A stretch of 64,000 nucleotides of DNA from Dokdonella fugitiva (lineage in GTDB: Bacteria > Pseudomonadota > Gammaproteobacteria > Xanthomonadales > Rhodanobacteraceae), in assembly GCF_014138265.1 (NCBI RefSeq), contig NZ_JACGXL010000005.1:186001-250000 (forward strand). Direction: 5' to 3'. Shown in pieces: positions 1 through 64,000 of this stretch. The translations under genes and the position numbers were made by a program. Position 1 is the stretch's first letter, and every line of letters begins with the position of its first letter. The notes below the pieces were generated by a model. That model worked only from the letters and a program-made list of their open reading frames with translations, was not told where the DNA came from and did no database searches.

Positions 1-855
1 CCCCTCAACTCGATCGAGCTGCAGACGCGCATCGACGCCGAGCGCAGCCGCCTGCACATCGAGCAGAACCTCCTCGTCGATCTCGAAGGGCAGCGTCTCG
101 CGCCGCTCGAGGCTGGCGACGACGAAGCGCTGGATCGCGTCGAGGCACAGATCAATGCCTGCAACGATCGACAGTCCCGCATCCAGGAGCGGCTCGAGAT
201 CCTCGAGCGTCGCCTGACCGAAGCGACCGAGCGCGAGCGCCAGCAGGATCTCGACGCCGTCGCCGCACGCGGCCACCGCGCCCGCGTCCTGGGGGAACAG
301 ATCATCGCGGAGTACGGCAAGAGGGCCCCGGAACTCGCGGCTCTCATCGAGCGCCTCGCGGCCTGCGATCAGATCGTCAATGAGGCCAACACGATCCTGA
401 GTCGGGCAAATCGCGACAGCGACCTGATCCCTTCGCCGAATGCTATTCGCTGCCGCCCGCGTCGCCGCTGGACGGAAACCGTCCGCAAGACGGTAGGCCC
501 TAGTGATCGCGGGCATCCGGCGTACGGCCTCGAATACACGCGTGCTCGGCACTCCCCCACCGTGCACGTCGGGCGTGAGGCGTTCGACCTGTTCGTCGAA
601 GCCGACGTCGAAGTCGAGATGACCGATTGCGGTGATCGACCTGATCCACTGCAGGACGCCGTCGTGCTGCCTGCGCTCGGGCCGGCCGCCGACGCCAACA
701 CCGGCCTCGTGCCGCTGTGGGACCGCGGCTCGAATCACCGCGCTTGTGCCAGCGAAGCCGTCGTCGCGGAAGTTCGCGAGCGGATCGATCGCGATCCCAA
801 TGCCAGCGACGCCCCCGTGAAGCGCAAGAAGAGCACCGACAGAGGAGAAGCCTGA
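1..855 (+). CDS. Phage protein with N-terminal coiled coil, 5' partial
   Basis: Frame 1 is open from the window edge to a TGA at 853-855, giving 284 residues with the start missing. The first ~130 residues are rich in Glu, Arg, Gln and Leu in a heptad-like pattern (for example IELQTRIDAERSRLHIEQN) and look like a long coiled coil. The remainder is less patterned and ends in a basic tail (VKRKKS). The next gene, a head decoration protein, starts inside its stop codon (TGATG), so the two are translationally coupled. In lambdoid phages the gene before the decoration protein is usually a protease or scaffold; a scaffold role here would be inference from position and coiled coil only. I do not recognise the family. 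Confidence 0.6.
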   Translation, partial: PLNSIELQTRIDAERSRLHIEQNLLVDLEGQRLAPLEAGDDEALDRVEAQINACNDRQSRIQERLEILERRLTEATERERQQDLDAVAARGHRARVLGEQIIAEYGKRAPELAALIERLAACDQIVNEANTILSRANRDSDLIPSPNAIRCRPRRRWTETVRKTVGPSDRGHPAYGLEYTRARHSPTVHVGREAFDLFVEADVEVEMTDCGDRPDPLQDAVVLPALGPAADANTGLVPLWDRGSNHRACASEAVVAEVRERIDRDPNASDAPVKRKKSTDRGEA

Positions 856-1217
856 TGTCGTCGACGCAACCGCGCGCCGCACTCGCGCCCCTCGTGAGCG
901 AGCTGCCGATGAGCATGTCGCGACGAACCGTCACGATCGCCCAGGGCTACGAGCTTGAGGTGGGCAGCGTGCTCGGCAAGGAGACGGCGACCGGCAACTA
1001 CGCGCCCTTCGACCCGAACGCTACCGACGGCACTGAGACCGCTGCGGCCGTCACGCTGTACCCCGTCAACACCCTCGTCAACGAAGTCGGCGCCGTCGTG
1101 ATCGACAAGAGCGCGACGCTCAATGCCGCCGAACTCGAATGGCACGGGGCGACTTCCGAGGAGATCGCCGCCGCATGCGAACACCTCCGCGAGTCCAGCG
1201 GAGTCCTGATCGAGTGA
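855..1217 (+). CDS. Phage head decoration protein (lambda gpD-like)
   Basis: The 120-residue product begins MSSTQPRAALAPLVSE and contains the pattern of the lambda gpD family: LEVGSVLGKETATGNY, an acidic DGTETAAAV stretch, then GAVVIDKSATLNAAEL and a C-terminal GVLIE. Members of this family trim the outside of the capsid as trimers and stabilise packaged heads. The start at 855 overlaps the upstream stop (TGATG); longer open sequence upstream in this frame is the antisense-like arginine-rich shadow of the previous gene. A major capsid gene normally follows directly; none does here, which marks the locus as rearranged or degraded. Confidence 0.8.
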   Translation: MSSTQPRAALAPLVSELPMSMSRRTVTIAQGYELEVGSVLGKETATGNYAPFDPNATDGTETAAAVTLYPVNTLVNEVGAVVIDKSATLNAAELEWHGATSEEIAAACEHLRESSGVLIE

Positions 1218-1220
1218 GCC

Positions 1221-1400
1221 GTGGCTGGTCCAAGGGTCCAGCCGGCGGTGACCCCAACAACACCGGCAGATGTCGAGCAGGTCTTGGCGCTCCAGCCAGA
1301 TCGGGCCGCGGCGACATTCATCGAGACCGCATCGCCTCGTGCTCTCCGAGCGGGGCGATGCGGTCGAGAGGTCAACCCATCTGAGAGCACACGAGCATGA
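1221..1400 (+). CDS. Small phage protein, GTG start
   Basis: A GTG at 1221, three bases after the decoration-protein stop, opens a 59-codon frame (begins VAGPRVQPAVTPTTPADVEQ) that ends TGA at 1398-1400, overlapping the ATG of the next small frame as ATGA. The close coupling on both sides is the main evidence. The middle (DVEQVLALQPDRAAATFIET) could form helices. No family is recognised and it could be non-coding. Confidence 0.35.
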   Translation: MAGPRVQPAVTPTTPADVEQVLALQPDRAAATFIETASPRALRAGRCGREVNPSESTRA

Positions 1401-1585
1401 ACCGACCGAGCAAGCGGCCGCGCACCGAGACCAGCGCCGAGATCTTCGAACGGCGAAGGAAGGAAGCGAGCGAGGCCGCAGCGAGCGCCGATCGCACGAT
1501 CGACCCGTTCCGCGATCCCGATGCGCTCTACGCACAACGCCGCGCACGAGCCGGCCACAGCGAACGCCTCGCGAACCTCACCTGA
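1397..1585 (+). CDS. Small charged phage protein
   Basis: A 62-residue, very charged product (MNRPSKRPRTETSAEIFER...) beginning inside the stop codon of the preceding small frame (ATGA at 1397-1400). The centre is Glu/Arg/Ala-rich and probably helical, followed by DPDALYAQRRAR. Size, charge and tight spacing are typical of accessory morphogenesis-region genes of phages, but no function can be assigned. Confidence 0.45.
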   Translation: MNRPSKRPRTETSAEIFERRRKEASEAAASADRTIDPFRDPDALYAQRRARAGHSERLANLT

Positions 1586-1599
1586 TCCAAGGACCACGC

Positions 1600-1800
1600 A
1601 TGTTCCTCTACGCAATCGGCCAGAGCGTCACGCGCAGCGACAGCTCCCAAGCATCGGGCAAGGTCATCGGACGCGCCGAATACAACTACTGCGACAACCG
1701 CTACCAGGTCGTCCGCATGGACGATCGCGGAAACACCATCCAGGAATGGTGGGACGAGGGCGACATCCAGACGCCGCCTGCCAACCGACGGGGTCCCTGA
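1600..1800 (+). CDS. Small phage protein of unknown function
   Basis: 66 residues from the ATG at 1600, preceded by a weak purine-rich stretch (CAAGGACC). The composition is that of a small folded protein (MFLYAIGQSVTRSDSS, then GRAEYNYCDNRYQVVRMDD and QEWWDEGDIQ), with many aromatic residues and alternating beta-like hydrophobicity, suggesting a small beta barrel. Same strand and close spacing to its neighbours. Not recognised. Confidence 0.5.
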   Translation: MFLYAIGQSVTRSDSSQASGKVIGRAEYNYCDNRYQVVRMDDRGNTIQEWWDEGDIQTPPANRRGP

Positions 1801-2076
1801 CGGAGGGATGGCCTACCGCGGGTGAAACGGCCGCGGTTTTCGACAGTTTTTCGGGTTCCTAGGGCGACAGCAGCAGATGGACGGGAGGCCCTGATTTGTG
1901 GGGTATGCGACGGCAATGGGTGAAGTCATCGATTGGCCGAAGCGGCACGCGACTCGTCTCGCCGCGCCACGAGACGACGTCCGGGGGCCCCAGGGTCATC
2001 GTAGCGCCCAGCGGGGAAAACGACCGCGGTTTTCGCGCATATCCGGGCCAGAAACTTGCGTGACTGGTGACCAGCG
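1801..2076 (+). repeat. Gene-free gap with two copies of a CCGCGGTTTTCG element
   Basis: No supported gene lies in this 276-base gap. It contains two near-identical elements, GAAACGGCCGCGGTTTTCG at 1824-1842 and GAAAACGACCGCGGTTTTCG at 2016-2035, 193 bases apart and in the same orientation. The second has inverted GAAAAC/GTTTTC arms. The gap sits directly upstream of a Nu1-type terminase gene, the position where lambda carries cosB with its repeated Nu1-binding sites, so a packaging-site role is a reasonable guess but unproven. Confidence 0.4.
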
Positions 2077-2574
2077 ATGATCTGCACGCGCAACGAATTC
2101 GCATCGATCGTCGGCATGTCGTCCGGGTGGGTGTCGAAGGCCCTCGACGAGGGAATGCCAGCAAAGCGATCCGGCCGGAAGGGCGAACGGGTCGAGATCG
2201 ATACCGCGTCTGCGGTGCCGTGGTTGTTGGACCGCGCATCGAAGGACGAGGGACCGCGCGCCGACAGCCAGCGCGAGCGGCTCAATCGCGCTCAGGCCGA
2301 ACGCGTCGAACTCGAGAACGCGGTGCGACGCGGCCAGCTATGCGAGAAGGCCGACACACTGGAGGTCGTGCTCTCGGCGGTGCGCGCACATGCGGCGCAA
2401 CGCAACGGCATAGCGAGCCGCTTGGCGAACGAACTCGCCGGCCTCACGCCTGCCGAGATTCGAGTGCGCATCCTCGACGAGCTCCGCCGCTGCGACGAGC
2501 GCTTCTCGAACACATTCGGCATTGACGAAGACGAGCACAACGCTCAAGCCGCGCAGGAGAAGCCGAATGGCTAA
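2077..2574 (+). CDS. Phage terminase small subunit, Nu1-like
   Basis: 165 residues. The N-terminal ~50 residues form a winged-helix/MerR-like DNA-binding segment (TRNEFASIVGMSSGWVSKAL ... PAKRSGRKGERVEIDT). It is followed by a helical stretch typical of the Nu1 family (SQRERLNRAQAERVELEN, then RRGQL and AAQRNGIASRLANELAG). Nu1 proteins bind the cos/pac site and recruit the large terminase ATPase. No large terminase gene follows; instead the stop overlaps the start of the tape-measure gene by 8 bases. In lambda-type genomes this gene opens the packaging module upstream of the heads, so its position between a decoration protein and the tape measure is abnormal. Confidence 0.75.
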   Translation: MICTRNEFASIVGMSSGWVSKALDEGMPAKRSGRKGERVEIDTASAVPWLLDRASKDEGPRADSQRERLNRAQAERVELENAVRRGQLCEKADTLEVVLSAVRAHAAQRNGIASRLANELAGLTPAEIRVRILDELRRCDERFSNTFGIDEDEHNAQAAQEKPNG

Positions 2575-5500
2575 CGACTTCAAGCAAGTACTCGAGATCG
2601 CGTTCCAGGTACTCGGGCAGGAGCAGGCTCAGCAACTCGCCGATGCGCTCGACAAGGTCGGCGACGCCGGCAGCACTGCGGACAGCAAGCTCACGCCGCT
2701 CGTCGCCGAACTCGAGACGCTCGGCGACACGTCCGCGAAGGTCGCGCTAGCGCTCGATCTCTCGAAGCGCATCGAAGCGAACAACCAGGCGCTCGCCGAG
2801 GCCAAGGCGCAGCTCGCCGATCTCAACCGCGAGTTCTCCCGCACCGACAAGTCGAGCGCCGACGTACGGGTCGCCTTCGAGCAGGCGGAGCGGCGCGTGC
2901 GCACGCTAGGTGCCGAGGAGCTGCGATTGCAGACGGCGAGCGCGAACGTCGCGACGACGCTGCGATCGCTGGGCATCGACACGAACAACCTCGCTGGCGC
3001 ACAGGACAACCTCAAGGCGCGCATGAGCGGCGTCGCCGAGAAGGTGAAGCAGACGGCCCAGGCGATCCAAGGATCCGGCGAGGCCGCGCGCAAGGCAACC
3101 GCCGAGCAAGCGGGCTATGGGGACCAGATCGCCGATACGGCGCGCAAGGTGGCCGCGATCGGCGCGGCAGCGCTCGGCGTCACCAGTGCGATCGGCCTCG
3201 CGAAGCAAGGCCTTGCAGACCTCATCCGAACGGCCGGCGAGTTCCAGAAGCTCGACGTGCAGCTTGACAGCCTCTTCGGCCAAGGAAGCGACGCGGCGCT
3301 CGCGTCGATCCAGCAATTCGCGAAGGACACGCCGTTCCAGTTGCAGCAGGTCTCGGAAGCGTTCGTCAAGCTCAAGGCCTTCGGCATCGACCCGCTCGAC
3401 GGCACGTTCCAAGCCATCGCCGACGAGGCCTCGACGCTCGGCGGTAGCACCGAGACGCTGACCGGCATTGTTCTCGGCCTCGGTCAAGCGTGGGCCAAGC
3501 AGAAGCTCCAAGGCGAAGAGATCCTGCAGCTCGTCGAGCGCGGCGTGCCGGTCTGGGAGCTGCTCTCGCGCGCGACTGGGAAGAACGTCACCGAACTTCA
3601 GGCGCTCAGCCAGGCGGGCAAGCTCGGTCGCGCCGAGATCGCGCTTCTGATCCAGGAGATCGGGAAGAGCAGCGAAGGTGCCTCGGCGAAGCTCGCCAAC
3701 ACGCTCCCGGGCCAGATCAACAAGCTGCAGTCAGAGTGGGCCTCATTCCTGAACCTGATCGCGAACAGCGGCGCGCTCGAATTCCTGCAGCAGCAGCTCG
3801 CGCGACTGCTCGACCAGGTGAAGGCGCTTTCGGAGTCCGGTGACCTGCAGCGCTACGCGAAATCGATCAGCGAGTCGCTCGTGCAGGTCGCGACCGTGGT
3901 CGGTCGCACACTCGGCTTCCTGATCGACCACAAGGAAGCGATTGCGGCCTTGGCCCTCGCCTACCAAGGCTTCAAGGCCTACACCTTCCTGCAGCAGATG
4001 GATGCGGTGCAGAAGGTCGGCGAGACGCTCACAGGGAACTTCACGAAGCTCTCAGGCGCGACGAAGGGATTCGGCGCTGCGTTGCTCGCGATCCAGGCGG
4101 TCGACGCCGTTCAGAACCTACTCGAACTCAACCGCGCGCTCGAAGAGTCCGCCGGCGTGCAACTCGCGCTCGCGCAGGCAGAACGCGAGCGTGCGGAGGC
4201 GCAGGCGAACGCTGCGGCCAAGGCCGCCCAGGTTCGCCAGGAGCTCGCGCGCTACGCCGACACCGTCGTCCTTGCCCATTCGAGCGTCGAGCTCCTCGGC
4301 GCAGCGGAGCGCACGCGCTACGGGGAGTCGCTGCAGGCGGCGCAGCGCTACTACACCGCAGTCAACGTCCAGGCGAAGCAAGCCGGCGACACGCAGGCCG
4401 CGGCGTTCGCCTCGGAGCGGGTCAAGGCGTACGGCGCCGCGATCGAGGAACTTCGCCAGGCGGAAGACGCGCTCGCGCAGGCGGCCGCCACCGCGCACGA
4501 CAACCTCGCGCTGAAGGCGACCGATCAGGCGATGGCGAAGCTGTTCGAGCTTCGCGATGCGGGCAAGGGCACAGCGGAGGCGATCGAGGGCGCGTTCGAG
4601 ACGCTAAACCTGCAGGCCAAGCAGGCACCGGCCGCGCTTGCGGGGATCCTCGCGAACGTGCGCGTCGAGGGCGAGAGTACCGCGCGGGTGTTCGATACCC
4701 AGCTCGTGGCCGCGCTCGGCAAGCTCGAAGGGGCCTCTCTGGGACAGTTCCAATCGAACGTCGTCACCGCGCTCCGCGACGGCAAGACGAACGCGGCAGA
4801 CCTGACGCATCTGCTCGATGCCTCGCTGCAAGCCGCTCTCGGCAAGCTCGGCGTGTCCGCAGTGCAGGCAGGCGTGAAGATCACGGCCTCTGGCGCCGAG
4901 ATGATCGACACGTTCCGGGTCGTCGCCAGCAACGCTCAGGCGACGGGGCAACAGATCGAAGCGGCGTTCGAAGCTGCACTCGCCAGCGCGAAGACGGAGG
5001 CCGAGGCGAAAGCGCTTGGCGACGTCCTCAAGGAGGCGCTCGACGCCGGCCTCATCGGCGCACGCGCTGTCGACGACGAGATGGCGAAGCTGCAGGACCG
5101 CATCCGGTCCCTGAAGGCCGAAGCCGATCCGCTTGCGGACTCGTTCGCCGCGCTCGGCATCAAGTCCCAGGCCTCGTTGAACGCCGCCGCCGCTGCGGCG
5201 CGCACGGCCTTCGAGGCGATCGCACGCGGTGCGCGCGACGGCACCGCGGCGCAGGCGGACGCCGTGCGGGCCTTCAAGGCCTACGCCGACGCCGCGCGCG
5301 CGGCCGCGGCGGACAGCGGCGCCGAAGCGAAGGCGCGCGTCGAGCAGCAACTCGAGGTCCAGGCTTCCGCTCTGGGCTTGCGCGACGTCCTCGTCGAGCT
5401 CGGCGCGATCGGCAAGGCCGCCGGCGACAAGACGGCGGACGCCTTCCAGGGCGCGAAGGACACGATCGACAACACGGCCGATGCGGCGCAGCGCGCTGGA

Positions 5501-6310
5501 GATGCCGCCCGCGCCGCCGCCGACGGACAGGACACCTACACGACCGCGCTGACTAACACCCGCGACGCAGCGACGGGAGTCGTCGCGGTGACGAGCGACA
5601 TGCACGCTGCGCTCGGCACGCTGACCGAACTGCTCAGTCGCGATGCGAACCTGACGACGATCAGCCTGCAGCAAGCGCAGGACCTCCTGCAGCGCCTTGG
5701 TCCGCTCGCCGGCGACGCCGCGCAGCTCCTGACGCAGCGTATCAGCGACCTCGAGGAAGCCGCGCGCAGGGCCGAGGAAACGTCGCAGCGGATGAAGGAG
5801 GAAGCCGACAGCCTCCAGGACCAGATCGACCAGCTGCAGGGCAATGACGAGAGCATCGAGGACCGCCGGCATGCCAAGAAGCTCGTCGATCTGAAGGCAG
5901 AGGCGGAAGCGAACGGCACGGCGAACACCGCCGAGTATCGGCACCTCGTCGATCTCGAGAACCAGCTTCACAGCCTGAAGCAGCAGAACCTGCGGAAGCA
6001 GCGAGACGATGAGCGCGCGCAGGCGGAAGAGCGCAAGAAGGCCGAAGACGATCGTTCCGTGACGCCGGCGCCGACCGCAGAGCCGAAGGACCAAACGCCC
6101 ACGCCGCGCCAACCGACGCCTGCGCCAGCACCTGCGCCAAGCGGGAAGCAGACGATCGAGATCGTCCTGAACGGATCCGTCCTCGCTGCGCTCAAGAGCG
6201 CCACGCCGGCCGAGATCGACAGCTTCATGAATAGGGTGCTGATGCCGAGCTTCCTGCGGGAGATCCGGCGCGCTGCGGCAGCGACCGGCTTGGGAGGATC
6301 GCTTCGATGA
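2567..6310 (+). CDS. Phage tail tape-measure protein
   Basis: 1,247 residues from the ATG at 2567, which has AGGAGA 6 bases upstream; a longer in-frame start at 2522 lies inside the terminase gene and has no such site. Tape-measure proteins set tail length, act as the ruler inside the tail tube and are ejected with DNA. Visible layout: coiled-coil N-terminus (residues ~1-190), a conserved tape-measure core (~200-420) with GEFQKLDVQLDSLFGQGSDA, FAKDTPFQLQQVSEAF and LVERGVPVWELLSRATGK, a hydrophobic segment near ~445-465, long Ala/Gln/Glu-rich helices, a second coiled coil near ~1060-1170, a Pro/Ala-rich linker and a short C-terminal domain. The long length implies a long-tailed siphophage or myophage ancestor. 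It appears intact. Confidence 0.9.
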   Translation: MANDFKQVLEIAFQVLGQEQAQQLADALDKVGDAGSTADSKLTPLVAELETLGDTSAKVALALDLSKRIEANNQALAEAKAQLADLNREFSRTDKSSADVRVAFEQAERRVRTLGAEELRLQTASANVATTLRSLGIDTNNLAGAQDNLKARMSGVAEKVKQTAQAIQGSGEAARKATAEQAGYGDQIADTARKVAAIGAAALGVTSAIGLAKQGLADLIRTAGEFQKLDVQLDSLFGQGSDAALASIQQFAKDTPFQLQQVSEAFVKLKAFGIDPLDGTFQAIADEASTLGGSTETLTGIVLGLGQAWAKQKLQGEEILQLVERGVPVWELLSRATGKNVTELQALSQAGKLGRAEIALLIQEIGKSSEGASAKLANTLPGQINKLQSEWASFLNLIANSGALEFLQQQLARLLDQVKALSESGDLQRYAKSISESLVQVATVVGRTLGFLIDHKEAIAALALAYQGFKAYTFLQQMDAVQKVGETLTGNFTKLSGATKGFGAALLAIQAVDAVQNLLELNRALEESAGVQLALAQAERERAEAQANAAAKAAQVRQELARYADTVVLAHSSVELLGAAERTRYGESLQAAQRYYTAVNVQAKQAGDTQAAAFASERVKAYGAAIEELRQAEDALAQAAATAHDNLALKATDQAMAKLFELRDAGKGTAEAIEGAFETLNLQAKQAPAALAGILANVRVEGESTARVFDTQLVAALGKLEGASLGQFQSNVVTALRDGKTNAADLTHLLDASLQAALGKLGVSAVQAGVKITASGAEMIDTFRVVASNAQATGQQIEAAFEAALASAKTEAEAKALGDVLKEALDAGLIGARAVDDEMAKLQDRIRSLKAEADPLADSFAALGIKSQASLNAAAAAARTAFEAIARGARDGTAAQADAVRAFKAYADAARAAAADSGAEAKARVEQQLEVQASALGLRDVLVELGAIGKAAGDKTADAFQGAKDTIDNTADAAQRAGDAARAAADGQDTYTTALTNTRDAATGVVAVTSDMHAALGTLTELLSRDANLTTISLQQAQDLLQRLGPLAGDAAQLLTQRISDLEEAARRAEETSQRMKEEADSLQDQIDQLQGNDESIEDRRHAKKLVDLKAEAEANGTANTAEYRHLVDLENQLHSLKQQNLRKQRDDERAQAEERKKAEDDRSVTPAPTAEPKDQTPTPRQPTPAPAPAPSGKQTIEIVLNGSVLAALKSATPAEIDSFMNRVLMPSFLREIRRAAAATGLGGSLR

Positions 6311-6618
6311 GCACCGGCTCCATTGAGCGCTCGGTGCGGGAACTCATCGCGCGCGCCAAGCTCGACTATCAAATCGACGTCGCAACACGCGACTACCAGT
6401 TCGCCGAAGCGAAGCTCTTGCGCAAGTGCCTGCGAACGCGAATCGCCGCGTTGCTTGCCGCGGGGGAACTCCCAGACCTTCGCGAAAAGATCGTGGCGGC
6501 GTTCCCCGACGACATCGATGCCGGCATCGACTACTTCCTGGACGCGGCACTCAAGGCAGACGACGCCGCGAACTCGCTGCACTGGTCGTGGGCCAATGCT
6601 CTGGCACAGCGAAGCTGA
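6307..6618 (+). CDS. Small phage tail-region protein, unknown
   Basis: 103 residues, starting inside the tape-measure stop (ATGA at 6307-6310) and therefore translationally coupled to it. Mostly helical and charged (SVRELIARAKLDYQIDVATR, LRKCLRTRIAALLAAGELPD, DDIDAGIDYFLDAALKADD). Genes directly after the tape measure usually encode minor tail or tail-tip proteins, but this one is much shorter than those and shows no matching motif. It is the last plus-strand structural-looking gene of the phage module. Confidence 0.6.
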   Translation: MSTGSIERSVRELIARAKLDYQIDVATRDYQFAEAKLLRKCLRTRIAALLAAGELPDLREKIVAAFPDDIDAGIDYFLDAALKADDAANSLHWSWANALAQRS

Positions 6619-6642
6619 TCGATCGTGTCGTCGTCGAGCTGT

Positions 6643-6912
6643 TCAAGAAGGCGGCGTAGCCTCAGGCCTTCCGCACTCGTCCCAGGGCTCGATCGTGAGC
6701 CCTGCGGCGAATGCCTCGAACGCAGCGCGCGCCGCGTCGATGCTCTCGAATCGTTCGATCCATCCGCGCTGTGGCGGCTGCAGGTGATACCAGCGCACCG
6801 AGCACCCGTCGCCGTCCCGCAGGTAGTGCCCGAGCTTCTCGCGGCCCATATAGACCGTGGTCACGATCCCGCCTTGGGCGCCGTAGTGATCTGAGACGTA
6901 CTCGACTCGCAT
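6643..6912 (-). CDS. Hypothetical small protein
   Basis: 89 residues on the opposite strand to the tail genes. The sequence looks coding: MRVEYVSDHYGAQGGIVTTV, then MGREKLGHYLRDGDGCSVRW, a tryptophan/aromatic-rich middle and an Ala-rich helix (DAARAAFEAFAAG). Size and opposite orientation at the end of a structural module suggest a moron (an independently transcribed cargo gene). No family recognised. Confidence 0.45.
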   Translation of the reverse strand: MRVEYVSDHYGAQGGIVTTVYMGREKLGHYLRDGDGCSVRWYHLQPPQRGWIERFESIDAARAAFEAFAAGLTIEPWDECGRPEATPPS

Positions 6913-6969
6913 CGCGCGAGCGTCGGCGTGCGCCGTCGCAACGATTGCGACAGGACAGACAACGTTGCC

Positions 6970-7425
6970 CTAATGGTTGGGCGTGCTCGTCGGGGACTGC
7001 GGTGTTGCAATGGACGTCGCGGCATTGGTTGGGGCTTGCGAACTCATCGAGCAGAGTCCAACGCCGGCGGTTGCGCAACCGATCGCAAACGCACCGTACG
7101 AAACGGCAACCAGCGTGATGCAGGCCGTGCGCCAGCGCGAAGATCCGGCTTCGTTCCCCCAGTGTTCCCGATGCTGCGCGAAGTATGCGAACCCAGATGC
7201 GAGGGCAGCGCTCAGAACGCCCAGGGCGAACATCCCCATTGCAATCACGATCATCGGAGTAACGCTTCGATCTTTCGATATTACTGCGCCGCAGAACGCG
7301 AGCATCGCAACTGCGCTCCCTCCATTCACGATCAGCGCCGTGTTCAGCGCTGCCTTCGCAATGTCGATGACGGACTTGAAAGACTCGATGCCCGCCAATT
7401 GTATGCGCCTAAGGTTCGGATGCAT
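6970..7425 (-). CDS. Small integral membrane protein, unknown
   Basis: 151 residues with three clear hydrophobic segments: around residues 28-50 (ALIVNGGSAVAMLAFCGAVI), 56-82 (PMIVIAMGMFALGVLSAALA) and 100-123 (ITLVAVSYGAFAIGCATAGV), and a polar Ser/Thr/Pro tail. The start ATG at 7425 has AGGT about 10 bases upstream. The 5' end overlaps the 3' end of the next upstream frame. Probably a prophage cargo membrane protein; possibilities such as superinfection exclusion are guesses from location only. Confidence 0.55.
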   Translation of the reverse strand: MHPNLRRIQLAGIESFKSVIDIAKAALNTALIVNGGSAVAMLAFCGAVISKDRSVTPMIVIAMGMFALGVLSAALASGFAYFAQHREHWGNEAGSSRWRTACITLVAVSYGAFAIGCATAGVGLCSMSSQAPTNAATSIATPQSPTSTPNH

Positions 7426-8111
7426 GGTGCGCTACCTGTGCAATGGCTGTGAAAACTTTCCTGAAAAGACCGGGGAAACAAGCTGCGACGGGAAGGAGAA
7501 TACTTGACTACCTGGGCCCGGATCGCTCGTGGTCGATCGCGGAGATCAGCTGCGCCAGGATCTCTTCCTCGAAGCGCAGCATTACGACCTTTCTTGAAGT
7601 GAAAGCACAGGGCCTCACGCACTTGACCAGAAGCCAGGACGGACCCCGGGCATTTGGCCAGATCGACCGCGAATGCGCGAAAGAGAATCCCTGGCGGGTT
7701 ACCGGCGCATTGCGCCGACTGATCGGGTGGAACGGTCGCCGGAAGTTCGCTGTTCACGAAGTTGCGCTCAGGAAAAACTATGGTCGTGCGCAGGCGGAAT
7801 AGCCGGCGCACGATACGGTTGCGTGGAGTAACGCCGAAGCTTCGAACGACGAATGGGCGTTCGCCTAAATTCTTGACTTGAAACAGTGCGTACTCGATGC
7901 CGGCCTGGCCAACCGGACCAATGCTGCGGATACCCAAGAACCCATCGCCTTTCACCCGCCGCTCCGCAAAAGCAACCCCCAGCGCAATGAGCACGGCGAC
8001 AGATGTCGCGATCGCGCCGATCGCCGTTCCCCATGCTGTTAGCGCGGAGACGCTCCAGGGCGCTCTCGATCGCTTCAAGGCGCGTCGTGAGGCCGCGCGC
8101 GCCTGAGGCAC
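7344..8111 (-). CDS. Membrane-anchored hypothetical protein, possibly frameshifted at its C-terminus
   Basis: Open frame of 255 residues from a GTG at 8111. Residues ~25-50 form one membrane span (WGTAIGAIATSVAVLIALGV), followed by a plausible folded domain (GQAGIEYALFQVKNLGERPF ... RNFVNSELPATVPPDQSAQC). After roughly residue 175 the sequence turns Arg/Ser-rich and shadow-like. In another frame, positions 7508-7582 encode a coherent peptide, MLRFEEEILAQLISAIDHER, preceded by AAAGG. This suggests either a frameshift near 7590 or an unrelated small frame. Architecture (one N-terminal span plus domain) resembles the divergent neighbour at 8182-8682. Function unknown. Confidence 0.45.
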   Translation of the reverse strand: MPQARAASRRALKRSRAPWSVSALTAWGTAIGAIATSVAVLIALGVAFAERRVKGDGFLGIRSIGPVGQAGIEYALFQVKNLGERPFVVRSFGVTPRNRIVRRLFRLRTTIVFPERNFVNSELPATVPPDQSAQCAGNPPGILFRAFAVDLAKCPGSVLASGQVREALCFHFKKGRNAALRGRDPGAADLRDRPRAIRAQVVKYSPSRRSLFPRSFQESFHSHCTGSAPCIRTLGAYNWRASSLSSPSSTLRRQR

Positions 8112-8181
8112 TTACCGTCAAGGGGGTTAGAGCCTATCCATATCCGCCGATACACTACGCAGTAGCATAGTGGAGGTGGGG

Positions 8182-8682
8182 ATGAGCACGTCGGAAAGGG
8201 TCGCAACGGCGGCGCTAATCGTGTCGCTGCTTTCTTTCATCGTTTCTTTGTGCGCGCTCATAAATAACATTCTGGTCGCACGCCGCGACCGAATCGTACT
8301 GGTGGTGACGTGTTCCTTTTTTTCGATCACCGAGCGTGGCCCTGTGGTCGCGCTAAAGATTGCCAACCACGGCCGTAGATCTGCGTCTGTAGCAATCATG
8401 CATTGGTATAGCGGCGGCCACTTGACGGAGGAGGGTAGCGTCAGGCTTGGGGAGCACGAATCGGTAGTGGTGCCGATCGCGCTAGAACATGTGCTAAGAG
8501 ATTTTGAAGGGAATGTCGCCGAACTCATCGATGTTTGGTTTGTAGATGATCTCGACAAAGAGTACCGAGCGCGCAACACCGTCGATGATATCGAGCAGCT
8601 CCTGAGTCTGCATAGGAAGCAAGCTAGCCCCCTGAAGTTTGAGGTTCCGATATGGGGTTCCCTACGCCGAGATCGCGACTAG
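8182..8682 (+). CDS. Single-span membrane protein, unknown
   Basis: 166 residues from the ATG at 8182, chosen because GGAGG lies 5 bases upstream; a GTG at 8170 has no site. Residues ~8-35 are a membrane span (ATAALIVSLLSFIVSLCALI). The rest is a soluble domain (RIVLVVTCSFFSITERGPVV ... LTEEGSVRLGEHESVVVPIA) that looks beta-rich, ending in a basic tail. The DNA is visibly less GC-biased at third positions than the core genes, consistent with transfer. Divergent from the gene at 7344-8111, which has the same layout. Confidence 0.6.
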   Translation: MSTSERVATAALIVSLLSFIVSLCALINNILVARRDRIVLVVTCSFFSITERGPVVALKIANHGRRSASVAIMHWYSGGHLTEEGSVRLGEHESVVVPIALEHVLRDFEGNVAELIDVWFVDDLDKEYRARNTVDDIEQLLSLHRKQASPLKFEVPIWGSLRRDRD

Positions 8683-8863
8683 GGGGGGGTCCATTACTCT
8701 GATACAGCCTGTCCAGCCAGCCGCGCACATTTCCCCAGATCGCGAGCGGCCGTACTACGACCATCACTTCGCGGCATGATGTAGGAGTCAGGAACACCAG
8801 TGGCGCTGTTCCGGCTCTAGCCCTCGAATTTTGCGCCACGTCAGACAGCAAAGGAGAGGCAGA

Positions 8864-9547
8864 ATGAAGGCGCTCTATGTTCTGGCGGGCGTACTAGTGA
8901 TCGGATCTGGCACGTTGGGCGCACAGGGCAATTCGGCTTCGCGCGACACACCTGATCTTTGCAATCCAGGCGGCATGACTCTGAGGGTTACGCTCAACAA
9001 GACAACGCTCCAAACAAAAGATGCATCAAGCGCCAGTGGCTACAAGGTCTGGCCCACGAAGGATCATGATCCCGAGCTAATCCGAGAGATATCCTTCACG
9101 CCGTCCTGCGCAGGGACGATTGATGTAAAGGCGCAGTTTCGCGGCATTCAGGGGCGCGTCAATCGATCCATCTGCCTTCATGACGATGTCGCTCAAGCGC
9201 TTTGCAAAGTAAACCGGAAGAACGATAGTCCAAAAGACTCTGGCGCAAGCATTAGGCTTTCGATCAACGGCGCCGAGATTTGCCGAGACAATGATGGGCC
9301 GGCCGGCCCCCCTGCTCCGGATACGCCGAAATGGCATCGAGGGCGCGGCAACTTCAACGAGTACAACCTCTATTGCCCAAAGAAGGACGCGCAAGGCAAA
9401 GATGTAGGTGCGCTGCGCTACAACGTTGCAGCCGGATCGAAGCAAGTCGTGGACATGTACATGTGGAATACATATGCCGCCATAAAACCCGACGCAAAAT
9501 CGGGAGTTGTCCTAACGGTAACGTTCGAGCCTGCCGAAGTGAACTGA
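8864..9547 (+). CDS. Exported hypothetical protein
   Basis: 227 residues from the ATG at 8864, preceded by AAGGAG at a 7-base spacing. Residues 1-~22 are a signal peptide (MKALYVLAGVLVIGSGTLGA). The mature part has seven cysteines in spaced positions (DLCN, PSCAG, SICLHDDVAQALCK, EICRD, LYCPKK), which suggests disulphide bonds in the periplasm or outside the cell. The sequence GALRYNVAAGSKQVVDMYMW near the end looks beta-stranded. Less GC-biased than core genes. No family recognised; a secreted prophage or island cargo protein. Confidence 0.6.
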   Translation: MKALYVLAGVLVIGSGTLGAQGNSASRDTPDLCNPGGMTLRVTLNKTTLQTKDASSASGYKVWPTKDHDPELIREISFTPSCAGTIDVKAQFRGIQGRVNRSICLHDDVAQALCKVNRKNDSPKDSGASIRLSINGAEICRDNDGPAGPPAPDTPKWHRGRGNFNEYNLYCPKKDAQGKDVGALRYNVAAGSKQVVDMYMWNTYAAIKPDAKSGVVLTVTFEPAEVN

Positions 9548-9589
9548 ACCATAACTCGGCGGAGATCGACAGCGGCGACCTACAGTCGC

Positions 9590-9832
9590 CTAGCCGGCGT
9601 CTTGCGTGACTGCCTTGGCCTTTCGCTTGCGTGGCCGATAGCCAGCGCGGTTGGCTTCCCGCCACGCCAAGACCTCACCGGCAACCCACGTCGCAGGCCG
9701 CATCGTCAAGCGCACGGGGAAGTCCGGCCTACAGGCGACCGTTTCCAGCACGGTCCTGGCAGCGAGCCCCAGCAGCTCGCCAACTTCCTCCGCGCCGATC
9801 GCGCGAAGCTCGAACGGGATCTTCGATTCCAT
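9590..9832 (-). CDS. AlpA-like small DNA-binding protein
   Basis: 80 residues from the ATG at 9832 (MESKIPFELRAIGAEEVGEL...); an upstream in-frame ATG at 9862 would add ten residues. The sequence follows the AlpA/MerR-type winged-helix pattern: AIGAEEVGELLGLAARTV is the helix-turn-helix, RPDFPVRLTMRPATWVAGEV is the wing and following strand, and WREANRAGYRPRKRK is the basic tail. AlpA-like proteins act as regulators or excision directionality factors of prophages and satellites, which fits its place near the attachment side of the element. It sits downstream of the terminator at 9875-9901. Confidence 0.6.
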   Translation of the reverse strand: MESKIPFELRAIGAEEVGELLGLAARTVLETVACRPDFPVRLTMRPATWVAGEVLAWREANRAGYRPRKRKAKAVTQDAG

Positions 9833-9874
9833 GAGGGCGAGGATAGGCGGCCGGCGTCGCACGGGCTGAGAATA

Positions 9875-9901
9875 AAAAGGGCCGCACGAGGCGGCCCTTT
9901 T
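9875..9901 (-). terminator. Intrinsic terminator after the antitoxin gene
   Basis: GGGCCGC (9879-9885), five-base loop, GCGGCCC (9891-9897), flanked by A5 on the left and T4 on the right, so it can act in both directions. It lies 25 bases past the stop of the minus-strand antitoxin gene. Confidence 0.75.
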
Positions 9902-9925
9902 CCATCACAGTGCGTGTCGAGCGCG

Positions 9926-10294
9926 TTACGCTCGCTTTCGCGCAGGCTCTACCGCCTCATCAGCGACGACTTCTTCCGGCATAGCTTGCGCCGCTTCGAT
10001 TTTCGACAACGTGCCGAACGCCTCGCGCGCCATGTTCTTAAACTCCATGGTCGTGAAGCGCTGCAGTACGCGGCGGATGAGAGGCTGATAGCCCAAGCCT
10101 TCACGGTTCGCGATGAACTTCAGGTCTTGGATCAAGCTCTCCGGCAGCCGGATGGAGATCAGCTTCAGGCCCAGAGATTCGTCGACAGCGAGATCGTGTT
10201 CGGCCGGCATGCGCACGGCATGCTCCTTGGACTGTCCAAGCTCGCCCTTCTCGAAGGCGCACTCGTCAGTTTGCTCGATCATCTGCTTGGCCAT
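9926..10294 (-). CDS. Ribbon-helix-helix antitoxin (BrnA/CopG-like)
   Basis: 122 residues from the ATG at 10294, chosen for GGGGGA just upstream; a GTG at 10315 is the alternative. The central segment KLISIRLPESLIQDLKFIAN followed by REGLGYQPLIRRVLQRF has the strand-helix-helix layout of ribbon-helix-helix antitoxins, which bind their own promoter and neutralise the partner toxin. It follows the small gene at 10329-10616 with a 34-base gap. Toxin-first order, single transcript and terminator directly after all fit a type II module. The N-terminal ~45 residues are an extra charged extension. Confidence 0.7.
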   Translation of the reverse strand: MAKQMIEQTDECAFEKGELGQSKEHAVRMPAEHDLAVDESLGLKLISIRLPESLIQDLKFIANREGLGYQPLIRRVLQRFTTMEFKNMAREAFGTLSKIEAAQAMPEEVVADEAVEPARKRA

Positions 10295-10328
10295 ATGGTC
10301 CCCCACAGAGGTCACTCTCTAGTTAGTT

Positions 10329-10616
10329 TCAGGAACACAACTCCGCGTATAACTTGTCCGAGCCATCCTTAGGCTCGAATGCGGACTTGATTGCGTAGTA
10401 CGTTGGGTATTCGATATAGACCACCTTCAGAACGCGACCTTTGTCGGTCGGTGCCACGAACCACAGCGACGGAGGATTCGTCGCATGCTTCTCGCGTGAG
10501 TCTCGAAATGAAGGACCTTCGCGGTTAAGAAAGCACTGCCAAATCTCTTCGTGCGAGACGTCGTGCTTTTCGCGCAGCTTCTCAGTGACTTTCGGGGAAA
10601 TGCGGAAGGGCTTCAT
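10329..10616 (-). CDS. Probable type II toxin, BrnT-like small protein
   Basis: 95 residues. The pattern ISPKVTEKLREKHDVSHEEI, then WQCFLNREGPSFRDSREKH, PPSLWFVAPTDKGRVLKVVY and a C-terminal YAIKSAFEP is that of a widespread family of ~90-residue proteins often found beside ribbon-helix-helix antitoxins. Genome annotations frequently label this family ADP-ribosyl-(dinitrogen reductase) hydrolase, which its size and sequence do not support. The layout (helix, then a small beta sheet ending in a Tyr/Lys-rich strand) is like BrnT/RelE-type RNases. Toxicity and substrate are inference. It is the prophage gene nearest tRNA-Pro. Confidence 0.6.
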   Translation of the reverse strand: MKPFRISPKVTEKLREKHDVSHEEIWQCFLNREGPSFRDSREKHATNPPSLWFVAPTDKGRVLKVVYIEYPTYYAIKSAFEPKDGSDKLYAELCS

Positions 10617-10791
10617 GCCTGCCTCATCGCGAGGGGTTGGTCACGAGCCATCAATGCCCCCGGTGCTGTCACTTTGACGCACCCTGTATATACAAACGAT
10701 GAAGGGTAAAACAAGTGCCTGAAGTGTCTGGCCGACGAACGGCAAATTCCTCCGTGGGAGCAATTTTGCAGACGTCTTGCTGACACGCACG

Positions 10792-10817
10792 AAAAAGGCC
10801 GCCCTTGCGGGGCGGCC
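10792..10817 (-). terminator. Intrinsic terminator downstream of tRNA-Pro
   Basis: On the minus strand a GGCCGCCC/GGGCGGCC stem (10797-10817) with a four-base loop is followed by T5. It lies 18 bases past the CCA end of tRNA-Pro. Confidence 0.75.
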
Positions 10818-10834
10818 TAAGTCGTTGAATGAGT

Positions 10835-10911
10835 TGGTCGGGGTGACAGGATTCGAACTTGCGACTTCTACCTCCCGAAGGTAGCGCTCTACCAGGCTGA
10901 GCTACACCCCG
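10835..10911 (-). tRNA. tRNA-Pro (CGG), likely prophage attachment site
   Basis: 77 nt with encoded CCA. The acceptor stem CGGGGTG/CACCCCG and the anticodon arm CTACC-TTCGGGA-GGTAG (anticodon CGG) are perfect. The T stem GCAAG/CCTGT has an A-C mismatch at its second pair from the loop (52-62) and a G-T pair at its base. Its 3' end faces the phage genes, the usual geometry for a tRNA used as attB. The mismatch could come from a phage-supplied 3' half. Confidence 0.9.
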
Positions 10912-11003
10912 ACTCGGGACCCGCCGTGGCGGGGCCGCGAATTCTAAACGAGGGTCCGCGCGTGGTGCAACCGTCCGCGTGCGGCTGCGTTCATCCGGGC
11001 GGG

Positions 11004-11465
11004 TCAGCCGCGCAGGCGCGTGTAGACGTGGTCGCGGGTGCCGGGCTTGCTGTGGCAGGCGAGGCAGGCGCTCGCGGCCTTGTCGCCGACGAGCGCGCGC
11101 GAGCGGTCGCCGGCCTCGAAATTCTCGAACCCCCAGCCTGCAGTCGCGGCGTAGCGCGTCGAGTCCTTGACCATCACGCCGAGCATCTTGCGCGAGCCCT
11201 CGGTGAGCGCATGGTCGGCGTCGCGTGCCTCGAGCGTGTCGTAGACGAGCACGGCGCCGTCGGGGAACGTGCCGCTGCGGTATCCCTCGAGCGCGAGCGG
11301 GTTCGCGTACGTATGGTTGATGCCGCCGAGCACGGCGTAGAACGGGTGGCCCGCCTGGATCACCGTCGTCGACACGTGGTGCCAGTCGCGGTAACCGTCG
11401 GGATAGGGCACGGTCGCGGTCGATGCGGCGAGTCCGAGTGCGAGCAGCAGGGGATGAAGGGTCAT
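11004..11465 (-). CDS. Cytochrome P460 family protein
   Basis: 153 residues from the ATG at 11465, which gives a signal peptide ([19 protein letters not shown]). The mature protein shows the P460 pattern: [13 protein letters not shown] near the start, [31 protein letters not shown], and a C-terminal c-type haem motif CLACH. Family members are periplasmic haem proteins that detoxify or oxidise hydroxylamine and related nitrogen species or act in electron transfer. It stands alone between tRNA-Pro and hisS, so its partners are not visible. Which activity it has cannot be told from sequence. Confidence 0.8.
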
Positions 11466-11638
11466 GCGGCCTCCGTGGTGTCGCCTCGATGCTAGCGGTG
11501 CGGCGTGCGGGCGCGGGCGGCCCGCTTGCGCGCATCCGCGCACATTCCTGCGCGCCCGCGCGCGGCGAAAAGCCGCCATCTGCTACGCTATTCGTTTCGC
11601 GACGCCGTGCGTCGCCGCCCCGCCGTACCGAGGATTCC

Positions 11639-13024
11639 ATGGCTGTCACGCAAGCCCGCACCATGCCCGGCGTGCTCGAGCTGCTGCCGCTCGACCAGGT
11701 CGCCTTCCAGTCGATGCTCGATGCGGTGCGCCGCAACTTCGAGCGCTTCGGCTTTCTGGCCGTAGAGACGCCGGTGATGGAGTTCTCGAGCGTGCTGCTC
11801 ACGAAGGAAGGCGGCGAGACCGAGCGCCAGGTGTATTTCGTGCAGTCGACCGGCGCGCTGCAGGCGGCGAAGGACGGCGAAGTGCCGGAACTCGCGCTGC
11901 GCTTCGACCTCACCGTGCCGCTCGCGCGCTACGTCGCCGAGCACGAGCACGACCTCGTGTTCCCGTTCCGCCGCTACCAGATCCAGCGCGTCTATCGCGG
12001 CGAGCGCGCGCAGCGCGGTCGCTTCCGCGAGTTCTACCAGTGCGACATCGACGTGATCGGCAAGGACGCGTTGTCGGTGCGCTACGACGCCGAGCTGCCT
12101 GCGGTCATCTACGCCGTGTTCCGCGACCTCGACATCGGCGCGTTCACGATCCAGATCAACAACCGCAAGCTCATGCGCGGCTGGCTCGAAGGTCTCGGCC
12201 TCGCCGACGCGGAGCGGCAGGCGGCGGTGCTGCGCGAGGTGGACAAGCTCGACAAGCGCGGCGTCGACGCCGTGCGCGAGACGCTCACCGGCGAGGCGTT
12301 CGGCCTTTCCGCCGATGCGGTCGCCAAGCTGCTCGACTTCGTCGCGTTCCGCTCGACCTCGCTCGCCGATGCGCTCGCCAAGCTCGCGTCGCTCGGTACC
12401 GGCAGCGAGGCGCTCGAGCAGGGGCGCGCCGAGCTCGTCGAGGTGCTGAACCTCATCAAGGCGTTCGGCGTGCCCGAATCGCACTACGCGCTGAACCTGT
12501 CGATCGCGCGCGGCCTCGACTACTACACCGGCACGGTCTACGAGACGACACTCAACGAGCATCCGCAGATCGGCTCGATCTGCTCGGGCGGTCGCTACGA
12601 GAACCTCGCGAGCCACTACACCAAGTCGAAGCTGCCCGGCGTCGGCATCTCGATCGGCGCGACGCGCCTGTACTGGCAGCTGCGCGAAGCGGGCCTGCTG
12701 AAGGGCGGTCGCAGCACGGTGCAGGCGCTCGTCGCTCAGATGGACGACGCCGAGCTGCCTCGGTACCTCGCCCTCGCGACCGAGTTGCGCTCGGGCGGCA
12801 TCAACACCGAAGTCGTGGTCGAACCCGGCAAGCTCGCCAAGCAGTTCAAGTACGCCGACCGCGCGGGTATCCGCTTCGTGCTGGTGCTCGGTTCCGACGA
12901 GATCGCGAAAGGCACGGTCACCGTCAAGGACCTGCGCAAGCAGGACCAGTTCGAGGTCGCGCGTTCGGAGCTCGTCGAGGCGTTGCGCGTGGAGATCGAG
13001 CAGGCGACGGTGATGCCCGCATGA
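11639..13024 (+). CDS. hisS: Histidyl-tRNA synthetase
   Basis: 461 residues from the ATG at 11639, with GAGG 6 bases upstream. Charges tRNA-His with histidine. Class II motifs are visible: motif 1 around [11 protein letters not shown] (~35-45), the TER loop [11 protein letters not shown], motif 2 around [20 protein letters not shown] with FYQCDID (~107-140), the histidine-binding signatures [12 protein letters not shown] (~290) and CSGGRYENL (~318), and a C-terminal anticodon-binding domain ([10 protein letters not shown] ... LVLGSDE). It is longer than the E. coli enzyme (424 residues). It is not next to his biosynthesis genes; its stop overlaps a lipoprotein gene that is in turn coupled to hutH. 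Confidence 0.95.
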
Positions 13025-13329
13025 TGCGACGCGTATTCGCGATCGCCGGCACCCTGCTTCTCGCCGCGTGCGAGCCCGGCGGGTTTTCCTCGACGCGCAT
13101 CGACGATCACACGTATCGCGTCGAACTGTCCGCGTGCAGCACCCGCTTCAGGAGCGAAAGCGAGGTTGCTCAAGTACGGCGTCGCCTCCAGAACGAGGCC
13201 GACAGGCTCTGCGGACGAGGAAAGGCGGCGGCAATGGAGGAGCCCGAGCAGGTCATTCGCAGCAGCGCAGGTTCCGTACTCGGCGAATGCTCGATGCTCG
13301 CCCTCGAATCCACCTTGACGTGCAAATGA
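13021..13329 (+). CDS. Small lipoprotein, unknown
   Basis: 102 residues starting at ATG 13021 (ATGATG; the second ATG at 13024 is also possible), overlapping the hisS stop. A lipoprotein signal is clear: [17 protein letters not shown] with the lipobox LAAC, so it should be lipidated at Cys17. The mature part has four more cysteines (LSACS, RLCGRG, LGECS, LTCK), probably two disulphides. It ends inside the hutH start (ATGA at 13326-13329). No family recognised; the double overlap suggests co-translation with hisS and hutH rather than a shared role. Confidence 0.75.
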
Positions 13330-15236
13330 GCGACGTGAGCGAAATCCTTCTCGACGGCAACAGCCTCACCCGCGACCACGTCGCGGCGATCGCGCGCGGC
13401 GCGCGCGTGCAGCTCGACACCACGCAGCTCGCGCGCGTGCAGCGCGCGGCGGACTTCCTCGCCGACAAGGTCAGCTGCGGCGAGCCGATCTACGGCGTGA
13501 CCACCGGCTTCGGCAGCAACGCCGACAAGCTGCTCGGCGCGCATCGCATGCGCGACGAGCTGCCGGGCGGCAACCCGCAACCGCGCAGCGAGACGTTGCT
13601 GGAGGAGCTGCAGCACAACCTCGTGATCACGCACGCGGTCTGCGTCGGCGAACCGTTCGACGCGGGTGTCGTGCGCGCGATGCTCGGCATCCGCATCAAC
13701 ACGCTCATGCGCGGGCATTCCGGCATCCGGGTGTCGACGCTCGAGGCGCTCGCCGCGCTGCTCAACCGCGACGTGATCCCGGTGATCCCGCAGAAGGGTT
13801 CGGTCGGCGCGAGTGGCGATCTCGCGCCGCTGTCGCACCTCGCGATCGTGCTGCTCGGCGGCGGCGAGGCGTTCTTCGGTGGCGAACGCATGGCCGGTGC
13901 GCGCGCGCTGGAGCGCGCGGGACTCGCGCCGATCAAGCTGTCGTTCAAGGAAGGCCTCGCGCTCAACAACGGCACCACGCAGATGCTCGCGACCGCGGCG
14001 CTCGCACTCGAGCGCCTCGGCGACCTGCTCGACACGGCCGACCTCGCGGCGTCGATGACGCTCGACGCGTTCGCCGGTCGCAGCGGCGCGCTGCGCGAGG
14101 AAGTGCATGCGCTGCGTCCGCACCCGGGCCAGGTCGGCACCGCGCGCCACGTGCGCGACCTGCTCGACGGCTCGACCCTCGTCGACATCGCCTACCACCT
14201 CGTGCCGCGTTTCCGCGGCTGGTCGGCCGACGCATGGAGCGATGCGCAGGACCAGCAACAGAGTTTCGACATCGCATGGGACTGGGTGCCGCCGTCGCAG
14301 CGCCACGGGCGCGAGGCGTTCTACCGCCGCTTCCTGCCGTTCAAGGGCGGCAAGAAGCACCAGCCGCAGGACGCGTACTGCCTGCGCTGCATGCCGCAGG
14401 TGCACGGCGCCGTGCGCGACGCGTACGAGCAAGCGTGCCGCGTGATCGACATCGAGCTCAACGCGGTCACCGACAATCCGCTGATCTTCCCCGATGCACC
14501 GGACGCGCGCGTGATCGAGGAGCAGGTGATCTCGGCCGGCCATTTCCACGGCATGCCGCTCGCGCTCGCAATGAGCTACGTGAAGGCGGCGATCCCGGTG
14601 CTCGCGTCGATCTCCGAGCGACGCCTCAACAAGCTCGTCGATCCGGCCACCAACGACGGCCTTCCGGCGTTCCTGATCGGCAACGAGGACGCGACCGACT
14701 CCGGCTTCATGATCGTGCAGTACACCGCCGCCGCGCTCGTCAACGACCTCGCCACGCGCGCGCATCCGGCGAGCGTCTACTCGGTGCCGACCAGCGCGAA
14801 CGCGGAAGACCACGTCTCGATGGGCGCGAACGAAGCGCGCCACGTGCTCGACATGACCGAAGACCTCGCGCACGTGCTCGCGCTCGAGCTCTACACCGCG
14901 GCGCAGGCGCTCGATTATCGCCAGGACATGCTCAACGCCGCGCGCCGCCTCGCCCAGCGCGGCGACTGGCGCGCGCTCGCCGCGAAGATCGCCAACGCAC
15001 CCGACACGACGCACCCGGCGCGCAAGCAGTTCGAAACCGAAGTGCAGGCACTCGCGAAGTCGCTCGCCGAAGCCGCCGACTTCCACGCCGGCGCCGCGGT
15101 GCGCGCCGCGCACGCGAAGGTCCGCGAACGCATCGCGTTCATGGCGCGGGATCGCGCGATGGACGGCGACGTCAGGGTGGCGTGCGACATCGTCCGGGAA
15201 GGCATCCTGCCGACGCGTCGGCACGACGACCGCTGA
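13326..15236 (+). CDS. hutH: Histidine/aromatic amino acid ammonia-lyase with an insertion
   Basis: 636 residues, about 125 more than typical HutH. The family converts histidine to urocanate and ammonia using a methylidene-imidazolone cofactor formed from Ala-Ser-Gly, seen here as VGASGDLAPLSH (Ala162-Ser163-Gly164). YGVTTGFGS provides the conserved tyrosine. At the substrate-selectivity site NLVITHAVCVG has Thr-His where histidine lyases have Ser-His, arguing for histidine rather than tyrosine or phenylalanine. Canonical GQ...QDPYSLRC is split by ~60 extra residues (about 280-340, including WSADAWSDAQDQQQ and FLPFKGGKKHQPQ) before QDAYCLRCMPQVHG. No other hut genes are nearby. Confidence 0.88.
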   Translation: MSDVSEILLDGNSLTRDHVAAIARGARVQLDTTQLARVQRAADFLADKVSCGEPIYGVTTGFGSNADKLLGAHRMRDELPGGNPQPRSETLLEELQHNLVITHAVCVGEPFDAGVVRAMLGIRINTLMRGHSGIRVSTLEALAALLNRDVIPVIPQKGSVGASGDLAPLSHLAIVLLGGGEAFFGGERMAGARALERAGLAPIKLSFKEGLALNNGTTQMLATAALALERLGDLLDTADLAASMTLDAFAGRSGALREEVHALRPHPGQVGTARHVRDLLDGSTLVDIAYHLVPRFRGWSADAWSDAQDQQQSFDIAWDWVPPSQRHGREAFYRRFLPFKGGKKHQPQDAYCLRCMPQVHGAVRDAYEQACRVIDIELNAVTDNPLIFPDAPDARVIEEQVISAGHFHGMPLALAMSYVKAAIPVLASISERRLNKLVDPATNDGLPAFLIGNEDATDSGFMIVQYTAAALVNDLATRAHPASVYSVPTSANAEDHVSMGANEARHVLDMTEDLAHVLALELYTAAQALDYRQDMLNAARRLAQRGDWRALAAKIANAPDTTHPARKQFETEVQALAKSLAEAADFHAGAAVRAAHAKVRERIAFMARDRAMDGDVRVACDIVREGILPTRRHDDR

Positions 15237-15298
15237 CGACGTATCGCCGCATCGCGGGTGGAATGGATGCCCGTTCTACCCGCGCTACGTGCTGCACG

Positions 15299-15835
15299 TC
15301 AGCGCGCGTGTGCTTCGCGGGCGGGCGTGTCGTCGGGCCACAGCCGCGCGACGATCGCTTCCGCGTCGGTGACGCCTTCGCGCGTGTAGCGCGTCCATTC
15401 GTCGGGTTTCGGCGGCCGGTTCGTCGGCACGGCGCCCCACGCGCTCACGCGCAGAGCGAACACGATCGTGCCCTTGCTCACAGCGAACGGTTTCACCGCC
15501 TGCACGGCGTCGACGAGCGCGGGTTCGCTCGCGCGCGGCAGGTTCGGCCACACGTCGAGCCACGCCTTCGAGCGCCCATCCGGGCGCACGGCAAGCACGA
15601 GGAAGCCCGAGGTCGGGCGCGGTGGATCGACGCCGGCGAGCGCCTTCGTCGCGGCCGCTTCGATCGACGCGATGTAGCCGTTCATCGCCTGCGCGCCGCC
15701 GGGCACGCGCTCGCGCAGCGTGGCTTCCGATTGCAGCAGCACGAAGCCGAGCGTGCGCCAGGACGGCGCGGCGGCGCGCGCGGGCGCCGCCGCGAGCAGG
15801 GCGAGCATCGCGACGACGATCGTCAGGCGATGCAT
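15299..15835 (-). CDS. Exported hypothetical protein
   Basis: 178 residues with a signal peptide (MHRLTIVVAMLALLAAAPARA). The mature part contains SEATLRERVPGGAQAMNGY and SGFLVLAVRPDGRSKAWLDV, a pattern of alternating helices and strands, then RVSAWGAVPTNRPPKPDEW. Likely periplasmic. It lies 10 bases downstream of fabI on the same strand, so it may be read with it. Family not recognised. Confidence 0.65.
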   Translation of the reverse strand: MHRLTIVVAMLALLAAAPARAAAPSWRTLGFVLLQSEATLRERVPGGAQAMNGYIASIEAAATKALAGVDPPRPTSGFLVLAVRPDGRSKAWLDVWPNLPRASEPALVDAVQAVKPFAVSKGTIVFALRVSAWGAVPTNRPPKPDEWTRYTREGVTDAEAIVARLWPDDTPAREAHAR

Positions 15836-15845
15836 CGCGCGGGAC

Positions 15846-16628
15846 TCAGATGCCGGTCATGCCGAGCGTGTTGTAACCCGCGTCGACGTAGGTGACTTCG
15901 CCGGTGATGCCCGACGCGAGGTCCGAGCAGAGGAACGCGGCGGCGTTGCCGACTTCCTCGATCGTGACGCTGCGGCGCAGCGGCGCGTTCTCCTCGACGT
16001 GGTCGAGCATCTTGCGGAAGTTGGCGATGCCGGACGCGGCGAGGGTCTTGATCGGGCCGGCGGAGATCGCGTTCACGCGCGTGCCTTCCGGGCCGAGGTT
16101 GTAGGCGAGGTAGCGCACGTTCGCCTCGAGGCTCGCCTTGGCCAGGCCCATCACGTTGTAGTTCGCGAGCGCGCGCTCGGCGCCGAGGTAGGTGAGCGTG
16201 AGGATCGAGCCGCCGCGGCCCTTCATGAGCGGTCGCGCGGCCTTGGCCATCGCGGCGAGGCTGTAGCTCGAGATGTCGTGCGCGATCGCGAAGTTCTCGC
16301 GCGTGAGGCCGTCGAGGAACTCGCCGGCGAGCGCTTCGCGCGGCGCGAAGCCGATCGAGTGGATGAGGATGTCGAAGCCGTCCCAGTGCTTGCCGAGGTC
16401 GGTGAACAGGCCTTCGATCTCGGCGTCCTTGGTGACGTCGCACTTGAGCACGATGTTCGAGCCGAATGCGGTCGCCGCTTCGTCGACGCGATCCTTGAGC
16501 TTCTCTTCGACGTAGGTGAAGGCGAGCTGGGCGCCTTCGCGGTGCATCGCGTTGGCGATGCCCCAGGCGATCGAGCGCTGGCTGAGGATGCCCGTGACGA
16601 GGGCGCGCTTGCCGTGCAGGAAACCCAT
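15846..16628 (-). CDS. fabI: Enoyl-[acyl-carrier-protein] reductase (NADH)
   Basis: 260 residues from the ATG at 16628 ([20 protein letters not shown]); an upstream in-frame ATG at 16679 adds residues foreign to the family. FabI performs the last reduction of each fatty-acid elongation cycle. The divergent short-chain dehydrogenase features are present: [20 protein letters not shown] for NADH binding, [13 protein letters not shown], and the catalytic Tyr-x6-Lys in [12 protein letters not shown], plus [15 protein letters not shown] and the C-terminal [15 protein letters not shown]. It is a normal-length enzyme. Confidence 0.95.
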
Positions 16629-16733
16629 GTGCTCTCCAAGATCGTCGCAGCGGAAAGCATGGATTCTAGCAGCGCGCATTCCGGCAGCGGCGCCCTACGT
16701 CCGCGTACGTCCTTGCTGCCGCCGGCGCGGTGC

Positions 16734-18068
16734 TCAGCCCGCGTCGAGGCGGAGCTTGTCGCCCAGGTGCAGGGTGCGGCCGGCTTGCGGATTGAGCTGC
16801 TGCAGGCGGCGCAGCGGGATGCCGTAGCGGTGCGCGACGCCGGACAGCGTGTCGCCGGAAGCGATCACGTGCACGCGCGTGCCCGCCGCGGTCGCGGGCT
16901 CGTCGACGGGTTCGGCTTCGTGGCCCGGCAGCAGCAGGCGCGTCGCCGGCAGCACGGTGGCGTCCTCGTCGATCGCGTTCGCGGCGGCGAGCGCGCCGAC
17001 CGGCACGCCGAGCTGGCTCGCCCAGCTGCCGATGCCGCTCGTGCGCGCGGCGCGCTCCTCGCGCCAGTCGTTCCAGAGCGGCTGCGGCATCGCCTGCGAG
17101 GCGACGAGGAAGCGCTCGACGCGCGTCTCGGGCAGCAGCAGCCGGTGCGGCACGCCGTCGGGCATGCGGTTGCGCCGATAACCCGCGTTCCAGCGCTTGA
17201 GGTCGTCGAGCGGCACGCCGGACAGGCGCGCGGCGAGGCGCAGGTCCATGCCGATGGGGAGGTCGGTCACGCGCAGGCGCGTGTCGGGTCCGGGCTCTGG
17301 CAAGGTGACGTGGAAGCGCGCGGGATCCTCGACGATGCAAGCGAGCGCGAGCAGGCGATCGAGATGTTCGTGCGTGATGCGGTTGAACTTGAACTGCGCG
17401 AGCTCGCCGGCCTCGAGGTCGCGCGCGTCGCGGCCGCCGAGCAGCTTCTTGACGCGGAACTCGCCGCTGTTGAACGCCATGTCGGCGAGGCGCCAGTCGG
17501 CGAACTCGCGGTAGTAGTCGGCGATGAGGTCGAGCGCGGCGTGCGTGGACGCGAGCGCGTCGAGGCGGCCGTCGTAGTCCTTGCGCACGAGGAGGCCGGC
17601 TTCGCGTGCGGTGTCGGGCACGAGCTGCCACATGCCCGCGGGTACGTCGCCGCGCGTGGGGATCGGCCGGTACGTGCTCTCGACGTACGGCAGCATTGCG
17701 AATTCGCCGGGCAGGCCGCGCTGTTCCAGCTCGTCGACGACGAGGCCGAGGAACGGCAGCGCTTCCTTCCAGCTCGCGACGAACGCGCGCGGCGACTGCG
17801 TGTACGCCTTCGCCCAGCGCTGCACGCCGGGGCTGTAGTCGCAGCCTTGCATCGCGAACAGGCTGCGCAGGCGGCCCCAGGTCGAGCGCTCTTCGGCGCT
17901 CGTGCTCGTCGTCGGCGGCGGACTCGGCGAGGGCGTCGATGCGGGTGTTTCCGGTGTCGGCACGGCGGGCGGCGGAACCTGCGGCGCGCGCGTCGGCGGA
18001 GTCGCGCACGCGGCGAGCAGGAGCAGGCCGCCGCCTAGCAGGGCAGTGCGCGCGTCGATGCGGATCAC
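16734..18068 (-). CDS. mltD: Membrane-bound lytic murein transglycosylase D, LysM-containing
   Basis: 444 residues from a GTG at 18068 that overlaps the gloB stop (GTGA), as gloB and mltD are paired in many gammaproteobacteria. Lipoprotein signal ALLGGGLLLLAAC, then a Pro/Ser/Thr-rich linker (residues ~20-50). The transglycosylase domain (~65-220) has the catalytic Glu in LPYVESTYRP, then GMWQLVPDTA and AFNSGEFRVKKLL; such enzymes cleave murein glycan to 1,6-anhydro products. The C-terminus has a clear LysM peptidoglycan-binding repeat (HVIASGDTLSGVAHRYGIP ... LHLGDKLRL, ~395-440). E. coli MltD has two LysM repeats; a degenerate one may lie before it. Confidence 0.9.
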   Translation of the reverse strand: MIRIDARTALLGGGLLLLAACATPPTRAPQVPPPAVPTPETPASTPSPSPPPTTSTSAEERSTWGRLRSLFAMQGCDYSPGVQRWAKAYTQSPRAFVASWKEALPFLGLVVDELEQRGLPGEFAMLPYVESTYRPIPTRGDVPAGMWQLVPDTAREAGLLVRKDYDGRLDALASTHAALDLIADYYREFADWRLADMAFNSGEFRVKKLLGGRDARDLEAGELAQFKFNRITHEHLDRLLALACIVEDPARFHVTLPEPGPDTRLRVTDLPIGMDLRLAARLSGVPLDDLKRWNAGYRRNRMPDGVPHRLLLPETRVERFLVASQAMPQPLWNDWREERAARTSGIGSWASQLGVPVGALAAANAIDEDATVLPATRLLLPGHEAEPVDEPATAAGTRVHVIASGDTLSGVAHRYGIPLRRLQQLNPQAGRTLHLGDKLRLDAG

Positions 18069-18823
18069 GGCGCGGGCATCCGGAACGCGTCCTTGCGCCG
18101 ACGCAGTTCGGCGAAGCGCGCGACGCGATCGTCGATGCCGATCGTTTCGCGCAGCGCGGGCGCGTCGATGCGCAGGAACGGGTTGGTCGCGCGCTCGTCG
18201 GCGAGCGTCGACGGCACGGTCGGTTCGCCGCGCGCGCGCTGCGCGTCGGCCTGCACGGTGCGTGCGGCGAGCGCATCGTTGGACGGATCGACGCCGTGCG
18301 CGAACGCGCAGTTCGCTTGCGTGTACTCGTGCCCGCAGCACACGCGCGTGTCGCCGGGCAGCGCGGCGAGCCGCTCGAGCGAGGCGAGCATCTGCGCGGG
18401 CGTGCCTTCGAACATCCGGCCGCAGCCGACGCTGAACAACGTGTCGCCGCAGAACAGCACGCCTGCGCCGTGGTAGGCGACGTGGCTCAGCGTGTGCCCG
18501 GGGATCGCGAGCACGTCGAACGCGAACGCAGGCCGTTCGAGCACGACATGGTCGCCGCCGCCGACGCGCGCGTCCGCGTGCTCGATGCGTTCGTCGCGCG
18601 GTGCGTACACGCGGCAGCCGTGGCGCGCGGCGAGCGCGCGCGCGCCACCGATGTGATCGTTGTGATGGTGCGTGAGCAGGATCGCGCGCAGGCGCAGGCC
18701 GTGTTCGGCGAGCGCGCGCTCGACCGGCGCTGCTTCGCCGGGGTCGACGACGAGCGCATCGCCACCCTGCGCGAGCAGCCAGATGTAGTTGTCGGCGAGC
18801 GCGGGCAGGGCGAGCAGGGTCAT
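18065..18823 (-). CDS. gloB: Hydroxyacylglutathione hydrolase (glyoxalase II)
   Basis: 252 residues. Hydrolyses S-lactoylglutathione to lactate and glutathione in methylglyoxal detoxification. The metallo-beta-lactamase fold is clear: N-terminal NYIWLL, VDPGEAAPVERAL, the metal motif THHHNDHIGG, IPGHTLSH, LFCGDTLFSVGCGRMFEG, CGHEYT and the C-terminal DERATNPFLR that closes glyoxalase II proteins. Length is usual. It is the first gene of a two-gene unit with mltD and is divergent from the methyltransferase gene at 19017. Confidence 0.95.
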   Translation of the reverse strand: MTLLALPALADNYIWLLAQGGDALVVDPGEAAPVERALAEHGLRLRAILLTHHHNDHIGGARALAARHGCRVYAPRDERIEHADARVGGGDHVVLERPAFAFDVLAIPGHTLSHVAYHGAGVLFCGDTLFSVGCGRMFEGTPAQMLASLERLAALPGDTRVCCGHEYTQANCAFAHGVDPSNDALAARTVQADAQRARGEPTVPSTLADERATNPFLRIDAPALRETIGIDDRVARFAELRRRKDAFRMPAP

Positions 18824-19016
18824 GAACGCCGGACTATAGGCCAGGCCTGCGGGCGGCGACGTTAAACGATCATTAGGCCGGCGCGGGTCGCGCTACACTG
18901 CGCAGCTGCGAGGTGGTCGCGCTGGCGGCCACCCGCGATGGATCGACGACCAAGTCCTTGATCCTTGAACGAGAGTCGCCGAAGCGACTGCCGCCACCCT
19001 GGGGTTTGCCTGCCGC

Positions 19017-19709
19017 GTGATCACCGGTCCCGACAACCTGTTCGTCCTGCCGGAGTTCGAGGCACTGCTGCGCGAGGAACTCGCGCGCGTGCCCGCGCTC
19101 GTGCTGCGCCAGCCCGCGGGCGCGGCGTTGCTGATGCAGGCGAGCGCGTCGAACCGTGCACTGCCGGCCGACCTGCGCCACCTGCGCGCGACGCGCCTGC
19201 ACGTCGAGGACGGCGGTTTCGCCGGCGACGCGCGCTGCACGAGCGACGCGCTCCCTTACGAAAGCGATGTGTTCCAGTTCATCGTCGTGCAGCACGCGGC
19301 CGACGCGCTCGCCGCGCCGGAAGCGCTCGTCGACGAACTCGCGCGCGTGCTCGCGCCCGGCGGCACGCTGCTCTGGTTCGGCCTCAATCCGTGGAGTCCC
19401 TGGATGCTCTGGTTGCATTGGCAGGCCCGGCGCGGCGTCGCATTGCCGCACGCGCGCCATTCCGACACGCTGCGCCGTCGGCTGCAGCAGGCGCAGCTCA
19501 CGCCGGGCAGCGGCGCGACACTCGGCGCGTGCTGGCCTTCGCTCGCGCCGCGAGGCGACGGCTCGCGCCTGCTCGCGCCACTGCGTGGTGCCTGGATGCT
19601 GCTCGCGTCGAAGCAGCGCGCGGTGCTCACGCCGCTGCGCCCACGACCGTTGCGCTCGGTCACGCCGCATCCTTCGCTCGCCGTGCCGAGCCGGCGCGTG
19701 CGCGCATGA
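19017..19709 (+). CDS. SAM-dependent methyltransferase (class I)
   Basis: 230 residues from a GTG at 19017. The recognisable half is [40 protein letters not shown] (post-motif strand of class I methyltransferases) and [12 protein letters not shown]. The usual glycine-rich motif I is not obvious in the N-terminal half, so the SAM site may be degenerate. Its place between gloB (divergent) and rnhA-dnaQ is typical of this group of bacteria. Its stop overlaps the rnhA start (ATGA at 19706-19709). The substrate is unknown. Confidence 0.7.
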
Positions 19710-20170
19710 GTGCGGCGAAGCAGGCGGTCGAACTGTTCACCGACGGCGCCTGCCTCGGCAATCCGGGGCCGGGTGGCTGGGGTGCACTGTTGCGCTTCGG
19801 CGACCGCGAGAAGGAACTCAGCGGTGGCGAGGCGCAGACCACCAACAACCGCATGGAACTCATGGCCGCGATCGCCGGGCTGGAGGCGCTGACGCGCCCG
19901 TGCGCCGTCGACCTCACGACCGACTCGCAGTACGTCAAGCGTGGCGTCGAGGAATGGATGGCGCGCTGGCGCGCGAACGGCTGGCGCACGAGCGACAAGC
20001 AGCCGGTGAAGAACCGTGACCTGTGGGAACGCCTGTCCGCCGCGCTCGCCTCGCACGAGGTACGCTGGCACTGGGTCAAGGGCCACGCCGGCCACGACGA
20101 GAACGAACGCGTCGACGTGCTCGCCCGCGAAGCGGCGCTGGTCGTCGCAGGACGCAAGGAACGGGCGTGA
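19706..20170 (+). CDS. rnhA: Ribonuclease HI
   Basis: 154 residues. Degrades the RNA strand of RNA-DNA hybrids. All catalytic residues are visible: Asp in [17 protein letters not shown], Glu in NNRMELMAA, Asp in [11 protein letters not shown], the flexible His in [10 protein letters not shown] and the final Asp in [11 protein letters not shown]. Overlaps the methyltransferase upstream (ATGA) and dnaQ downstream (GTGA), so all three are coupled. Length and motif spacing match E. coli RNase HI. Confidence 0.97.
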
Positions 20171-20898
20171 GACAGGTCATCCTCGACACCGAAACCACCG
20201 GCCTCGAAGTGCAGCGCGGCCACCGCGTGATCGAGATCGGCTGCATCGAACTCGTGCAGCGTCGGCGCACCGGGCGCGAGTTCCACACCTACCTCAATCC
20301 CGACCGCGAGATCGACGAAGGCGCGCGTGCGGTCACCGGCATCGCCGACGAATTCCTGCTCGACAAGCCGCGCTTCGGCGAGATCGCGCGCGAATTCCTC
20401 GACTTCATCGACGGCGCCGAACTGATCGCGCACAACGCGAGCTTCGACGTCGGCTTCCTCGACGCCGAACTCGCGCGCGCGGGCGTCGAAGACCCGCGCA
20501 TCGCCGCGCGCGCGCAGGTGCTCGACACGCTCGTCCTCGCGCGCGAGAAGTTCCCCGGCCAGCGCAACAGCCTCGACGCGCTGTGCAAGCGCCTCGACGT
20601 CGACAACAGCCACCGCGGCCTGCACGGCGCGCTGCTCGACGCGAACCTGCTCGCCGACGTCTACCTCGCGCTGACCTCGGGCCAGGGTGCGCTCGGCTTC
20701 GGCGACGAGAGCGCGCCCGGCGAAATCCGCGTCGCGGCGGAACTGCGCATCGTCGCGCGCCCGCGCGTGCTGCGCGCGCTCGACGCCGAGATCGTGCTGC
20801 ACGAGGCGCGCATCGCGGCGATCGACAAGGCGAGCCGCGGGGCATGCGTGTGGCGTCGCCTCGAAACGGAAGCGGCGTCGATCGCGGCCACTGCGTAG
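20167..20898 (+). CDS. dnaQ: DNA polymerase III epsilon subunit (proofreading exonuclease)
   Basis: 243 residues from a GTG at 20167 overlapping the rnhA stop. Exo motifs of the DEDDh family: Exo[21 protein letters not shown], Exo[16 protein letters not shown], Exo[20 protein letters not shown] with the general-base His. The C-terminal region ([20 protein letters not shown]) would bind the alpha subunit. Its role is 3'-5' proofreading in the replicative polymerase core. The rnhA-dnaQ pairing is widely conserved, although here they are codirectional rather than divergent as in E. coli. Confidence 0.96.
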
Positions 20899-21083
20899 GT
20901 GCGAGCAGGGCGGGACGCGGCGGCGCGGGAAGGTCGATGAAGGCGAGACGCGTGGCCGCGAGTCCCACCGGGTTCGACGAGGCGTGATCGCAGGTCGATG
21001 GTGGGACTCGCAGTCGAACGCCTTTGCATGCCCGCGCCGTGTCGTGCCGCTGCGACCGCCCTACGTCATGATGGTCGCCGCGT

Positions 21084-21788
21084 TCAGCGCGCGCGGACGA
21101 GGATCACCGTAACGTTGTCCGACCCACCCCCCTCGAGCGCCGCGAGCACGAGATGGTCGACGCACTCCTGCGCCGACAGCTCGGTGCGGCCGACGATCGC
21201 GGCGATCGCGCTGTCCTTCACCTCTTCGGTGAGGCCGTCGCTGCAGATGAGCAGTTGCATGCCGGGGTTCAGCTCGCCGCGCATGCTCGCCACGCGCAGC
21301 GACTGCGGGTCGGTGACGCCGAGGGCCTGGGTGACGACGTTGCGGTGCGGGTGGTTGCGCGCCTGCTCGCTCGTGATCGCGCCCTGGTCGATCAGTTCCT
21401 GCACGTAGGAGTGGTCCTGCGACAGCTGCTTGAGGCCGTCGTTCCACACGTAGATGCGGCTGTCGCCGACCCAGGCCACCTCGAACCCGCCGTCCTTGGA
21501 CAGGCGCATCGCGGCGATCGTCGTGCCCATCGGCAGCGCTTCGGAGCGGCGCGTCGAGTGGCGGATGATCTCCTCGTCGGCGATCTGGATCGCGCGCACG
21601 AGTTCGGTGCCCTTGCTCACCTCGCGCACGAGCGTGTCGCGCGCGAGCGCGCTCGCGACCTCGCCGTGCTCGTGCCCGCCCATCCCGTCGGCGACGAGCC
21701 ACAGGCCGAGGTCCGCGTCGGCGTAGTAGGTGTCCTCGTTGTGCTCGCGGCGCAGGCCGACGTGGGTGCTGTGTCCGAATTCGATCAT
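21084..21788 (-). CDS. PP2C-type protein serine/threonine phosphatase
   Basis: 234 residues from the ATG at 21788. Metal-dependent phosphatase motifs: VGLRREHNEDTYY, LWLVADGMGGHEHGEVAS, MGTTIAAMRL, VAWVGDSRIYVW, QLSQDHSYVQELIDQGAI, VTQALGVTD, LICSDGLTEEV and the terminal GGGSDNVTVILV. Such soluble Stp1-like enzymes reverse Ser/Thr kinases or forkhead-associated signalling. No kinase is adjacent; the nearest in the window is at 41702. It is separated from dnaQ by 185 bases holding a 12-base inverted repeat (GCGAGTCCCACC / GGTGGGACTCGC). Confidence 0.92.
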   Translation of the reverse strand: MIEFGHSTHVGLRREHNEDTYYADADLGLWLVADGMGGHEHGEVASALARDTLVREVSKGTELVRAIQIADEEIIRHSTRRSEALPMGTTIAAMRLSKDGGFEVAWVGDSRIYVWNDGLKQLSQDHSYVQELIDQGAITSEQARNHPHRNVVTQALGVTDPQSLRVASMRGELNPGMQLLICSDGLTEEVKDSAIAAIVGRTELSAQECVDHLVLAALEGGGSDNVTVILVRAR

Positions 21789-21974
21789 GCGCGGTGTGCA
21801 AACTCCCTGAAGGACCCGCGCAGCGGGCGGCAGCGGCCCTGTCCCGGCGCCGTCCGGGCATAGGATGCCGCCGACGTCGCGCCGGGCGCAAGCAACGGTC
21901 GCGCCGGGGCGCGGTACCCGCGCAGGTGCCGGACCCGCTATCGTTGCGGAATTCCAGTCGCCGCGGGGACTTCG

Positions 21975-23660
21975 ATGCGCATTTTTCACTATTCGCTGCC
22001 CCTCGCGCTGGCGATGGCCCTCGGCTCGGCGACCGCGGCGGCGGGCGAACTGCTGGTCGACCACGTCGACGGCTACACGCTCGACGGCGCGGGCAAGCTG
22101 CGCCGCTTCGAGGCGATGCGGGTCGCCGACGGCAAGGTCGTCGCGACCGGCTCGCACGCCGAGCTCGTGCGCAAGGCGGGCAAGGCCGAGGTCGTCGACG
22201 GCGGCGGCCACGCGCTGCTGCCCGGCCTGATCGACGCCCATGGCCACGTCATGGGCCTGGGCGAGATGAAGGTGCGCGCGGACCTGGTCGGCACGTCCTC
22301 CCTCGACGACGCGCTCGCGCGCGTGCGCGCGTTCGCCGCGAAGCACCCGGACGACGTCTGGGTCATCGGCCGTGGCTGGAACCAGGTCGTGTGGAAACTC
22401 GGCCGTTTCCCGACCGCAGCGGAACTCGACCGCGCGGTCGCCGACCGCCCGGCCTGGATGCACCGCGTCGACGGCCACGCGGCGTGGGCGAACGCCGCCG
22501 CGCTGCGCATCGCCGGCGTCACCCGCGACACGCCCGACCCACCGGGCGGACGCATCGAGCGCGACGCGCAAGGCGACCCGAGCGGCGTGTTCGTCGACGC
22601 GGCGATGGCGCTCGTCGAGCGGCACGTGCCCGCGCCGACCGAAGCGGAGGCCGCGCGCATGCTCGACGCCGCGCTCGCCGAGATGGCCCGCGTCGGCCTC
22701 ACCGGCGTGCACGATCCCGGCATCGATGCGGACACCTACGCGCTGTACCGCCGCTACGCCGACGAGCACAAGTTGACCGCGCGCATCTACGCGATGATCG
22801 GCGACGTCGGCGACGACTTCGACACGATCGCCGCGAACGGTCCGCTCACCGGCTACGGCGACGGCTTCCTCGACGTGCGCGCGGTCAAGCTCTATGCCGA
22901 CGGCGCGCTCGGCAGCCGCGGCGCGGCCCTGCTGGCGCCGTACTCGGACGATCGCGCGAACACCGGCCTGCTGTTCCACGCGCCGGCCGAAATGACCGCG
23001 ATGATCGACAAGGCGGTCGGCAAGGGCTACCAGGTGTGCATCCACGCGATCGGCGATCGCGCCAACCGCGAAGTGCTCGACGCGTTCGCGAGCGTGTACG
23101 CGAAGCGCCCCGACGCCCGCGCGCTGCGCAACCGCATCGAGCACGCGCAGGTCGTCGCACCGGCCGACATCCCGCGCTTCAAGGCGCTCGACCTCGTCGC
23201 CTCGATGCAGCCGACGCACGCGACGTCGGACATGAACATGGCCGAGGACCGCGTCGGTCGCGAACGCCTGCGCGGCGCGTACGCGTGGCGCACGTTCCTA
23301 GAGCAGGGCACGCGCATCGCCGGCGGCTCGGATTTCCCGGTCGAATCGGCGAACCCGTTCTTCGGCCTGTATTCGGCGGTCACGCGCCAGGACCACGACG
23401 GCCATCCGCCGCACGGCTGGCACGCGGAGCAGGCGATGACGCGCATCGAGGCGCTGCGCGCGTTCACGCTCGACGCCGCCTGGGCCGGCCACGCGAGCGA
23501 ATCGCTCGGCACGCTCGAACCGGGCAAGCGCGCCGACTTCATCCTCGTCGACCGCGACTACTTCACCGTCGCGCCGTCCGAGATCTGGAAGACGCGCGTG
23601 CTGCAGACCTGGGTCGGCGGCAAGCGCGTGTATGCCGCGGAGACGCCCGCGGCGCGGTGA
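21975..23660 (+). CDS. Exported amidohydrolase, YtcJ-like family 3
   Basis: 561 residues with a signal peptide (MRIFHYSLPLALAMALGSAT ... AAAG). The amidohydrolase fold is clear: metal ligands in LIDAHGHVMG, VKLYADGALGSRGAALL with the candidate carboxylated lysine, IHAIGDRAN, RIEHAQVV and GSDFPVESANPF, then the C-terminal beta-sandwich EPGKRADFILVDRDYF. Enzymes of this group hydrolyse amides or cyclic ureas; the substrate cannot be predicted. The signal peptide puts it in the periplasm, where several Xanthomonadales relatives are predicted to act. Single gene, divergent from the phosphatase. Confidence 0.88.
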   Translation: MRIFHYSLPLALAMALGSATAAAGELLVDHVDGYTLDGAGKLRRFEAMRVADGKVVATGSHAELVRKAGKAEVVDGGGHALLPGLIDAHGHVMGLGEMKVRADLVGTSSLDDALARVRAFAAKHPDDVWVIGRGWNQVVWKLGRFPTAAELDRAVADRPAWMHRVDGHAAWANAAALRIAGVTRDTPDPPGGRIERDAQGDPSGVFVDAAMALVERHVPAPTEAEAARMLDAALAEMARVGLTGVHDPGIDADTYALYRRYADEHKLTARIYAMIGDVGDDFDTIAANGPLTGYGDGFLDVRAVKLYADGALGSRGAALLAPYSDDRANTGLLFHAPAEMTAMIDKAVGKGYQVCIHAIGDRANREVLDAFASVYAKRPDARALRNRIEHAQVVAPADIPRFKALDLVASMQPTHATSDMNMAEDRVGRERLRGAYAWRTFLEQGTRIAGGSDFPVESANPFFGLYSAVTRQDHDGHPPHGWHAEQAMTRIEALRAFTLDAAWAGHASESLGTLEPGKRADFILVDRDYFTVAPSEIWKTRVLQTWVGGKRVYAAETPAAR

Positions 23661-24120
23661 ACGAACCCGTGGACGACCGGACTCTCGCGCGGGGAGCGTG
23701 GTCGCACCATGGGTGGGGGCGAGGAAGCTGCGCGATGATTTCGCGCGTTTCCCCTCATCCGCCTCCGGCACCTTCTCCCGCGAGCGGGAGAAGCGAAAGG
23801 CATCCCATCCACTCGCGTGCGCATTACGCCTTGCCCGCTTGCGGGAGAGGTCGCGCCGCAGGCGCGGGCAAGGAAGGCCCGCGACCGCTTCGCATCGTTC
23901 CCCTCATCCGCCTCCGGCACCTTCTCCCGCGAGCGGGAGAAGGAAACGGCATCCCATCCACTCGCGTGTGCATTACACCTCTCCCGCTTGCGGGAGAGCG
24001 CGCCGCAGGCGCGGGTGAGGGAAGGCCCGCGACGGTCTCGCAGGGTTCCGGTGCCACCACCGAGCTGGCATAGTGGCGACGACGGAATCCCCGGCTTCCG
24101 GTGCCCAGCGTCGCGGTTGC
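23661..24120 (+). repeat. REP cluster in a 460-base gene-free gap
   Basis: No gene is supported here. Two long tandem units (about 23750-23890 and 23900-24030) share CCCTCATCCGCCTCCGGCAC, TTCTCCCGCGAGCGGGAGAA, CGGCATCCCATCCACTCGCG (first copy slightly diverged), CCCGCTTGCGGGAGAG and CGCCGCAGGCGCGGG. Each unit carries three hairpin-forming palindromes. The same blocks recur at 28000-28125. This is a dispersed REP/BIME-type element, possibly acting as a transcription or mRNA-stability boundary between the amidohydrolase and the cyclase gene. Confidence 0.85.
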
Positions 24121-25320
24121 ATGCCTGATTCCTCCCTCTTTCCGCTCGACATTCCCACGCTCGCCTTCAGCCGCGGCCTGATGCAGATCATGCTCGCGGG
24201 CCTGCTCGTGTACGTCGGTCGACGGCACGAGCAGGGCGCCGGTGCGCGCTTGTGGGCGGCGGGCTTCCTGCTCAACGGCATCTCGCTGTTCCTGTTCTCC
24301 ATCACCGCGCACGGTATCTGGGACACCGTCTGCGTCGTCGGCAACCACCTCGCGCTCGGCGCGGGCAGCGCCTGCCTGCTGCTCGGCTTCTGGGCGTTCG
24401 GGCGCCAGCGCGCGCAGCCGTGGCTCGCCGCGCTGGTGGTCGTGATCCCGCTCGTGGCGCTGCTCGCGTTCGAAGGCGCGTGGCCGAACGCGCGCCTGCG
24501 CGTGCTCACCACCGCGTTCGGCCAGCTCGTGTTCCTGCTCGCGTTGCAGGCGAGCCTGCGCCGGCCGCCGCGGCACGAGATCGAACACATCTACCGCCGC
24601 CTGCGCGTGCTCGCGCTCGTCTACGCGGCCGTGCTCGTCTGGGCGTACGCGGTCGTCGCGAACGTGCTGCCGACGTCGTCACGCCTGGACATCGGTTACC
24701 ACCTCGCGATCTTCAGCGTGGCATCGCTGCTGTTCATGCTCTCGCTCGCGGTCACCTGCCTCGCGCTGCAGTTCGCCCTGCTCGCCGCGCGCAACGAGGA
24801 CCTCGCGATGGTCGACTGGCTCACCGGCCTGCTCAACCGCCGCGGCTTCTTCCGCGCGATCGCGCACGGCGACACCGGCCGCGCCGATGCGGAGCGCATC
24901 GGCAGCGTCGTTGTGCTCGACATCGACCACTTCAAGCGCATCAACGACCAGCATGGCCACGCCGCCGGCGATCGCGTGCTGCAGGCCGTCGCCGACCGCC
25001 TGCGCGAACTCGCCTCGCCGTCGGACCTCGTCGCGCGCATGGGCGGCGAGGAGTTCTGCGTCGCGATGCCCGGCGCGCGACGCGAACACGCGTTCGCACG
25101 CGCCGAGGCGATCCTCGCGCACTGCCGCAATACCACCGTGCCCGCCGCCGACGGCCGCGCGATCCGCTTCACCGTGAGCGCGGGCGTGTGCGAAGCCTCG
25201 CCGACGCTGTCGATCGACGATGCGCTCGCGCAGGCGGACGCGGCGATGTACGCGGCGAAGCGCGAAGGGCGCGATCGGGCGATGGCCGCGCACGACCTCG
25301 AACACGACGCGCGCGCATGA
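24121..25320 (+). CDS. Membrane diguanylate cyclase (GGDEF)
   Basis: 399 residues from the ATG at 24121; a GTG 48 bases upstream is possible but unsupported. Six or seven membrane spans fill residues ~15-225 (LMQIMLAGLLVYVG, FLLNGISLFLFSITA, HLALGAGSACLLLGFWAFG, LAALVVVIPLVALLAF, VYAAVLVWAYAVVANVL, LAIFSVASLLFMLSLAVTCL). The GGDEF domain follows with VDWLTGLLNRRGFF, VVLDIDHFKRINDQHGHAAG, the active-site GGEEF (~308) and AMYAAKREGRDR, so it should make cyclic di-GMP. The inhibitory I-site Arg is missing (sequence ASPSDLVARMGGEEF), so product inhibition at that site is not expected. Confidence 0.92.
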   Translation: MPDSSLFPLDIPTLAFSRGLMQIMLAGLLVYVGRRHEQGAGARLWAAGFLLNGISLFLFSITAHGIWDTVCVVGNHLALGAGSACLLLGFWAFGRQRAQPWLAALVVVIPLVALLAFEGAWPNARLRVLTTAFGQLVFLLALQASLRRPPRHEIEHIYRRLRVLALVYAAVLVWAYAVVANVLPTSSRLDIGYHLAIFSVASLLFMLSLAVTCLALQFALLAARNEDLAMVDWLTGLLNRRGFFRAIAHGDTGRADAERIGSVVVLDIDHFKRINDQHGHAAGDRVLQAVADRLRELASPSDLVARMGGEEFCVAMPGARREHAFARAEAILAHCRNTTVPAADGRAIRFTVSAGVCEASPTLSIDDALAQADAAMYAAKREGRDRAMAAHDLEHDARA

Positions 25321-25454
25321 CGCGATGCGGCGCGACTCGTCGCCGCGGCGACGCCGGACGCAGGATGGGACGCGACCCGTAAGGCGGGAGGCAACTGCAC
25401 GGCGGCGAGTCCCGCCGCGTTCCTCGATGCGCGCGTCGTGCGCATGCCGTCGCG

Positions 25455-25476
25455 GGAGCGACTTCAGTCGCGATGC
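25455..25476. repeat. REP palindrome
   Basis: GGAGCGACTTCAGTCGCGA contains the inverted repeat GCGACT-TC-AGTCGC, the common Pseudomonas/Xanthomonas REP core. The stop codon of the PGPGW gene (25464-25466) lies inside it. Confidence 0.7.
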
Positions 25477-25790
25477 TTCTCCCGTCGCCGCGCACGCCAC
25501 CCTGCCACCACGCGCATCGCGACGAGATCGAGCCGGTCCATGAAGCGCGCGACGAGCACGGACTCTTCCGCGAGCAGCACCGCGCCGGCGAGCATGACGA
25601 GCAAACCCGGTCCGGGCAGCACGATCATCGCGAGCCCGAGCACGATCAGCACGAGCGCCGCCACGATCACCGCGACGCGCACCCAGCCCGGCGTGTCGCC
25701 GCGATGCGCGCGCTGGTGATGCGCCTGGAAACGCTGGCCGCGCGGCACGGCGAGGAACGCATGCCAGCGTGCTTTGAGGGTGCGGAACAT
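25464..25790 (-). CDS. PGPGW family small membrane protein
   Basis: 108 residues from the ATG at 25790 (MFRTLKARWHAFLAV). Two hydrophobic segments (VAVIVAALVLIVLGLAMIVL and LVMLAGAVLLAEESVLVA) flank the family signature LPGPGLL. Cytoplasmic ends are basic. Function unknown; family members are small inner-membrane proteins. The gene's stop lies within a REP palindrome, showing the element has invaded its very end. Confidence 0.75.
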   Translation of the reverse strand: MFRTLKARWHAFLAVPRGQRFQAHHQRAHRGDTPGWVRVAVIVAALVLIVLGLAMIVLPGPGLLVMLAGAVLLAEESVLVARFMDRLDLVAMRVVAGWRARRREKHRD

Positions 25791-25887
25791 GCGGGTCCTG
25801 CTGGGAGCGTGGGGACTATCGTGGACAGGGTGTCCTGAACGGGCCTCGTCCACGCAATCAGTCGAGGGAGGACAGGCCTCTGCGGGT

Positions 25888-26862
25888 TCAACGCCCGGAG
25901 CAGCACCGCGCATACAGGCGGCGGCCTTCCGCTTCGGCCTGCGCGAGCGCCGATGCGTCGAGCGCGCGTGCGCTGCGGTTGAGCAGCCAGGTCATCCGGT
26001 CGCGCTCCATCGCGGTCAGCTCCGCAGCCTGCAGGGCGGCGTATGCGTAGGCGTGCGCGCGCGCCGCATCGACGGCGTACAGGTTGATCGTCGCCGATTC
26101 GGCGTAGGCGCCGGCGAGGGCGACGAGTGCCGACGTGTCGCCGAGGCGTACCGCTTCGTCGAGGTACGCGCGCGCCTTGTCGCGGCGCGTGATCGCTTCG
26201 TCGACGTCGGCGACGACGGCCGCGACGCCATCGTACTCGGCCATCGCGAGGCGCGCGTATTCGCGCATCGCGTAGGTGTCGCCCGATTGCGCGGCGCGAT
26301 CGAGCGGGTCGAGCCAGTGCGCGACGAGGTCGCGCGGCAAGGCCGCGCAGTCGGCGCGTCGTTTCGCGTTCTCGTTGATCCGCTGCATGGTGTTGGCGCG
26401 GCGTGTCTCGCGCTGGGCTTTGGTCAATTGGTCGTCCGTGAGGTCGTTCATGATGTACTGACGATCGCTCTCGTCCGAAGCCTCGGTCGCGCGCAGCCCG
26501 TACGGCGTGCAGGTACTCAGCTGCGACGTCAGTTCGATGGCCGCCCTCGTGTCGCCGGCGTCCGCCCATGCCTGCACCTGCTTCACCGCATCGCCGAACG
26601 GCGTGCGGTCGTCGGGCCATTGGTGCGCGCGGACCGCGGGCGGTGCCGAACGCCGCGGCGTGGCAGCGGCCGCCGGCGTTGCGCTCCGTGCAGGTGTCGG
26701 CGCGACGGGTGCGGGCGTGACCGGTGCAGGCGTGGCGGACGGCGCGGCGAGCGGCGAAGGCGCGGCGACGGTCGCAGGGCGATCGCGCATGAGCGCGAAC
26801 AACACGCCGGCGGCGAGCGCGACGCTGCCGACCGCGATGGCATAGCGGCGAATCCTCGTCAT
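25888..26862 (-). CDS. Membrane-anchored Sel1-like helical repeat protein (paralogue 2)
   Basis: 324 residues from the ATG at 26862 that overlaps the stop of the gene upstream (ATGA at 26859-26862). N-terminal anchor RRYAIAVGSVALAAGVLFAL, then a Pro/Ala/Thr linker to ~75. The periplasmic part has helical repeats resembling Sel1/TPR: VQAWADAGDTRAAIELTSQL, LDPLDRAAQSGDTYAMREYA, LDEAVRLGDTSALVALAGAY. Cysteines STCT, RADCAAL and the C-terminal CC may form disulphides. Same size, layout and C-terminal CC as the upstream gene: a tandem duplication. Function unknown. Confidence 0.75.
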   Translation of the reverse strand: MTRIRRYAIAVGSVALAAGVLFALMRDRPATVAAPSPLAAPSATPAPVTPAPVAPTPARSATPAAAATPRRSAPPAVRAHQWPDDRTPFGDAVKQVQAWADAGDTRAAIELTSQLSTCTPYGLRATEASDESDRQYIMNDLTDDQLTKAQRETRRANTMQRINENAKRRADCAALPRDLVAHWLDPLDRAAQSGDTYAMREYARLAMAEYDGVAAVVADVDEAITRRDKARAYLDEAVRLGDTSALVALAGAYAESATINLYAVDAARAHAYAYAALQAAELTAMERDRMTWLLNRSARALDASALAQAEAEGRRLYARCCSGR

Positions 26863-27764
26863 GGCGACCCCGGCGACATGCAACAGGCGGCGAGATCGCG
26901 TGCCGCACGGCGCGCGCGCTCGCGCGCGCCGTCGTCGAGCGCGGCGGCCGCTTCATCGAGCAGGCCGGTCAGCGCCGCGGGCGCCATTTCAGCCGAGCGT
27001 GGCGTCAGCGAGTACGCGTACAGATAGCGATAGGCGGCTTCCGCGTCCTCGGGATAGAGCGTGCCGTGGGCGTAGTGCAGGTACATCTGCTGCAACGCGA
27101 GCGCATCGCCGCCGGCGAGCGCTCGCTCGAGGTAGTCGCGTGCGAGCCGCTTGCGCTCGCGCAGTTGCTCCGCATCGACGATCGCCGAGCGCGCGTTGTA
27201 GGTCGCGAACGCGAGGTTTCCGTACAGGGCCTGCGCATCGGCGTCACCGAGCGCGGCGGCGCGCTCGGTCCAGTGGAACGCGAGCGGCCGCGGATCCTGT
27301 TCGTCGATGCCGCCCGCGTTGGCGCAATCGCGCGCCCTCTGCGCCTGGTTCGCCTTCAGGCGCGCGAGCAGGGCGTCCGGGCCGAGCGGATGGCCGTCCA
27401 CGTTGAGCGTCACGCCTCGTGCGGTCGCTTCGACCACCCACGATTCGAGCTGCGCGTCGTCCACCGGCACGTAGCCGTTGCATTGGGCGAACGCGCGGCC
27501 GAGCCGCGCGGCGGCGTGCGCGTCGCCGCGCTCGGCCCGCCGTTCGAGTTCCGCGCGCACGTCGACGAAGGGGCGATCGTCGAGGTCGTCCGCGGCCTTG
27601 GTCGAGGGCGGGGCCGTCGAGGTTCGCGGCGAGCCGGCGGAGGCCGATGCGCCCGCCTTGCCTGCGCGCGTCGGTGCGTCGGCGGTGCCGGAGGACGTGG
27701 CAACGTGCCGGTACAGCAGCGCGGCGCCTGCGATCACTGCCAGTGCCAGTACGAGCCATCGCAT
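26859..27764 (-). CDS. Membrane-anchored Sel1-like helical repeat protein (paralogue 1)
   Basis: 301 residues from the ATG at 27764, which starts directly with the membrane anchor MRWLVLALAVIAGAALL; an ATG at 27791 would add nine residues. After a Ser/Thr/Ala linker come helical repeats: LERRAERGDAHAAARLGRAF, WTERAAALGDADAQALYGNL, LERALAGGDALALQQMYLHY, and AACC near the end. The pattern GD-x-A-x2-L is typical of Sel1-like repeats, which make protein contacts. First gene of a two-gene unit with its paralogue. Confidence 0.75.
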   Translation of the reverse strand: MRWLVLALAVIAGAALLYRHVATSSGTADAPTRAGKAGASASAGSPRTSTAPPSTKAADDLDDRPFVDVRAELERRAERGDAHAAARLGRAFAQCNGYVPVDDAQLESWVVEATARGVTLNVDGHPLGPDALLARLKANQAQRARDCANAGGIDEQDPRPLAFHWTERAAALGDADAQALYGNLAFATYNARSAIVDAEQLRERKRLARDYLERALAGGDALALQQMYLHYAHGTLYPEDAEAAYRYLYAYSLTPRSAEMAPAALTGLLDEAAAALDDGARERARRAARDLAACCMSPGSP

Positions 27765-27931
27765 GCGTCCGTGATCCCTCACATCCACCATCCTTTCCGT
27801 CGGTGCGAAACCGGCTTGTCGTCACGAGGCGCAGACAGAGCCCACGGACGACTTGGAAGCCGGAATCTACCCGATTTGCGGTCGGCAACGGAGGCGTCAC
27901 GGTGGCCCGCACCCGTTCGGAGGTCGACGCA

Positions 27932-28200
27932 CGTAGGGTGCGCCCTGGCGCACCACGCCCCGTGGCGTGGGAACGATGTGCGAGGCACGCCTGCTCGAAC
28001 ATCACCTCGCCCGCTTGCGGGAGAGGTCGCGCCGCAGGCGCGGGTGAGGGGAAGGCACGCGAGCCCTCGCATCGATTGCCCTCATCCGCCTCCGGTCCTT
28101 TCTCCCGCAAGCGGGAGAAGGGACAACGGCACGTTGGGTGCGCCCCGGCGTACCGGCGCCTCGTCGTCACCGGATGCGGCGCGCCAGGGCGCACCCTACG
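27932..28200. repeat. Segment bounded by a 20-base perfect inverted repeat
   Basis: CGTAGGGTGCGCCCTGGCGC at 27932-27951 recurs as its exact reverse complement at 28181-28200. A third, imperfect copy lies near 28132 (TTGGGTGCGCCCCGGCG). The enclosed 229 bases are mostly REP units. No target duplication is evident from the flanks. The layout resembles a MITE or a composite REP island. Confidence 0.7.
28000..28125. repeat. REP unit matching the 23,750-24,030 cluster
   Basis: Contains CCCGCTTGCGGGAGAGG, CGCCGCAGGCGCGGGTGAGG, CCCTCATCCGCCTCCGG and TTCTCCCGCAAGCGGGAGAA in the arrangement seen 4 kb away. Non-coding. Confidence 0.8.
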
Positions 28201-28203
28201 ATC

Positions 28204-28236
28204 CTCGTGCCGTCATTCCCGCGAAAGCGGGAATCC
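28204..28236. repeat. REP palindrome of the CATTCCCGCG type
   Basis: GTCATTCCCGCGAAAGCGGG then AATCCATGG: the inverted repeat ATTCCCGC/GCGGGAAT. A related copy, ATGCCCGCGTTCGCGGGAAT, lies at 33080-33099. Confidence 0.7.
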
Positions 28237-28692
28237 ATGGGCGTCGTCACCACGTCGAGCCGACGCGCGACGCAGCCCGCATCACGCGTGAGCGAACCGT
28301 CCTCGCGCGCGAATCATCATGACTCGCATGCGAGTACCGACGGGTGATGCGCGAGCCCGGTCGTATCGCGTGCGAGCGGTCACGACTCGCGGTTTCGTGC
28401 GCGCGGTTGCAACCTCACGCGCGGCCGCTCGCTCGCCAGCGAATGCGATGGGCACGGTACGCAGCCGCACTCGCGCGCCAATCGCCGCGACTCGCGTGCG
28501 AGTCCGGCGCATTCACGGTCGAGGCAGGGTCACTCGGCGATCGCGCCATTTTGCGCAGGCGCCACGCCCGGGCACTGCCGATCGGCGTTCGCAACGAGGC
28601 GATCCACGCGCGCGGGGCAGTGACCCGGTTGCACGGAGCGGAGATCGAACGCGGCGATGCCATGCATCACCCGCACCCGGAAAGCAGGCAAC
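28237..28692. repeat. Gene-free stretch with ACTCGCATGCGAGT-type palindromes
   Basis: No gene is supported over about 450 bases. It contains a perfect 14-base palindrome ACTCGCATGCGAGT (28322-28335), a near-identical GACTCGCGTGCGAGTC (28489-28504) and broken copies between them (GCGTGCGAGC, CACGACTCGCGG). Open frames here are arginine-rich on both strands, the signature of non-coding GC-rich DNA. Confidence 0.5.
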
Positions 28693-28716
28693 AAAAAAGC
28701 CGCATCGCTGCGGCTT
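28693..28716 (-). terminator. Intrinsic terminator of the 28751-29218 gene
   Basis: On the minus strand AAGCCGCA-GCGA-TGCGGCTT (28697-28716) is followed by a run of T. It lies 34 bases past the gene's stop. Confidence 0.8.
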
Positions 28717-28750
28717 CGTCGTCCTCCTGCGAGAGGGGAGGAGCGGGCGG

Positions 28751-29218
28751 TCAGGCCGCCTTCGCCTCCGGCACCTTGGGCCGGCGCGAGAACCGCGCAC
28801 CGAGCGTCTCGCGCAAGCCCTCCAGGCCCTGGTGGCGCCCGGTGACCTTGAGCAGCGCATAGCCCTGAAGCGACGCCTGCATGATCGTCGCGCCGACCAC
28901 CGTGTCGGTATTCGACAGGCGCTCGCCGAGGCGGATCAGCCGCTGCATGCGCGGCCGCATCCAGTCCAGCGCATCCAGGCTCTGCTGCACGTCCGTCAAC
29001 CCCATGCTCTGCGGCACCAGCTGCCGGTTCTGGTCGAGCAGCGACAGCGTCTGCCGGCAGAACGCCTCGGACTTGTCGCCCATCTTCATGAGCCGGCGAC
29101 GCTCGCCCGCCGGCATCGCGACCAGCGCCGCGAACTGCGCCTCCAGCTCGGTCAGCGCCGCATCGATCGCGGTGGCCTGGGCATCGGTGAAAGAGAGCGA
29201 AAGGGTAGCTTGGGACAT
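28751..29218 (-). CDS. Hypothetical helical protein
   Basis: 155 residues from the ATG at 29218, with AGGAGA 7 bases upstream. The sequence is almost entirely helical (LSFTDAQATAIDAALTELEA, RRRLMKMGDKSEAFCRQTLS, GLTDVQQSLDALDWMRPRMQ, GYALLKVTGRHQGLEGLRET) with no signal peptide or membrane span. I recall similar small proteins of unknown function in many Gram-negative genomes, often with the MGDKSEAFCRQ segment. It has its own terminator and stands alone. Role unknown. Confidence 0.7.
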   Translation of the reverse strand: MSQATLSLSFTDAQATAIDAALTELEAQFAALVAMPAGERRRLMKMGDKSEAFCRQTLSLLDQNRQLVPQSMGLTDVQQSLDALDWMRPRMQRLIRLGERLSNTDTVVGATIMQASLQGYALLKVTGRHQGLEGLRETLGARFSRRPKVPEAKAA

Positions 29219-29386
29219 GGATACTTCTCCTCGTGGAGTGGGACGGCGCCCGGACGCCCCTATGGCGGGCGGGCGTGTGCCGGGTGGCACGAGGGGTATT
29301 GGAGCAGGGGTGGGTCGCATAGGTTGAGACTGGGAGTCGGCACGGACGGCGTACGCTTAGGGTCGTCCGGAGGCGGAGGCGATGAC

Positions 29387-30220
29387 ATGGCGACCTACAA
29401 TCTCGATCTCGACGTTCTCAACGCCCTATTTCAGGAACGCGTGCGTCGCGTCGCGATGATGATCGGTCTTGTGCACAACATTCGCGACAATGAATTGGTG
29501 GTTCGATATCAGCTTGGCGCATCACCTGTGGGAGTCGAGCTATCACACCTTCCGCCCACTCAGTCGCCTGAGGAAATAAAATTGGCGCGGCATGGCTTGG
29601 CCGTATGGGTTCTCGCGTGCGCCCTGAGAGATTTAGTGGAATCATTCGAGCGCATTCTCGAGCCCGTCTACTATTTCGGGACGTTTGGACGTTCGCGCCT
29701 CAATGAAATTCCGTTCGAAGATGTCGAGCCTATGAGAGAGAAGTTCGAGAAGGGCGGGCTCGATCTGAAGATCGTGCGGCTTCGCAAGCATCTTGGGATC
29801 GACGTTCAGTATGCGGAGGAGTTCGCGTCATTGAACAAGGTGCGAAACTGTCTGACCCACCGCAGCGGCATAGTCCAGAAGTGGGACTGCGACAATTCAG
29901 ATTGTCCACATTTGACCGCTAGGTGGCTCGGCTTTGACCCTAAGGTTGAATGGCCTGATGGGCGTCGCGAATTGGTTGTGCCCGGAATGGTTGTTGAGGG
30001 CGGTCCGACTCTTCTTGTCGAAGTAGTTCAGAGGACTAAGCGGTTTGACCTCGGTGCTAGCCTGTACTTTGAAGCGCACGAGCTTTCGGAATTGCTCTTC
30101 ATGTTCTCGCAAGCTTCGATGGGATTTGTGCACGCAGCCGGCCCGTCGCTCAAGAAGTTCGCCTCAAACGAGCAAAGCGCGGCCAACGAGGTGGTGAAGG
30201 AATTCATCCGAGCTCCATAG
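29387..30220 (+). CDS. Probable HEPN-domain protein
   Basis: 277 residues from the ATG at 29387. The N-terminal half is helical: HGLAVWVLACALRDLVESFE, then FEKGGLDLKIVRLRKHLGID and EFASLNKVRNCLTHRSGIVQ. RNCLTH fits the R-x4-H motif of HEPN domains, and it sits at the end of a helix as in that family; HEPN proteins are often metal-independent RNases in defence or toxin systems. The C-terminal part has a CDNSDCPHL segment, which could bind metal, and is otherwise unknown. DNA is visibly richer in A and T than neighbouring core genes. First gene of the accessory patch left of tRNA-Ala. HEPN assignment rests on one motif and helix layout. Confidence 0.5.
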   Translation: MATYNLDLDVLNALFQERVRRVAMMIGLVHNIRDNELVVRYQLGASPVGVELSHLPPTQSPEEIKLARHGLAVWVLACALRDLVESFERILEPVYYFGTFGRSRLNEIPFEDVEPMREKFEKGGLDLKIVRLRKHLGIDVQYAEEFASLNKVRNCLTHRSGIVQKWDCDNSDCPHLTARWLGFDPKVEWPDGRRELVVPGMVVEGGPTLLVEVVQRTKRFDLGASLYFEAHELSELLFMFSQASMGFVHAAGPSLKKFASNEQSAANEVVKEFIRAP

Positions 30221-30233
30221 GGAGAGGCAAGGC

Positions 30234-30665
30234 ATGCCGGCCAAGACAGACGAACAACTGCGATACGACCGCCTACATTTTGCTCGCAAGGATTTCCAAG
30301 CTGTTCTCGCGCTGGCAGCCGAGATGTTGACGGGCCGAATGTACAGCCGCCCCCGAGGCACGCCTATGCCGGCGCGCTTCAACTACAACCGCGGAATCAA
30401 AGGGGACGGAGTAATTTTCCGTTTGAATTGCGGAGCTTGGAGATGGCCGCGCCGATCCAGGGAGGGTATATGCGCCAAAGCTTCATTCGCCCCATCGCCG
30501 CCATCGTTGGTCTGCTCTGCGCAGCAAGCCAAGCCTCTGCCGCGATTTGCATGCCGTGTCCGGGCTGCTCGGACGGGCAGATGCTCCAAGCCGCCGTCGA
30601 CAAAGGGCAAGGTGCGCGACTCGTCTGGAACCCGACCGACGGCAGTATTCGCGAGTATCGCGTGA
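30234..30665 (+). pseudogene. Truncated small gene fused to unrelated sequence
   Basis: An ATG at 30234, 13 bases past the HEPN-like gene and preceded by GGGAGAGGCAAGG, opens a plausible start (MPAKTDEQLRYDRLHFARKD, FQAVLALAAEMLTGR). From about residue 55 it runs into AAAGGGGACGGAGTAATTTT (30399-30418), a motif I associate with remnants flanking REP-associated transposase genes. It then becomes a shadow of the next gene. Most likely a disrupted partner gene of the HEPN-like protein. Low confidence in the end point. Confidence 0.35.
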
Positions 30666-31192
30666 CGTGCGGCATCGACAGCGCGGGCGATGCGTCGATC
30701 GCAACCGACAACGACCACGGCAAGAGCGGTGTCGAGCTGAACGCCGCCACGACGCCATGCACGGGCGTCGAAGGCGCGGTACCGCAAGTCATGCAGGACG
30801 TCGCCGCGGCGCTGCTGCGGTTCTCGAACGCGACAGGCGGAACGTACAAGGCTGTCGCGGAGATCCACGCGAACCGCTGGTCGATCCGCACGCAGCCGAA
30901 TCCCTCGGCGCGCGACTATCTCGCGGACGCGAACTATCGCGCGCAGCTGCACGATCGCGTCGAGCAGGAAGGGCTTGCGTCCATCCCGGGGACGGTCGGC
31001 GAGGTGATGCCATACCTGATGGAGACTGACGTGGTATCGCGGGCGTTCACCGACCACGTCGAAACCGTCGTCACGATCATGTTCGACGACGGATCGAAGG
31101 TCGACGTGCGATTCGAGGTCGGCCAGCCGCCAGCGTATGTGAAAGGTACGGCTCGCGATGCAGCGAACAGTCGCCTCCCGGACATCGGGTGA
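30470..31192 (+). CDS. Exported hypothetical protein
   Basis: 240 residues from the ATG at 30470, preceded by GGAGGG. Signal peptide MRQSFIRPIAAIVGLLCAAS with cleavage near ASA. The mature part begins with a cysteine cluster (CMPCPGCSDG), then GARLVWNPTDGSIREYRVTC and a hydrophilic domain (GGTYKAVAEIHANRWSIRTQ; TDHVETVVTIMFDDGSKVDV). The cysteine pairs suggest disulphides or metal binding outside the cytoplasm. Not recognised. Confidence 0.65.
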   Translation: MRQSFIRPIAAIVGLLCAASQASAAICMPCPGCSDGQMLQAAVDKGQGARLVWNPTDGSIREYRVTCGIDSAGDASIATDNDHGKSGVELNAATTPCTGVEGAVPQVMQDVAAALLRFSNATGGTYKAVAEIHANRWSIRTQPNPSARDYLADANYRAQLHDRVEQEGLASIPGTVGEVMPYLMETDVVSRAFTDHVETVVTIMFDDGSKVDVRFEVGQPPAYVKGTARDAANSRLPDIG

Positions 31193-31267
31193 GCGGTGTG
31201 GATAGGCGATTCGGCGGAAGTCGCAGGGTAAAGTACGTCGTCGTGGCCGACATGCCGGGTATCATGA

Positions 31268-31786
31268 ATGCTGGAACTCGATAGCCCGCGCTGGTCCGAG
31301 CTTGCGCATGCGTATGGGCCCGCCTCGGACATTCCCGCGTTGCTTCGACAGCTGGACTCATTGCCGGCCACGCGGGAAAGGGACGAGCCCTGGTATACGT
31401 TGTGGAGTGCACTGGCGCATCAAGGGGACGTTTACCCGGCGTCGTTCGCGGCGGTCCCCCATGTAGTCGCGGCGCTCGCCACCGCGCCCGAGCGTGCGGA
31501 CAGCAGCTACTTTCATTTCCCGGCGTGGGTGGACGTCTGCCGCTTCCGCAAGAACGTCGAGATACCTGCCGACCTTCGGGCGGCCTACGTCGAAGCGCTC
31601 GCGAAACTGCCCGGCCTCGTCGCGGCTGCATCGTCGCGCGAGTGGAGCGAGGAGTTCCTTGCGTGCGCGCTCGCCGCGATCGCTGCGGCCAAGGGCTATC
31701 CTGCGGTGGCCGAGGCTGCCCAGGAACTCACGCCCAGAGTGGCGGATGCGTTCGTCGAATGGTTCTACGAGAACTGGGCAGGCTGA
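31268..31786 (+). CDS. Hypothetical helical protein, possible immunity-type
   Basis: 172 residues. MLELDSPRWSELAHAYGPAS, DIPALLRQLDSLPA, PWYTLWSALAHQGDVYPASF and AAVPHVVAALATAPER form a distinctive pattern I associate with uncharacterised proteins near toxin/immunity loci; this is recall, not a search. No signal peptide or membrane span; probably all-helical. Overlaps the next gene by TGATG at 31784-31788. No matching toxin gene is visible in the window. Confidence 0.6.
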   Translation: MLELDSPRWSELAHAYGPASDIPALLRQLDSLPATRERDEPWYTLWSALAHQGDVYPASFAAVPHVVAALATAPERADSSYFHFPAWVDVCRFRKNVEIPADLRAAYVEALAKLPGLVAAASSREWSEEFLACALAAIAAAKGYPAVAEAAQELTPRVADAFVEWFYENWAG

Positions 31787-32061
31787 TGGGACGCAAGGCA
31801 AGGATCCGATCAATCGAAGCGCGCATTGCCGAGCACGAGAAATACAGGCGCCAATGCAAAGTCCGCATTGGGCCCTCGTTCCTCCTCTCTCTTTTCGCGC
31901 TGACGGTCGCGTCCTTCATTCTTTGGCGTGACCCTCATTCTTGGCGGCTCACTGCACTCGTCGTCACTTTCCCTTTGCTTTTCACCGGCCTCGAGGCCTG
32001 GGGATACGTCCGCCATGACCGAGCAATCCGGCGCCTGCGTAGCGACTCCACGGCAGTTTGA
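31786..32061 (+). CDS. Small two-span membrane protein
   Basis: 91 residues, start overlapping the stop of the upstream gene (TGATG). A basic N-terminal amphipathic helix (RKARIRSIEARIAEHEKYRR) is followed by two membrane spans (FLLSLFALTVASFIL and LTALVVTFPLLFTGLEAWGY) and a basic tail. Coupling with the upstream gene suggests a two-gene unit. Unknown function. Confidence 0.55.
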   Translation: MGRKARIRSIEARIAEHEKYRRQCKVRIGPSFLLSLFALTVASFILWRDPHSWRLTALVVTFPLLFTGLEAWGYVRHDRAIRRLRSDSTAV

Positions 32062-32316
32062 GTTTGCCGACGTCGGCTCGCGCGCAACGAGTAAGCGACG
32101 ACTTGGTGCACCGGGCGATGCGAGCGGGGTCGGTTTTCGCCAGCGGTGCTCGCGGGCGCCGTATGCAAGACCATGCGGAAATGGGACTTCCGTTGAATTT
32201 CGGTCCGAAAAAGTGATGGGCCAGCGTTGATCGCGCGTCTGGGAGAACTAGCTACGATCTGCGTGGTCGATCCTTCCCGCATTCTTCCGTTGAAGGTCCA
32301 GTTGTCCGTGCTCGAA

Positions 32317-32565
32317 ATGCCCCGTTCCAACACCGTTCGTCGGCTCGGCATCATCCTGAGCTGGGTGATCTGGATTGCGGCTCCTTGTGCCGCGATCTTC
32401 GGCCACAAGGCGCAGCTCTATGTCGTGGCGATGTGGCTGCTTGGCTTCGTGCCTTACCTGATCGCACTCCAGGTGATTGAGCCGTGGCTCTTGCGGCGTT
32501 CCGCAAGCCGTCGAGGCGCTGTCCTTTCGCCGCGTGAAGAAGCGAAAAACCCCGAGCCGCGTTGA
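32317..32565 (+). CDS. Small two-span membrane protein
   Basis: 82 residues from the ATG at 32317; a TTG at 32227 would add 30 residues without hydrophobic or family support. Two membrane segments (LGIILSWVIWIAAPCAAIFG and LYVVAMWLLGFVPYLIALQV) and a polar tail. No ribosome binding site is obvious. Unknown. Confidence 0.4.
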   Translation: MPRSNTVRRLGIILSWVIWIAAPCAAIFGHKAQLYVVAMWLLGFVPYLIALQVIEPWLLRRSASRRGAVLSPREEAKNPEPR

Positions 32566-32596
32566 TTGCGCGGCCATGATCATGCATAAGGTAGCG

Positions 32597-33034
32597 ATGA
32601 GCGCGACCCCTTCGACCGAAGTCGTACGCATCGAACAACGGACCTGCGACTGCGGTTGCGCGCAGCCCTATCCCTCGCATGTCGGGCTTCTCCGCTACGG
32701 GGCGTCGGAGACGGTGTTCGAGGCAGCCTTGATGCATGGCGAGGCCAAGCAGCCGCATCTGTGGGTGCTGCTCGGCACGGGACCGTGGTTCGACGATGAC
32801 TCCCGCAACTGCTGGCTCACCGTCCATGCCTGGCTCGACGACGGCAACATCCTGACGTCCATAGCGGACCCGTCCGGGTCGCCGTTCACGGACGAGGACG
32901 CGTGCGGCGGGCGCTGGCTGTCGCGCGAAGACGTACTCGCGCAGGAAGGCGCCCTCGAATGGGCGATTGCGCGTCGCCTGCAGCTGGTCGCGCAGGTTCC
33001 CGCCATTGCGTTGCATCTTGGTGCGGAAGCCTGA
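32597..33034 (+). CDS. Hypothetical protein
   Basis: 145 residues from the ATG at 32597, with AAGGTAG 5 bases upstream (earlier in-frame ATGs at 32576 and 32477 lack one). Contains RTCDCGCAQPYPSHVG, KQPHLWVLLGTGPWFDDDSR, NCWLTVHAWLDDGN and GGRWLSREDVLAQEGA. The CDCGC cluster could bind metal. A soluble cytoplasmic protein of unknown family, last gene of the accessory patch. Confidence 0.55.
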   Translation: MSATPSTEVVRIEQRTCDCGCAQPYPSHVGLLRYGASETVFEAALMHGEAKQPHLWVLLGTGPWFDDDSRNCWLTVHAWLDDGNILTSIADPSGSPFTDEDACGGRWLSREDVLAQEGALEWAIARRLQLVAQVPAIALHLGAEA

Positions 33035-33076
33035 CGATGAAGATGCTCGATGGCGACGGCGTCCGACGCACGGCCA

Positions 33077-33104
33077 ATGGATGCCCGCGTTCGCGGGAAT
33101 GACG
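33077..33104. repeat. REP palindrome
   Basis: ATGCCCGCGTTCGCGGGAAT with inverted arms, related in inverse orientation to the copy at 28204-28236. Confidence 0.65.
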
Positions 33105-33154
33105 AGAGCAGGCATGTCGCTCGCCTCGTTGCGCCGTCCTCCGAGCCCCGAAAA

Positions 33155-33187
33155 CGAAAAACCCCCGAAGGATCACCTTCGAGGGTT
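33155..33187 (-). terminator. Intrinsic terminator downstream of tRNA-Ala
   Basis: On the minus strand AACCCTCGAAGG-TGAT-CCTTCGGGGGTT is followed by T-rich sequence. One G-T pair in an otherwise perfect stem; 17 bases past the tRNA CCA end. Confidence 0.75.
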
Positions 33188-33204
33188 CGTCGACACTGAA
33201 TGAG

Positions 33205-33280
<76 letters not shown>

Positions 33281-33361
33281 ACGTGCAATCCGCGGCTGGG
33301 GACCGCGAAAGGGCGCGCATGATAACCCGCGTTTCGCCGATCGCCAACCCCTGCGTGCGGG

Positions 33362-34675
33362 TCAGGCGGCGGGCGCGGGTTCCGGATGGGCCAGTAGGGC
33401 GGCGCAGAGGTCGGCGTAGTCGGCGCGGATCGGTTCGGCCTCGGCCGGGCGCGCGAGCAGCGCGGCGAGCGCGGGCGGCGTGTCGACCGGGTGGCCGAGC
33501 AGGGGTTCGATGATCGTGTCGAACTTGGCCGGGTGCGCGGTCGCGACGACGACGGCGTCGCCGTGGTCGCCCGCGGCGCGGCGGCGGTCGAGCACGTGCA
33601 GCGCGGTCGCGGTGTGCGGGCAGACGACGAGACCGCGCTCGGCATAGGCGCGCAGGGTCGTGCGGATCGTCGCGTCGTCGACCGCTTCGGCGGTCACGGC
33701 ACGGCGCAGGTCGGCGTCATCCGGACACAGCCAGCGCAGGCGTTCGAAGTTGCTCGGTGCGCCGACGTCCATCGCGTTGGCGAGCGTGGCGACGCTCGCG
33801 CGCGGCGCGTAGTCGGCGCCGGCGAAGAAGTCGGGCAGGGTGCGGTTCGCGTTGGTCGCGAGCACGACGGCACCGATCGGCAGGCCGCAGGCACGCGCGA
33901 GGATCGCCGCGAACGCGTTGCCGAGGTTGCCGGTCGGCACGATGAACAGCGGTGGCGCGCCGCCTGCGCGCCGGTGTTGCAGCGCGGTGAGGGCGTAGTA
34001 CGCCATCTGCGGCAGCAGGCGGCCGAGGCTGATGCTGTTGGCCGAGGTGAGCGCGACGCGCGCCTTCAGCGCGTCGTCGGCGAGCGCGCGCTTGACCAGC
34101 GCCTGGCAGTCGTCGAACGAGCCCGCGACGCGCAGCGCGCGCACGTTGTCGCCGAACGCGCCGAGCTGGTGCGCCTGGCGCGGCGACACGCGACCGTCGG
34201 GGTAGAGGATGACGACGCGGAAGCCCGGTCGGCGATGGAACGCGGCGGCGACCGCGGCGCCGGTGTCGCCGGAGGTGGCGACGAGGACGGTGCGTACCGC
34301 ATCGACGTCGCGCGGGCGCAATCGTGCGAAGCACGCCGCGAGGAACCGCGCCGCGAAATCCTTGAACGCCGCGGTCGGGCCGTGGAACAGCTCGAGCAGC
34401 CCCGTGTCCTGCGCGATCGCGCGCAGCGGCGCGGGAAGGTCGAGCGCTTCGGCGCAGATCGCGTCGAGTTCATCCGCGAGTGCATCGCCGGCGAAGAACG
34501 GTCGCAGCAGGCGCGAGGCGATCGCGGGCAGGCTGTCGCAGCCGTCGAAGTCGGCGACGTCGAACCTCGGCAGCGACGCGGGTACGTAAAGGCCGCCGTC
34601 GGGCGCGAGGCCGGCGACGAGCGCGGCGCCGAGGCCGATCGCGGGCGCGTGGCCGCGCGTGCTCACGTAGGTCAT
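33362..34675 (-). CDS. thrC: Threonine synthase
   Basis: 437 residues from the ATG at 34675 (MTYVSTRGHAPAIGLGAALV). A GTG at 34690 that overlaps the thrB stop as GTGA is an equally attractive start and would add five residues. A pyridoxal-phosphate enzyme that converts O-phosphohomoserine to threonine. Lysine for the cofactor is in HGPTAAFKDFAARFL; phosphate/substrate signatures include ATSGDTGAAVAAAF, ILYPDGRVSPRQAHQL, NSISLGRLLPQMAYY and IVPTGNLGNAFA. Last gene of thrA-thrB-thrC, so under the thr leader described at 38103-38347. Confidence 0.95.
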   Translation of the reverse strand: MTYVSTRGHAPAIGLGAALVAGLAPDGGLYVPASLPRFDVADFDGCDSLPAIASRLLRPFFAGDALADELDAICAEALDLPAPLRAIAQDTGLLELFHGPTAAFKDFAARFLAACFARLRPRDVDAVRTVLVATSGDTGAAVAAAFHRRPGFRVVILYPDGRVSPRQAHQLGAFGDNVRALRVAGSFDDCQALVKRALADDALKARVALTSANSISLGRLLPQMAYYALTALQHRRAGGAPPLFIVPTGNLGNAFAAILARACGLPIGAVVLATNANRTLPDFFAGADYAPRASVATLANAMDVGAPSNFERLRWLCPDDADLRRAVTAEAVDDATIRTTLRAYAERGLVVCPHTATALHVLDRRRAAGDHGDAVVVATAHPAKFDTIIEPLLGHPVDTPPALAALLARPAEAEPIRADYADLCAALLAHPEPAPAA

Positions 34676-34686
34676 CGGGCCGTTGC

Positions 34687-35606
34687 TCACGCGACCACCC
34701 GCGCGGCCGGGCCGGCGACCGGCGAGATCCACGCCTCGCTCGCGTAACCGACGTCGGAGAACGCGGCGCGCATGAAGCCCGCGACCGAATGCGCGGTGCC
34801 TTCGTCGGCACACCAGGCGAACACGCTCGGGCCTGCGCCGGAGATGCTCGCGCCGAGCGCACCGGCCGACAGCGCCGCCTGCTTCACGCGATCGAAGCCG
34901 AAGATCAGCGACGCGCGGCGCGGTTCGACCAGCACGTCGTCGAGGCCGGCACGGATGAGTTCCATGTCGCGCTCGTGGCAGCCGGCGAGCACCAGAGCGA
35001 GGTTCGCGCTCTGCGCGACGAAGTCGGACAGCGCGTACGACCCCGCGAGTGCCGCGCGCGCAGCACGCGTCTCGAGCACGGCGGCCGGATGCACGAGCGC
35101 GCAGTGCAGCCCGCGCGGCACCGGGATCGGCACGAGCCGGTTCGCGGTCGACAGCACGAGGCCGCCGAGCAGCATCGGCCCGACGTTGTCGCCGTGGCGG
35201 CCGCCGCTCGCGAGCGCTTCGCCGTCCAGCGCGAACGGATAGAGTTCGTGCCGGTCGAGCGGGTCGCCGAGCAACGCGTTCGCGGCGACGAGCGCGGCGA
35301 CCGCCGAGGCGGCCGAGCCGCCCATGCCGGAACCGAACGGGATGCCCTTGTCGATCTCGATCTCGAAGCCGGCGGGGATCCGCAGCGCGTTGCGGAACGC
35401 GATCACCGCCGCGCCCGCGGTGTTCTTCGCCGCTTCCATCGGCAGCGGTTGCGTGCTGCCGCGGATCGCCGCGATGCGCACGGTCGGCTCGGGGATGTGG
35501 CGCACGATGACGCGGTCGCCGGGGCCGGCGATCGAATGGCCGAGGATGTCGAAACCGACGCCGACGTTGCCGACGCTCGCGGGCGCGAAGGCGATGACCT
35601 GGTTGG

Positions 35607-35610
<4 letters not shown>
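34687..35610 (-). CDS. thrB: Homoserine kinase
   Basis: 307 residues from a GTG at 35610 that overlaps the thrA stop (GTGA). Phosphorylates homoserine for threonine synthase. GHMP-kinase features: [20 protein letters not shown], the ATP loop [32 protein letters not shown] and the C-terminal [14 protein letters not shown]. Length matches E. coli ThrB. Overlaps on both sides indicate coupled translation from thrA to thrC. Confidence 0.96.
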
Positions 35611-38102
<2,492 letters not shown>

Positions 38103-38197
38103 CACGAGCCTCCGGTTGGAGGCCCCGCTGCGAGGGACTCGGGCGGTTCGCTGCGGCCCGGTTCCCTTGCGAGGGACGGGGCCGTTTGCGTTTGGAA
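38103..38197 (-). promoter_or_regulatory. thr leader: alternative hairpins, one over the thrA ribosome binding site
   Basis: Between the leader-peptide stop and thrA the transcript can form a long hairpin, GGCCCCGTCCCT-CGCA-AGGGAACCGGGCC (38155-38183, one bulge and a mismatch). A later segment, CCCTCGCAGCGGGGCC, could pair instead with the first GGCCCCG arm. Finally GCCTCC-AACC-GGAGGC (38108-38123) is a perfect 6-bp stem whose right arm contains the thrA Shine-Dalgarno GGAGG (38109-38113). No uridine tract follows the hairpins, so control may act on translation start or Rho rather than by a classic intrinsic attenuator. Inference from complementarity, no folding energy calculated. Confidence 0.65.
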
Positions 38198-38347
38198 TCA
38201 GTCGCGCGCGGGCACCCGTACCACGATCGTCGTCGACGTCGTCGTGGTCGTGCTCGTCGTAATCGTGCGCGTCATCGTCGCGCACGCGCCGGTGCCGCGG
38301 TCGGTGACCGCGCGGTCCGTCAGGGCATGGAGGCGACGAAGCAGCAT
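38198..38347 (-). CDS. thrL: thr operon leader peptide
   Basis: A frame of 49 codons ending TGA at 38198-38200. Its second half reads [20 protein letters not shown], and the whole peptide has 15 threonines and two isoleucines, like E. coli ThrL. Ribosome stalling at scarce Thr-tRNA would reshape the downstream hairpins. The start is unsure: ATG 38347 lies about where transcription should begin, which would make it leaderless; an internal ATG at 38275 gives a 25-residue peptide with 11 threonines but no Shine-Dalgarno. The Thr codons are almost all ACG. Confidence 0.78.
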
Positions 38348-38353
38348 GGGCCG

Positions 38354-38384
38354 AGTCTGACGGGAGCTACCGGGGGGTTGTCAA
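38354..38384 (-). promoter_or_regulatory. Predicted promoter of the thr operon
   Basis: Minus strand: consensus -35 TTGACA at 38384-38379, 18-base spacer, weak -10 TCAGAC at 38360-38355. Predicted start point near 38347, next to the first leader ATG. Confidence 0.45.
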
Positions 38385-38492
38385 GCGCCGACCTTCCGCA
38401 TCGACCGCGCCCGCTCCGTTCGCGATGCTCTCCGCAGGAGCGCACCCTGTGCGCGACCGCAACGCCGAACGCCGCGCGGCGGCGCGCGCGCC

Positions 38493-39605
38493 CTACGGCA
38501 GTCGTTCCATCAATGCGTCGTGCAGCACCTCGCGCCGCCAGCCTTCGAGGGCGGCCGGCCAGCGGCGGGTGGCGAGCAGCGATTCGAGGTGGCGGCGCGC
38601 GCAGAGCAGGCCGTCGGGGAGGCCGAGTTCGGTCGCGCGCGCGACGACGGCCTCCTTGAGCTTGGCGACCACCTGCTTGTCGCGCGCGTCGGGCGCGTGC
38701 GGGATCGGCGTGAACTCGCGTTCGTCGTCGGCGATCGGCGCGCGCAGCACCTCGAGCAGGTCGGCGCGTTGCGCGCTGCGCAGCGCGCGCAGGCCCTTGG
38801 TGCGATCGGCGAGTTCGTTCGCCTCGCGCGGCGGTCGCGCGACGAGGTCGAGCGCGTGCGCATCGTCGAGCAGCCACGAACGCGGGCGGTCGACCGTGCG
38901 CGCGGTCGCCTCGCGCCAGCGCAGCACGCGGCGCAGCAGCGCCTGCTTGTCGCGCGGCCAGTCGGCGGCGCCGCGCAGGCCGAGCTGCGGCTCGGGGTCG
39001 GGCTCGCGGTTGCGCGCGCGTTCGAGCAGGCGTTCGCAGTCCTGCTCGAACCAGCCGAGGTAACCGCGACCGACCAGGCGCGCGGTGAGCTGCTCGTGCA
39101 GTTCCGGCAGGTGCACGACGTCCTGTTCGGCGTAGTCGAGCTGCTGCGGGCTCAGCGGGCGGCGCAGCCAGTCCGAGCGCGTCTCGGCCTTCGGCAGTTC
39201 GACGCCGGTGATCTCGCGCACGAGCTTCTGGTAACCGAGCCCGGCGCCGAGGCCGGCGAACGAGGCGGCGATCTGCGTGTCGAACAGGCGCGCGATCGCG
39301 CATTGCCAGGTCGCGAGTGCCTCGAGATCCTCGCCGGCGCTGTGCATGACGATCGTGTGCGCGGGGTCGGCCAGCACGCGCGCGAGCGGCGCCGGGTCGA
39401 CCTCGGCGATCGGGTCGACCAGGGCGATCCGCGGCCCGACCTGCACCTGCACGAGCGCGAGGCGCGGCAGGAAGGTGTCGGTGCGCATGAACTCGGTGTC
39501 GAGGCCGACCAGTGTCGGTACGTCGGCGAGCAGGGGTTGCAGCGCGTCGCTGCGTTCGATCCATTCGGCCAAGCGGTGGAACTCCTGTCTGTACGGGAGA
39601 TGCAT
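38493..39605 (-). CDS. rnd: Ribonuclease D
   Basis: 370 residues from the ATG at 39605 (MHLPYRQEFHRLAEWIERSD); longer in-frame starts add Cys/Arg-rich sequence foreign to the family. A 3'-5' exoribonuclease of tRNA and small RNA 3' ends. DEDDy motifs: VGLDTEFMRTDTFLPRLALV, MHSAGEDLEAL, FDTQIAASFAGLGAGLGYQK and LDYAEQDVVHLPEL with Tyr and Asp of motif III. HRDC-type helical domains follow (WREATARTVDRPRSWLLDD). Divergent from the gene at 39662 with only 56 bases between. Confidence 0.95.
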   Translation of the reverse strand: MHLPYRQEFHRLAEWIERSDALQPLLADVPTLVGLDTEFMRTDTFLPRLALVQVQVGPRIALVDPIAEVDPAPLARVLADPAHTIVMHSAGEDLEALATWQCAIARLFDTQIAASFAGLGAGLGYQKLVREITGVELPKAETRSDWLRRPLSPQQLDYAEQDVVHLPELHEQLTARLVGRGYLGWFEQDCERLLERARNREPDPEPQLGLRGAADWPRDKQALLRRVLRWREATARTVDRPRSWLLDDAHALDLVARPPREANELADRTKGLRALRSAQRADLLEVLRAPIADDEREFTPIPHAPDARDKQVVAKLKEAVVARATELGLPDGLLCARRHLESLLATRRWPAALEGWRREVLHDALMERLP

Positions 39606-39661
39606 GCAGTCGCCGCACAGGCCTTCACCGCACCGCTGCGAGCATCGATAATCGACCCACG

Positions 39662-41590
39662 ATGCCCGGTACCGAAGTCGCACGCAAGCAGCACACCCTC
39701 GGCGGAGCCGCCGGCATCGTGCTGCTTGCGTTCGCGCTCGTCTACCGCTTCTTCCCCGGCGTGCTGCACGTGGAGCCGCAGGCGCAGCAGCCGGTCACCG
39801 CCAGCCAGCCCGGCCTGCATCCGCCCGCGGGCACGTGGTCGGCCGTGCGGCCGGCCTCGACGACCGTGCCGGCGCCGACCAGCGAGGCCGAGCCCGAGGT
39901 CGGCACCTCGTTCGCCGACGCGGTGCGCATGGGGCCGCCGATCGCCACGACCAAGGAAGTGGCCGCGCTGCTCAAGCGCGCGCGCAGCGCGGAGGAGAAG
40001 GGTGCGCTGTTCGAGCCGAAGGACGGCAACGCCGTCGCGCTCTACCGCGCGGTGCTCGCGTCGGCACCGAACAACGTCGACGCGGAAGCGGCGCTCGAGC
40101 GCATCGGCGGCGCCGTGCGCGACTGGGCCCTTGCCGCGGTCGACCGGGGCGACGAGCCCGCTGCGCAGCGCTACCTCGCCGCCTATGCCGACCTGCCGCA
40201 TCCCGACGACGAACTCGCCGGCCTGCGTACGCGCGTGAAGACCCTGCACCAGATCGTGCCGCTGCTCGCCGACGCCGCCTCGCGCGTCAAGGCGGGCAAG
40301 CTCACCGGCGACGGCGACGACAACGCGCTCGCGACCTACCGCGAAGTGATGAAGCTCGATCCGGGCAATCGCCTCGCCGACGCCGGCCTCGCGACGATCG
40401 AGCGCGATTTCCTCGACCGCGCGCTCGCGCAGGCCGCGCAGGACGATTTCAGCGGCGCCGACGCGACGCTCGGCACCGCGTCGGCGATCCGCCCCGGCTC
40501 GCAGGCACTGCTCGAGACGCGCTCGCGCGTCGACGGCATCCGCCGGCAGCGCGCCGAAACCGTGCTCGCGCAGGCGCGCTCCGCGCTCGACGCCGGCAAC
40601 GCCGACCTCGCCGAGCAGCTCGCCAAGAAGGCGCAGGCGATCAGCCCCGACCTCGCCGGCATCGACGACTTCAACCTGCGCCTGCGCAATGCGCGCCTGT
40701 ACGCGAGCCTCGCGCCGGGCGAGCTCATCCGCGACCGCTTCCTCGACGTCGCGGGCACGGCGCCCGCGCTCGTGGTCGTGCCGACCGGCGAGTTCGTGAT
40801 GGGCTCGCCCGCCGACGAGACCGGCCACCAGGACGACGAGGAGCCGCAGCGGCGCGTGCGCATCGCGGTCGGCTTCGCGCTCGGCCAGGGCGAGGTCACC
40901 GTCGGACAGTTCCGCGAGTTCGTCGCGGCGACCAAACACGTGACCGACGCCGAGAAGCTCGGTTCGGCCGCGGTCTACGAGGAAAGCTCCGGCCGCATCG
41001 CCGACCGTCGCGGCATGAGCTGGCGCAACGACTACCGCGGCGAGCGCGCGAGCGACAACCTGCCGGTCCTCAACGTCTCGTGGAACGACGCGAGCGCCTA
41101 CCTCGAATGGCTGTCCGCGCGCACCGGCAAGCACTACCGCCTGCCGACCGAGGCGGAGTTCGAGTACGCCGAGCGCGCCGGATCGGCGACGCGCTTCAGC
41201 TGGGGCGACGGCGACCCCGACCACGTCGTCGGCAACTTCACCGGCGAAGGCGACCGCTCGCCGAGCAAGCGCAGCTGGACCAGCGCGTTCCCGCACTACA
41301 GCGACGGCTACTGGGGCCCGGCACCGGTGCGCAGCTTCGCCGCGAACCGCTACGGCCTGTTCGACATGGAAGGCAACGTGTCCGAATGGGTCGAGGACTG
41401 CTGGCACGACAACTACACGCGCGCGCCGCGCGACAGCGCGGCCTGGGTCAACCCCGGTTGCGAGCGGCGCGTCGTGCGCGGCGGCTCGTGGGGCAGCGAC
41501 CCGGACCAGGTGCGCTCGGCATTCCGCATCGCCGCGCGCAACGACACGCGCAGCGCGCGCGTGGGCTTCCGCGTCGCGCGCGACCTGTAG
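39662..41590 (+). CDS. Membrane-anchored formylglycine-generating-enzyme-like protein
   Basis: 642 residues from the ATG at 39662. N-terminal anchor GGAAGIVLLAFALVYRFFPG (~14-33), then a Pro-rich linker and a TPR-like helical region (~95-350; ALATYREVMKLDPGNRLADA, LAQARSALDAGNADLAEQLA). The C-terminal sulfatase-modifying-factor fold (~370-642) has VPTGEFVMGSPADETGHQDD, NLPVLNVSWNDASAYLEWLS, YRLPTEAEFEYAERAG, FDMEGNVSEWVEDCW and RVVRGGSWGSD. True formylglycine synthases use a copper-binding Cys pair; here the RxxRGGSW region lacks it, so a binding role is more likely than sulfatase activation. Probably linked to the kinase gene that follows. Confidence 0.85.
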   Translation: MPGTEVARKQHTLGGAAGIVLLAFALVYRFFPGVLHVEPQAQQPVTASQPGLHPPAGTWSAVRPASTTVPAPTSEAEPEVGTSFADAVRMGPPIATTKEVAALLKRARSAEEKGALFEPKDGNAVALYRAVLASAPNNVDAEAALERIGGAVRDWALAAVDRGDEPAAQRYLAAYADLPHPDDELAGLRTRVKTLHQIVPLLADAASRVKAGKLTGDGDDNALATYREVMKLDPGNRLADAGLATIERDFLDRALAQAAQDDFSGADATLGTASAIRPGSQALLETRSRVDGIRRQRAETVLAQARSALDAGNADLAEQLAKKAQAISPDLAGIDDFNLRLRNARLYASLAPGELIRDRFLDVAGTAPALVVVPTGEFVMGSPADETGHQDDEEPQRRVRIAVGFALGQGEVTVGQFREFVAATKHVTDAEKLGSAAVYEESSGRIADRRGMSWRNDYRGERASDNLPVLNVSWNDASAYLEWLSARTGKHYRLPTEAEFEYAERAGSATRFSWGDGDPDHVVGNFTGEGDRSPSKRSWTSAFPHYSDGYWGPAPVRSFAANRYGLFDMEGNVSEWVEDCWHDNYTRAPRDSAAWVNPGCERRVVRGGSWGSDPDQVRSAFRIAARNDTRSARVGFRVARDL

Positions 41591-41701
41591 CGCAGGGCAG
41601 GGGCGCACGGGTGGCGCCCGGAATGCGATGATGGGCGCGGCCCGACCGACAGGACGCAGCGTGCCGCACCCATCCGATTCCCTACGCAGGCGGCGCGTCG
41701 C

Positions 41702-44257
41702 ATGAGCGAACCCGGGCCGCCGCTGTTCGATGCCGACCGCTGGCGCGTGCTGCGTGCGCTCGTCGATCGCCTCGACGCGTTGCCGCCCGGGGAGCGCGAG
41801 GCCGAGCTGGATCGGCTCGCGCAGATCGACGACGCGCTCGCCGCGTCGGCACGCGAGCTCGTCGCCGACGAGCAGCGCGCGCGCACCGAAGCCCTCGACG
41901 CACCGCTGCAGCGCCTGCTGCCGACGCTCGACGCGGAGCCGGAGCGCCGCTTCGGCACGTTCCGCCTGCTGCGCCGGATCGGCAGCGGCGGCATGGGCGT
42001 GGTCTACCTCGCCGAACGCTGCGGCACCGACTTCACCCAGCGCGTCGCGCTCAAGCTGCTCGACGGCGACGCCGCGCGCGTCGCCGAACTCGCCGCACGC
42101 GAGCGCCGCGTGCTCGCCGCGCTCGCGCACCCGAACATCACCGCGTTCGTCGATGCCGGCATCGACGGCGATTGCGCCTGGCTCGCGATGGAATACGTCG
42201 ACGGCGAACCGCTGCTCGACTACTGCGAGCGGCACGCGCTCGACGTCGCGCAGCGCGTGTTGCTGTTCGACCAGGTCTGCGCCGCGGTCGCGCATGCGCA
42301 CGCGCAGCTCGTCGTGCACCGCGACCTGAAGCCGTCGAATGTGCTCGTCGGCGCCGACGGCGTGGTCAAGCTGCTCGATTTCGGCATCGCGCTCGTGCTC
42401 GACGCGCGCAGCGAACAGGCGCCGGCCACGCGCGTGTTCACCCCCGAGTACGCCGCGCCCGAGCAGCTGCGCGGCGAGCGCGCGAGCACCGCGACCGACG
42501 TCTACGCGCTCGGCCTGCTGCTGTTCGAACTGCTCAGCGGCAAGCGCCTGCCCACGCACGAAGGCCGTGCCGCCGACGTCGACTGGAGCACCGCCGAGCT
42601 CGCGCGCCAGGCCGCCACGGCGAAGCCGGGCACGCACACCACCACGGCGGAGCCGCCGACCGCGCCGCGCCTGCTGCGCGGCGACCTCGGCCGCATCATC
42701 GCGCACGCGCTCGCCTACGAGCCGGCGCGTCGTTACGCGTCGGTGGCGTTGCTGCGCGAGGACCTGCATCGCTGGCTCGACGACCGCCCGCTGACGATCG
42801 TGCGGCCCGGATTCGTCTACTCGGCGACGCGCTTCGTGCGCCGCCACCGCGCCGCGGTCGCGGTCGCCGCGATCGCGTTCGCGGCGCTGCTCGGCGTCGC
42901 CACGGTCGCGCTGTGGCAGGCGCAGCGCGCGACGCGCATGGCCTCGCGCGCGGAGCACGCGCAGGCGTTCCTCGCCTCGCTGTTCAAGGACGCCAACCCG
43001 TACCAGGCGCAGCGTGGCGGCAAGACGCCGGTCGAGCTGTTGCGCAATGCGGCCCAGCGCATCGACACCGAGTTCGCCGACGCGCCCGACGTGCAGGCCG
43101 AGCTGCGCGCGACGATCGCCAACGTGCTCACGCGCGTGGGCGAACCGAAGCTCGCGCGCGAGCTGCTCGAACGCAGCGTCGCGCAGTTGCGCGAGCTGCA
43201 CGGCGACGACGCGCCGCCGCTCGGCGTCGCGCTCGGCGCGCTCGCACTGGCGGCGAGCGAGAGCGGCGATACCGCTGCCGCGCGCACGGCTTACCAGCAG
43301 GCGTACGCGATCCTGCGCGACGCCGGCCCGGACTACGCCCGCGACCGCATCGAGGCACTCACGGGGCTCGCCAAGATGGCGAATTTCGCCGGCGACCGCG
43401 CCGAGGCGCAGCGCATGCACGAGGCGGCGCTGGCCGAGCGCACGGCGGCGGAAGGGCCGGACAGCCCGGACATCGCGATGGACCTCATGAACCTCGCCAG
43501 CGACGCGCTCTACCAGGAGCGCTTCGCGCAGGCGGAGGACCTCGCGACGCGCGCGCACGCGATGCTCGAGCGCACCCTCGGCAAGGGCCACGCGCGCGCG
43601 ATCTACGTCGACAACGTGCTCGGCCTCGCGCAGCTCTACACGGGGCACTTCGACCTCGCGCTGGCGACGCTCGCAGCGACCGTCGCGCAGGCGCGCGCGA
43701 CCTTGCAGGCGGGCGCGCCGATGATCGCCATTCCGCTGTCCGCGCTCGGCACGACGCAGTACTTCGCCGGCGACGACGCCGCGGCGATCGCCTCGCTGCG
43801 CGAGGCGCGCGCGATCATGGATGCGGGCAAGGTCGCGCGGCGCGGCCGCACCAAGCTCATGCTCGGCCTCGCCGAATGGCGCGCGCGCGACCCGGCCGCG
43901 CCGGCGACGCTCGCCGACAGTCGCGCGGACCTCGCGCATTCGCCCGACGACATCGCGTTCCTCGCCTGGGCCGATGCCGCGTACGGCGCCGTGCTCGCCG
44001 CGCGTGGCGAGCAGGGCGAGGGCGAGAAGCTCGCCCGCGCGGCCCGCGCGAACCTCGCCGGCAGCGGCGAGGCCGGCAGCGTGCGCATGGCCGAGGTCGA
44101 CCGCCTGCTCGCCGGCATCATCGAACGCGGCGCGCCGGACGAAGCGCGCACGCTGCGCGAGGAAGCCCTCGCGACCTGCCGCCGCGTCTACGGCGATGCG
44201 CATCCGCGCACGCGCGCATTCGCGGCCGAATTCGCCGCAGGCAACAGCGTCCCGTAG
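41702..44257 (+). CDS. Transmembrane Ser/Thr protein kinase with TPR-like repeats
   Basis: 851 residues. An N-terminal ~80-residue helical segment (RWRVLRALVDRLDALPPGER) precedes the PknB-type kinase domain (~85-365): RIGSGGMGVVYLAERC, ALKLLDG with the ATP lysine, VHRDLKPSNVLVG, LLDFGIALVL and FTPEYAAPEQLRGE. A membrane span (AAVAVAAIAFAALLGVATVA, ~380-400) is followed by ~440 residues of TPR-like helical repeats, probably periplasmic. This architecture is common in Xanthomonadales, often beside an ECF sigma gene. Here the neighbour is an FGE-like protein instead, 111 bases upstream. Confidence 0.92.
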   Translation: MSEPGPPLFDADRWRVLRALVDRLDALPPGEREAELDRLAQIDDALAASARELVADEQRARTEALDAPLQRLLPTLDAEPERRFGTFRLLRRIGSGGMGVVYLAERCGTDFTQRVALKLLDGDAARVAELAARERRVLAALAHPNITAFVDAGIDGDCAWLAMEYVDGEPLLDYCERHALDVAQRVLLFDQVCAAVAHAHAQLVVHRDLKPSNVLVGADGVVKLLDFGIALVLDARSEQAPATRVFTPEYAAPEQLRGERASTATDVYALGLLLFELLSGKRLPTHEGRAADVDWSTAELARQAATAKPGTHTTTAEPPTAPRLLRGDLGRIIAHALAYEPARRYASVALLREDLHRWLDDRPLTIVRPGFVYSATRFVRRHRAAVAVAAIAFAALLGVATVALWQAQRATRMASRAEHAQAFLASLFKDANPYQAQRGGKTPVELLRNAAQRIDTEFADAPDVQAELRATIANVLTRVGEPKLARELLERSVAQLRELHGDDAPPLGVALGALALAASESGDTAAARTAYQQAYAILRDAGPDYARDRIEALTGLAKMANFAGDRAEAQRMHEAALAERTAAEGPDSPDIAMDLMNLASDALYQERFAQAEDLATRAHAMLERTLGKGHARAIYVDNVLGLAQLYTGHFDLALATLAATVAQARATLQAGAPMIAIPLSALGTTQYFAGDDAAAIASLREARAIMDAGKVARRGRTKLMLGLAEWRARDPAAPATLADSRADLAHSPDDIAFLAWADAAYGAVLAARGEQGEGEKLARAARANLAGSGEAGSVRMAEVDRLLAGIIERGAPDEARTLREEALATCRRVYGDAHPRTRAFAAEFAAGNSVP

Positions 44258-44326
44258 GCCGGGTCCCGGCCCACCGTCTTTTCGCTCGTGCCGGCTTCCG
44301 CCGTCGCCGCGCGCCGCGGCGAGGCC

Positions 44327-44719
44327 TCAGCGGTAGTCCTGGTAGGACTTTTCCTCGACCAGGGTCGAGCCGAGCTTCTCGTTGATCTCGCGCTTGACCG
44401 CGGCGCGCTCGTCGTTGCGGAAGTAGACCGCGCGCGCGAGTTCGATGAACTCGTCGTCGAACGCCTTCGCCTTTTCCTTGAGGCGGATGCGGTCCTCGAT
44501 GTCCCACAGCGCCTGGTTCACCGCGCGCAGGCGCGCGCGCTCGTCGCCGATGTCGGTCTTCGAGGCGGGGTGGGCGGCCCAGGTCGAGCCGAGCAGGTCG
44601 AGCTCGGTGCGCACGTTGGCGACTTTCGCCGGGTCGCGGATCTGCTCCGCCTTGATCTCGAGGATCGTGATCTTGTCGATCAGCTCGCCGAAGGAGACCG
44701 GGGTGGAAATCGTGCTCAT
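44327..44719 (-). CDS. DUF6165 family protein
   Basis: 130 residues from the ATG at 44719 (MSTISTPVSFGELIDKITIL). The pattern ITILEIKAEQIRDPAKVANV, LDLLGSTWAAHPA and LWDIEDRIRLKEKAKAFDDE, FIELARAVYFRNDERAAVKR matches DUF6165, a helical family often found next to lipopolysaccharide glycosyltransferase genes. A glycosyltransferase gene and kdkA lie on the other side of tRNA-Ser here. Biochemical role unknown. Confidence 0.75.
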   Translation of the reverse strand: MSTISTPVSFGELIDKITILEIKAEQIRDPAKVANVRTELDLLGSTWAAHPASKTDIGDERARLRAVNQALWDIEDRIRLKEKAKAFDDEFIELARAVYFRNDERAAVKREINEKLGSTLVEEKSYQDYR

Positions 44720-44761
44720 GGCTCGCTCGCTGTCGCGGGGCACCGACGTGGCCGACGCCGG

Positions 44762-44789
44762 AAATGAACAAGGGGCCTCGCGGCCCCTT
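44762..44789 (-). terminator. Terminator downstream of tRNA-Ser(CGA)
   Basis: Minus strand AAGGGGCC-GCGA-GGCCCCTT followed by GTTCATTT; the hairpin (44770-44789) begins 11 bases past the tRNA. Confidence 0.65.
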
Positions 44790-44799
44790 GCTTCGAAAC

Positions 44800-44890
44800 T
44801 GGCGGAGAGGGTGGGATTCGAACCCACGTTACGGCATAACCGTAAACCGGATTTCGAATCCGGCGCATTCGACCACTCTGCCACCTCTCC
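44800..44890 (-). tRNA. tRNA-Ser (CGA)
   Basis: 91 nt with encoded CCA. Acceptor GGAGAGG/CCTCTCC, anticodon arm CCGGA-TTCGAAA-TCCGG with anticodon CGA, the long variable arm of class II tRNAs (ACGGTTATGCCGT) and T arm GTGGG-TTCGAAT-CCCAC. Confidence 0.96.
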
Positions 44891-44938
44891 GGAGTGGGCC
44901 GCGGATGATACGTGGGTCGGTCCGCCAATACAACCGGA

Positions 44939-46018
44939 TCAGGCCCGCGCAGCCGCCCCGCGGTGCTGCGCGTCGAACGCCGCGAGCCGTTCGAGCACGT
45001 CGTCGACGCCGATCAGGTCCATCACGCCCGGATACTCGAGCTTGGTCCCCCAGGGCAGCGCCTCGGCCGGCTTGCGGCGGAACTTGCGCGCGGCCGCGTC
45101 GTAGCGGTCGACGCACCATCGGCGGTCTGAATAGGGGCCCGAGCGCACCGGGTTGCTCGCCGCGTGCAGGCCGAGCACGGGCGTGCCGACCGCGTTCGCC
45201 ATGTGCATCGGGCCCGAATCGGGGCAGAGCACGAGCGTCGCGCGCTGCAGCAGCGCGAGCAGCTGCTTGAGCGTGTCCTTGCCGACGAGGTCGAGCGGGC
45301 GCGAGCTCATGCCGGCGAGGATCGCGTCGGCGAACTCGCGCTCGAACGCGCTCGGGCCGCCGCACAGCACGACGCGCCAGCCGAGCGCGAGCGCGGCGTG
45401 GTCCATCGCGGCGGCGTAGCGCTCGGGGCGCCAGTTGCGCAGGCGATGGCTCGACACCGGGCTCACCAACAAGGTCGGCGCGTCGCCGGGCAGGTGGCGT
45501 TCGGCGAACGCGTGTGCCTCGCCGGGAATCGGGATGTCCCAGCGCACCTCGGTCTGGCGCAGGCCGAGCGGCTCGAGGAAGCTCGCCATCGCGTCGAGCA
45601 CGTGCTGGCCGTGGCGCGCGGCGATGCGGCAATTCACGAACAGCCCGTGCAGGTCCTTCGAGCGCGCGCGGTCGTAGCCGATGCGCAGCGGCGCCTTGAC
45701 GCTGAGGCTGAGCAGGTTCGAGCGCAGCGCGACCTGCATGTGCAGCAGCGCGTCGAAGCGCCGGCCGGCGAGCTTCTCGCGCACGGTGCGGTGGCCGGCG
45801 CGCCCGGCGTGCTTGTCGAACACGATGAACTCGACCCCGGCGAGGTCGCCGACGAGCTTGTGCTCGAGCTTGCCGATCAGCCAGGTCAGGCGCGTGTCCG
45901 GCCAGTGCGCCTGCAACGTGCGCACCATCGGCACGACGTGGGTGACGTCGCCGATCGCCGACGTGCGCAACAGGCAAAGGGATGCCGGTTCGGTGCCGGC
46001 CGCTGCAACTTGTTCCAT
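44939..46018 (-). CDS. Family 9 glycosyltransferase (heptosyltransferase type)
   Basis: 359 residues from the ATG at 46018. The GT9 pattern is clear: CLLRTSAIGDVTHVVPMVRT at the N-terminus, ARSNLLSLSV-like acceptor region (ALRSNLLSLSVKAPLRIGYD), VSPVSSHRLRNWRPERYAAA, VVLCGGPSAFEREFA and the donor-binding LCPDSGPMHMANAVGTPVLG. These enzymes add heptose or similar sugars to the lipopolysaccharide inner core at the cytoplasmic membrane face. Divergent from kdkA (70 bases apart), which also works on the inner core. Acceptor sugar cannot be told from sequence. Confidence 0.88.
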   Translation of the reverse strand: MEQVAAAGTEPASLCLLRTSAIGDVTHVVPMVRTLQAHWPDTRLTWLIGKLEHKLVGDLAGVEFIVFDKHAGRAGHRTVREKLAGRRFDALLHMQVALRSNLLSLSVKAPLRIGYDRARSKDLHGLFVNCRIAARHGQHVLDAMASFLEPLGLRQTEVRWDIPIPGEAHAFAERHLPGDAPTLLVSPVSSHRLRNWRPERYAAAMDHAALALGWRVVLCGGPSAFEREFADAILAGMSSRPLDLVGKDTLKQLLALLQRATLVLCPDSGPMHMANAVGTPVLGLHAASNPVRSGPYSDRRWCVDRYDAAARKFRRKPAEALPWGTKLEYPGVMDLIGVDDVLERLAAFDAQHRGAAARA

Positions 46019-46088
46019 GCGGTGCTTGCTACCATCTACGGACGATGCGCGCCGGGTCGGGCGCAAGAGGTGGAAACTTGGCAGACGC

Positions 46089-46835
46089 ATGATCCAGGCG
46101 CAAGTTCAATCGACGGCCGACGGCGCGATCGTCTACGACGCCGCGCTCGGCACCGTGCCGACGGCCGACTGGTTCGACGCGGCCCATTGGGGGTCGCTCG
46201 GGCGGGCCGCGGGCGGCCGTGGCGGCGTGTTCTTCGTGCGGACGCCGGTCGGCGCGTGCGCGTTGCGGCACTACCATCGCGGCGGCCTCGCCGCGCGCGT
46301 GAGCGCCGACGCGTACCTGTGGACCGGCGCGTCGCGCACGCGCGCGTTCCGCGAGTTCCGCCTGCTCGCGCGCCTCGCGAACCAGCAGTTGCCGGTGTCG
46401 CTGCCGGTCGCCGCGCGCTACCGCCGCAGCGGGCTCGGCTATCGCGCCGACCTGCTCACGCGGCGCATCGAGGGGACCGAGACGCTCGCCTCGCGCCTCG
46501 CGCGGGGCGACCTCGACGCGCTGCTCGCGCAGGACATCGGCCGCACGATCGCGCGCTTCCACCTCGCGGGCGCGTGGCACGCCGACCTCAACGCGCACAA
46601 CATCCTGGTCGGTGGCGACGACGGCGTCAGCCTGATCGACTTCGACCGCGGCCGCATGCGCAAGCCGCGTCTCGCCTGGCAGCAGGCGAACCTCGCACGC
46701 CTGCTGCGCTCGCTGCTCAAGCTCGGCGCGCGCCGGCTCGACGGTTTCGAATCGCGTTTCTGGCATCCGCTGCTCGCGGCCTACCACGATGCGATGGCGC
46801 AGCGCGCGCTCGCAGCGCCCGGAGCGGCGTCGTGA
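46089..46835 (+). CDS. kdkA: 3-deoxy-D-manno-octulosonic acid (Kdo) kinase
   Basis: 248 residues from the ATG at 46089. Phosphorylates Kdo of the lipopolysaccharide core. Kinase-like fold: RGGVFFVRTPVGACALRHYH, RHYHRGG for the glycine-rich loop, AFREFRLLARL, the catalytic loop AWHADLNAHNILVGG and the metal DFDRGR. HADLNAHNIL and DFDRGRMRKP are signatures of KdkA/WaaP-type kinases. Its stop overlaps the next gene (GTGA). KdkA enzymes occur in species whose core has a single, phosphorylated Kdo. Confidence 0.92.
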   Translation: MIQAQVQSTADGAIVYDAALGTVPTADWFDAAHWGSLGRAAGGRGGVFFVRTPVGACALRHYHRGGLAARVSADAYLWTGASRTRAFREFRLLARLANQQLPVSLPVAARYRRSGLGYRADLLTRRIEGTETLASRLARGDLDALLAQDIGRTIARFHLAGAWHADLNAHNILVGGDDGVSLIDFDRGRMRKPRLAWQQANLARLLRSLLKLGARRLDGFESRFWHPLLAAYHDAMAQRALAAPGAAS

Positions 46836-47593
46836 ACCTCGTGCTGCGTTTCCTCGGCGTCGGCAGCGCGCAGGCGCCCGAACTCGGTTCGGCCTGCGCC
46901 GTGCTCGAGCGCGATGGTGCGCCGCTGCTGATGATCGACTGCGGCGCGGAAGCGCTGTCGGCGTATCTCGACCACTACGGCGCGCCGCCGCACGCGCTGT
47001 ACGTGACGCACACGCACATGGACCACGTCGCCGGGCTCGAGCGGCTGTTCTACCGCACCTACTTCGACGACGCGCTGCGCGGCCGCACGCGCCTCTACGC
47101 GCACGCCGCGCTGGTGCCGCTGCTGCAGGCGCGCGTCGCCGACTATCCGGAAGTGCTCGCCGAAGGCGGTGCCAACTTCTGGGACAGCTTCCGCCTCGTG
47201 CCGTGCTCGCGCGGCTTCTGGTGCGACGACCTGTGGTTCGACGTGTTCGCGACGCGCCACCATGCGCCGAACACCTCGTTCGGCCTCGCGCTCGCCGGCA
47301 GCTTCGTCTGGACCGGCGACACGCGGCCGGTGCCGGAGGCGCTCGCCGTCCACGCGGCGAACGCCGAACTCGTCGCGCACGACTGCGCGCTGCGCGGCAA
47401 TCCGTCGCACACCGGCCTCGACGACCTCGAGCGCGAGTACCCCGCCGCATTGCTGCGCCGCTTCATGCTCTACCACTACGCGAGCGAAGCGGACGCCGCC
47501 GCGATGGAGCGGCACGGCCTGCGCGTCGCGCGCCGCGGCGACGTCGTCGCGCTCGCGCCGCCGCTCGCGCGCGCACTGCCGGGAGCAGCCTGA
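46832..47593 (+). CDS. Metallo-beta-lactamase-fold hydrolase
   Basis: 253 residues from a GTG at 46832 overlapping the kdkA stop. Metal motif YVTHTHMDHVAGLERLFYRT; FATRHHAPNTSFGLAL and FVWTGDTRPVPEAL supply further ligands, and VAHDCAL and FMLYHYASE complete the set. Start LRFLGVGSAQAPELGSACAV resembles the RNase Z/phosphodiesterase branch (LFLGTGSA). Substrate unknown. Coupled to kdkA (GTGA) and to moaA (TGATG), so it is locked between two unrelated pathways. Confidence 0.82.
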   Translation: MNLVLRFLGVGSAQAPELGSACAVLERDGAPLLMIDCGAEALSAYLDHYGAPPHALYVTHTHMDHVAGLERLFYRTYFDDALRGRTRLYAHAALVPLLQARVADYPEVLAEGGANFWDSFRLVPCSRGFWCDDLWFDVFATRHHAPNTSFGLALAGSFVWTGDTRPVPEALAVHAANAELVAHDCALRGNPSHTGLDDLEREYPAALLRRFMLYHYASEADAAAMERHGLRVARRGDVVALAPPLARALPGAA

Positions 47594-48648
47594 TGGGCGC
47601 GCCGATCCCGGTCCGCGTGGAAAGTGCCGATCAGGCAGCGTCGCAGCTCGACCGGCGCGGCCGCCGCCTGCGCGACCTGCGCATCTCGGTGATCGATCGC
47701 TGCAACTTCCGCTGCCCGTACTGCATGCCGGAGGACCAGTATCCGCGCGACCACGAGTTCCTCGGCAAGGCCGAGCGCCTGCGCTTCGAGGAAATCGAGC
47801 GGCTCGCGCGCGTATTCGCCGGCCTCGGCGTGCACAAGCTGCGCCTGACCGGCGGCGAGCCGCTGCTGCGGCGCGAGCTGCCCGTGCTCGTGCGCACGCT
47901 CGCACGCATTCCCGGCATCGACGACGTCGCGCTGACGACCAACGGCAGCCTGCTCGCCGCGCACGTCGACGCATTGCGCGAAGCGGGGCTCGGTCGCATC
48001 ACGATCAGCCTCGACACGCTCGACCCGGGCACGTTCCGCGCGATGTCGGGCGGGCGCGGCGACGTCGCCGACGTGCTCGCCGCGATCGTCGCGGCCGAGC
48101 GCGCGGGCTTCGCGCCGCTGAAGATCAACTGCGTCGTCATGCGTGGCACCAACGACGGCCAGGTGCTCGACCTGCTCGAGCACTTCCGCGGCAGCGGCCA
48201 CATCGTGCGCCTCATCGAGTACATGGACGTCGGCACCTGCAACGACTGGCGCCGCGACCTCGTCGTGCCGAGCGCGGAACTGCGCGCGCGCATCGCCGCG
48301 CGCTGGCCGTTGCACGAACTCGATCCGAACTACGGCGGCGAGGTCGCGCAGCGCTGGGCGTTCGCCGACGGCGCCGGCGAGATCGGTTTCATCAGTTCGG
48401 TGAGCGAGCCGTTCTGCGGTGATTGTTCGCGCGCGCGGCTGTCGGCGGACGGGCGGCTCTACACCTGCCTGTTCGCGGGCACCGGTTGCGACCTGCGCAC
48501 GCCGCTGCGCACGGGGGCGGACGACGCCACGCTCGCCGGCCTCGTCGGCGCGGTGTGGAACGCACGCGACGACCGCTACAGCGAGGCGCGCAGCGAGGCG
48601 ACGCTGGCGCGGCGCGACCGCGTCGAGATGTACTCGATCGGAGGCTGA
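47593..48648 (+). CDS. moaA: GTP 3',8-cyclase (molybdenum cofactor)
   Basis: 351 residues. A radical-SAM enzyme that, with MoaC, turns GTP into cyclic pyranopterin monophosphate. First cluster in VIDRCNFRCPYCMPEDQ (CxxxCxxC), TGGEPLLRRELPVLV, NGSLLA, RITISLDTLDPGTFRAM, the second cluster in SEPFCGDCSRARLSADGRLY with TCLF, and the C-terminal double glycine (MYSIGG). Starts in the stop of the upstream gene (TGATG) and abuts moaC without a gap. Confidence 0.97.
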   Translation: MGAPIPVRVESADQAASQLDRRGRRLRDLRISVIDRCNFRCPYCMPEDQYPRDHEFLGKAERLRFEEIERLARVFAGLGVHKLRLTGGEPLLRRELPVLVRTLARIPGIDDVALTTNGSLLAAHVDALREAGLGRITISLDTLDPGTFRAMSGGRGDVADVLAAIVAAERAGFAPLKINCVVMRGTNDGQVLDLLEHFRGSGHIVRLIEYMDVGTCNDWRRDLVVPSAELRARIAARWPLHELDPNYGGEVAQRWAFADGAGEIGFISSVSEPFCGDCSRARLSADGRLYTCLFAGTGCDLRTPLRTGADDATLAGLVGAVWNARDDRYSEARSEATLARRDRVEMYSIGG

Positions 48649-49131
48649 ATGGCGAAGCTCACGCACGTCGACGGGCAGGGCCGGCCGCGCATGGTCGATG
48701 TCGGCGCGAAGGCGGTCACGCGCCGCGAAGCGACCGCGGAAGCGCGCGTGCGCTTCCCGCCCGCGGTCGCGCGCACCCTGCGTGCGCAGGGCATGCAGTC
48801 GGCCAAGGGGCCGGTCGTCGACACGGCGATCATCGCGGGCACGATGGCGGTCAAACGCACGCACGACCTCATCCCGTTCTGCCACCCGCTGCCGATCGAG
48901 CAGTGCCGCATCGACATCACCGTCGTCGACGACGACCTGCTCGTGCGCTGCACCGTCGCGCTCAGCCACAAGACCGGCGTCGAGATGGAGGCGCTGACCG
49001 GCGCGAGCGTCGCCGCGCTGACCATCTACGACATGTGCAAGGCGCTCTCGCACGAGATCGTCATCGACGGCGTGCGCCTCGTCGAGAAGCGTGGCGGCAA
49101 GCGCGACGTGCGCGCCGGACGCACGCGATGA
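48649..49131 (+). CDS. moaC: Cyclic pyranopterin monophosphate synthase
   Basis: 160 residues starting on the base after the moaA stop. Conserved features: [73 protein letters not shown] and MCKALSHEI with the catalytic Lys/His/Asp residues. Overlaps moaD (ATGA). Works directly after MoaA. Confidence 0.97.
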
Positions 49132-49367
49132 ATCTGAAGCTGCTGTATTTCGCCAGCCTCGCCGACCGCGCGGGGCGCAGCGAGGAAACGCGCGACAGCG
49201 CGGCGCGCACACCGCGCGAGCTGTACGTCGAAGTCGCCGCGGTGTACGGCTTCGCGTTCACTGCCGATCGCCTGCGTGTCGCGGTCAACGGTGCGTTCGT
49301 CGGCTGGGACCACGCGCTCGGCGCAGGCGACGAGGTCGTGTTCCTGCCGCCGGTGAGCGGGGGCTGA
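49128..49367 (+). CDS. moaD: Molybdopterin synthase small subunit
   Basis: 79 residues with a ubiquitin-like fold ([19 protein letters not shown] ... [30 protein letters not shown]). The terminal Gly-Gly carries the thiocarboxylate that donates sulphur to precursor Z. Overlaps the moaC stop. Confidence 0.95.
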
Positions 49368-49378
49368 GGCATGCGCGC

Positions 49379-49801
49379 ATGACGGCCCGGCGATTCCGCC
49401 TCGGCGAGGAACCGATCGACGTGGCCGCCGAGCGCCCCGCCCTCGACCACGCCGCGGCCGGCGCCTATGCGAGCTTCGAGGGCTGGGTGCGCGACCACAA
49501 CGACGGTCGCAGCGTCCGGCAGCTCGACTACCAGGCCTATCCCGCGCTCGCGCTGGCCGAAGGCGAGGCGATCCTCGCCGAGGCGGTCGCGCGCTTCCGC
49601 GTGCGCGAGGCACGCTGCGTGCATCGCGTCGGCCGCCTCGCGATCGGCGACCTCGCGGTCTGGGTCGGTGTCAGCGCCGACCACCGCGGCGACGCGTTCG
49701 AGGCCTGTCGCTGGATCATCGACGAAGTGAAGCGGCGCGTGCCGATCTGGAAGAACGAGCACTACGCCGACGGCGAATCGGGCTGGCTCCACCCGACGTG
49801 A
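49379..49801 (+). CDS. moaE: Molybdopterin synthase large subunit
   Basis: 140 residues from the ATG at 49379; an ATG at 49371 runs into a stop after three codons. Typical MoaE sequence: AGAYASFEGWVRDHNDGRSV, LDYQAYPALALAEGEAIL, HRVGRLAIGDLAVWVGVSAD, HRGDAFEACRWIIDEVKRRV and PIWKNEHYADGESGW. With MoaD it forms the heterotetramer that makes molybdopterin. Last gene of the cluster; no moeA or moeB is present here. Confidence 0.96.
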   Translation: MTARRFRLGEEPIDVAAERPALDHAAAGAYASFEGWVRDHNDGRSVRQLDYQAYPALALAEGEAILAEAVARFRVREARCVHRVGRLAIGDLAVWVGVSADHRGDAFEACRWIIDEVKRRVPIWKNEHYADGESGWLHPT

Positions 49802-49978
49802 CTCCGTCGCGCGGCGGAATCGTCGCTGCGCAACGTCCCTCCGCGGGGCGGAATCCTTGCTACACACGTCCTGTTAACGTCGTCGGGTTGGGGAACCCGG
49901 TGCGTCGTGCCCGGCCGTGTCGACGGTCGGTCGGATGGCGGCCGACCATGCAGGGACGTCCGTGTATCCGCGTGCGAA

Positions 49979-52900
49979 ATGGGGGTTGTGAGAGTGAACA
50001 GGTATTCGATCAAGGCAGGCATGCTGCTCGTGCTCGGCATGTCCGCCACGGCGGCGTGGGCGAGTCCCAGCGAGGCTTACTGGCACGACGACGCGGCGCG
50101 CAATCCCGCGCCTGGCGCGCCGCACCCGGCCGCGTGGCGGTCGCTTTCGCTCGATACGAGCGATGTCGCGCGCTACCTGAAGGCCGCGCATGAGCGCGGC
50201 ATCGCGACGTCGATCGCGCTGCCGCAGCCGGACGGCGGGTTCGCCGACTTCATGGTCGTCGATTCGGGCACGTTGCCGCCCGAACTGCAGGCGAAGTATC
50301 CGGACATCCTGAGCTTCAAGGGCAGCGACGCACAGGGTCGCCCGGTCCGCCTCGACGTGTCGCCAATGGGCTTCCAGGCGATGGTGTTCGATCCGGCCGG
50401 CATCTGGGTCGTGCGCCCGGAAGTGCTCGGTGCCGGCTCCAGCTACATGAGCTTCAAGCGCAGCGGCCTCGCGATCCCCGACGGCATGGGGCGCTGCGAC
50501 GTGCACGAGCAGGGCATCGATGCGGCCGGCAAGCACCTCGTGCCGAGCCAGCCGATGACGCAGACCGGCGTCAACCATCGCGTGTATCGCGCCGCGGTCG
50601 CGGCGAACCACCAGTACATCGCCGCGGTCGGCGGCGGCACCGTCGCCGGCGGCCTCTCGGCGACCGTCGTCGCGATCAACCGCGTCACCCAGGTGTACGA
50701 AACGGAGATGGCGATCCAGCTGACGCTGGTGCCGAACAACGACCTGCTCATGTACGCGAGTACGTCGGGAGATCCGTTCGGCAGCAACGGCACGGGCGTC
50801 ATCAACAATTCCACCTCGGTCATCAGCGGCGTGATCGGTGCCGCCAACTACGACATCGGCCACGTGTTCACGACCGGCAGCGGCGGCGTGGCCGGGCTCG
50901 GCAACGTCTGCGGCAGCAGCAAGGGGCGCGGCACGACCGGCCTGCCGAACCCGACCGGCGACGCGTTCTACATAGATTTCGTCGCGCACGAGATGGGCCA
51001 CCAGTTCGGCGGCAACCATCCGTTCAACGGCACCGGCGGCAACTGCTCGGGCGGCAACCGCAACGGCCCGACCGCGTACGAGCCGGGCAGCGGCTCGACC
51101 ATCATGGCTTATGCGGGCATCTGCAGCGCGGACGACCTGCAGCCGCATTCCGATCCGTACTTCCACGCGATCAGCCTGCAGGAAATCAACAACTACACGA
51201 ACGGCGGCGGCAACTGTTCGGTCAACACCGTCAACGACAACCACGCGCCGGTGATCGACAGCGGCAGCCTGCCGACCGGGTACACGATCCCTGCGCGCAC
51301 GCCGTTCGTGCTGAGTGCGTCGGCGAGCGATACCGACGCCGCCGACACCGTCACCTATTCGTGGGAGGAGTGGGATCTCGGTGCCGCCGCACCGCTGACG
51401 ACCGGCGACAACGGCAGCAGCCCGATCTTCCGCGCATGGCCGCCGACCGTGAGCGGCGCGCGCATGTTCCCGAAACTGTCCACCGTGCTCACCGGCACCG
51501 CGCTCAAGGGTGAAACGCTGCCGACGACCACGCGCGCCCTGAAGTTCCGCCTGACCGCGCGCGACCAGCGCCCGGCCTTCGGCACGACGCAGAGCGCGGA
51601 CATCACCGTCAACGTCGTCAACAGCGCCGGCCCGTTCCAGGTCACCGCGCCGAACACCGCGGTGTCGTGGGCGCAGGGCAGCACGCAGTCGGTCACCTGG
51701 GACGTCGCCAACACGACGGCCGCGCCGGTCGGTTGCAGCGCGGTCGACATCGCGCTGTCCGCCGACGGCGGCCAGACGTTCCCGTACGGCCTCGCCAGCG
51801 GCGTCGCCAACTCCGGCAGCGCGAGCGTCACCGTGCCGGCGATCGCGACGACGCAGGGCCGCGTCAGCGTGGCGTGCGCGAACAACATCTTCTTCGACAT
51901 CTCGAACGCCAACTTCACCATTCCCGCGGCAGCGGGAACGTTCACCGTCGGCGGCAGCGTTTCCGGCCTCGCCGGCGGCGGGCTGGTGTTGCAGCTGAAC
52001 GGCGGCGACGACATGGCGGTCGCGGTCAACGGCAGCTTCACGTTCCCGGCCGCGCTGGCCGGCGGCGCGGGCTACGCCGTCACCGTGGGCGCGTCGCCCG
52101 CGCATCCGGCGCAGACCTGCGCGGTGGCGAACGGCAGCGGCACGATTGGTGCGGCCAATGTCAGCAACGTCTCGATCACGTGCACGACGACGCCCGCAGC
52201 GACCTACACGATCGGCGGCAGCGTGAGCGGTCTGGTCGGCAGCGGCCTCGCGCTCAAGCTCAACGGCGGCACGGCGTTGCCGATCGCGGCGGACGGTCCG
52301 TACACGTTCCCGAACGCGCTCGCCGACGCCAGCGTCTACACGGTGATGATCTCGTCGCAGCCGGCGGGTCAGACGTGCACGCTCGCGCACGCGAACGGCA
52401 CGCTCACGGGCGCGAACGTCACCAACGTCGACGTCAACTGCACGGGCGGCGGTGCGAGTTACACCGTCGGCGGCAGCGTGAGCGGCTTGACCGGCAGCGG
52501 ACTCGCGCTGTCGCTCAATGCGGGCGCGCAGACCGTTCCGGTCGCCACGAACGGCGTGTTCACGTTCCCGACCGCGCTCGCCGATGGTTCGGCGTACGCG
52601 GTCACGGTCGGCACGCAGCCGTCGGGACAGACGTGCTCGGTCGCCAACGGCAGCGGCACGATCAGCGGCGCGAACGTGACCAATGTCGCGGTGACCTGCG
52701 CGGCCATTCCGACCTATACCGTCGGCGGCACGGTCAGCGGGCTCGCCGGCGGCAGCGTCGGACTGTCCCTGAATGGCGGCGCGCAATCGCAGTCGGTCGC
52801 CGCGGACGGCTCGTTCGCGTTCCCGACCGGACTCGTCAACGGCGCGACCTACACCGTGACCATCGCGACGCAGCCGTCGCCGCAGACCTGCGTGGTCAGC

Positions 52901-53584
52901 AACGGCAGCGGCACGATCGCGGGCGCCAACGTGACCGACGTGGCCGTGACCTGCGCGGGCATCGACGCGATCTTCACCGACGGCTTCGACGGCAACGCGC
53001 TGCCCGGCCAGCCGGTGCAGGACCCGGGCTTCGAATCGACCACCGCGGACGGCGGCAGCAATCCGTCGTGGGAGAGCGTCGACGGCAACGAAGGTGCGGG
53101 CGGTGGCACGAACCTCTACAGCGACCTCGGCGAATTCGACACGCTTCCGATCCACGACGGCCACTGGGTGACCTGGTTCGGCGGCTGGGGCGGCGGCGCG
53201 GAAATCCAGCACGTCGCGCAGAGCGTGACGATCGCGGCCGGCGCGCCGCGCTACCTCAACTTCTGGCGTCTCATCGATTCGCTGCCGGACGCGGCCGGCA
53301 CGCTGACGGTGTCGATCGACGGCAATGCGGTCGACACGCTCGACGTCAGCAGCGCGACGCCCGATGCGGCCTTCACGCAGCAGTCGATCGACATCAGCGC
53401 CTATGCGAACGGTGCCGCGCACGTGATCCGCTTCCAGTACCAGTACGACGACGCGGGTGGTTCGGGCGTGGACGGCAACGTGTTCATCGACGACGTGACG
53501 GTCGACGCGACGTCGGCGAGCCCGCGCCCGGCGCCGGTGCGTCCGCATCGATCGCTGGGCACGCGGCACAAGCACGCGCGCTGA
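49979..53584 (+). CDS. Secreted reprolysin-like (metzincin) metalloprotease with four C-terminal repeats
   Basis: 1,201 residues from the ATG at 49979; GTGs at 49988 and 49994 are alternative starts. Signal peptide YSIKAGMLLVLGMSATAAWA. Propeptide-like region to ~180. The catalytic domain has the extended zinc motif HEMGHQFGGNH (337-347) and a downstream Met-turn SGSTIMAYAGIC. Fibronectin/cadherin-like segments follow (~420-650). Four repeats of ~85 residues start at ~654, 742, 827 and 912 (TVGGSVSGL ... QTCxVxNGSGTIxGANVxNV). After IFTDGFDG a jelly-roll-like C-terminal domain (~1010-1190) may aid adhesion or export. Followed by a strong terminator. Confidence 0.9.
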   Translation: MGVVRVNRYSIKAGMLLVLGMSATAAWASPSEAYWHDDAARNPAPGAPHPAAWRSLSLDTSDVARYLKAAHERGIATSIALPQPDGGFADFMVVDSGTLPPELQAKYPDILSFKGSDAQGRPVRLDVSPMGFQAMVFDPAGIWVVRPEVLGAGSSYMSFKRSGLAIPDGMGRCDVHEQGIDAAGKHLVPSQPMTQTGVNHRVYRAAVAANHQYIAAVGGGTVAGGLSATVVAINRVTQVYETEMAIQLTLVPNNDLLMYASTSGDPFGSNGTGVINNSTSVISGVIGAANYDIGHVFTTGSGGVAGLGNVCGSSKGRGTTGLPNPTGDAFYIDFVAHEMGHQFGGNHPFNGTGGNCSGGNRNGPTAYEPGSGSTIMAYAGICSADDLQPHSDPYFHAISLQEINNYTNGGGNCSVNTVNDNHAPVIDSGSLPTGYTIPARTPFVLSASASDTDAADTVTYSWEEWDLGAAAPLTTGDNGSSPIFRAWPPTVSGARMFPKLSTVLTGTALKGETLPTTTRALKFRLTARDQRPAFGTTQSADITVNVVNSAGPFQVTAPNTAVSWAQGSTQSVTWDVANTTAAPVGCSAVDIALSADGGQTFPYGLASGVANSGSASVTVPAIATTQGRVSVACANNIFFDISNANFTIPAAAGTFTVGGSVSGLAGGGLVLQLNGGDDMAVAVNGSFTFPAALAGGAGYAVTVGASPAHPAQTCAVANGSGTIGAANVSNVSITCTTTPAATYTIGGSVSGLVGSGLALKLNGGTALPIAADGPYTFPNALADASVYTVMISSQPAGQTCTLAHANGTLTGANVTNVDVNCTGGGASYTVGGSVSGLTGSGLALSLNAGAQTVPVATNGVFTFPTALADGSAYAVTVGTQPSGQTCSVANGSGTISGANVTNVAVTCAAIPTYTVGGTVSGLAGGSVGLSLNGGAQSQSVAADGSFAFPTGLVNGATYTVTIATQPSPQTCVVSNGSGTIAGANVTDVAVTCAGIDAIFTDGFDGNALPGQPVQDPGFESTTADGGSNPSWESVDGNEGAGGGTNLYSDLGEFDTLPIHDGHWVTWFGGWGGGAEIQHVAQSVTIAAGAPRYLNFWRLIDSLPDAAGTLTVSIDGNAVDTLDVSSATPDAAFTQQSIDISAYANGAAHVIRFQYQYDDAGGSGVDGNVFIDDVTVDATSASPRPAPVRPHRSLGTRHKHAR

Positions 53585-53603
53585 AGCGTCGCGATCCGCT
53601 TCC

Positions 53604-53633
53604 GAGGCCTCCCTCCGGGGAGGCCTCTTTTTT
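53604..53633 (+). terminator. Strong intrinsic terminator of the protease gene
   Basis: GAGGCCTCCC-TCCG-GGGAGGCCTC followed by T6: a perfect 10-bp stem, 20 bases past the stop. Confidence 0.92.
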
Positions 53634-53681
53634 GCTCGAGGCACTGCGCGCTCGTCCGCCGGCACGGTCCGCGCGAGGCGC

Positions 53682-53710
53682 TTGTAAGCGCCTGTACCTG
53701 CTAGTATCCT
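53682..53710 (+). promoter_or_regulatory. Predicted promoter for the tRNA-Ser region
   Basis: -35 TTGTAA (53682-53687), 17-base spacer, -10 TATCCT (53705-53710). Transcription would begin near 53717, about 15 bases before the outer stem of the tRNA-like element. Confidence 0.5.
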
Positions 53711-53731
53711 GCGCGGCCCGCCGAGCGGGCA

Positions 53732-53910
53732 TGCGTGCGGAGAGGTGTCCGAGTGGTTGAAGGAGCACGCCTGGAAAGTGTGTAAACGGGTCAAACCGTT
53801 TCGCGGGTTCGACCAATTCGTCGGGAACGAATTGGGACAGCCGCAGGCTGGCCCCTCGCGCCGCGAGGGGTGAGGCGCAGGAAGCGCCGAACAATCCCGC
53901 CCCGCACGCA
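53732..53910 (+). ncRNA. tRNA-Ser-like element with an 81-nt structured insert in its T loop
   Basis: Bases 53739-53812 (74 nt) are identical to the first 74 nt of the intact tRNA-Ser(GGA) at 53920. Right after T-loop TTCGA comes an 81-nt insert (53813-53893), then ATCCCGCC, which restores the 3' T-stem strand (GCGGG 53803-53807 with CCCGC 53896-53900). The insert holds four perfect hairpins: CCAATTCGT/ACGAATTGG, CAGCC/GGCTG, CCCCTCGC/GCGAGGGG and GGCGC/GCGCC. The normal acceptor 3' strand and CCA are absent; instead TGCGTGCGG (53732-53740) pairs perfectly with CCGCACGCA (53902-53910). It may be an RNA with its own role, a mobile insertion, or a decaying duplicate. Confidence 0.65.
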
Positions 53911-53919
53911 GCAAGTTAC

Positions 53920-54011
53920 GGAGAGGTGTCCGAGTGGTTGAAGGAGCACGCCTGGAAAGTGTGTAAACGGGTCAAACCGTTTCGCGGGTTCGAATCCCGC
54001 CCTCTCCGCCA
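53920..54011 (+). tRNA. tRNA-Ser (GGA)
   Basis: 92 nt with encoded CCA. Acceptor GGAGAGG/CCTCTCC, anticodon arm CACGC-CTGGAAA-GTGTG (anticodon GGA), long variable arm ACGGGTCAAACCGT, T arm GCGGG-TTCGAAT-CCCGC. Probably co-transcribed with the tRNA-like element upstream. Confidence 0.96.
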
Positions 54012-54054
54012 GATTTTGTTCCGATCACGTGCCCGTGCGTGATCGCCGTTTTAT

Positions 54055-54167
54055 GGTGGCTCCGTCGGTTCTCCCGCGACGATAACCAGCAAACCCGGTC
54101 AGGCCCGGAAGGGAGCAGCCGTAGTTGGTGATTCGGGTGCCGGGATGCAGCTGGCGGAGCCGCCACC
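54055..54167 (+). ncRNA. ffs: 4.5S signal recognition particle RNA (small bacterial type)
   Basis: About 113 nt. The universally conserved domain IV is present (GGTCAGGCCCGGAAGGGAGC, AGCC), and the ends pair as GGTGGCTCCG ... CGGAGCCGCCACC. Also GTCGGTTCTCCCGC and GGTGCCGGGATGCAGCTGGC match the 4.5S RNA pattern. It binds Ffh to form the particle that targets inner-membrane proteins. Location between tRNA-Ser and dnaX is usual for the order. Confidence 0.95.
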
Positions 54168-54179
54168 TCGTATCCGGAT

Positions 54180-54211
54180 GTCCGAACTCGTCCATCGGGA
54201 CGAGTCCGGAC
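54180..54211 (+). other. Long hairpin after ffs
   Basis: GTCCGAACTCGTCC-ATCG-GGACGAGTCCGGAC forms a 14-bp stem with one A-C mismatch, 12 bases past ffs. There is no T tract; it could be a processing barrier for the 4.5S precursor or a REP-like palindrome. The rest of 54168-54388 shows no gene. Confidence 0.45.
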
Positions 54212-54388
54212 TCGCCGCGTCCGGCGCAGCTCCGTACGCGGCTCCGCCGGAAGCGCTCGCTTCGCCCCGCTCCTGCGGGCGCGCCGTCCTCGCGCGCAGG
54301 ACGTCCGGTATCGTTCAGCACGCGCGCAGCGCGCACGGTCCGCTAACATCCGCGTTGCTACAATCGCGAACCCAGCAGCGGATCTCCG

Positions 54389-56029
54389 ATGTCCTACCAA
54401 GCCCTCGCGCGCAAGTGGCGCCCGCGTCGCTTTTCCGAACTCGTCGGGCAGGAGCACGTCGTGCGCGCGCTCACCCACGCGCTCGACAGCGGGCGCCTGC
54501 ACCACGCGTTCCTGTTCACCGGCACGCGCGGTGTCGGCAAGACGACGATCGCGCGCATCTTCGCCAAGTCGCTGAACTGCGAGAAGGGACCGACCTCGAA
54601 CCCGTGCGGTGAATGCGCGGCGTGCGCCGAGATCGACGCCGGCCGCTTCGTCGACCTGCTCGAGATCGACGCGGCCAGCAACACCGGCGTCGACAACGTG
54701 CGCGACCTCATCGAGAACGCAATGTACGCGCCGACGCGCGGGCGCTACAAGGTGTACCTCATCGACGAAGTGCACATGCTGTCCAAGCCCGCGTTCAACG
54801 CGCTGTTGAAGATCCTCGAGGAACCGCCGCAGCACGTGAAGTTCCTGCTCGCGACGACCGATCCGCAGAAACTGCTCGTGACCGTGCTGTCGCGTTGCAT
54901 CAAGTTCAACCTCAAGCGCCTTTCGCCGGAACAGATCGGCGGCCAGATGCGCCACATCCTCGGCGCCGAGCACGTCGCGTTCGACGACGAAGGCATCGAC
55001 GTACTCGCGCGCGCGGCCGACGGCTCGCTGCGCGACGGCCTGTCGCTGCTCGACCAGGCGATCGCGCACGGCGGAGGCGCGCTGCACGCGCACGAAGTGC
55101 ATGCGATGCTCGGCACGGTCGAGCGCGCGAAGGTGCGCGTGCTGCTGGAGATCCTCGCCGCCGGCGACGGTGGCGCGCTGCTCGCCGAGGTCGAGCGCAT
55201 CGCGGAGTTCTCGCCCGATTTCGCCCAGGTGCTCGACGAGCTCGCCGGGTTGTTGCATCGCATCCAGTTGCTGCAGCTCGTGCCCGACGCGGCCGGCGAC
55301 GACGGCGCCGAACTCGGCGCGCTCGCGTCGCGCCTGGCTGCGCAGGACGTGCAGCTGTGGTACCAGATGGCGGTGACCGGCCGGCGCGACCTGCCGCTCG
55401 CGCCGACGCCGCGCGTCGGTTTCGAGATGGCGTTGCTGCGCATGCTCGCATTCGTGCCGGCCGGCGCGATGGGCGCGACCGCCGCGCGTCCGACCGCGCC
55501 GCCTCGCGCGGCCGCGGCGCCGGCGTCGGCCCCGGCGCGCGCCGATGCACCACCGCCGCTGCCACGCGAATCGCCGCGCAGGATCGAGCCGGCCGTCGAG
55601 GCGCGAATCGATCCGCCGCGTGCGTCGAAGCCCGACGCGTCGGCGGCACCGGCCGACTGGGCCGGCCTGATCGATCGCGCAGGCCTGCGCGGGCCGGTCG
55701 GCCAGCTCGCGCAGAACGCGACGCTCGTCGCGATCGAAGGCAACGTCGTGCGCCTCGCGATGGACCCGTCGTACGAACATCTCGCCGAAGGCTCGATGGT
55801 CGGCCTGCTCGAACAGCGCCTCGGCGGCGCGCTTGGGCGCGACGTCAAGGTGAGGTTCGAACGCGCCGCGTCCGGTGCGCAGACGCCCGCGGAGCAGCGC
55901 ACCCGCGCCGAGACCGCGCGCCGCTCCGCCGCCGAGGAAGCGGTGCAGGGCGATCCGTTCGTGCAATCGATGATCGAGACGTTCGGCGCGCGCGTGATCC
56001 CCGACAGCATCCGCCCCACCGACGGCTGA
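54389..56029 (+). CDS. dnaX: DNA polymerase III tau/gamma subunit
   Basis: 546 residues. The clamp-loader ATPase has LARKWRPRRFSELVGQEHVV, Walker A GTRGVGKTTIA, four zinc cysteines in NCEKGPTSNPCGECAACAEI, Walker B VYLIDEVHMLSKPAFNALLK and sensor LLATTDPQKLLVTVLSRCIK. Domain III follows to ~370; then a Pro/Ala linker (~375-430) and the C-terminal alpha-binding domain (DWAGLIDRAGLRGPVGQLAQ). No slippery A-AAA-AAG site is visible, so the short gamma form may not be made as in E. coli. Starts the dnaX-ybaB-recR set. Confidence 0.96.
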   Translation: MSYQALARKWRPRRFSELVGQEHVVRALTHALDSGRLHHAFLFTGTRGVGKTTIARIFAKSLNCEKGPTSNPCGECAACAEIDAGRFVDLLEIDAASNTGVDNVRDLIENAMYAPTRGRYKVYLIDEVHMLSKPAFNALLKILEEPPQHVKFLLATTDPQKLLVTVLSRCIKFNLKRLSPEQIGGQMRHILGAEHVAFDDEGIDVLARAADGSLRDGLSLLDQAIAHGGGALHAHEVHAMLGTVERAKVRVLLEILAAGDGGALLAEVERIAEFSPDFAQVLDELAGLLHRIQLLQLVPDAAGDDGAELGALASRLAAQDVQLWYQMAVTGRRDLPLAPTPRVGFEMALLRMLAFVPAGAMGATAARPTAPPRAAAAPASAPARADAPPPLPRESPRRIEPAVEARIDPPRASKPDASAAPADWAGLIDRAGLRGPVGQLAQNATLVAIEGNVVRLAMDPSYEHLAEGSMVGLLEQRLGGALGRDVKVRFERAASGAQTPAEQRTRAETARRSAAEEAVQGDPFVQSMIETFGARVIPDSIRPTDG

Positions 56030-56192
56030 GTGCGTTTGAAAATGTGGCCGATGCCACCTGGTTGAGTGCTTCATCTGAAAAGTGCGGTCATGGATGGCCG
56101 CCGTTGGACCAGCCGAAGGAAATGGCGTACCCACATCCACAACCTACCCAGATCACGGCGATCCCGGACGGATCGCAAGGATGAACCGACCC

Positions 56193-56516
56193 ATGAAAGG
56201 CCCCCTCGCCGGACTGATGCAACAGGCGCAGCGCATGCAGGAAGAGATGAAGCGCGCGCAGGAAGAGATTGCGCAGATGGAAGTCACCGGCCAGGCCGGC
56301 GGCGGCCTCGTCAGCGTGCGCATGAGCGGTCGCCACGAAGTGCGCGCGGTCACGATCGACCGCAAGCTGTTCGCCGACGATGCGGAGATGGCGGAAGACC
56401 TCGTCGCCGCCGCGTTCAACGACGCGGTCAACAAGGTCGCCGCGCTGAGCCGGCAGAAGCTCGGCAACCTCACCTCCGGCATGAACCTGCCGCCCGGTTT
56501 CAAGCTGCCGTTCTGA
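56193..56516 (+). CDS. ybaB: Nucleoid-associated protein, YbaB/EbfC family
   Basis: 107 residues from the ATG at 56193 ([20 protein letters not shown]), chosen over the ATG at 56181 because AAGGA lies at a usable distance only for the later one and the sequence aligns with family starts there. N-terminal coiled coil, [20 protein letters not shown], then [13 protein letters not shown] and [16 protein letters not shown]-binding dimer conserved between dnaX and recR. Its stop overlaps recR (TGATG). Confidence 0.93.
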
Positions 56517-57112
56517 TGTCGAGTTCGCCGCTCCTCGCCGACCTGGTCGAAGCGCTGCGCTGCCTGCCCGGCGTCGGCGCGAAGACCGCGCAACGCATGG
56601 CCTTCCACGTGCTTGAACGCGATCGCGCGGGCGCGCGTCGCCTCGCCGAGCGGCTCGCCGCGGCGGTCGAGCGCATCGGCAACTGCACGCGCTGCCGCAC
56701 GTTCAGCGAGGAACCCTTGTGCGCGCTGTGCGCGAGCTCGACGCGCGAGCGCAGCCTGCTCTGCGTCGTCGAGACGCCGGTCGACCAGCTCGCGATCGAA
56801 CAGGCGACCGGCTATCGCGGGCAGTATTTCGTTCTGCTCGGGCGCATCTCGCCGCTCGACGGCCTCGGCCCGAAGGAGCTCGGCCTCGACCTGCTCGCGC
56901 AGCGCCTCGCCGAGGGCGAGGTGCAGGAACTCATCGTCGCGACGAACCCGACCGTGGAAGGCGAGGCGACCGCGCACATGCTCGCCCAGCTCGCGCGCGC
57001 GGCCGGCGTGCGCGCGAGCCGGCTCGCGCACGGCGTGCCGCTCGGCGGCGAGCTCGAGTTCATCGACCGCGGCACGCTCGCGCACGCGTTCGGCGGCCGC
57101 CAGGTGCTGTAG
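56516..57112 (+). CDS. recR: Recombination mediator protein RecR
   Basis: 198 residues. Helix-hairpin-helix [20 protein letters not shown], a C4 zinc finger ([16 protein letters not shown]), a Toprim domain ([33 protein letters not shown]-type region [19 protein letters not shown]) and a C-terminal Walker-like [20 protein letters not shown]. Works with RecO (and RecF) to load RecA on gapped DNA. Coupled to ybaB. Confidence 0.97.
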
Positions 57113-57225
57113 CAGCGACGGGATTCGCTCGAGCTGCCACGACGCGTCAGGCCATCGCCGCGCGGCTTGCGCGTACCGTTGCAAGCTGCGAGCCTGTGCG
57201 AACCCGTTTCCGATTCCTGGCGCCC

Positions 57226-57570
57226 ATGACCGACACCCTGTTCGCGAAGATCATCCGTCGCGAGATTCCCGCCGACATCGTCTACGAAGACGACGACCTG
57301 CTCGCATTCCGCGACATCAATCCGCAGGCGCCGGTGCACGTGCTGTTCATCCCGAAGCGGCCGTTCGCGACGCTCAACGACCTCGGCGACGACGACGCGG
57401 CGCTGGTCGGCAAGCTCGTCCTCGCGGCCTCGCGCTGGGCGAAGGCGCAAGGTTTCGCCGACGACGGTTACCGCGTCGTGATGAACTGCAACCGCGATGG
57501 TGGCCAGACCGTGTTCCACATCCACCTGCACCTGCTCGCCGGACGCGCGATGCACTGGCCGCCCGGCTGA
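57226..57570 (+). CDS. HIT family nucleotide-binding hydrolase
   Basis: 114 residues. DTLFAKIIRREIPADIVYED, DDLLAFRDINPQAPVHVLFI, IPKRPFATLND and the histidine triad HIHLHLLAGRAMHWPPG. Resembles HinT/YcfF purine nucleoside phosphoramidases, which hydrolyse adenosine phosphoramidate-type substrates. A separate transcript after recR (113-base gap). Confidence 0.93.
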   Translation: MTDTLFAKIIRREIPADIVYEDDDLLAFRDINPQAPVHVLFIPKRPFATLNDLGDDDAALVGKLVLAASRWAKAQGFADDGYRVVMNCNRDGGQTVFHIHLHLLAGRAMHWPPG

Positions 57571-57576
57571 GCGGCG

Positions 57577-58113
57577 TCACATGAATTGCGGCGGGTGCGC
57601 GCGCGGCGGATCGGGCCAGGTGCGGCCGTCGCTCATCTGAACGACGGGCAGGCGTGCGGTGCAGCCTTCGGGCATCTGCTTCACGGCGGTCGCCTTCCAG
57701 GTGACGAAGGCGGTGTTCGGCGGCAGCGTCCTGCAGTTCTCGCTGACGACGCGTTCGCGCACGGGCCCGAGCTTGCCGGTGACCGCGACCTGGCGGCCGA
57801 CTGCGTAGTCGTCGACCGACAGCGCTTCGCTGCTGCACGCATAGAAGATCTGCCCCGGCTCGAGCCGCGTGTCCGGTCGCCCGTCGCGCCGCGCGAGCGG
57901 GAACGCGAGCACGCCGATGCACTGGCCGCTCTCGCCCGATTCGCGTTCGAAGATGCGCCCGCCCCAGAGCACGGTCGCGCCTTCATGGTTGCCGGCGACG
58001 GCTTCCGCGGGCGACGAGAACACCTTCGAGGTCGCTGCGCCGTCGGCGGCCATCACCGGCAGGGCGATGACGGCGGCGAGGATCGCGCACGGCAACGGAC
58101 GCGTCAGGATCAT
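57577..58113 (-). CDS. Slp-like periplasmic/outer-membrane protein
   Basis: 178 residues with a signal peptide (MILTRPLPCAILAAVIALPV ... MAA) but no lipobox. Core pattern NHEGATVLWGGRIFERESGE, GQCIGVLAFPLARRDGRPDT, VGRQVAVTGKLGPVRERVV resembles the Slp starvation lipoprotein family (VRWGGxI ... ITVVGxV). It differs from its neighbour at 58187 by lacking the lipid anchor. Convergent with the HIT gene, six bases apart. Function unknown. Confidence 0.65.
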   Translation of the reverse strand: MILTRPLPCAILAAVIALPVMAADGAATSKVFSSPAEAVAGNHEGATVLWGGRIFERESGESGQCIGVLAFPLARRDGRPDTRLEPGQIFYACSSEALSVDDYAVGRQVAVTGKLGPVRERVVSENCRTLPPNTAFVTWKATAVKQMPEGCTARLPVVQMSDGRTWPDPPRAHPPQFM

Positions 58114-58186
58114 GGCGGCGGCTCCTCCGGGAATGGCCGGAGGATGCTACGCCATCGCGCTGTGCGGTTAGTTGCGCGAAGCTCGC

Positions 58187-58762
58187 CTACTTGCCGCGCG
58201 GCGTGGGCGCGGGCTGCGGATCCGGACGGCGGTCGCGGATGATCACCGGCGGTCCCCAATAGCCCCAGCCGGGCCCGAAGTAGCCCCAGCCCGGACCGTA
58301 GCCGTACAGCCACGGGTCGTAGTAGTACGGCGAGCGCACGTACAGAGGCCGCTTCGGCCAGAGGTAGACCGCGCTCGCGTTCACGTGCGGATAGGCGTAG
58401 TCGAACTGACCGACCTTGCCGTGGTCGGTGCCGCTCACCTGGCCGACGACGGTGATCTCGCGCCCGCGATCGAATTCCTCGGGATCGTAGAAGCCCGCGT
58501 GGCAGGCCATGAAACGACCCTGGCTCGCGTCGCGGCCGGTCGGTCGTGCGCTCGCGTCGAGGTCGCGTGCGAGGATCTCGAAGCAGGTCGTGTCCTGCAT
58601 CGGCTCGACCTTGATGATTTCTCCGCCCCAGCGGACCTGCTGGCCGTCCGCGCGCGCGTCGCGCGGCGTGGTGGCGGCGTACTGCCCTTGCAGTGGTGCG
58701 GGAACCGTCGCGCAGGACGCGAGGCCGGCGGCGAGCAGGGCGATCGTGAGTGAGTGACGCAT
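58187..58762 (-). CDS. Slp family outer-membrane lipoprotein
   Basis: 191 residues. Lipoprotein signal MRHSLTIALLAAGLASC with lipobox LASC. Slp signatures: DGQQVRWGGEIIKVEPMQDT, TCFEILARDLDASARPTGRD, QGRFMACHAGFYDPEEFDRG and REITVVGQVSGTDHGKVG, VYLWP. The C-terminus is Gly/Tyr/Trp/Pro-rich (YYYDPWLYGYGPGWGYFGPG), often seen in Slp homologues. E. coli Slp appears on carbon starvation and acid stress. A paralogous gene lies 73 bases downstream on the same strand. Confidence 0.8.
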   Translation of the reverse strand: MRHSLTIALLAAGLASCATVPAPLQGQYAATTPRDARADGQQVRWGGEIIKVEPMQDTTCFEILARDLDASARPTGRDASQGRFMACHAGFYDPEEFDRGREITVVGQVSGTDHGKVGQFDYAYPHVNASAVYLWPKRPLYVRSPYYYDPWLYGYGPGWGYFGPGWGYWGPPVIIRDRRPDPQPAPTPRGK

Positions 58763-58859
58763 GGCGAAACCTTGGTCGGCGACGGTTCGGGACGCCGTCT
58801 GCATGCCGCACCCGGGCATAGTACTCGACGCGCCTGAATGCCGGTTCGTCGCAATGCGC

Positions 58860-60803
58860 TCAGCGTGGTCGGGACAGGCGCACGGCACGCAGGCGCCGAT
58901 CGAGCGCGGCGACGCGCGTGGGCGTGGGCTCGGCGGCGCCGTAGCGCAAGGCGACGTACTCGTCGACGAGCGGATCGATCGCCGGTGCCAGCGCAGGCAC
59001 GGCTGCGTGTACGCGTGCGCGCAGGTCGAGCGGGCCCTCCGCCGCGCGCTCGTCGATGCCGGTGCGCGCGAGCCGGCTGCGAAAGCGCGTCCATGCGCGG
59101 TCGAGTGCATCGCCGACGCGGACGCTGGTCTCGCGCATCGACCACGCGGCCGCGAGCAGCATCGACAGGCCGAGCACGCCGGAGAGCGCGAGCAGGAGGT
59201 CACCCTGTGCCGCGTCGGTGATGCCCAGGCTCGAAAGCAGGTTGCGTTGGCTCAAGGCATCGAAGCGCACGATCGAAAGCGTCCACAGGCGGCTGGCGAC
59301 GTCGAAGCGGTTGCGCATCTCGCGCAGCCACTCGGCGCCGAACCAGGCCTGGGCGCCGTTGGCGTCCGGGGCGCCGAGTTCGACGCGCGCCGGACTCACC
59401 GCAGCGGTCGGATCGACGCGTTGCCATCCGGTTCCTTCGCGCCAGACCTCGGCCCACGCGTGCGCGTCCGATTGGCGCACGAGCAGGTAGCCGCCGCTCC
59501 ACCAACCGCCCTGGTAGCCGGTGACGACGCGCGCGGGAATGCCGGCGGCGCGCATGAGGAACACGAACGCGGACGCGTAGTGCTCGCAGAATCCCTGCTG
59601 CGAACCGAACAGGAAATCGTCGACCGAATCGCGCGCGAGCAGCGGTGGCGACAGCGTGTAGGTGAAGCTGCCGCGGAACATCGCGAGGGCCGCCTTCACG
59701 ACGTCGCGGTCGTCCTTCGCCTGCTCGCGCCAGCGTTGCGCGAGCGCGCGTGCCTGCTTGCCGTAGCCGGTGGGCAGGCGCAGCATGCGCAGGCGCTCGC
59801 GGCGATCGAGCGACGGCGCCGCGTGCGCATCGACGTCGGAACGCAGGTGGTATTCGCGTGGTTGGGTCACGGACCTGCCGGCGACGATCACCTGGTCATC
59901 ATCGAGGCGAGTGCCCTCCGGGGCGAACAGCGGCAGGTCGAGCGCCGGCATCCAGGGACGGTCGGTCGCCTCGAGCGTGATCGTGTAGTCGTACGACCGC
60001 CCGGTCGCGACCGGCGCCGCGGCGCCGCCACGTGGTCCGCCGAGCCGCCGCGACCAGGTCGTTCCATCGAAGTCCGTGAGCACGATCGTGCGGAAATACA
60101 GCGACGCGTTCGGTGGCCGGCTCGCGGCGAATTCGACGCGGAAGGCCGGCGAGTCGTCCTGCATCAGCTGCGAGAACTGTCCGGGCGCCATCGTTTCGCT
60201 GAGCCCGGAGCGACCGAGGCCGTCGTCGCGCGAACCCCACAGCGGGGCCTGCAGCCGTGGCAGCAACACGAACGCGGCAGCGCCGAGCGGCAGGCTCGCG
60301 GCGAGCAGGATGCCGGCGAGGCGAAGGTCCGCGCGCAGCGGTCGGTGCGCCCGCAGCGGCGCCGGCTGCAATGCCGAGAGCGCAGCGAGGATCAGCACGA
60401 GCACGCCGCCGACGAGCGTGCAGAACAGCAGTGACTGGGTGAACAGCAGCGACGACATCAACACGAACGAGGAAAAGCCGATCGCCACGCGCGCGTCGCG
60501 CGTGCGTTCGGTTTCGAGCAGCTTGAGGCCGAGCAGGCCGCACGCGAGCGCGCTGCCGGGCCCGCGACCGAACACGTTGCCGTAGCGCGTGACGATGACG
60601 ACGAGCAGCAGCACGGTCAGCAGCACGCGCGTCCAGCTGGAGATCGTCGCGCTGCCGCGCCGGCGCGCGAACACGCGCAACGCGATCGCCGCGGCCAGCG
60701 CCGCGGCCAGCCAGGGCGGCAGGTGCGCGAGGTGGGTCGCGATCGTCGCCGCGACGGCGATCGCCGTGCGTTCGAACTGGAGGCGGTCGAGGCGGTCAGT
60801 CAC
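58860..60803 (-). CDS. Transmembrane transglutaminase-like protein (TgpA family, DUF3488)
   Basis: 647 residues from a GTG at 60803 overlapping the DUF58 stop by eight bases. Six membrane spans in residues ~15-190 (LLTVLLLVVIVTRYGNVFG, LFCTLVGGVLVLILAALSAL, LAGILLAASLPLGAAAFVLL), a periplasmic transglutaminase core with the catalytic Cys in FGSQQGFCEHYASAFVFLMR, His in RQSDAHAWAEVWREGTGWQR and Asp in VDPTAAVSP, and a last span near ~545-565. In Pseudomonas TgpA is essential, although its substrate is unclear. Third gene of the moxR-DUF58-tgpA unit. Confidence 0.9.
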   Translation of the reverse strand: MTDRLDRLQFERTAIAVAATIATHLAHLPPWLAAALAAAIALRVFARRRGSATISSWTRVLLTVLLLVVIVTRYGNVFGRGPGSALACGLLGLKLLETERTRDARVAIGFSSFVLMSSLLFTQSLLFCTLVGGVLVLILAALSALQPAPLRAHRPLRADLRLAGILLAASLPLGAAAFVLLPRLQAPLWGSRDDGLGRSGLSETMAPGQFSQLMQDDSPAFRVEFAASRPPNASLYFRTIVLTDFDGTTWSRRLGGPRGGAAAPVATGRSYDYTITLEATDRPWMPALDLPLFAPEGTRLDDDQVIVAGRSVTQPREYHLRSDVDAHAAPSLDRRERLRMLRLPTGYGKQARALAQRWREQAKDDRDVVKAALAMFRGSFTYTLSPPLLARDSVDDFLFGSQQGFCEHYASAFVFLMRAAGIPARVVTGYQGGWWSGGYLLVRQSDAHAWAEVWREGTGWQRVDPTAAVSPARVELGAPDANGAQAWFGAEWLREMRNRFDVASRLWTLSIVRFDALSQRNLLSSLGITDAAQGDLLLALSGVLGLSMLLAAAWSMRETSVRVGDALDRAWTRFRSRLARTGIDERAAEGPLDLRARVHAAVPALAPAIDPLVDEYVALRYGAAEPTPTRVAALDRRLRAVRLSRPR

Positions 60804-61788
60804 GCACGGCCCCGCCGCTGGGCGGCATCAGCGCGAGCGCGCGCAGGCAGGCGCGCAGGTGGTCGGCACCGGCACCCGGGCCGAGCGCGTCGTGCGGGAG
60901 GCGCAGCGTGTACGTTCGTCGCGCGTGCTCCGCGGCGACCACCCAGGCGGCGAGTCGGCTGATCTTCGACTCGCCGTCGAGGCCGCGCAGCGCCGCGTGA
61001 TCGAGCGTGAGCGCCTCGCCGGAATGCCGTTCGACGTCGCGCACGAGCAGGCTGTCGTGGCGCACGGAGGCCTTCCAGGCGATCAGGCGCGGTGGGTCGC
61101 TCGGACGGTAGTCGCGCAGGCCCGCGTGTTCCTCGCTGGCGCCGGCCTGTTGTTGTTCACCCATGCGGCCTTCGCCGGCCGGCAGCGGCGGCGTCGGCCG
61201 CTCGAGCGCGGGATAGACGAGGAAGTCGCCGTCGGGATGCATCCAGCTCCAGATGCGGAACAGGCCGAACGGGTATTCGGTCCAGACGCGCACGCGACCC
61301 GGGCGTACCCAGCCCCGCCGCGTCGCGTCGAGCCGGAGCGCTACATCGGCAGGCACGTTCGCCTGCAGCGCGAACGCGGTCTGGACGTCGCCGAGCTGCA
61401 GCCTGAGACCGGCGCGGCCGCGCGTGCCGGGATCGAAACGCAGGTCGAGCGCGAGCACATCGCCCGCGTGCGCCTCGGCGGCGTGCACGCGCACGAGCTG
61501 CAATCCGCTCATGCCGCGGAATCCGGCGAACACGCTCGCGCCCGCCGTGCTCGCGAGCAGGCAGGTGAACAGCACCGCCGCGTTGTTGGCGTAGTTCAAC
61601 GCGCCGACCAGCATCACGAACAGCAACGCGGCGAAGCCGAGGCCGAAGCGCGTCGGCAGCACGTAGATGCGGCGGCGATCGAGCCGGATCGGCAACGGCT
61701 CGGGACGTCGCAGGCGGGTCAGCGCGGGCAGTCGCCGCTCGGCGAAGGCGAGCACGCGCAGGCGCCACGACGCGAGGGGGCTTTCCAT
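60796..61788 (-). CDS. DUF58 (VWA-like) domain membrane protein
   Basis: 330 residues from the ATG at 61788. Two spans at ~45-85 (FGLGFAALLFVMLVGALNYA and NNAAVLFTCLLASTAGASVF). The C-terminal half carries the DUF58 pattern GLRDYRPSDPPRLIAWKASV with RHDSLLVRDVE. These proteins partner with a MoxR ATPase upstream and a transglutaminase downstream, as here. Starts two bases after the moxR stop. Confidence 0.9.
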   Translation of the reverse strand: MESPLASWRLRVLAFAERRLPALTRLRRPEPLPIRLDRRRIYVLPTRFGLGFAALLFVMLVGALNYANNAAVLFTCLLASTAGASVFAGFRGMSGLQLVRVHAAEAHAGDVLALDLRFDPGTRGRAGLRLQLGDVQTAFALQANVPADVALRLDATRRGWVRPGRVRVWTEYPFGLFRIWSWMHPDGDFLVYPALERPTPPLPAGEGRMGEQQQAGASEEHAGLRDYRPSDPPRLIAWKASVRHDSLLVRDVERHSGEALTLDHAALRGLDGESKISRLAAWVVAAEHARRTYTLRLPHDALGPGAGADHLRACLRALALMPPSGGAVRD

Positions 61789-61790
61789 GT

Positions 61791-62741
61791 TCAGCGGACC
61801 GGCGTGGCCTCGAGCAACTGGGCGACCAGCCGCGTGCGGTCGATGCGCGCGTTGGCGCCGAGCCCGAGGCGATGGCCGGCGACGAACGGGAACACCGCCT
61901 GCACGTCCTCCGGCACGCAGTGCGGGCGCCCCGATAGCAGCGCATGCGCGCGCGCCGCGGCGAGCAGCGCGAGGCCGGCGCGCGGCGACAGGCCGATGCG
62001 GATCTCGGGATGGTCGCGGCTGGCGGCGAGCAGCGCTTGCACGTACTCGATCAGCGCCGGACTCGCGAGCACGCCCGCGCAGGCCTGGCGCAGCGCGAGG
62101 ATCTGCTCGGGGCCGAGGCAGGGCGTGAGCGCGGCGATCACGTCGCGGCGGTCGCTCGCGCCGAGCATCGCGCGCTCGGCGTCGCGGTCGGGATAGCCGA
62201 GGCTCATGCGCAGCATGAAGCGGTCGAGCTGCGAATCGGGCAGCGGCCACGTGCCGGCGAGGTCGAGCGGGTTCTGCGTCGCGACGACGAAGAACGGCGG
62301 CGCGAGGCGGTGCGTCGTGCCGTCGACGGTGACCTGGCCCTCGGCCATCGCCTCGAGCAGCGCGCTCTGCGTCTTCGGCATCGCGCGGTTGATCTCGTCG
62401 GCGAGCAGCAGCTGGGTGAACAGCGGCCCCGGGTGGAACTTGAACACGCCCGCTTCGCGCTCGTAGATGCCGACGCCGATGATGTCGGAAGGCAGCAGGT
62501 CCGAGGTGAACTGCACGCGCTGGAAGCCGAGCCCGAGCGTGGCGGCGAGCGCGTGCGCGAGCGTGGTCTTGCCGACGCCGGGCAGGTCCTCGATCAGCAG
62601 GTGGCCGCCCGCGAGCAGGCAGACGAAGGCGAGACGAACCTCGTGCGGCTTGCCGAGCACGACGGTATTGACCTGGCGCACGCCGCGCGCGAGCGCATCG
62701 CGCAAGTCGGCGGGCAAGGGCGGGGTGGCGGTTTCGTTCAT
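61791..62741 (-). CDS. MoxR family AAA+ ATPase
   Basis: 316 residues from the ATG at 62741. AAA+ motifs: Walker A LIEDLPGVGKTTLAHALAAT, QFTSDLLPSDIIGVGIYERE, Walker B LLLADEINRAMPKTQSALLE, AMAEGQVTVDG, sensor 1 VVATQNPLDLAGTWPLPDSQ and LDRFMLRMSLGYPD. MoxR chaperones assist maturation of VWA-domain partners; here the DUF58 gene follows directly. First gene of the unit, divergent from the lolC/E gene 192 bases away. Confidence 0.94.
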   Translation of the reverse strand: MNETATPPLPADLRDALARGVRQVNTVVLGKPHEVRLAFVCLLAGGHLLIEDLPGVGKTTLAHALAATLGLGFQRVQFTSDLLPSDIIGVGIYEREAGVFKFHPGPLFTQLLLADEINRAMPKTQSALLEAMAEGQVTVDGTTHRLAPPFFVVATQNPLDLAGTWPLPDSQLDRFMLRMSLGYPDRDAERAMLGASDRRDVIAALTPCLGPEQILALRQACAGVLASPALIEYVQALLAASRDHPEIRIGLSPRAGLALLAAARAHALLSGRPHCVPEDVQAVFPFVAGHRLGLGANARIDRTRLVAQLLEATPVR

Positions 62742-62933
62742 GCGGCTCCGTGTCGCGTGGATTTCGTACACCGGTCGCGGTCGCCGGCCGACTTGCCGCG
62801 CCGGCGGCCTTGCGGCACTCTGCACCGCCGTTGCGGTCGAACGCAACGACGCGGCGCCAACCGTCGCTGCGACGTCAGGACACGCGCCGATCGGCGCGCC
62901 GGCCCGGCGAACGACCCGAGGACCGCCCGCACG

Positions 62934-64000
62934 ATGTTCCGCCCACTCGAAGTCTTCATCGGCCTGCGCTACACGCGCGCGAAGCGGCGCAACCATTTCA
63001 TCTCGTTCATTTCGCTGGTGTCGATCCTCGGCATCGCCGTCGGCGTCACCGCGCTGATCACCGTGATCTCGGTCATGAACGGCTTCGACAAGGAGCTCAA
63101 GGACCGCATCCTGGGCATGGTATCGCACGCGACCATCGAGGGCATCGGCGAAAGCGTGCGCGACTGGCCCGAAGCGCTGAAGGTCGCACGCGCCGATCCG
63201 CACGTGCTCGGTGCCGCGCCGTACGTCGAACGCCAGGCGATGCTGCAGGGCGCGCGCGTGAGCGGTGCGATCATCCGCGGCGTCGACCCTGCGCTCGAAG
63301 CGAGCGTGTCCGAGGTCGGCACGCGCATGGTCGAAGGCAAGCTCGACGACCTCGTACCCGGCAGGTTCGGCATCGTGCTCGGCAAGGAGCTCGCGATGAC
63401 GCTCGGCGTCGGCGTCGGCGACCTCGTCACGGTGTTCGCGCCGGAGTTCAGCGCGACGCCGATCGGCGCGATCCCCCGCATGAAGCGCTTCACCGTCGTC
63501 GGCGTGTTCGAGGCGGGCATGCAGGAATACGATTCCGGCCTTGCCGTCGTCGCGCTGCAGGATGCTCAGACGCTGTACCGCCTCGACGGCCCGACCGGCA
63601 TCCGCCTGCGCCTCGACGACATGTTCCAGGCGTTCCCGGTCGGCCGGCAGCTGTCGCAGCAGCTCGGCCAGTTCTACCGCGTGACCGACTGGATGCAGGG
63701 ACACAGCAACTTCTTCAAGGCGATCGCGATGGAGAAGAAGGTGATGTTCCTGATCCTCTCGCTGATCGTCGCGGTCGCCGCGTTCAACCTCGTGTCGACG
63801 CTGGTCATGCTCGTGCAGGACAAGCAGGCGGACATCGCGATCCTGCGCACGCTCGGCCAGAGCCCGGCGTCGGTGATGGGCACGTTCATGGTGCAGGGCG
63901 TTCTCGTCGGCACGCTCGGCATCGCGCTCGGCGTGCTGTTCGGCGTGCTGCTTTCGCTCAACCTCAGCGCGATCGTGCACTGGATCGAGCGTACCTTCCA
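62934..64000 (+). CDS. Lipoprotein-releasing ABC transporter permease LolC/LolE family, 3' partial
   Basis: 355 complete codons from the ATG at 62934 to the window edge, no stop reached. Begins MFRPLEVFIGLRYTRAKRRN with HFISFISLVSILGIAVGVTA, LITVISVMNGFDKELKDRIL: the first span and the family signature. A large periplasmic domain follows (~65-260), then spans from ~265 (MFLILSLIVAVAAFNLVSTL; MVQDKQADIAILRTLG; VQGVLVGTLGIALGVLFGVL). With LolD the complex extracts lipoproteins from the inner membrane for LolA. C or E cannot be decided without the rest. Confidence 0.93.
   Translation, partial: MFRPLEVFIGLRYTRAKRRNHFISFISLVSILGIAVGVTALITVISVMNGFDKELKDRILGMVSHATIEGIGESVRDWPEALKVARADPHVLGAAPYVERQAMLQGARVSGAIIRGVDPALEASVSEVGTRMVEGKLDDLVPGRFGIVLGKELAMTLGVGVGDLVTVFAPEFSATPIGAIPRMKRFTVVGVFEAGMQEYDSGLAVVALQDAQTLYRLDGPTGIRLRLDDMFQAFPVGRQLSQQLGQFYRVTDWMQGHSNFFKAIAMEKKVMFLILSLIVAVAAFNLVSTLVMLVQDKQADIAILRTLGQSPASVMGTFMVQGVLVGTLGIALGVLFGVLLSLNLSAIVHWIERTF

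Follow-up and report, generated by a model that had tools for sequence, protein, structure and literature searches.

The DNA analysed here, a stretch of 64,000 nucleotides from Dokdonella fugitiva that we call the window, contains an intact tRNA-Ser(GGA) gene (53920..54011; ARAGORN, Rfam) with the SRP RNA gene ffs as its neighbour (54063..54159; Rfam, 70.5 bits) and, further on, a clamp-loader gene assigned by a domain match to DNA polymerase III gamma/tau (54389-56029), whose best counterpart among 12 relatives compared is that of D. fugitiva, at 89% identity. Upstream of the intact tRNA gene there is a second, incomplete one. An earlier note, made from the letters, had described it as a 74-nt exact copy of tRNA-Ser(GGA) whose T loop is opened by an 81-nt insert of four hairpins and whose T stem is then resumed, and both descriptions were borne out. 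Positions 53739..53812 match the opening 74 nt of the intact gene base for base, ending at the T-loop GTTCGA, the insert occupies 53813..53893, with boundaries supported by relatives and by comparison with the tRNA, and the 3′ strand of the T stem, ATCCCGCC, is taken up again at 53894..53901, so that the insertion point reads GTTCGA^ATCC. The intact tRNA-Ser(GGA), ffs, the tRNA copy, its insert and the parts of both described below are on the plus strand. ARAGORN calls only the intact tRNA-Ser(GGA) at this locus.

Within the insert, hairpin 1 (53813..53835) carries GGA in its loop at 53824-53826, hairpin 2 (53838..53850) reads CAGCC GCA GGCTG, hairpin 3 (53851..53871) varies in length among relatives and hairpin 4 (53874..53888) has CAGGA in its loop, with the GGA at 53880-53882; the first two are supported by fold and covariation, the third by covariation, and the fourth by covariation and the conservation of its loop. 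In the predicted fold, the whole is enclosed by a 9-bp outer stem, TGCGTGCGG/CCGCACGCA, whose strands lie at 53732..53740 and 53902..53910. The fold of the hairpins with this outer stem has an energy of -89 kcal/mol, whereas shuffled sequences average -72.2 (z -4.16; none of 200 shuffles as good). The outer stem, also reported in the earlier note, is indeed present (a stem as good arises in 12 of 300 shuffled 3′ flanks), but it is not conserved in relatives. Its conservation was rejected by comparing the 24 upstream-type tRNA-Ser(GGA) copies with a computable stem (one more has no recognisable tRNA start), as the best stem of each has its own position and its own letters. In seven of the 24, no more than 12 of 300 shuffles do as well as the best stem, but these seven stems are not alike, and three of the seven pair duplicated flanks through G-T pairs.

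The region before the tRNA copy is bordered at its 5′ side by a terminator-like hairpin (53604-53627) and includes a block, CTGCTAGTATCCTGCGCGGCCCGCC (53698..53723, plus strand), that is a possible tRNA promoter and has a similar counterpart in the related locus L013. Although a plausible promoter had been proposed at this place, a sigma-70 scan of 53560-54200 found none, which leaves the CTGCTAGTAT-type block, also present in L013 and in altered form in L027 and L037, as the only basis of that proposal. Further upstream, a frame of 1225 aa (49907-53584) contains a reprolysin-like metallopeptidase domain (M12B) and has a long tail that is repetitive by eye. No Rfam 15 family exceeds its gathering score on the 81-nt insert; between 50000 and 58000, only tRNA and bacterial SRP pass, and the same two were the only families above threshold in six relatives. 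A weak match to Rfam sX4 (31.7 bits, gathering 70) spans the tRNA-Ser and its downstream spacer at 53910-54064, and sX4 itself may be a tRNA-Ser-linked RNA.

The window copy is not a unique feature, as BLAST with 95 bases around the insert as the query gave matches in many relatives. Two covariance models were used: R1, which was built from 33 copies and includes the T-loop flanks, and R2, a core model without tRNA flanks. With the window's own genome counted each time, R1 matches were found in at least 187 of 233 genomes of the family (E<=0.01) and in at least 158 of 369 sampled genomes of the class (E<=1e-3), while R2 matches were found in at least 95 of 398 sampled genomes of the phylum (E<=1e-4), including genomes that belong to other classes than the window; all three tallies are lower bounds, since 18, 11 and 12 candidates, respectively, were scored per genome. 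One genome, G447, has 65 element matches. The window's own genome has six R2 matches, namely the window copy, four copies in tandem at tRNA-Ser(UGA) and an intergenic one. The tandem copies (L217; contig C1, about 383537-384090) are accompanied by partial tRNA-Ser(UGA) copies directly upstream of the intact tRNA-Ser(UGA), and one of them aligns to the anticodon loop. The intergenic copy (L209; contig C7:179688-179755) is, by eye, flanked by a long inverted repeat, GGTTCCTTTTCTT / AAGAAAAGGAACC.

The covariance search for compensatory changes, which the earlier note had suggested, was strongly positive for all four hairpins. It used an alignment (A5) of 65 diverse cores, nearly all taken from 109 non-redundant cores (eight named matches, those outside 80-112 nt and near-duplicates having been removed), with a few re-trimmed or swapped for a near twin. 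In these 65 copies, 94.1% of stem cells are paired and two-sided changes occur at 21 of the 24 pairs; there are 243 two-sided cells, compared with 26-61 when the partners are slid by 1-3 columns and with a mean of 52 in shuffles. In 28/65, hairpin 3 has a G-U pair at its base, which suits the modelled strand, as RNA or as single-stranded DNA. Two loops are conserved. An aligned GGA is found in loop 1 in 63/65 (in all 65 if a shift of one base is allowed) and in loop 4 in 64/65, where CA precedes it in 62/65, so that this loop reads CA(n)GGA(n)G above a stem that varies freely. The GGA is also kept in copies away from tRNAs, in the region of hairpin 1 in 60 of 61 and in hairpin 4 in 56 of 61. 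At L013, most of the tRNA part is gone, hairpins 1, 3 and 4 remain and hairpin 2 has lost pairs.

From the fetched loci, 195 of 201 matches were kept as distinct copies, and 129 of these have a same-strand tRNA no more than 400 bases away, five have one on the opposite strand and 61 have none nearby; these counts are biased, because many loci were chosen by their best R1 match and R1 contains the T-loop flanks. Both sides of the insert could be aligned to the nearest intact tRNA for 102 copies, which are in the T loop (89), the anticodon loop (8), the D loop (3) or at an unclear place (2), and 27 further copies align to a nearby tRNA on one side only. At the junctions, 85 of the 89 T-loop sites read GTTCGA^AATC or GTTCGA^ATC, six of the eight anticodon-loop sites have TTGA^A or TCGA^A and the other two CTTG^A, and two of the three D-loop sites read GGTCGA^A. 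The apparent target overlap is 0 or 1 base in 94 of the 102 copies, the other eight being negative or misaligned. As the 5′ match of downstream copies is often only 7-11 bases long, most of which R1 requires, this side says little about the target of such copies and the target counts lean towards T loops. T loops, although the most frequent GA^A target of the sample, share that role with D and anticodon loops, ERIC repeats, coding genes and intergenic repeats. In tandem copies, the tRNA piece is repeated together with the insert, and both copies with the 5′ part of a tRNA (upstream of intact tRNAs) and copies with the 3′ part (downstream of them) occur. The short GTTC/GAAC pairs that close the T-loop copies are partly target sequence; no autonomous element was seen.

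Outside tRNA genes, one case comes from E. coli, where the ERIC repeat at L275 contains an exact insert of 71 bp with a GTGA^ATCCCC or GTGA^GTCCCC junction, as judged against L312 and L313; the latter, an ERIC of MG1655, is closely similar to L275 and has no such insert. L275 and L313 form an exact filled and empty pair, although at different loci, and no pair at the same site was found. L273 and L274 appear by eye to have the same insertion, and a Klebsiella copy adjoins an ERIC-like end. With this Klebsiella copy as the query, matches were obtained in 604 of 5426 E. coli genomes, at a median of one place per genome. ERIC repeats were recognised by eye from the RU-1 consensus in the consulted part of PMC2759123. 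The putative kinship of the window copy, although it is located in a tRNA, with the ERIC insertions rests on the shared structure, on the models and on a BLAST match between the window insert and the Klebsiella copy (45% of the query, 88.4%).

Copies are also found in coding frames. In G447, an array of five full units and one partial unit of 72 bp (L276) is inserted head to tail and in frame before a NuoG domain, adding repeats of 24 residues; the NuoG match starts right after the array, at model position 1, and Fer2_4 is above its cut-off, while the whole-protein cut-off for NuoG is not reached because the frame ends at the edge of the fetched stretch. In both G447 and G436, copies are present at GGTGGA^ATCC in a frame that adjoins a recombinase gene (Recombinase and Resolvase domains); no Pfam family matches this copy-bearing frame. 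Another locus of G447, L160, has copies in both orientations inside one long open frame, which argues for movement as DNA, and some copies distant from tRNAs are antisense to an open frame. The start GAC or GAT is found in only 49 of the 61 copies away from tRNAs. Regarding a possible landing in hairpin loops, flank pairing in 59 tRNA-distant copies has a mean of 5.19, compared with 4.81 for mismatched flanks and with 5.11 as the largest mean in 200 shuffles; stems of at least 7 number seven, against a shuffle mean of 3.7 and a maximum of 11, and several of the top rows are tRNA-derived.

Some copies apparently travel with something larger. For instance, four of the six equal-scoring copies examined in G433 (L200, L206, L214 and L220) are inside a larger dispersed repeat and were apparently carried along by it, and copies in G684 and G734 share flanks with larger repeats. 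A larger mobile unit is nonetheless out as the general case, since the tRNA and ERIC copies share no such flanks. A linkage to Y1 transposases, the obvious candidates and the ones expected for a REP/RAYT or IS200/IS605 derivative, was also rejected. There were 34 Y1_Tnp matches, and 30 of these loci were checked over 1.5 kb on each side in 10 of 11 copy-bearing genomes; no credible copy flanks them (one R1 match at E 0.03 and four R2 matches at E 0.2-0.86), and G093 has 21 R1 matches at E<=0.1 yet no Y1_Tnp match.

We consider it probable that the 81-nt insert belongs to a family of non-autonomous mobile hairpin elements and that the tRNA sequence around it arose as a side effect of duplication. 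The copies are about 70-95 bp long, with four hairpins in a fixed order and GGA in loops 1 and 4, and the element inserts in one orientation after the GA of a GA^A-like target, with a duplication of at most one base at nearly all tRNA sites examined. As GTTCGA^A is common in T loops, tRNA genes are frequent landing sites. Disruption of an essential tRNA gene that is present only once would be expected to kill the cell, so the survivors would be those insertions linked to a partial tandem copy of the tRNA that leaves one intact gene, and this would explain why both 5′-part and 3′-part copies are observed. The lack of a gene, the short asymmetric target, the single orientation per target and the conserved loops suggest that the element is mobilised in trans by a supplied enzyme, perhaps acting on folded single-stranded DNA, and tandem copies could arise by excision and reintegration or by unequal exchange. 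The window copy would have no function of its own. Among its readings, which also took in a putative decoy for RNase P or processing, the earlier note had included a small self-mobile insertion targeting T loops. The mobile insertion is well supported, but, as there is no gene inside the element, nothing suggests self-mobility, and T loops are not its exclusive target.

Mobility alone does not explain the retention of one downstream-type copy. An alternative that we regard as doubtful, although possible, is a domesticated small RNA capped by a tRNA, in which the hairpins would have been kept after insertion and the transcript made together with the tRNA. A minihelix of acceptor and T stem would close this RNA and give it a 3′ end like that of a tRNA, and RNase P and the enzymes of tRNA 3′ processing might trim it. 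The copies concerned (L011, L012, L017, L021, L025 and L028, picked by hand from genera g6, g18, g24 and g4) lie between tRNA-Ser(GGA) and the SRP RNA gene, both of which were confirmed in all six genomes. Pairwise identity at this site, with the same-genus pair L011/L012 excluded, is 0.82-0.91 in the element, 0.67-0.76 in the preceding spacer, 0.79-1.00 in the tRNA-like tail and 0.46-0.58 in the following spacer, so that the element and the preceding segment are much better kept than the spacer that follows; part of this retention may, however, be due to tRNA gene conversion. The segment that precedes the element pairs with the tail as an outer stem, GAGAGAGTGGG/CCCGCTCTCTC in L011 and GAGAGGGTGGG/CCCGCCCTCTC in L012, so that both strands have changed between two members of a single genus. 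When 99 pattern matches were roughly sorted by tail motif into 48 downstream-like copies and 51 others, the stem score was at least 8 in 26 of the 48 and the stem was reached by at most one of 100 shuffles in 17, but the other 31 miss this threshold, and several of the best downstream stems pair terminator or duplicated sequence elsewhere. Thus, judging from sequence comparison, the copy at this site in the four genera may be a constrained, domesticated RNA with a tRNA-like end. This cannot be transferred to the window copy, which is of the upstream type and whose outer stem is not conserved; a tRNA-derived regulatory RNA, as once suggested for it, is not supported either, given L013, where hairpins 1, 3 and 4 stay and the tRNA part is mostly gone.

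The conserved loops allow another reading, decidedly unlikely in our view, according to which the hairpins are candidate binding sites of the CsrA/RsmA type, and transcribed copies would serve as sponges for the protein and be propagated along with this activity. GGA is located in hairpin loops, as a sponge of this type would need, loop 4 has it in 64/65 copies as CA(n)GGA(n)G on a stem that is free to vary, and copies such as GCACAAGGATGTGC presumably resemble the CsrA SELEX consensus. By contrast, GGA is kept equally in tRNA-distant copies, some of them antisense to an open frame, and therefore looks intrinsic to the mobile DNA. It is very improbable that the insert was left behind by site-specific integration in which an integrase of phage or island type used a core within the T loop. 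Although a crossover in the T loop and a reconstituted neighbouring tRNA resemble tRNA integration, the element is also inserted in D and anticodon loops, ERIC and coding genes, both 5′-part and 3′-part copies occur, and the repeated unit is the element rather than an attachment core. Finally, an assembly artefact or the simple decay of a duplicated tRNA gene, for which only the repeat nature of the locus speaks, can be dismissed almost entirely, since copies with compensatory changes are present in many species and in single-contig genomes, the latter leading us to reject an artefact.

Regarding known systems, a non-autonomous mobile hairpin element differs from a classical MITE by the lack of a fixed-length target duplication of more than one base (0 or 1 base in 94/102 tRNA copies), and we have consequently not classed it as one. 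Insertions in ERIC have been described since the 1990s; Sharp in 1997 and Wilson and Sharp in 2006 reportedly found insertions of about 70 bp inside enterobacterial ERIC (IRU) repeats, and to our knowledge these have been described only within ERIC. The L275 copy is one of them (71 bp, GTGA^ATCC) and occupies their fixed internal ERIC site. Hairpins and GGA loops are common to both, whereas members of the present family occur throughout the phylum and have also entered tRNA loops, coding genes and repeats of other kinds. The rtT locus of E. coli tyrT consists of tandem 178-bp units beside a tRNA gene, each with 19 bp of the tRNA-Tyr 3′ end, and this general description resembles the tandem repeats found here, which adjoin a tRNA and each include a piece of it. 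REP/RAYT and IS200/IS605-derived hairpin elements have strand-specific hairpins, a short asymmetric target and little or no target duplication; these traits are shared, the difference being the lack of a credible copy at the 30 Y1_Tnp loci.

Other comparisons can be made with published descriptions. In the consulted parts of PMC2229807 and PMC10969869, the Rickettsia palindromic elements (RPE) are small, structured elements of 105-146 bp that lack a transposase and lie both in RNA genes and, in frame, in genes for proteins. Both are also observed here, insertion in frame in the array that precedes the NuoG domain and residence in RNA genes in the tRNA loops; the present element differs from RPE, as far as their description goes, by its four separate hairpins and its GA^A target. 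The YPAL/RU-2 elements of Yersinia, according to sections of PMC2229807 and PMC2759123, are about 168 bp long, produce target duplications of 3-26 bp and are inserted within or beside dyad symmetry; the part of their published sequence that we compared contains CCAAGGATGG and ACATGGATGT, which by eye are similar to hairpin 4, and the placement of the targets is also alike by eye. The excerpts consulted of PMC2229807, PMC2759123, PMC10969869 and PMC2267715 do not mention tRNA T loops in their accounts of small repeats. A wider literature search, by title and the beginning of the abstract and with most subscription journals outside its scope, found no description of T-loop inserts of this kind, and six short stretches of the element searched in the literature were not found.

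The element is filed with the small, structured, non-autonomous elements of bacteria. An unlikely, more ambitious synthesis would have one mobile hairpin element, present over the whole phylum, that recognises GA^A, lands in tRNA loops and thereby disperses CsrA-like GGA hairpins, with the long-known ERIC insertions as one local branch; at the tRNA-Ser(GGA)-SRP site it would have become a small RNA capped by a tRNA minihelix and processed by the tRNA maturation machinery. As for its meaning, odd repeats flanking tRNAs, ERIC insertions and palindromic inserts in frame, which had seemed unconnected, are brought together here in a single family whose structure covaries strongly and whose target can be defined. 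The mover of small bacterial palindromic repeats, an old question, thereby becomes directly testable, and the family offers a natural case of a selfish element that enters tRNA loops without killing the tRNA.
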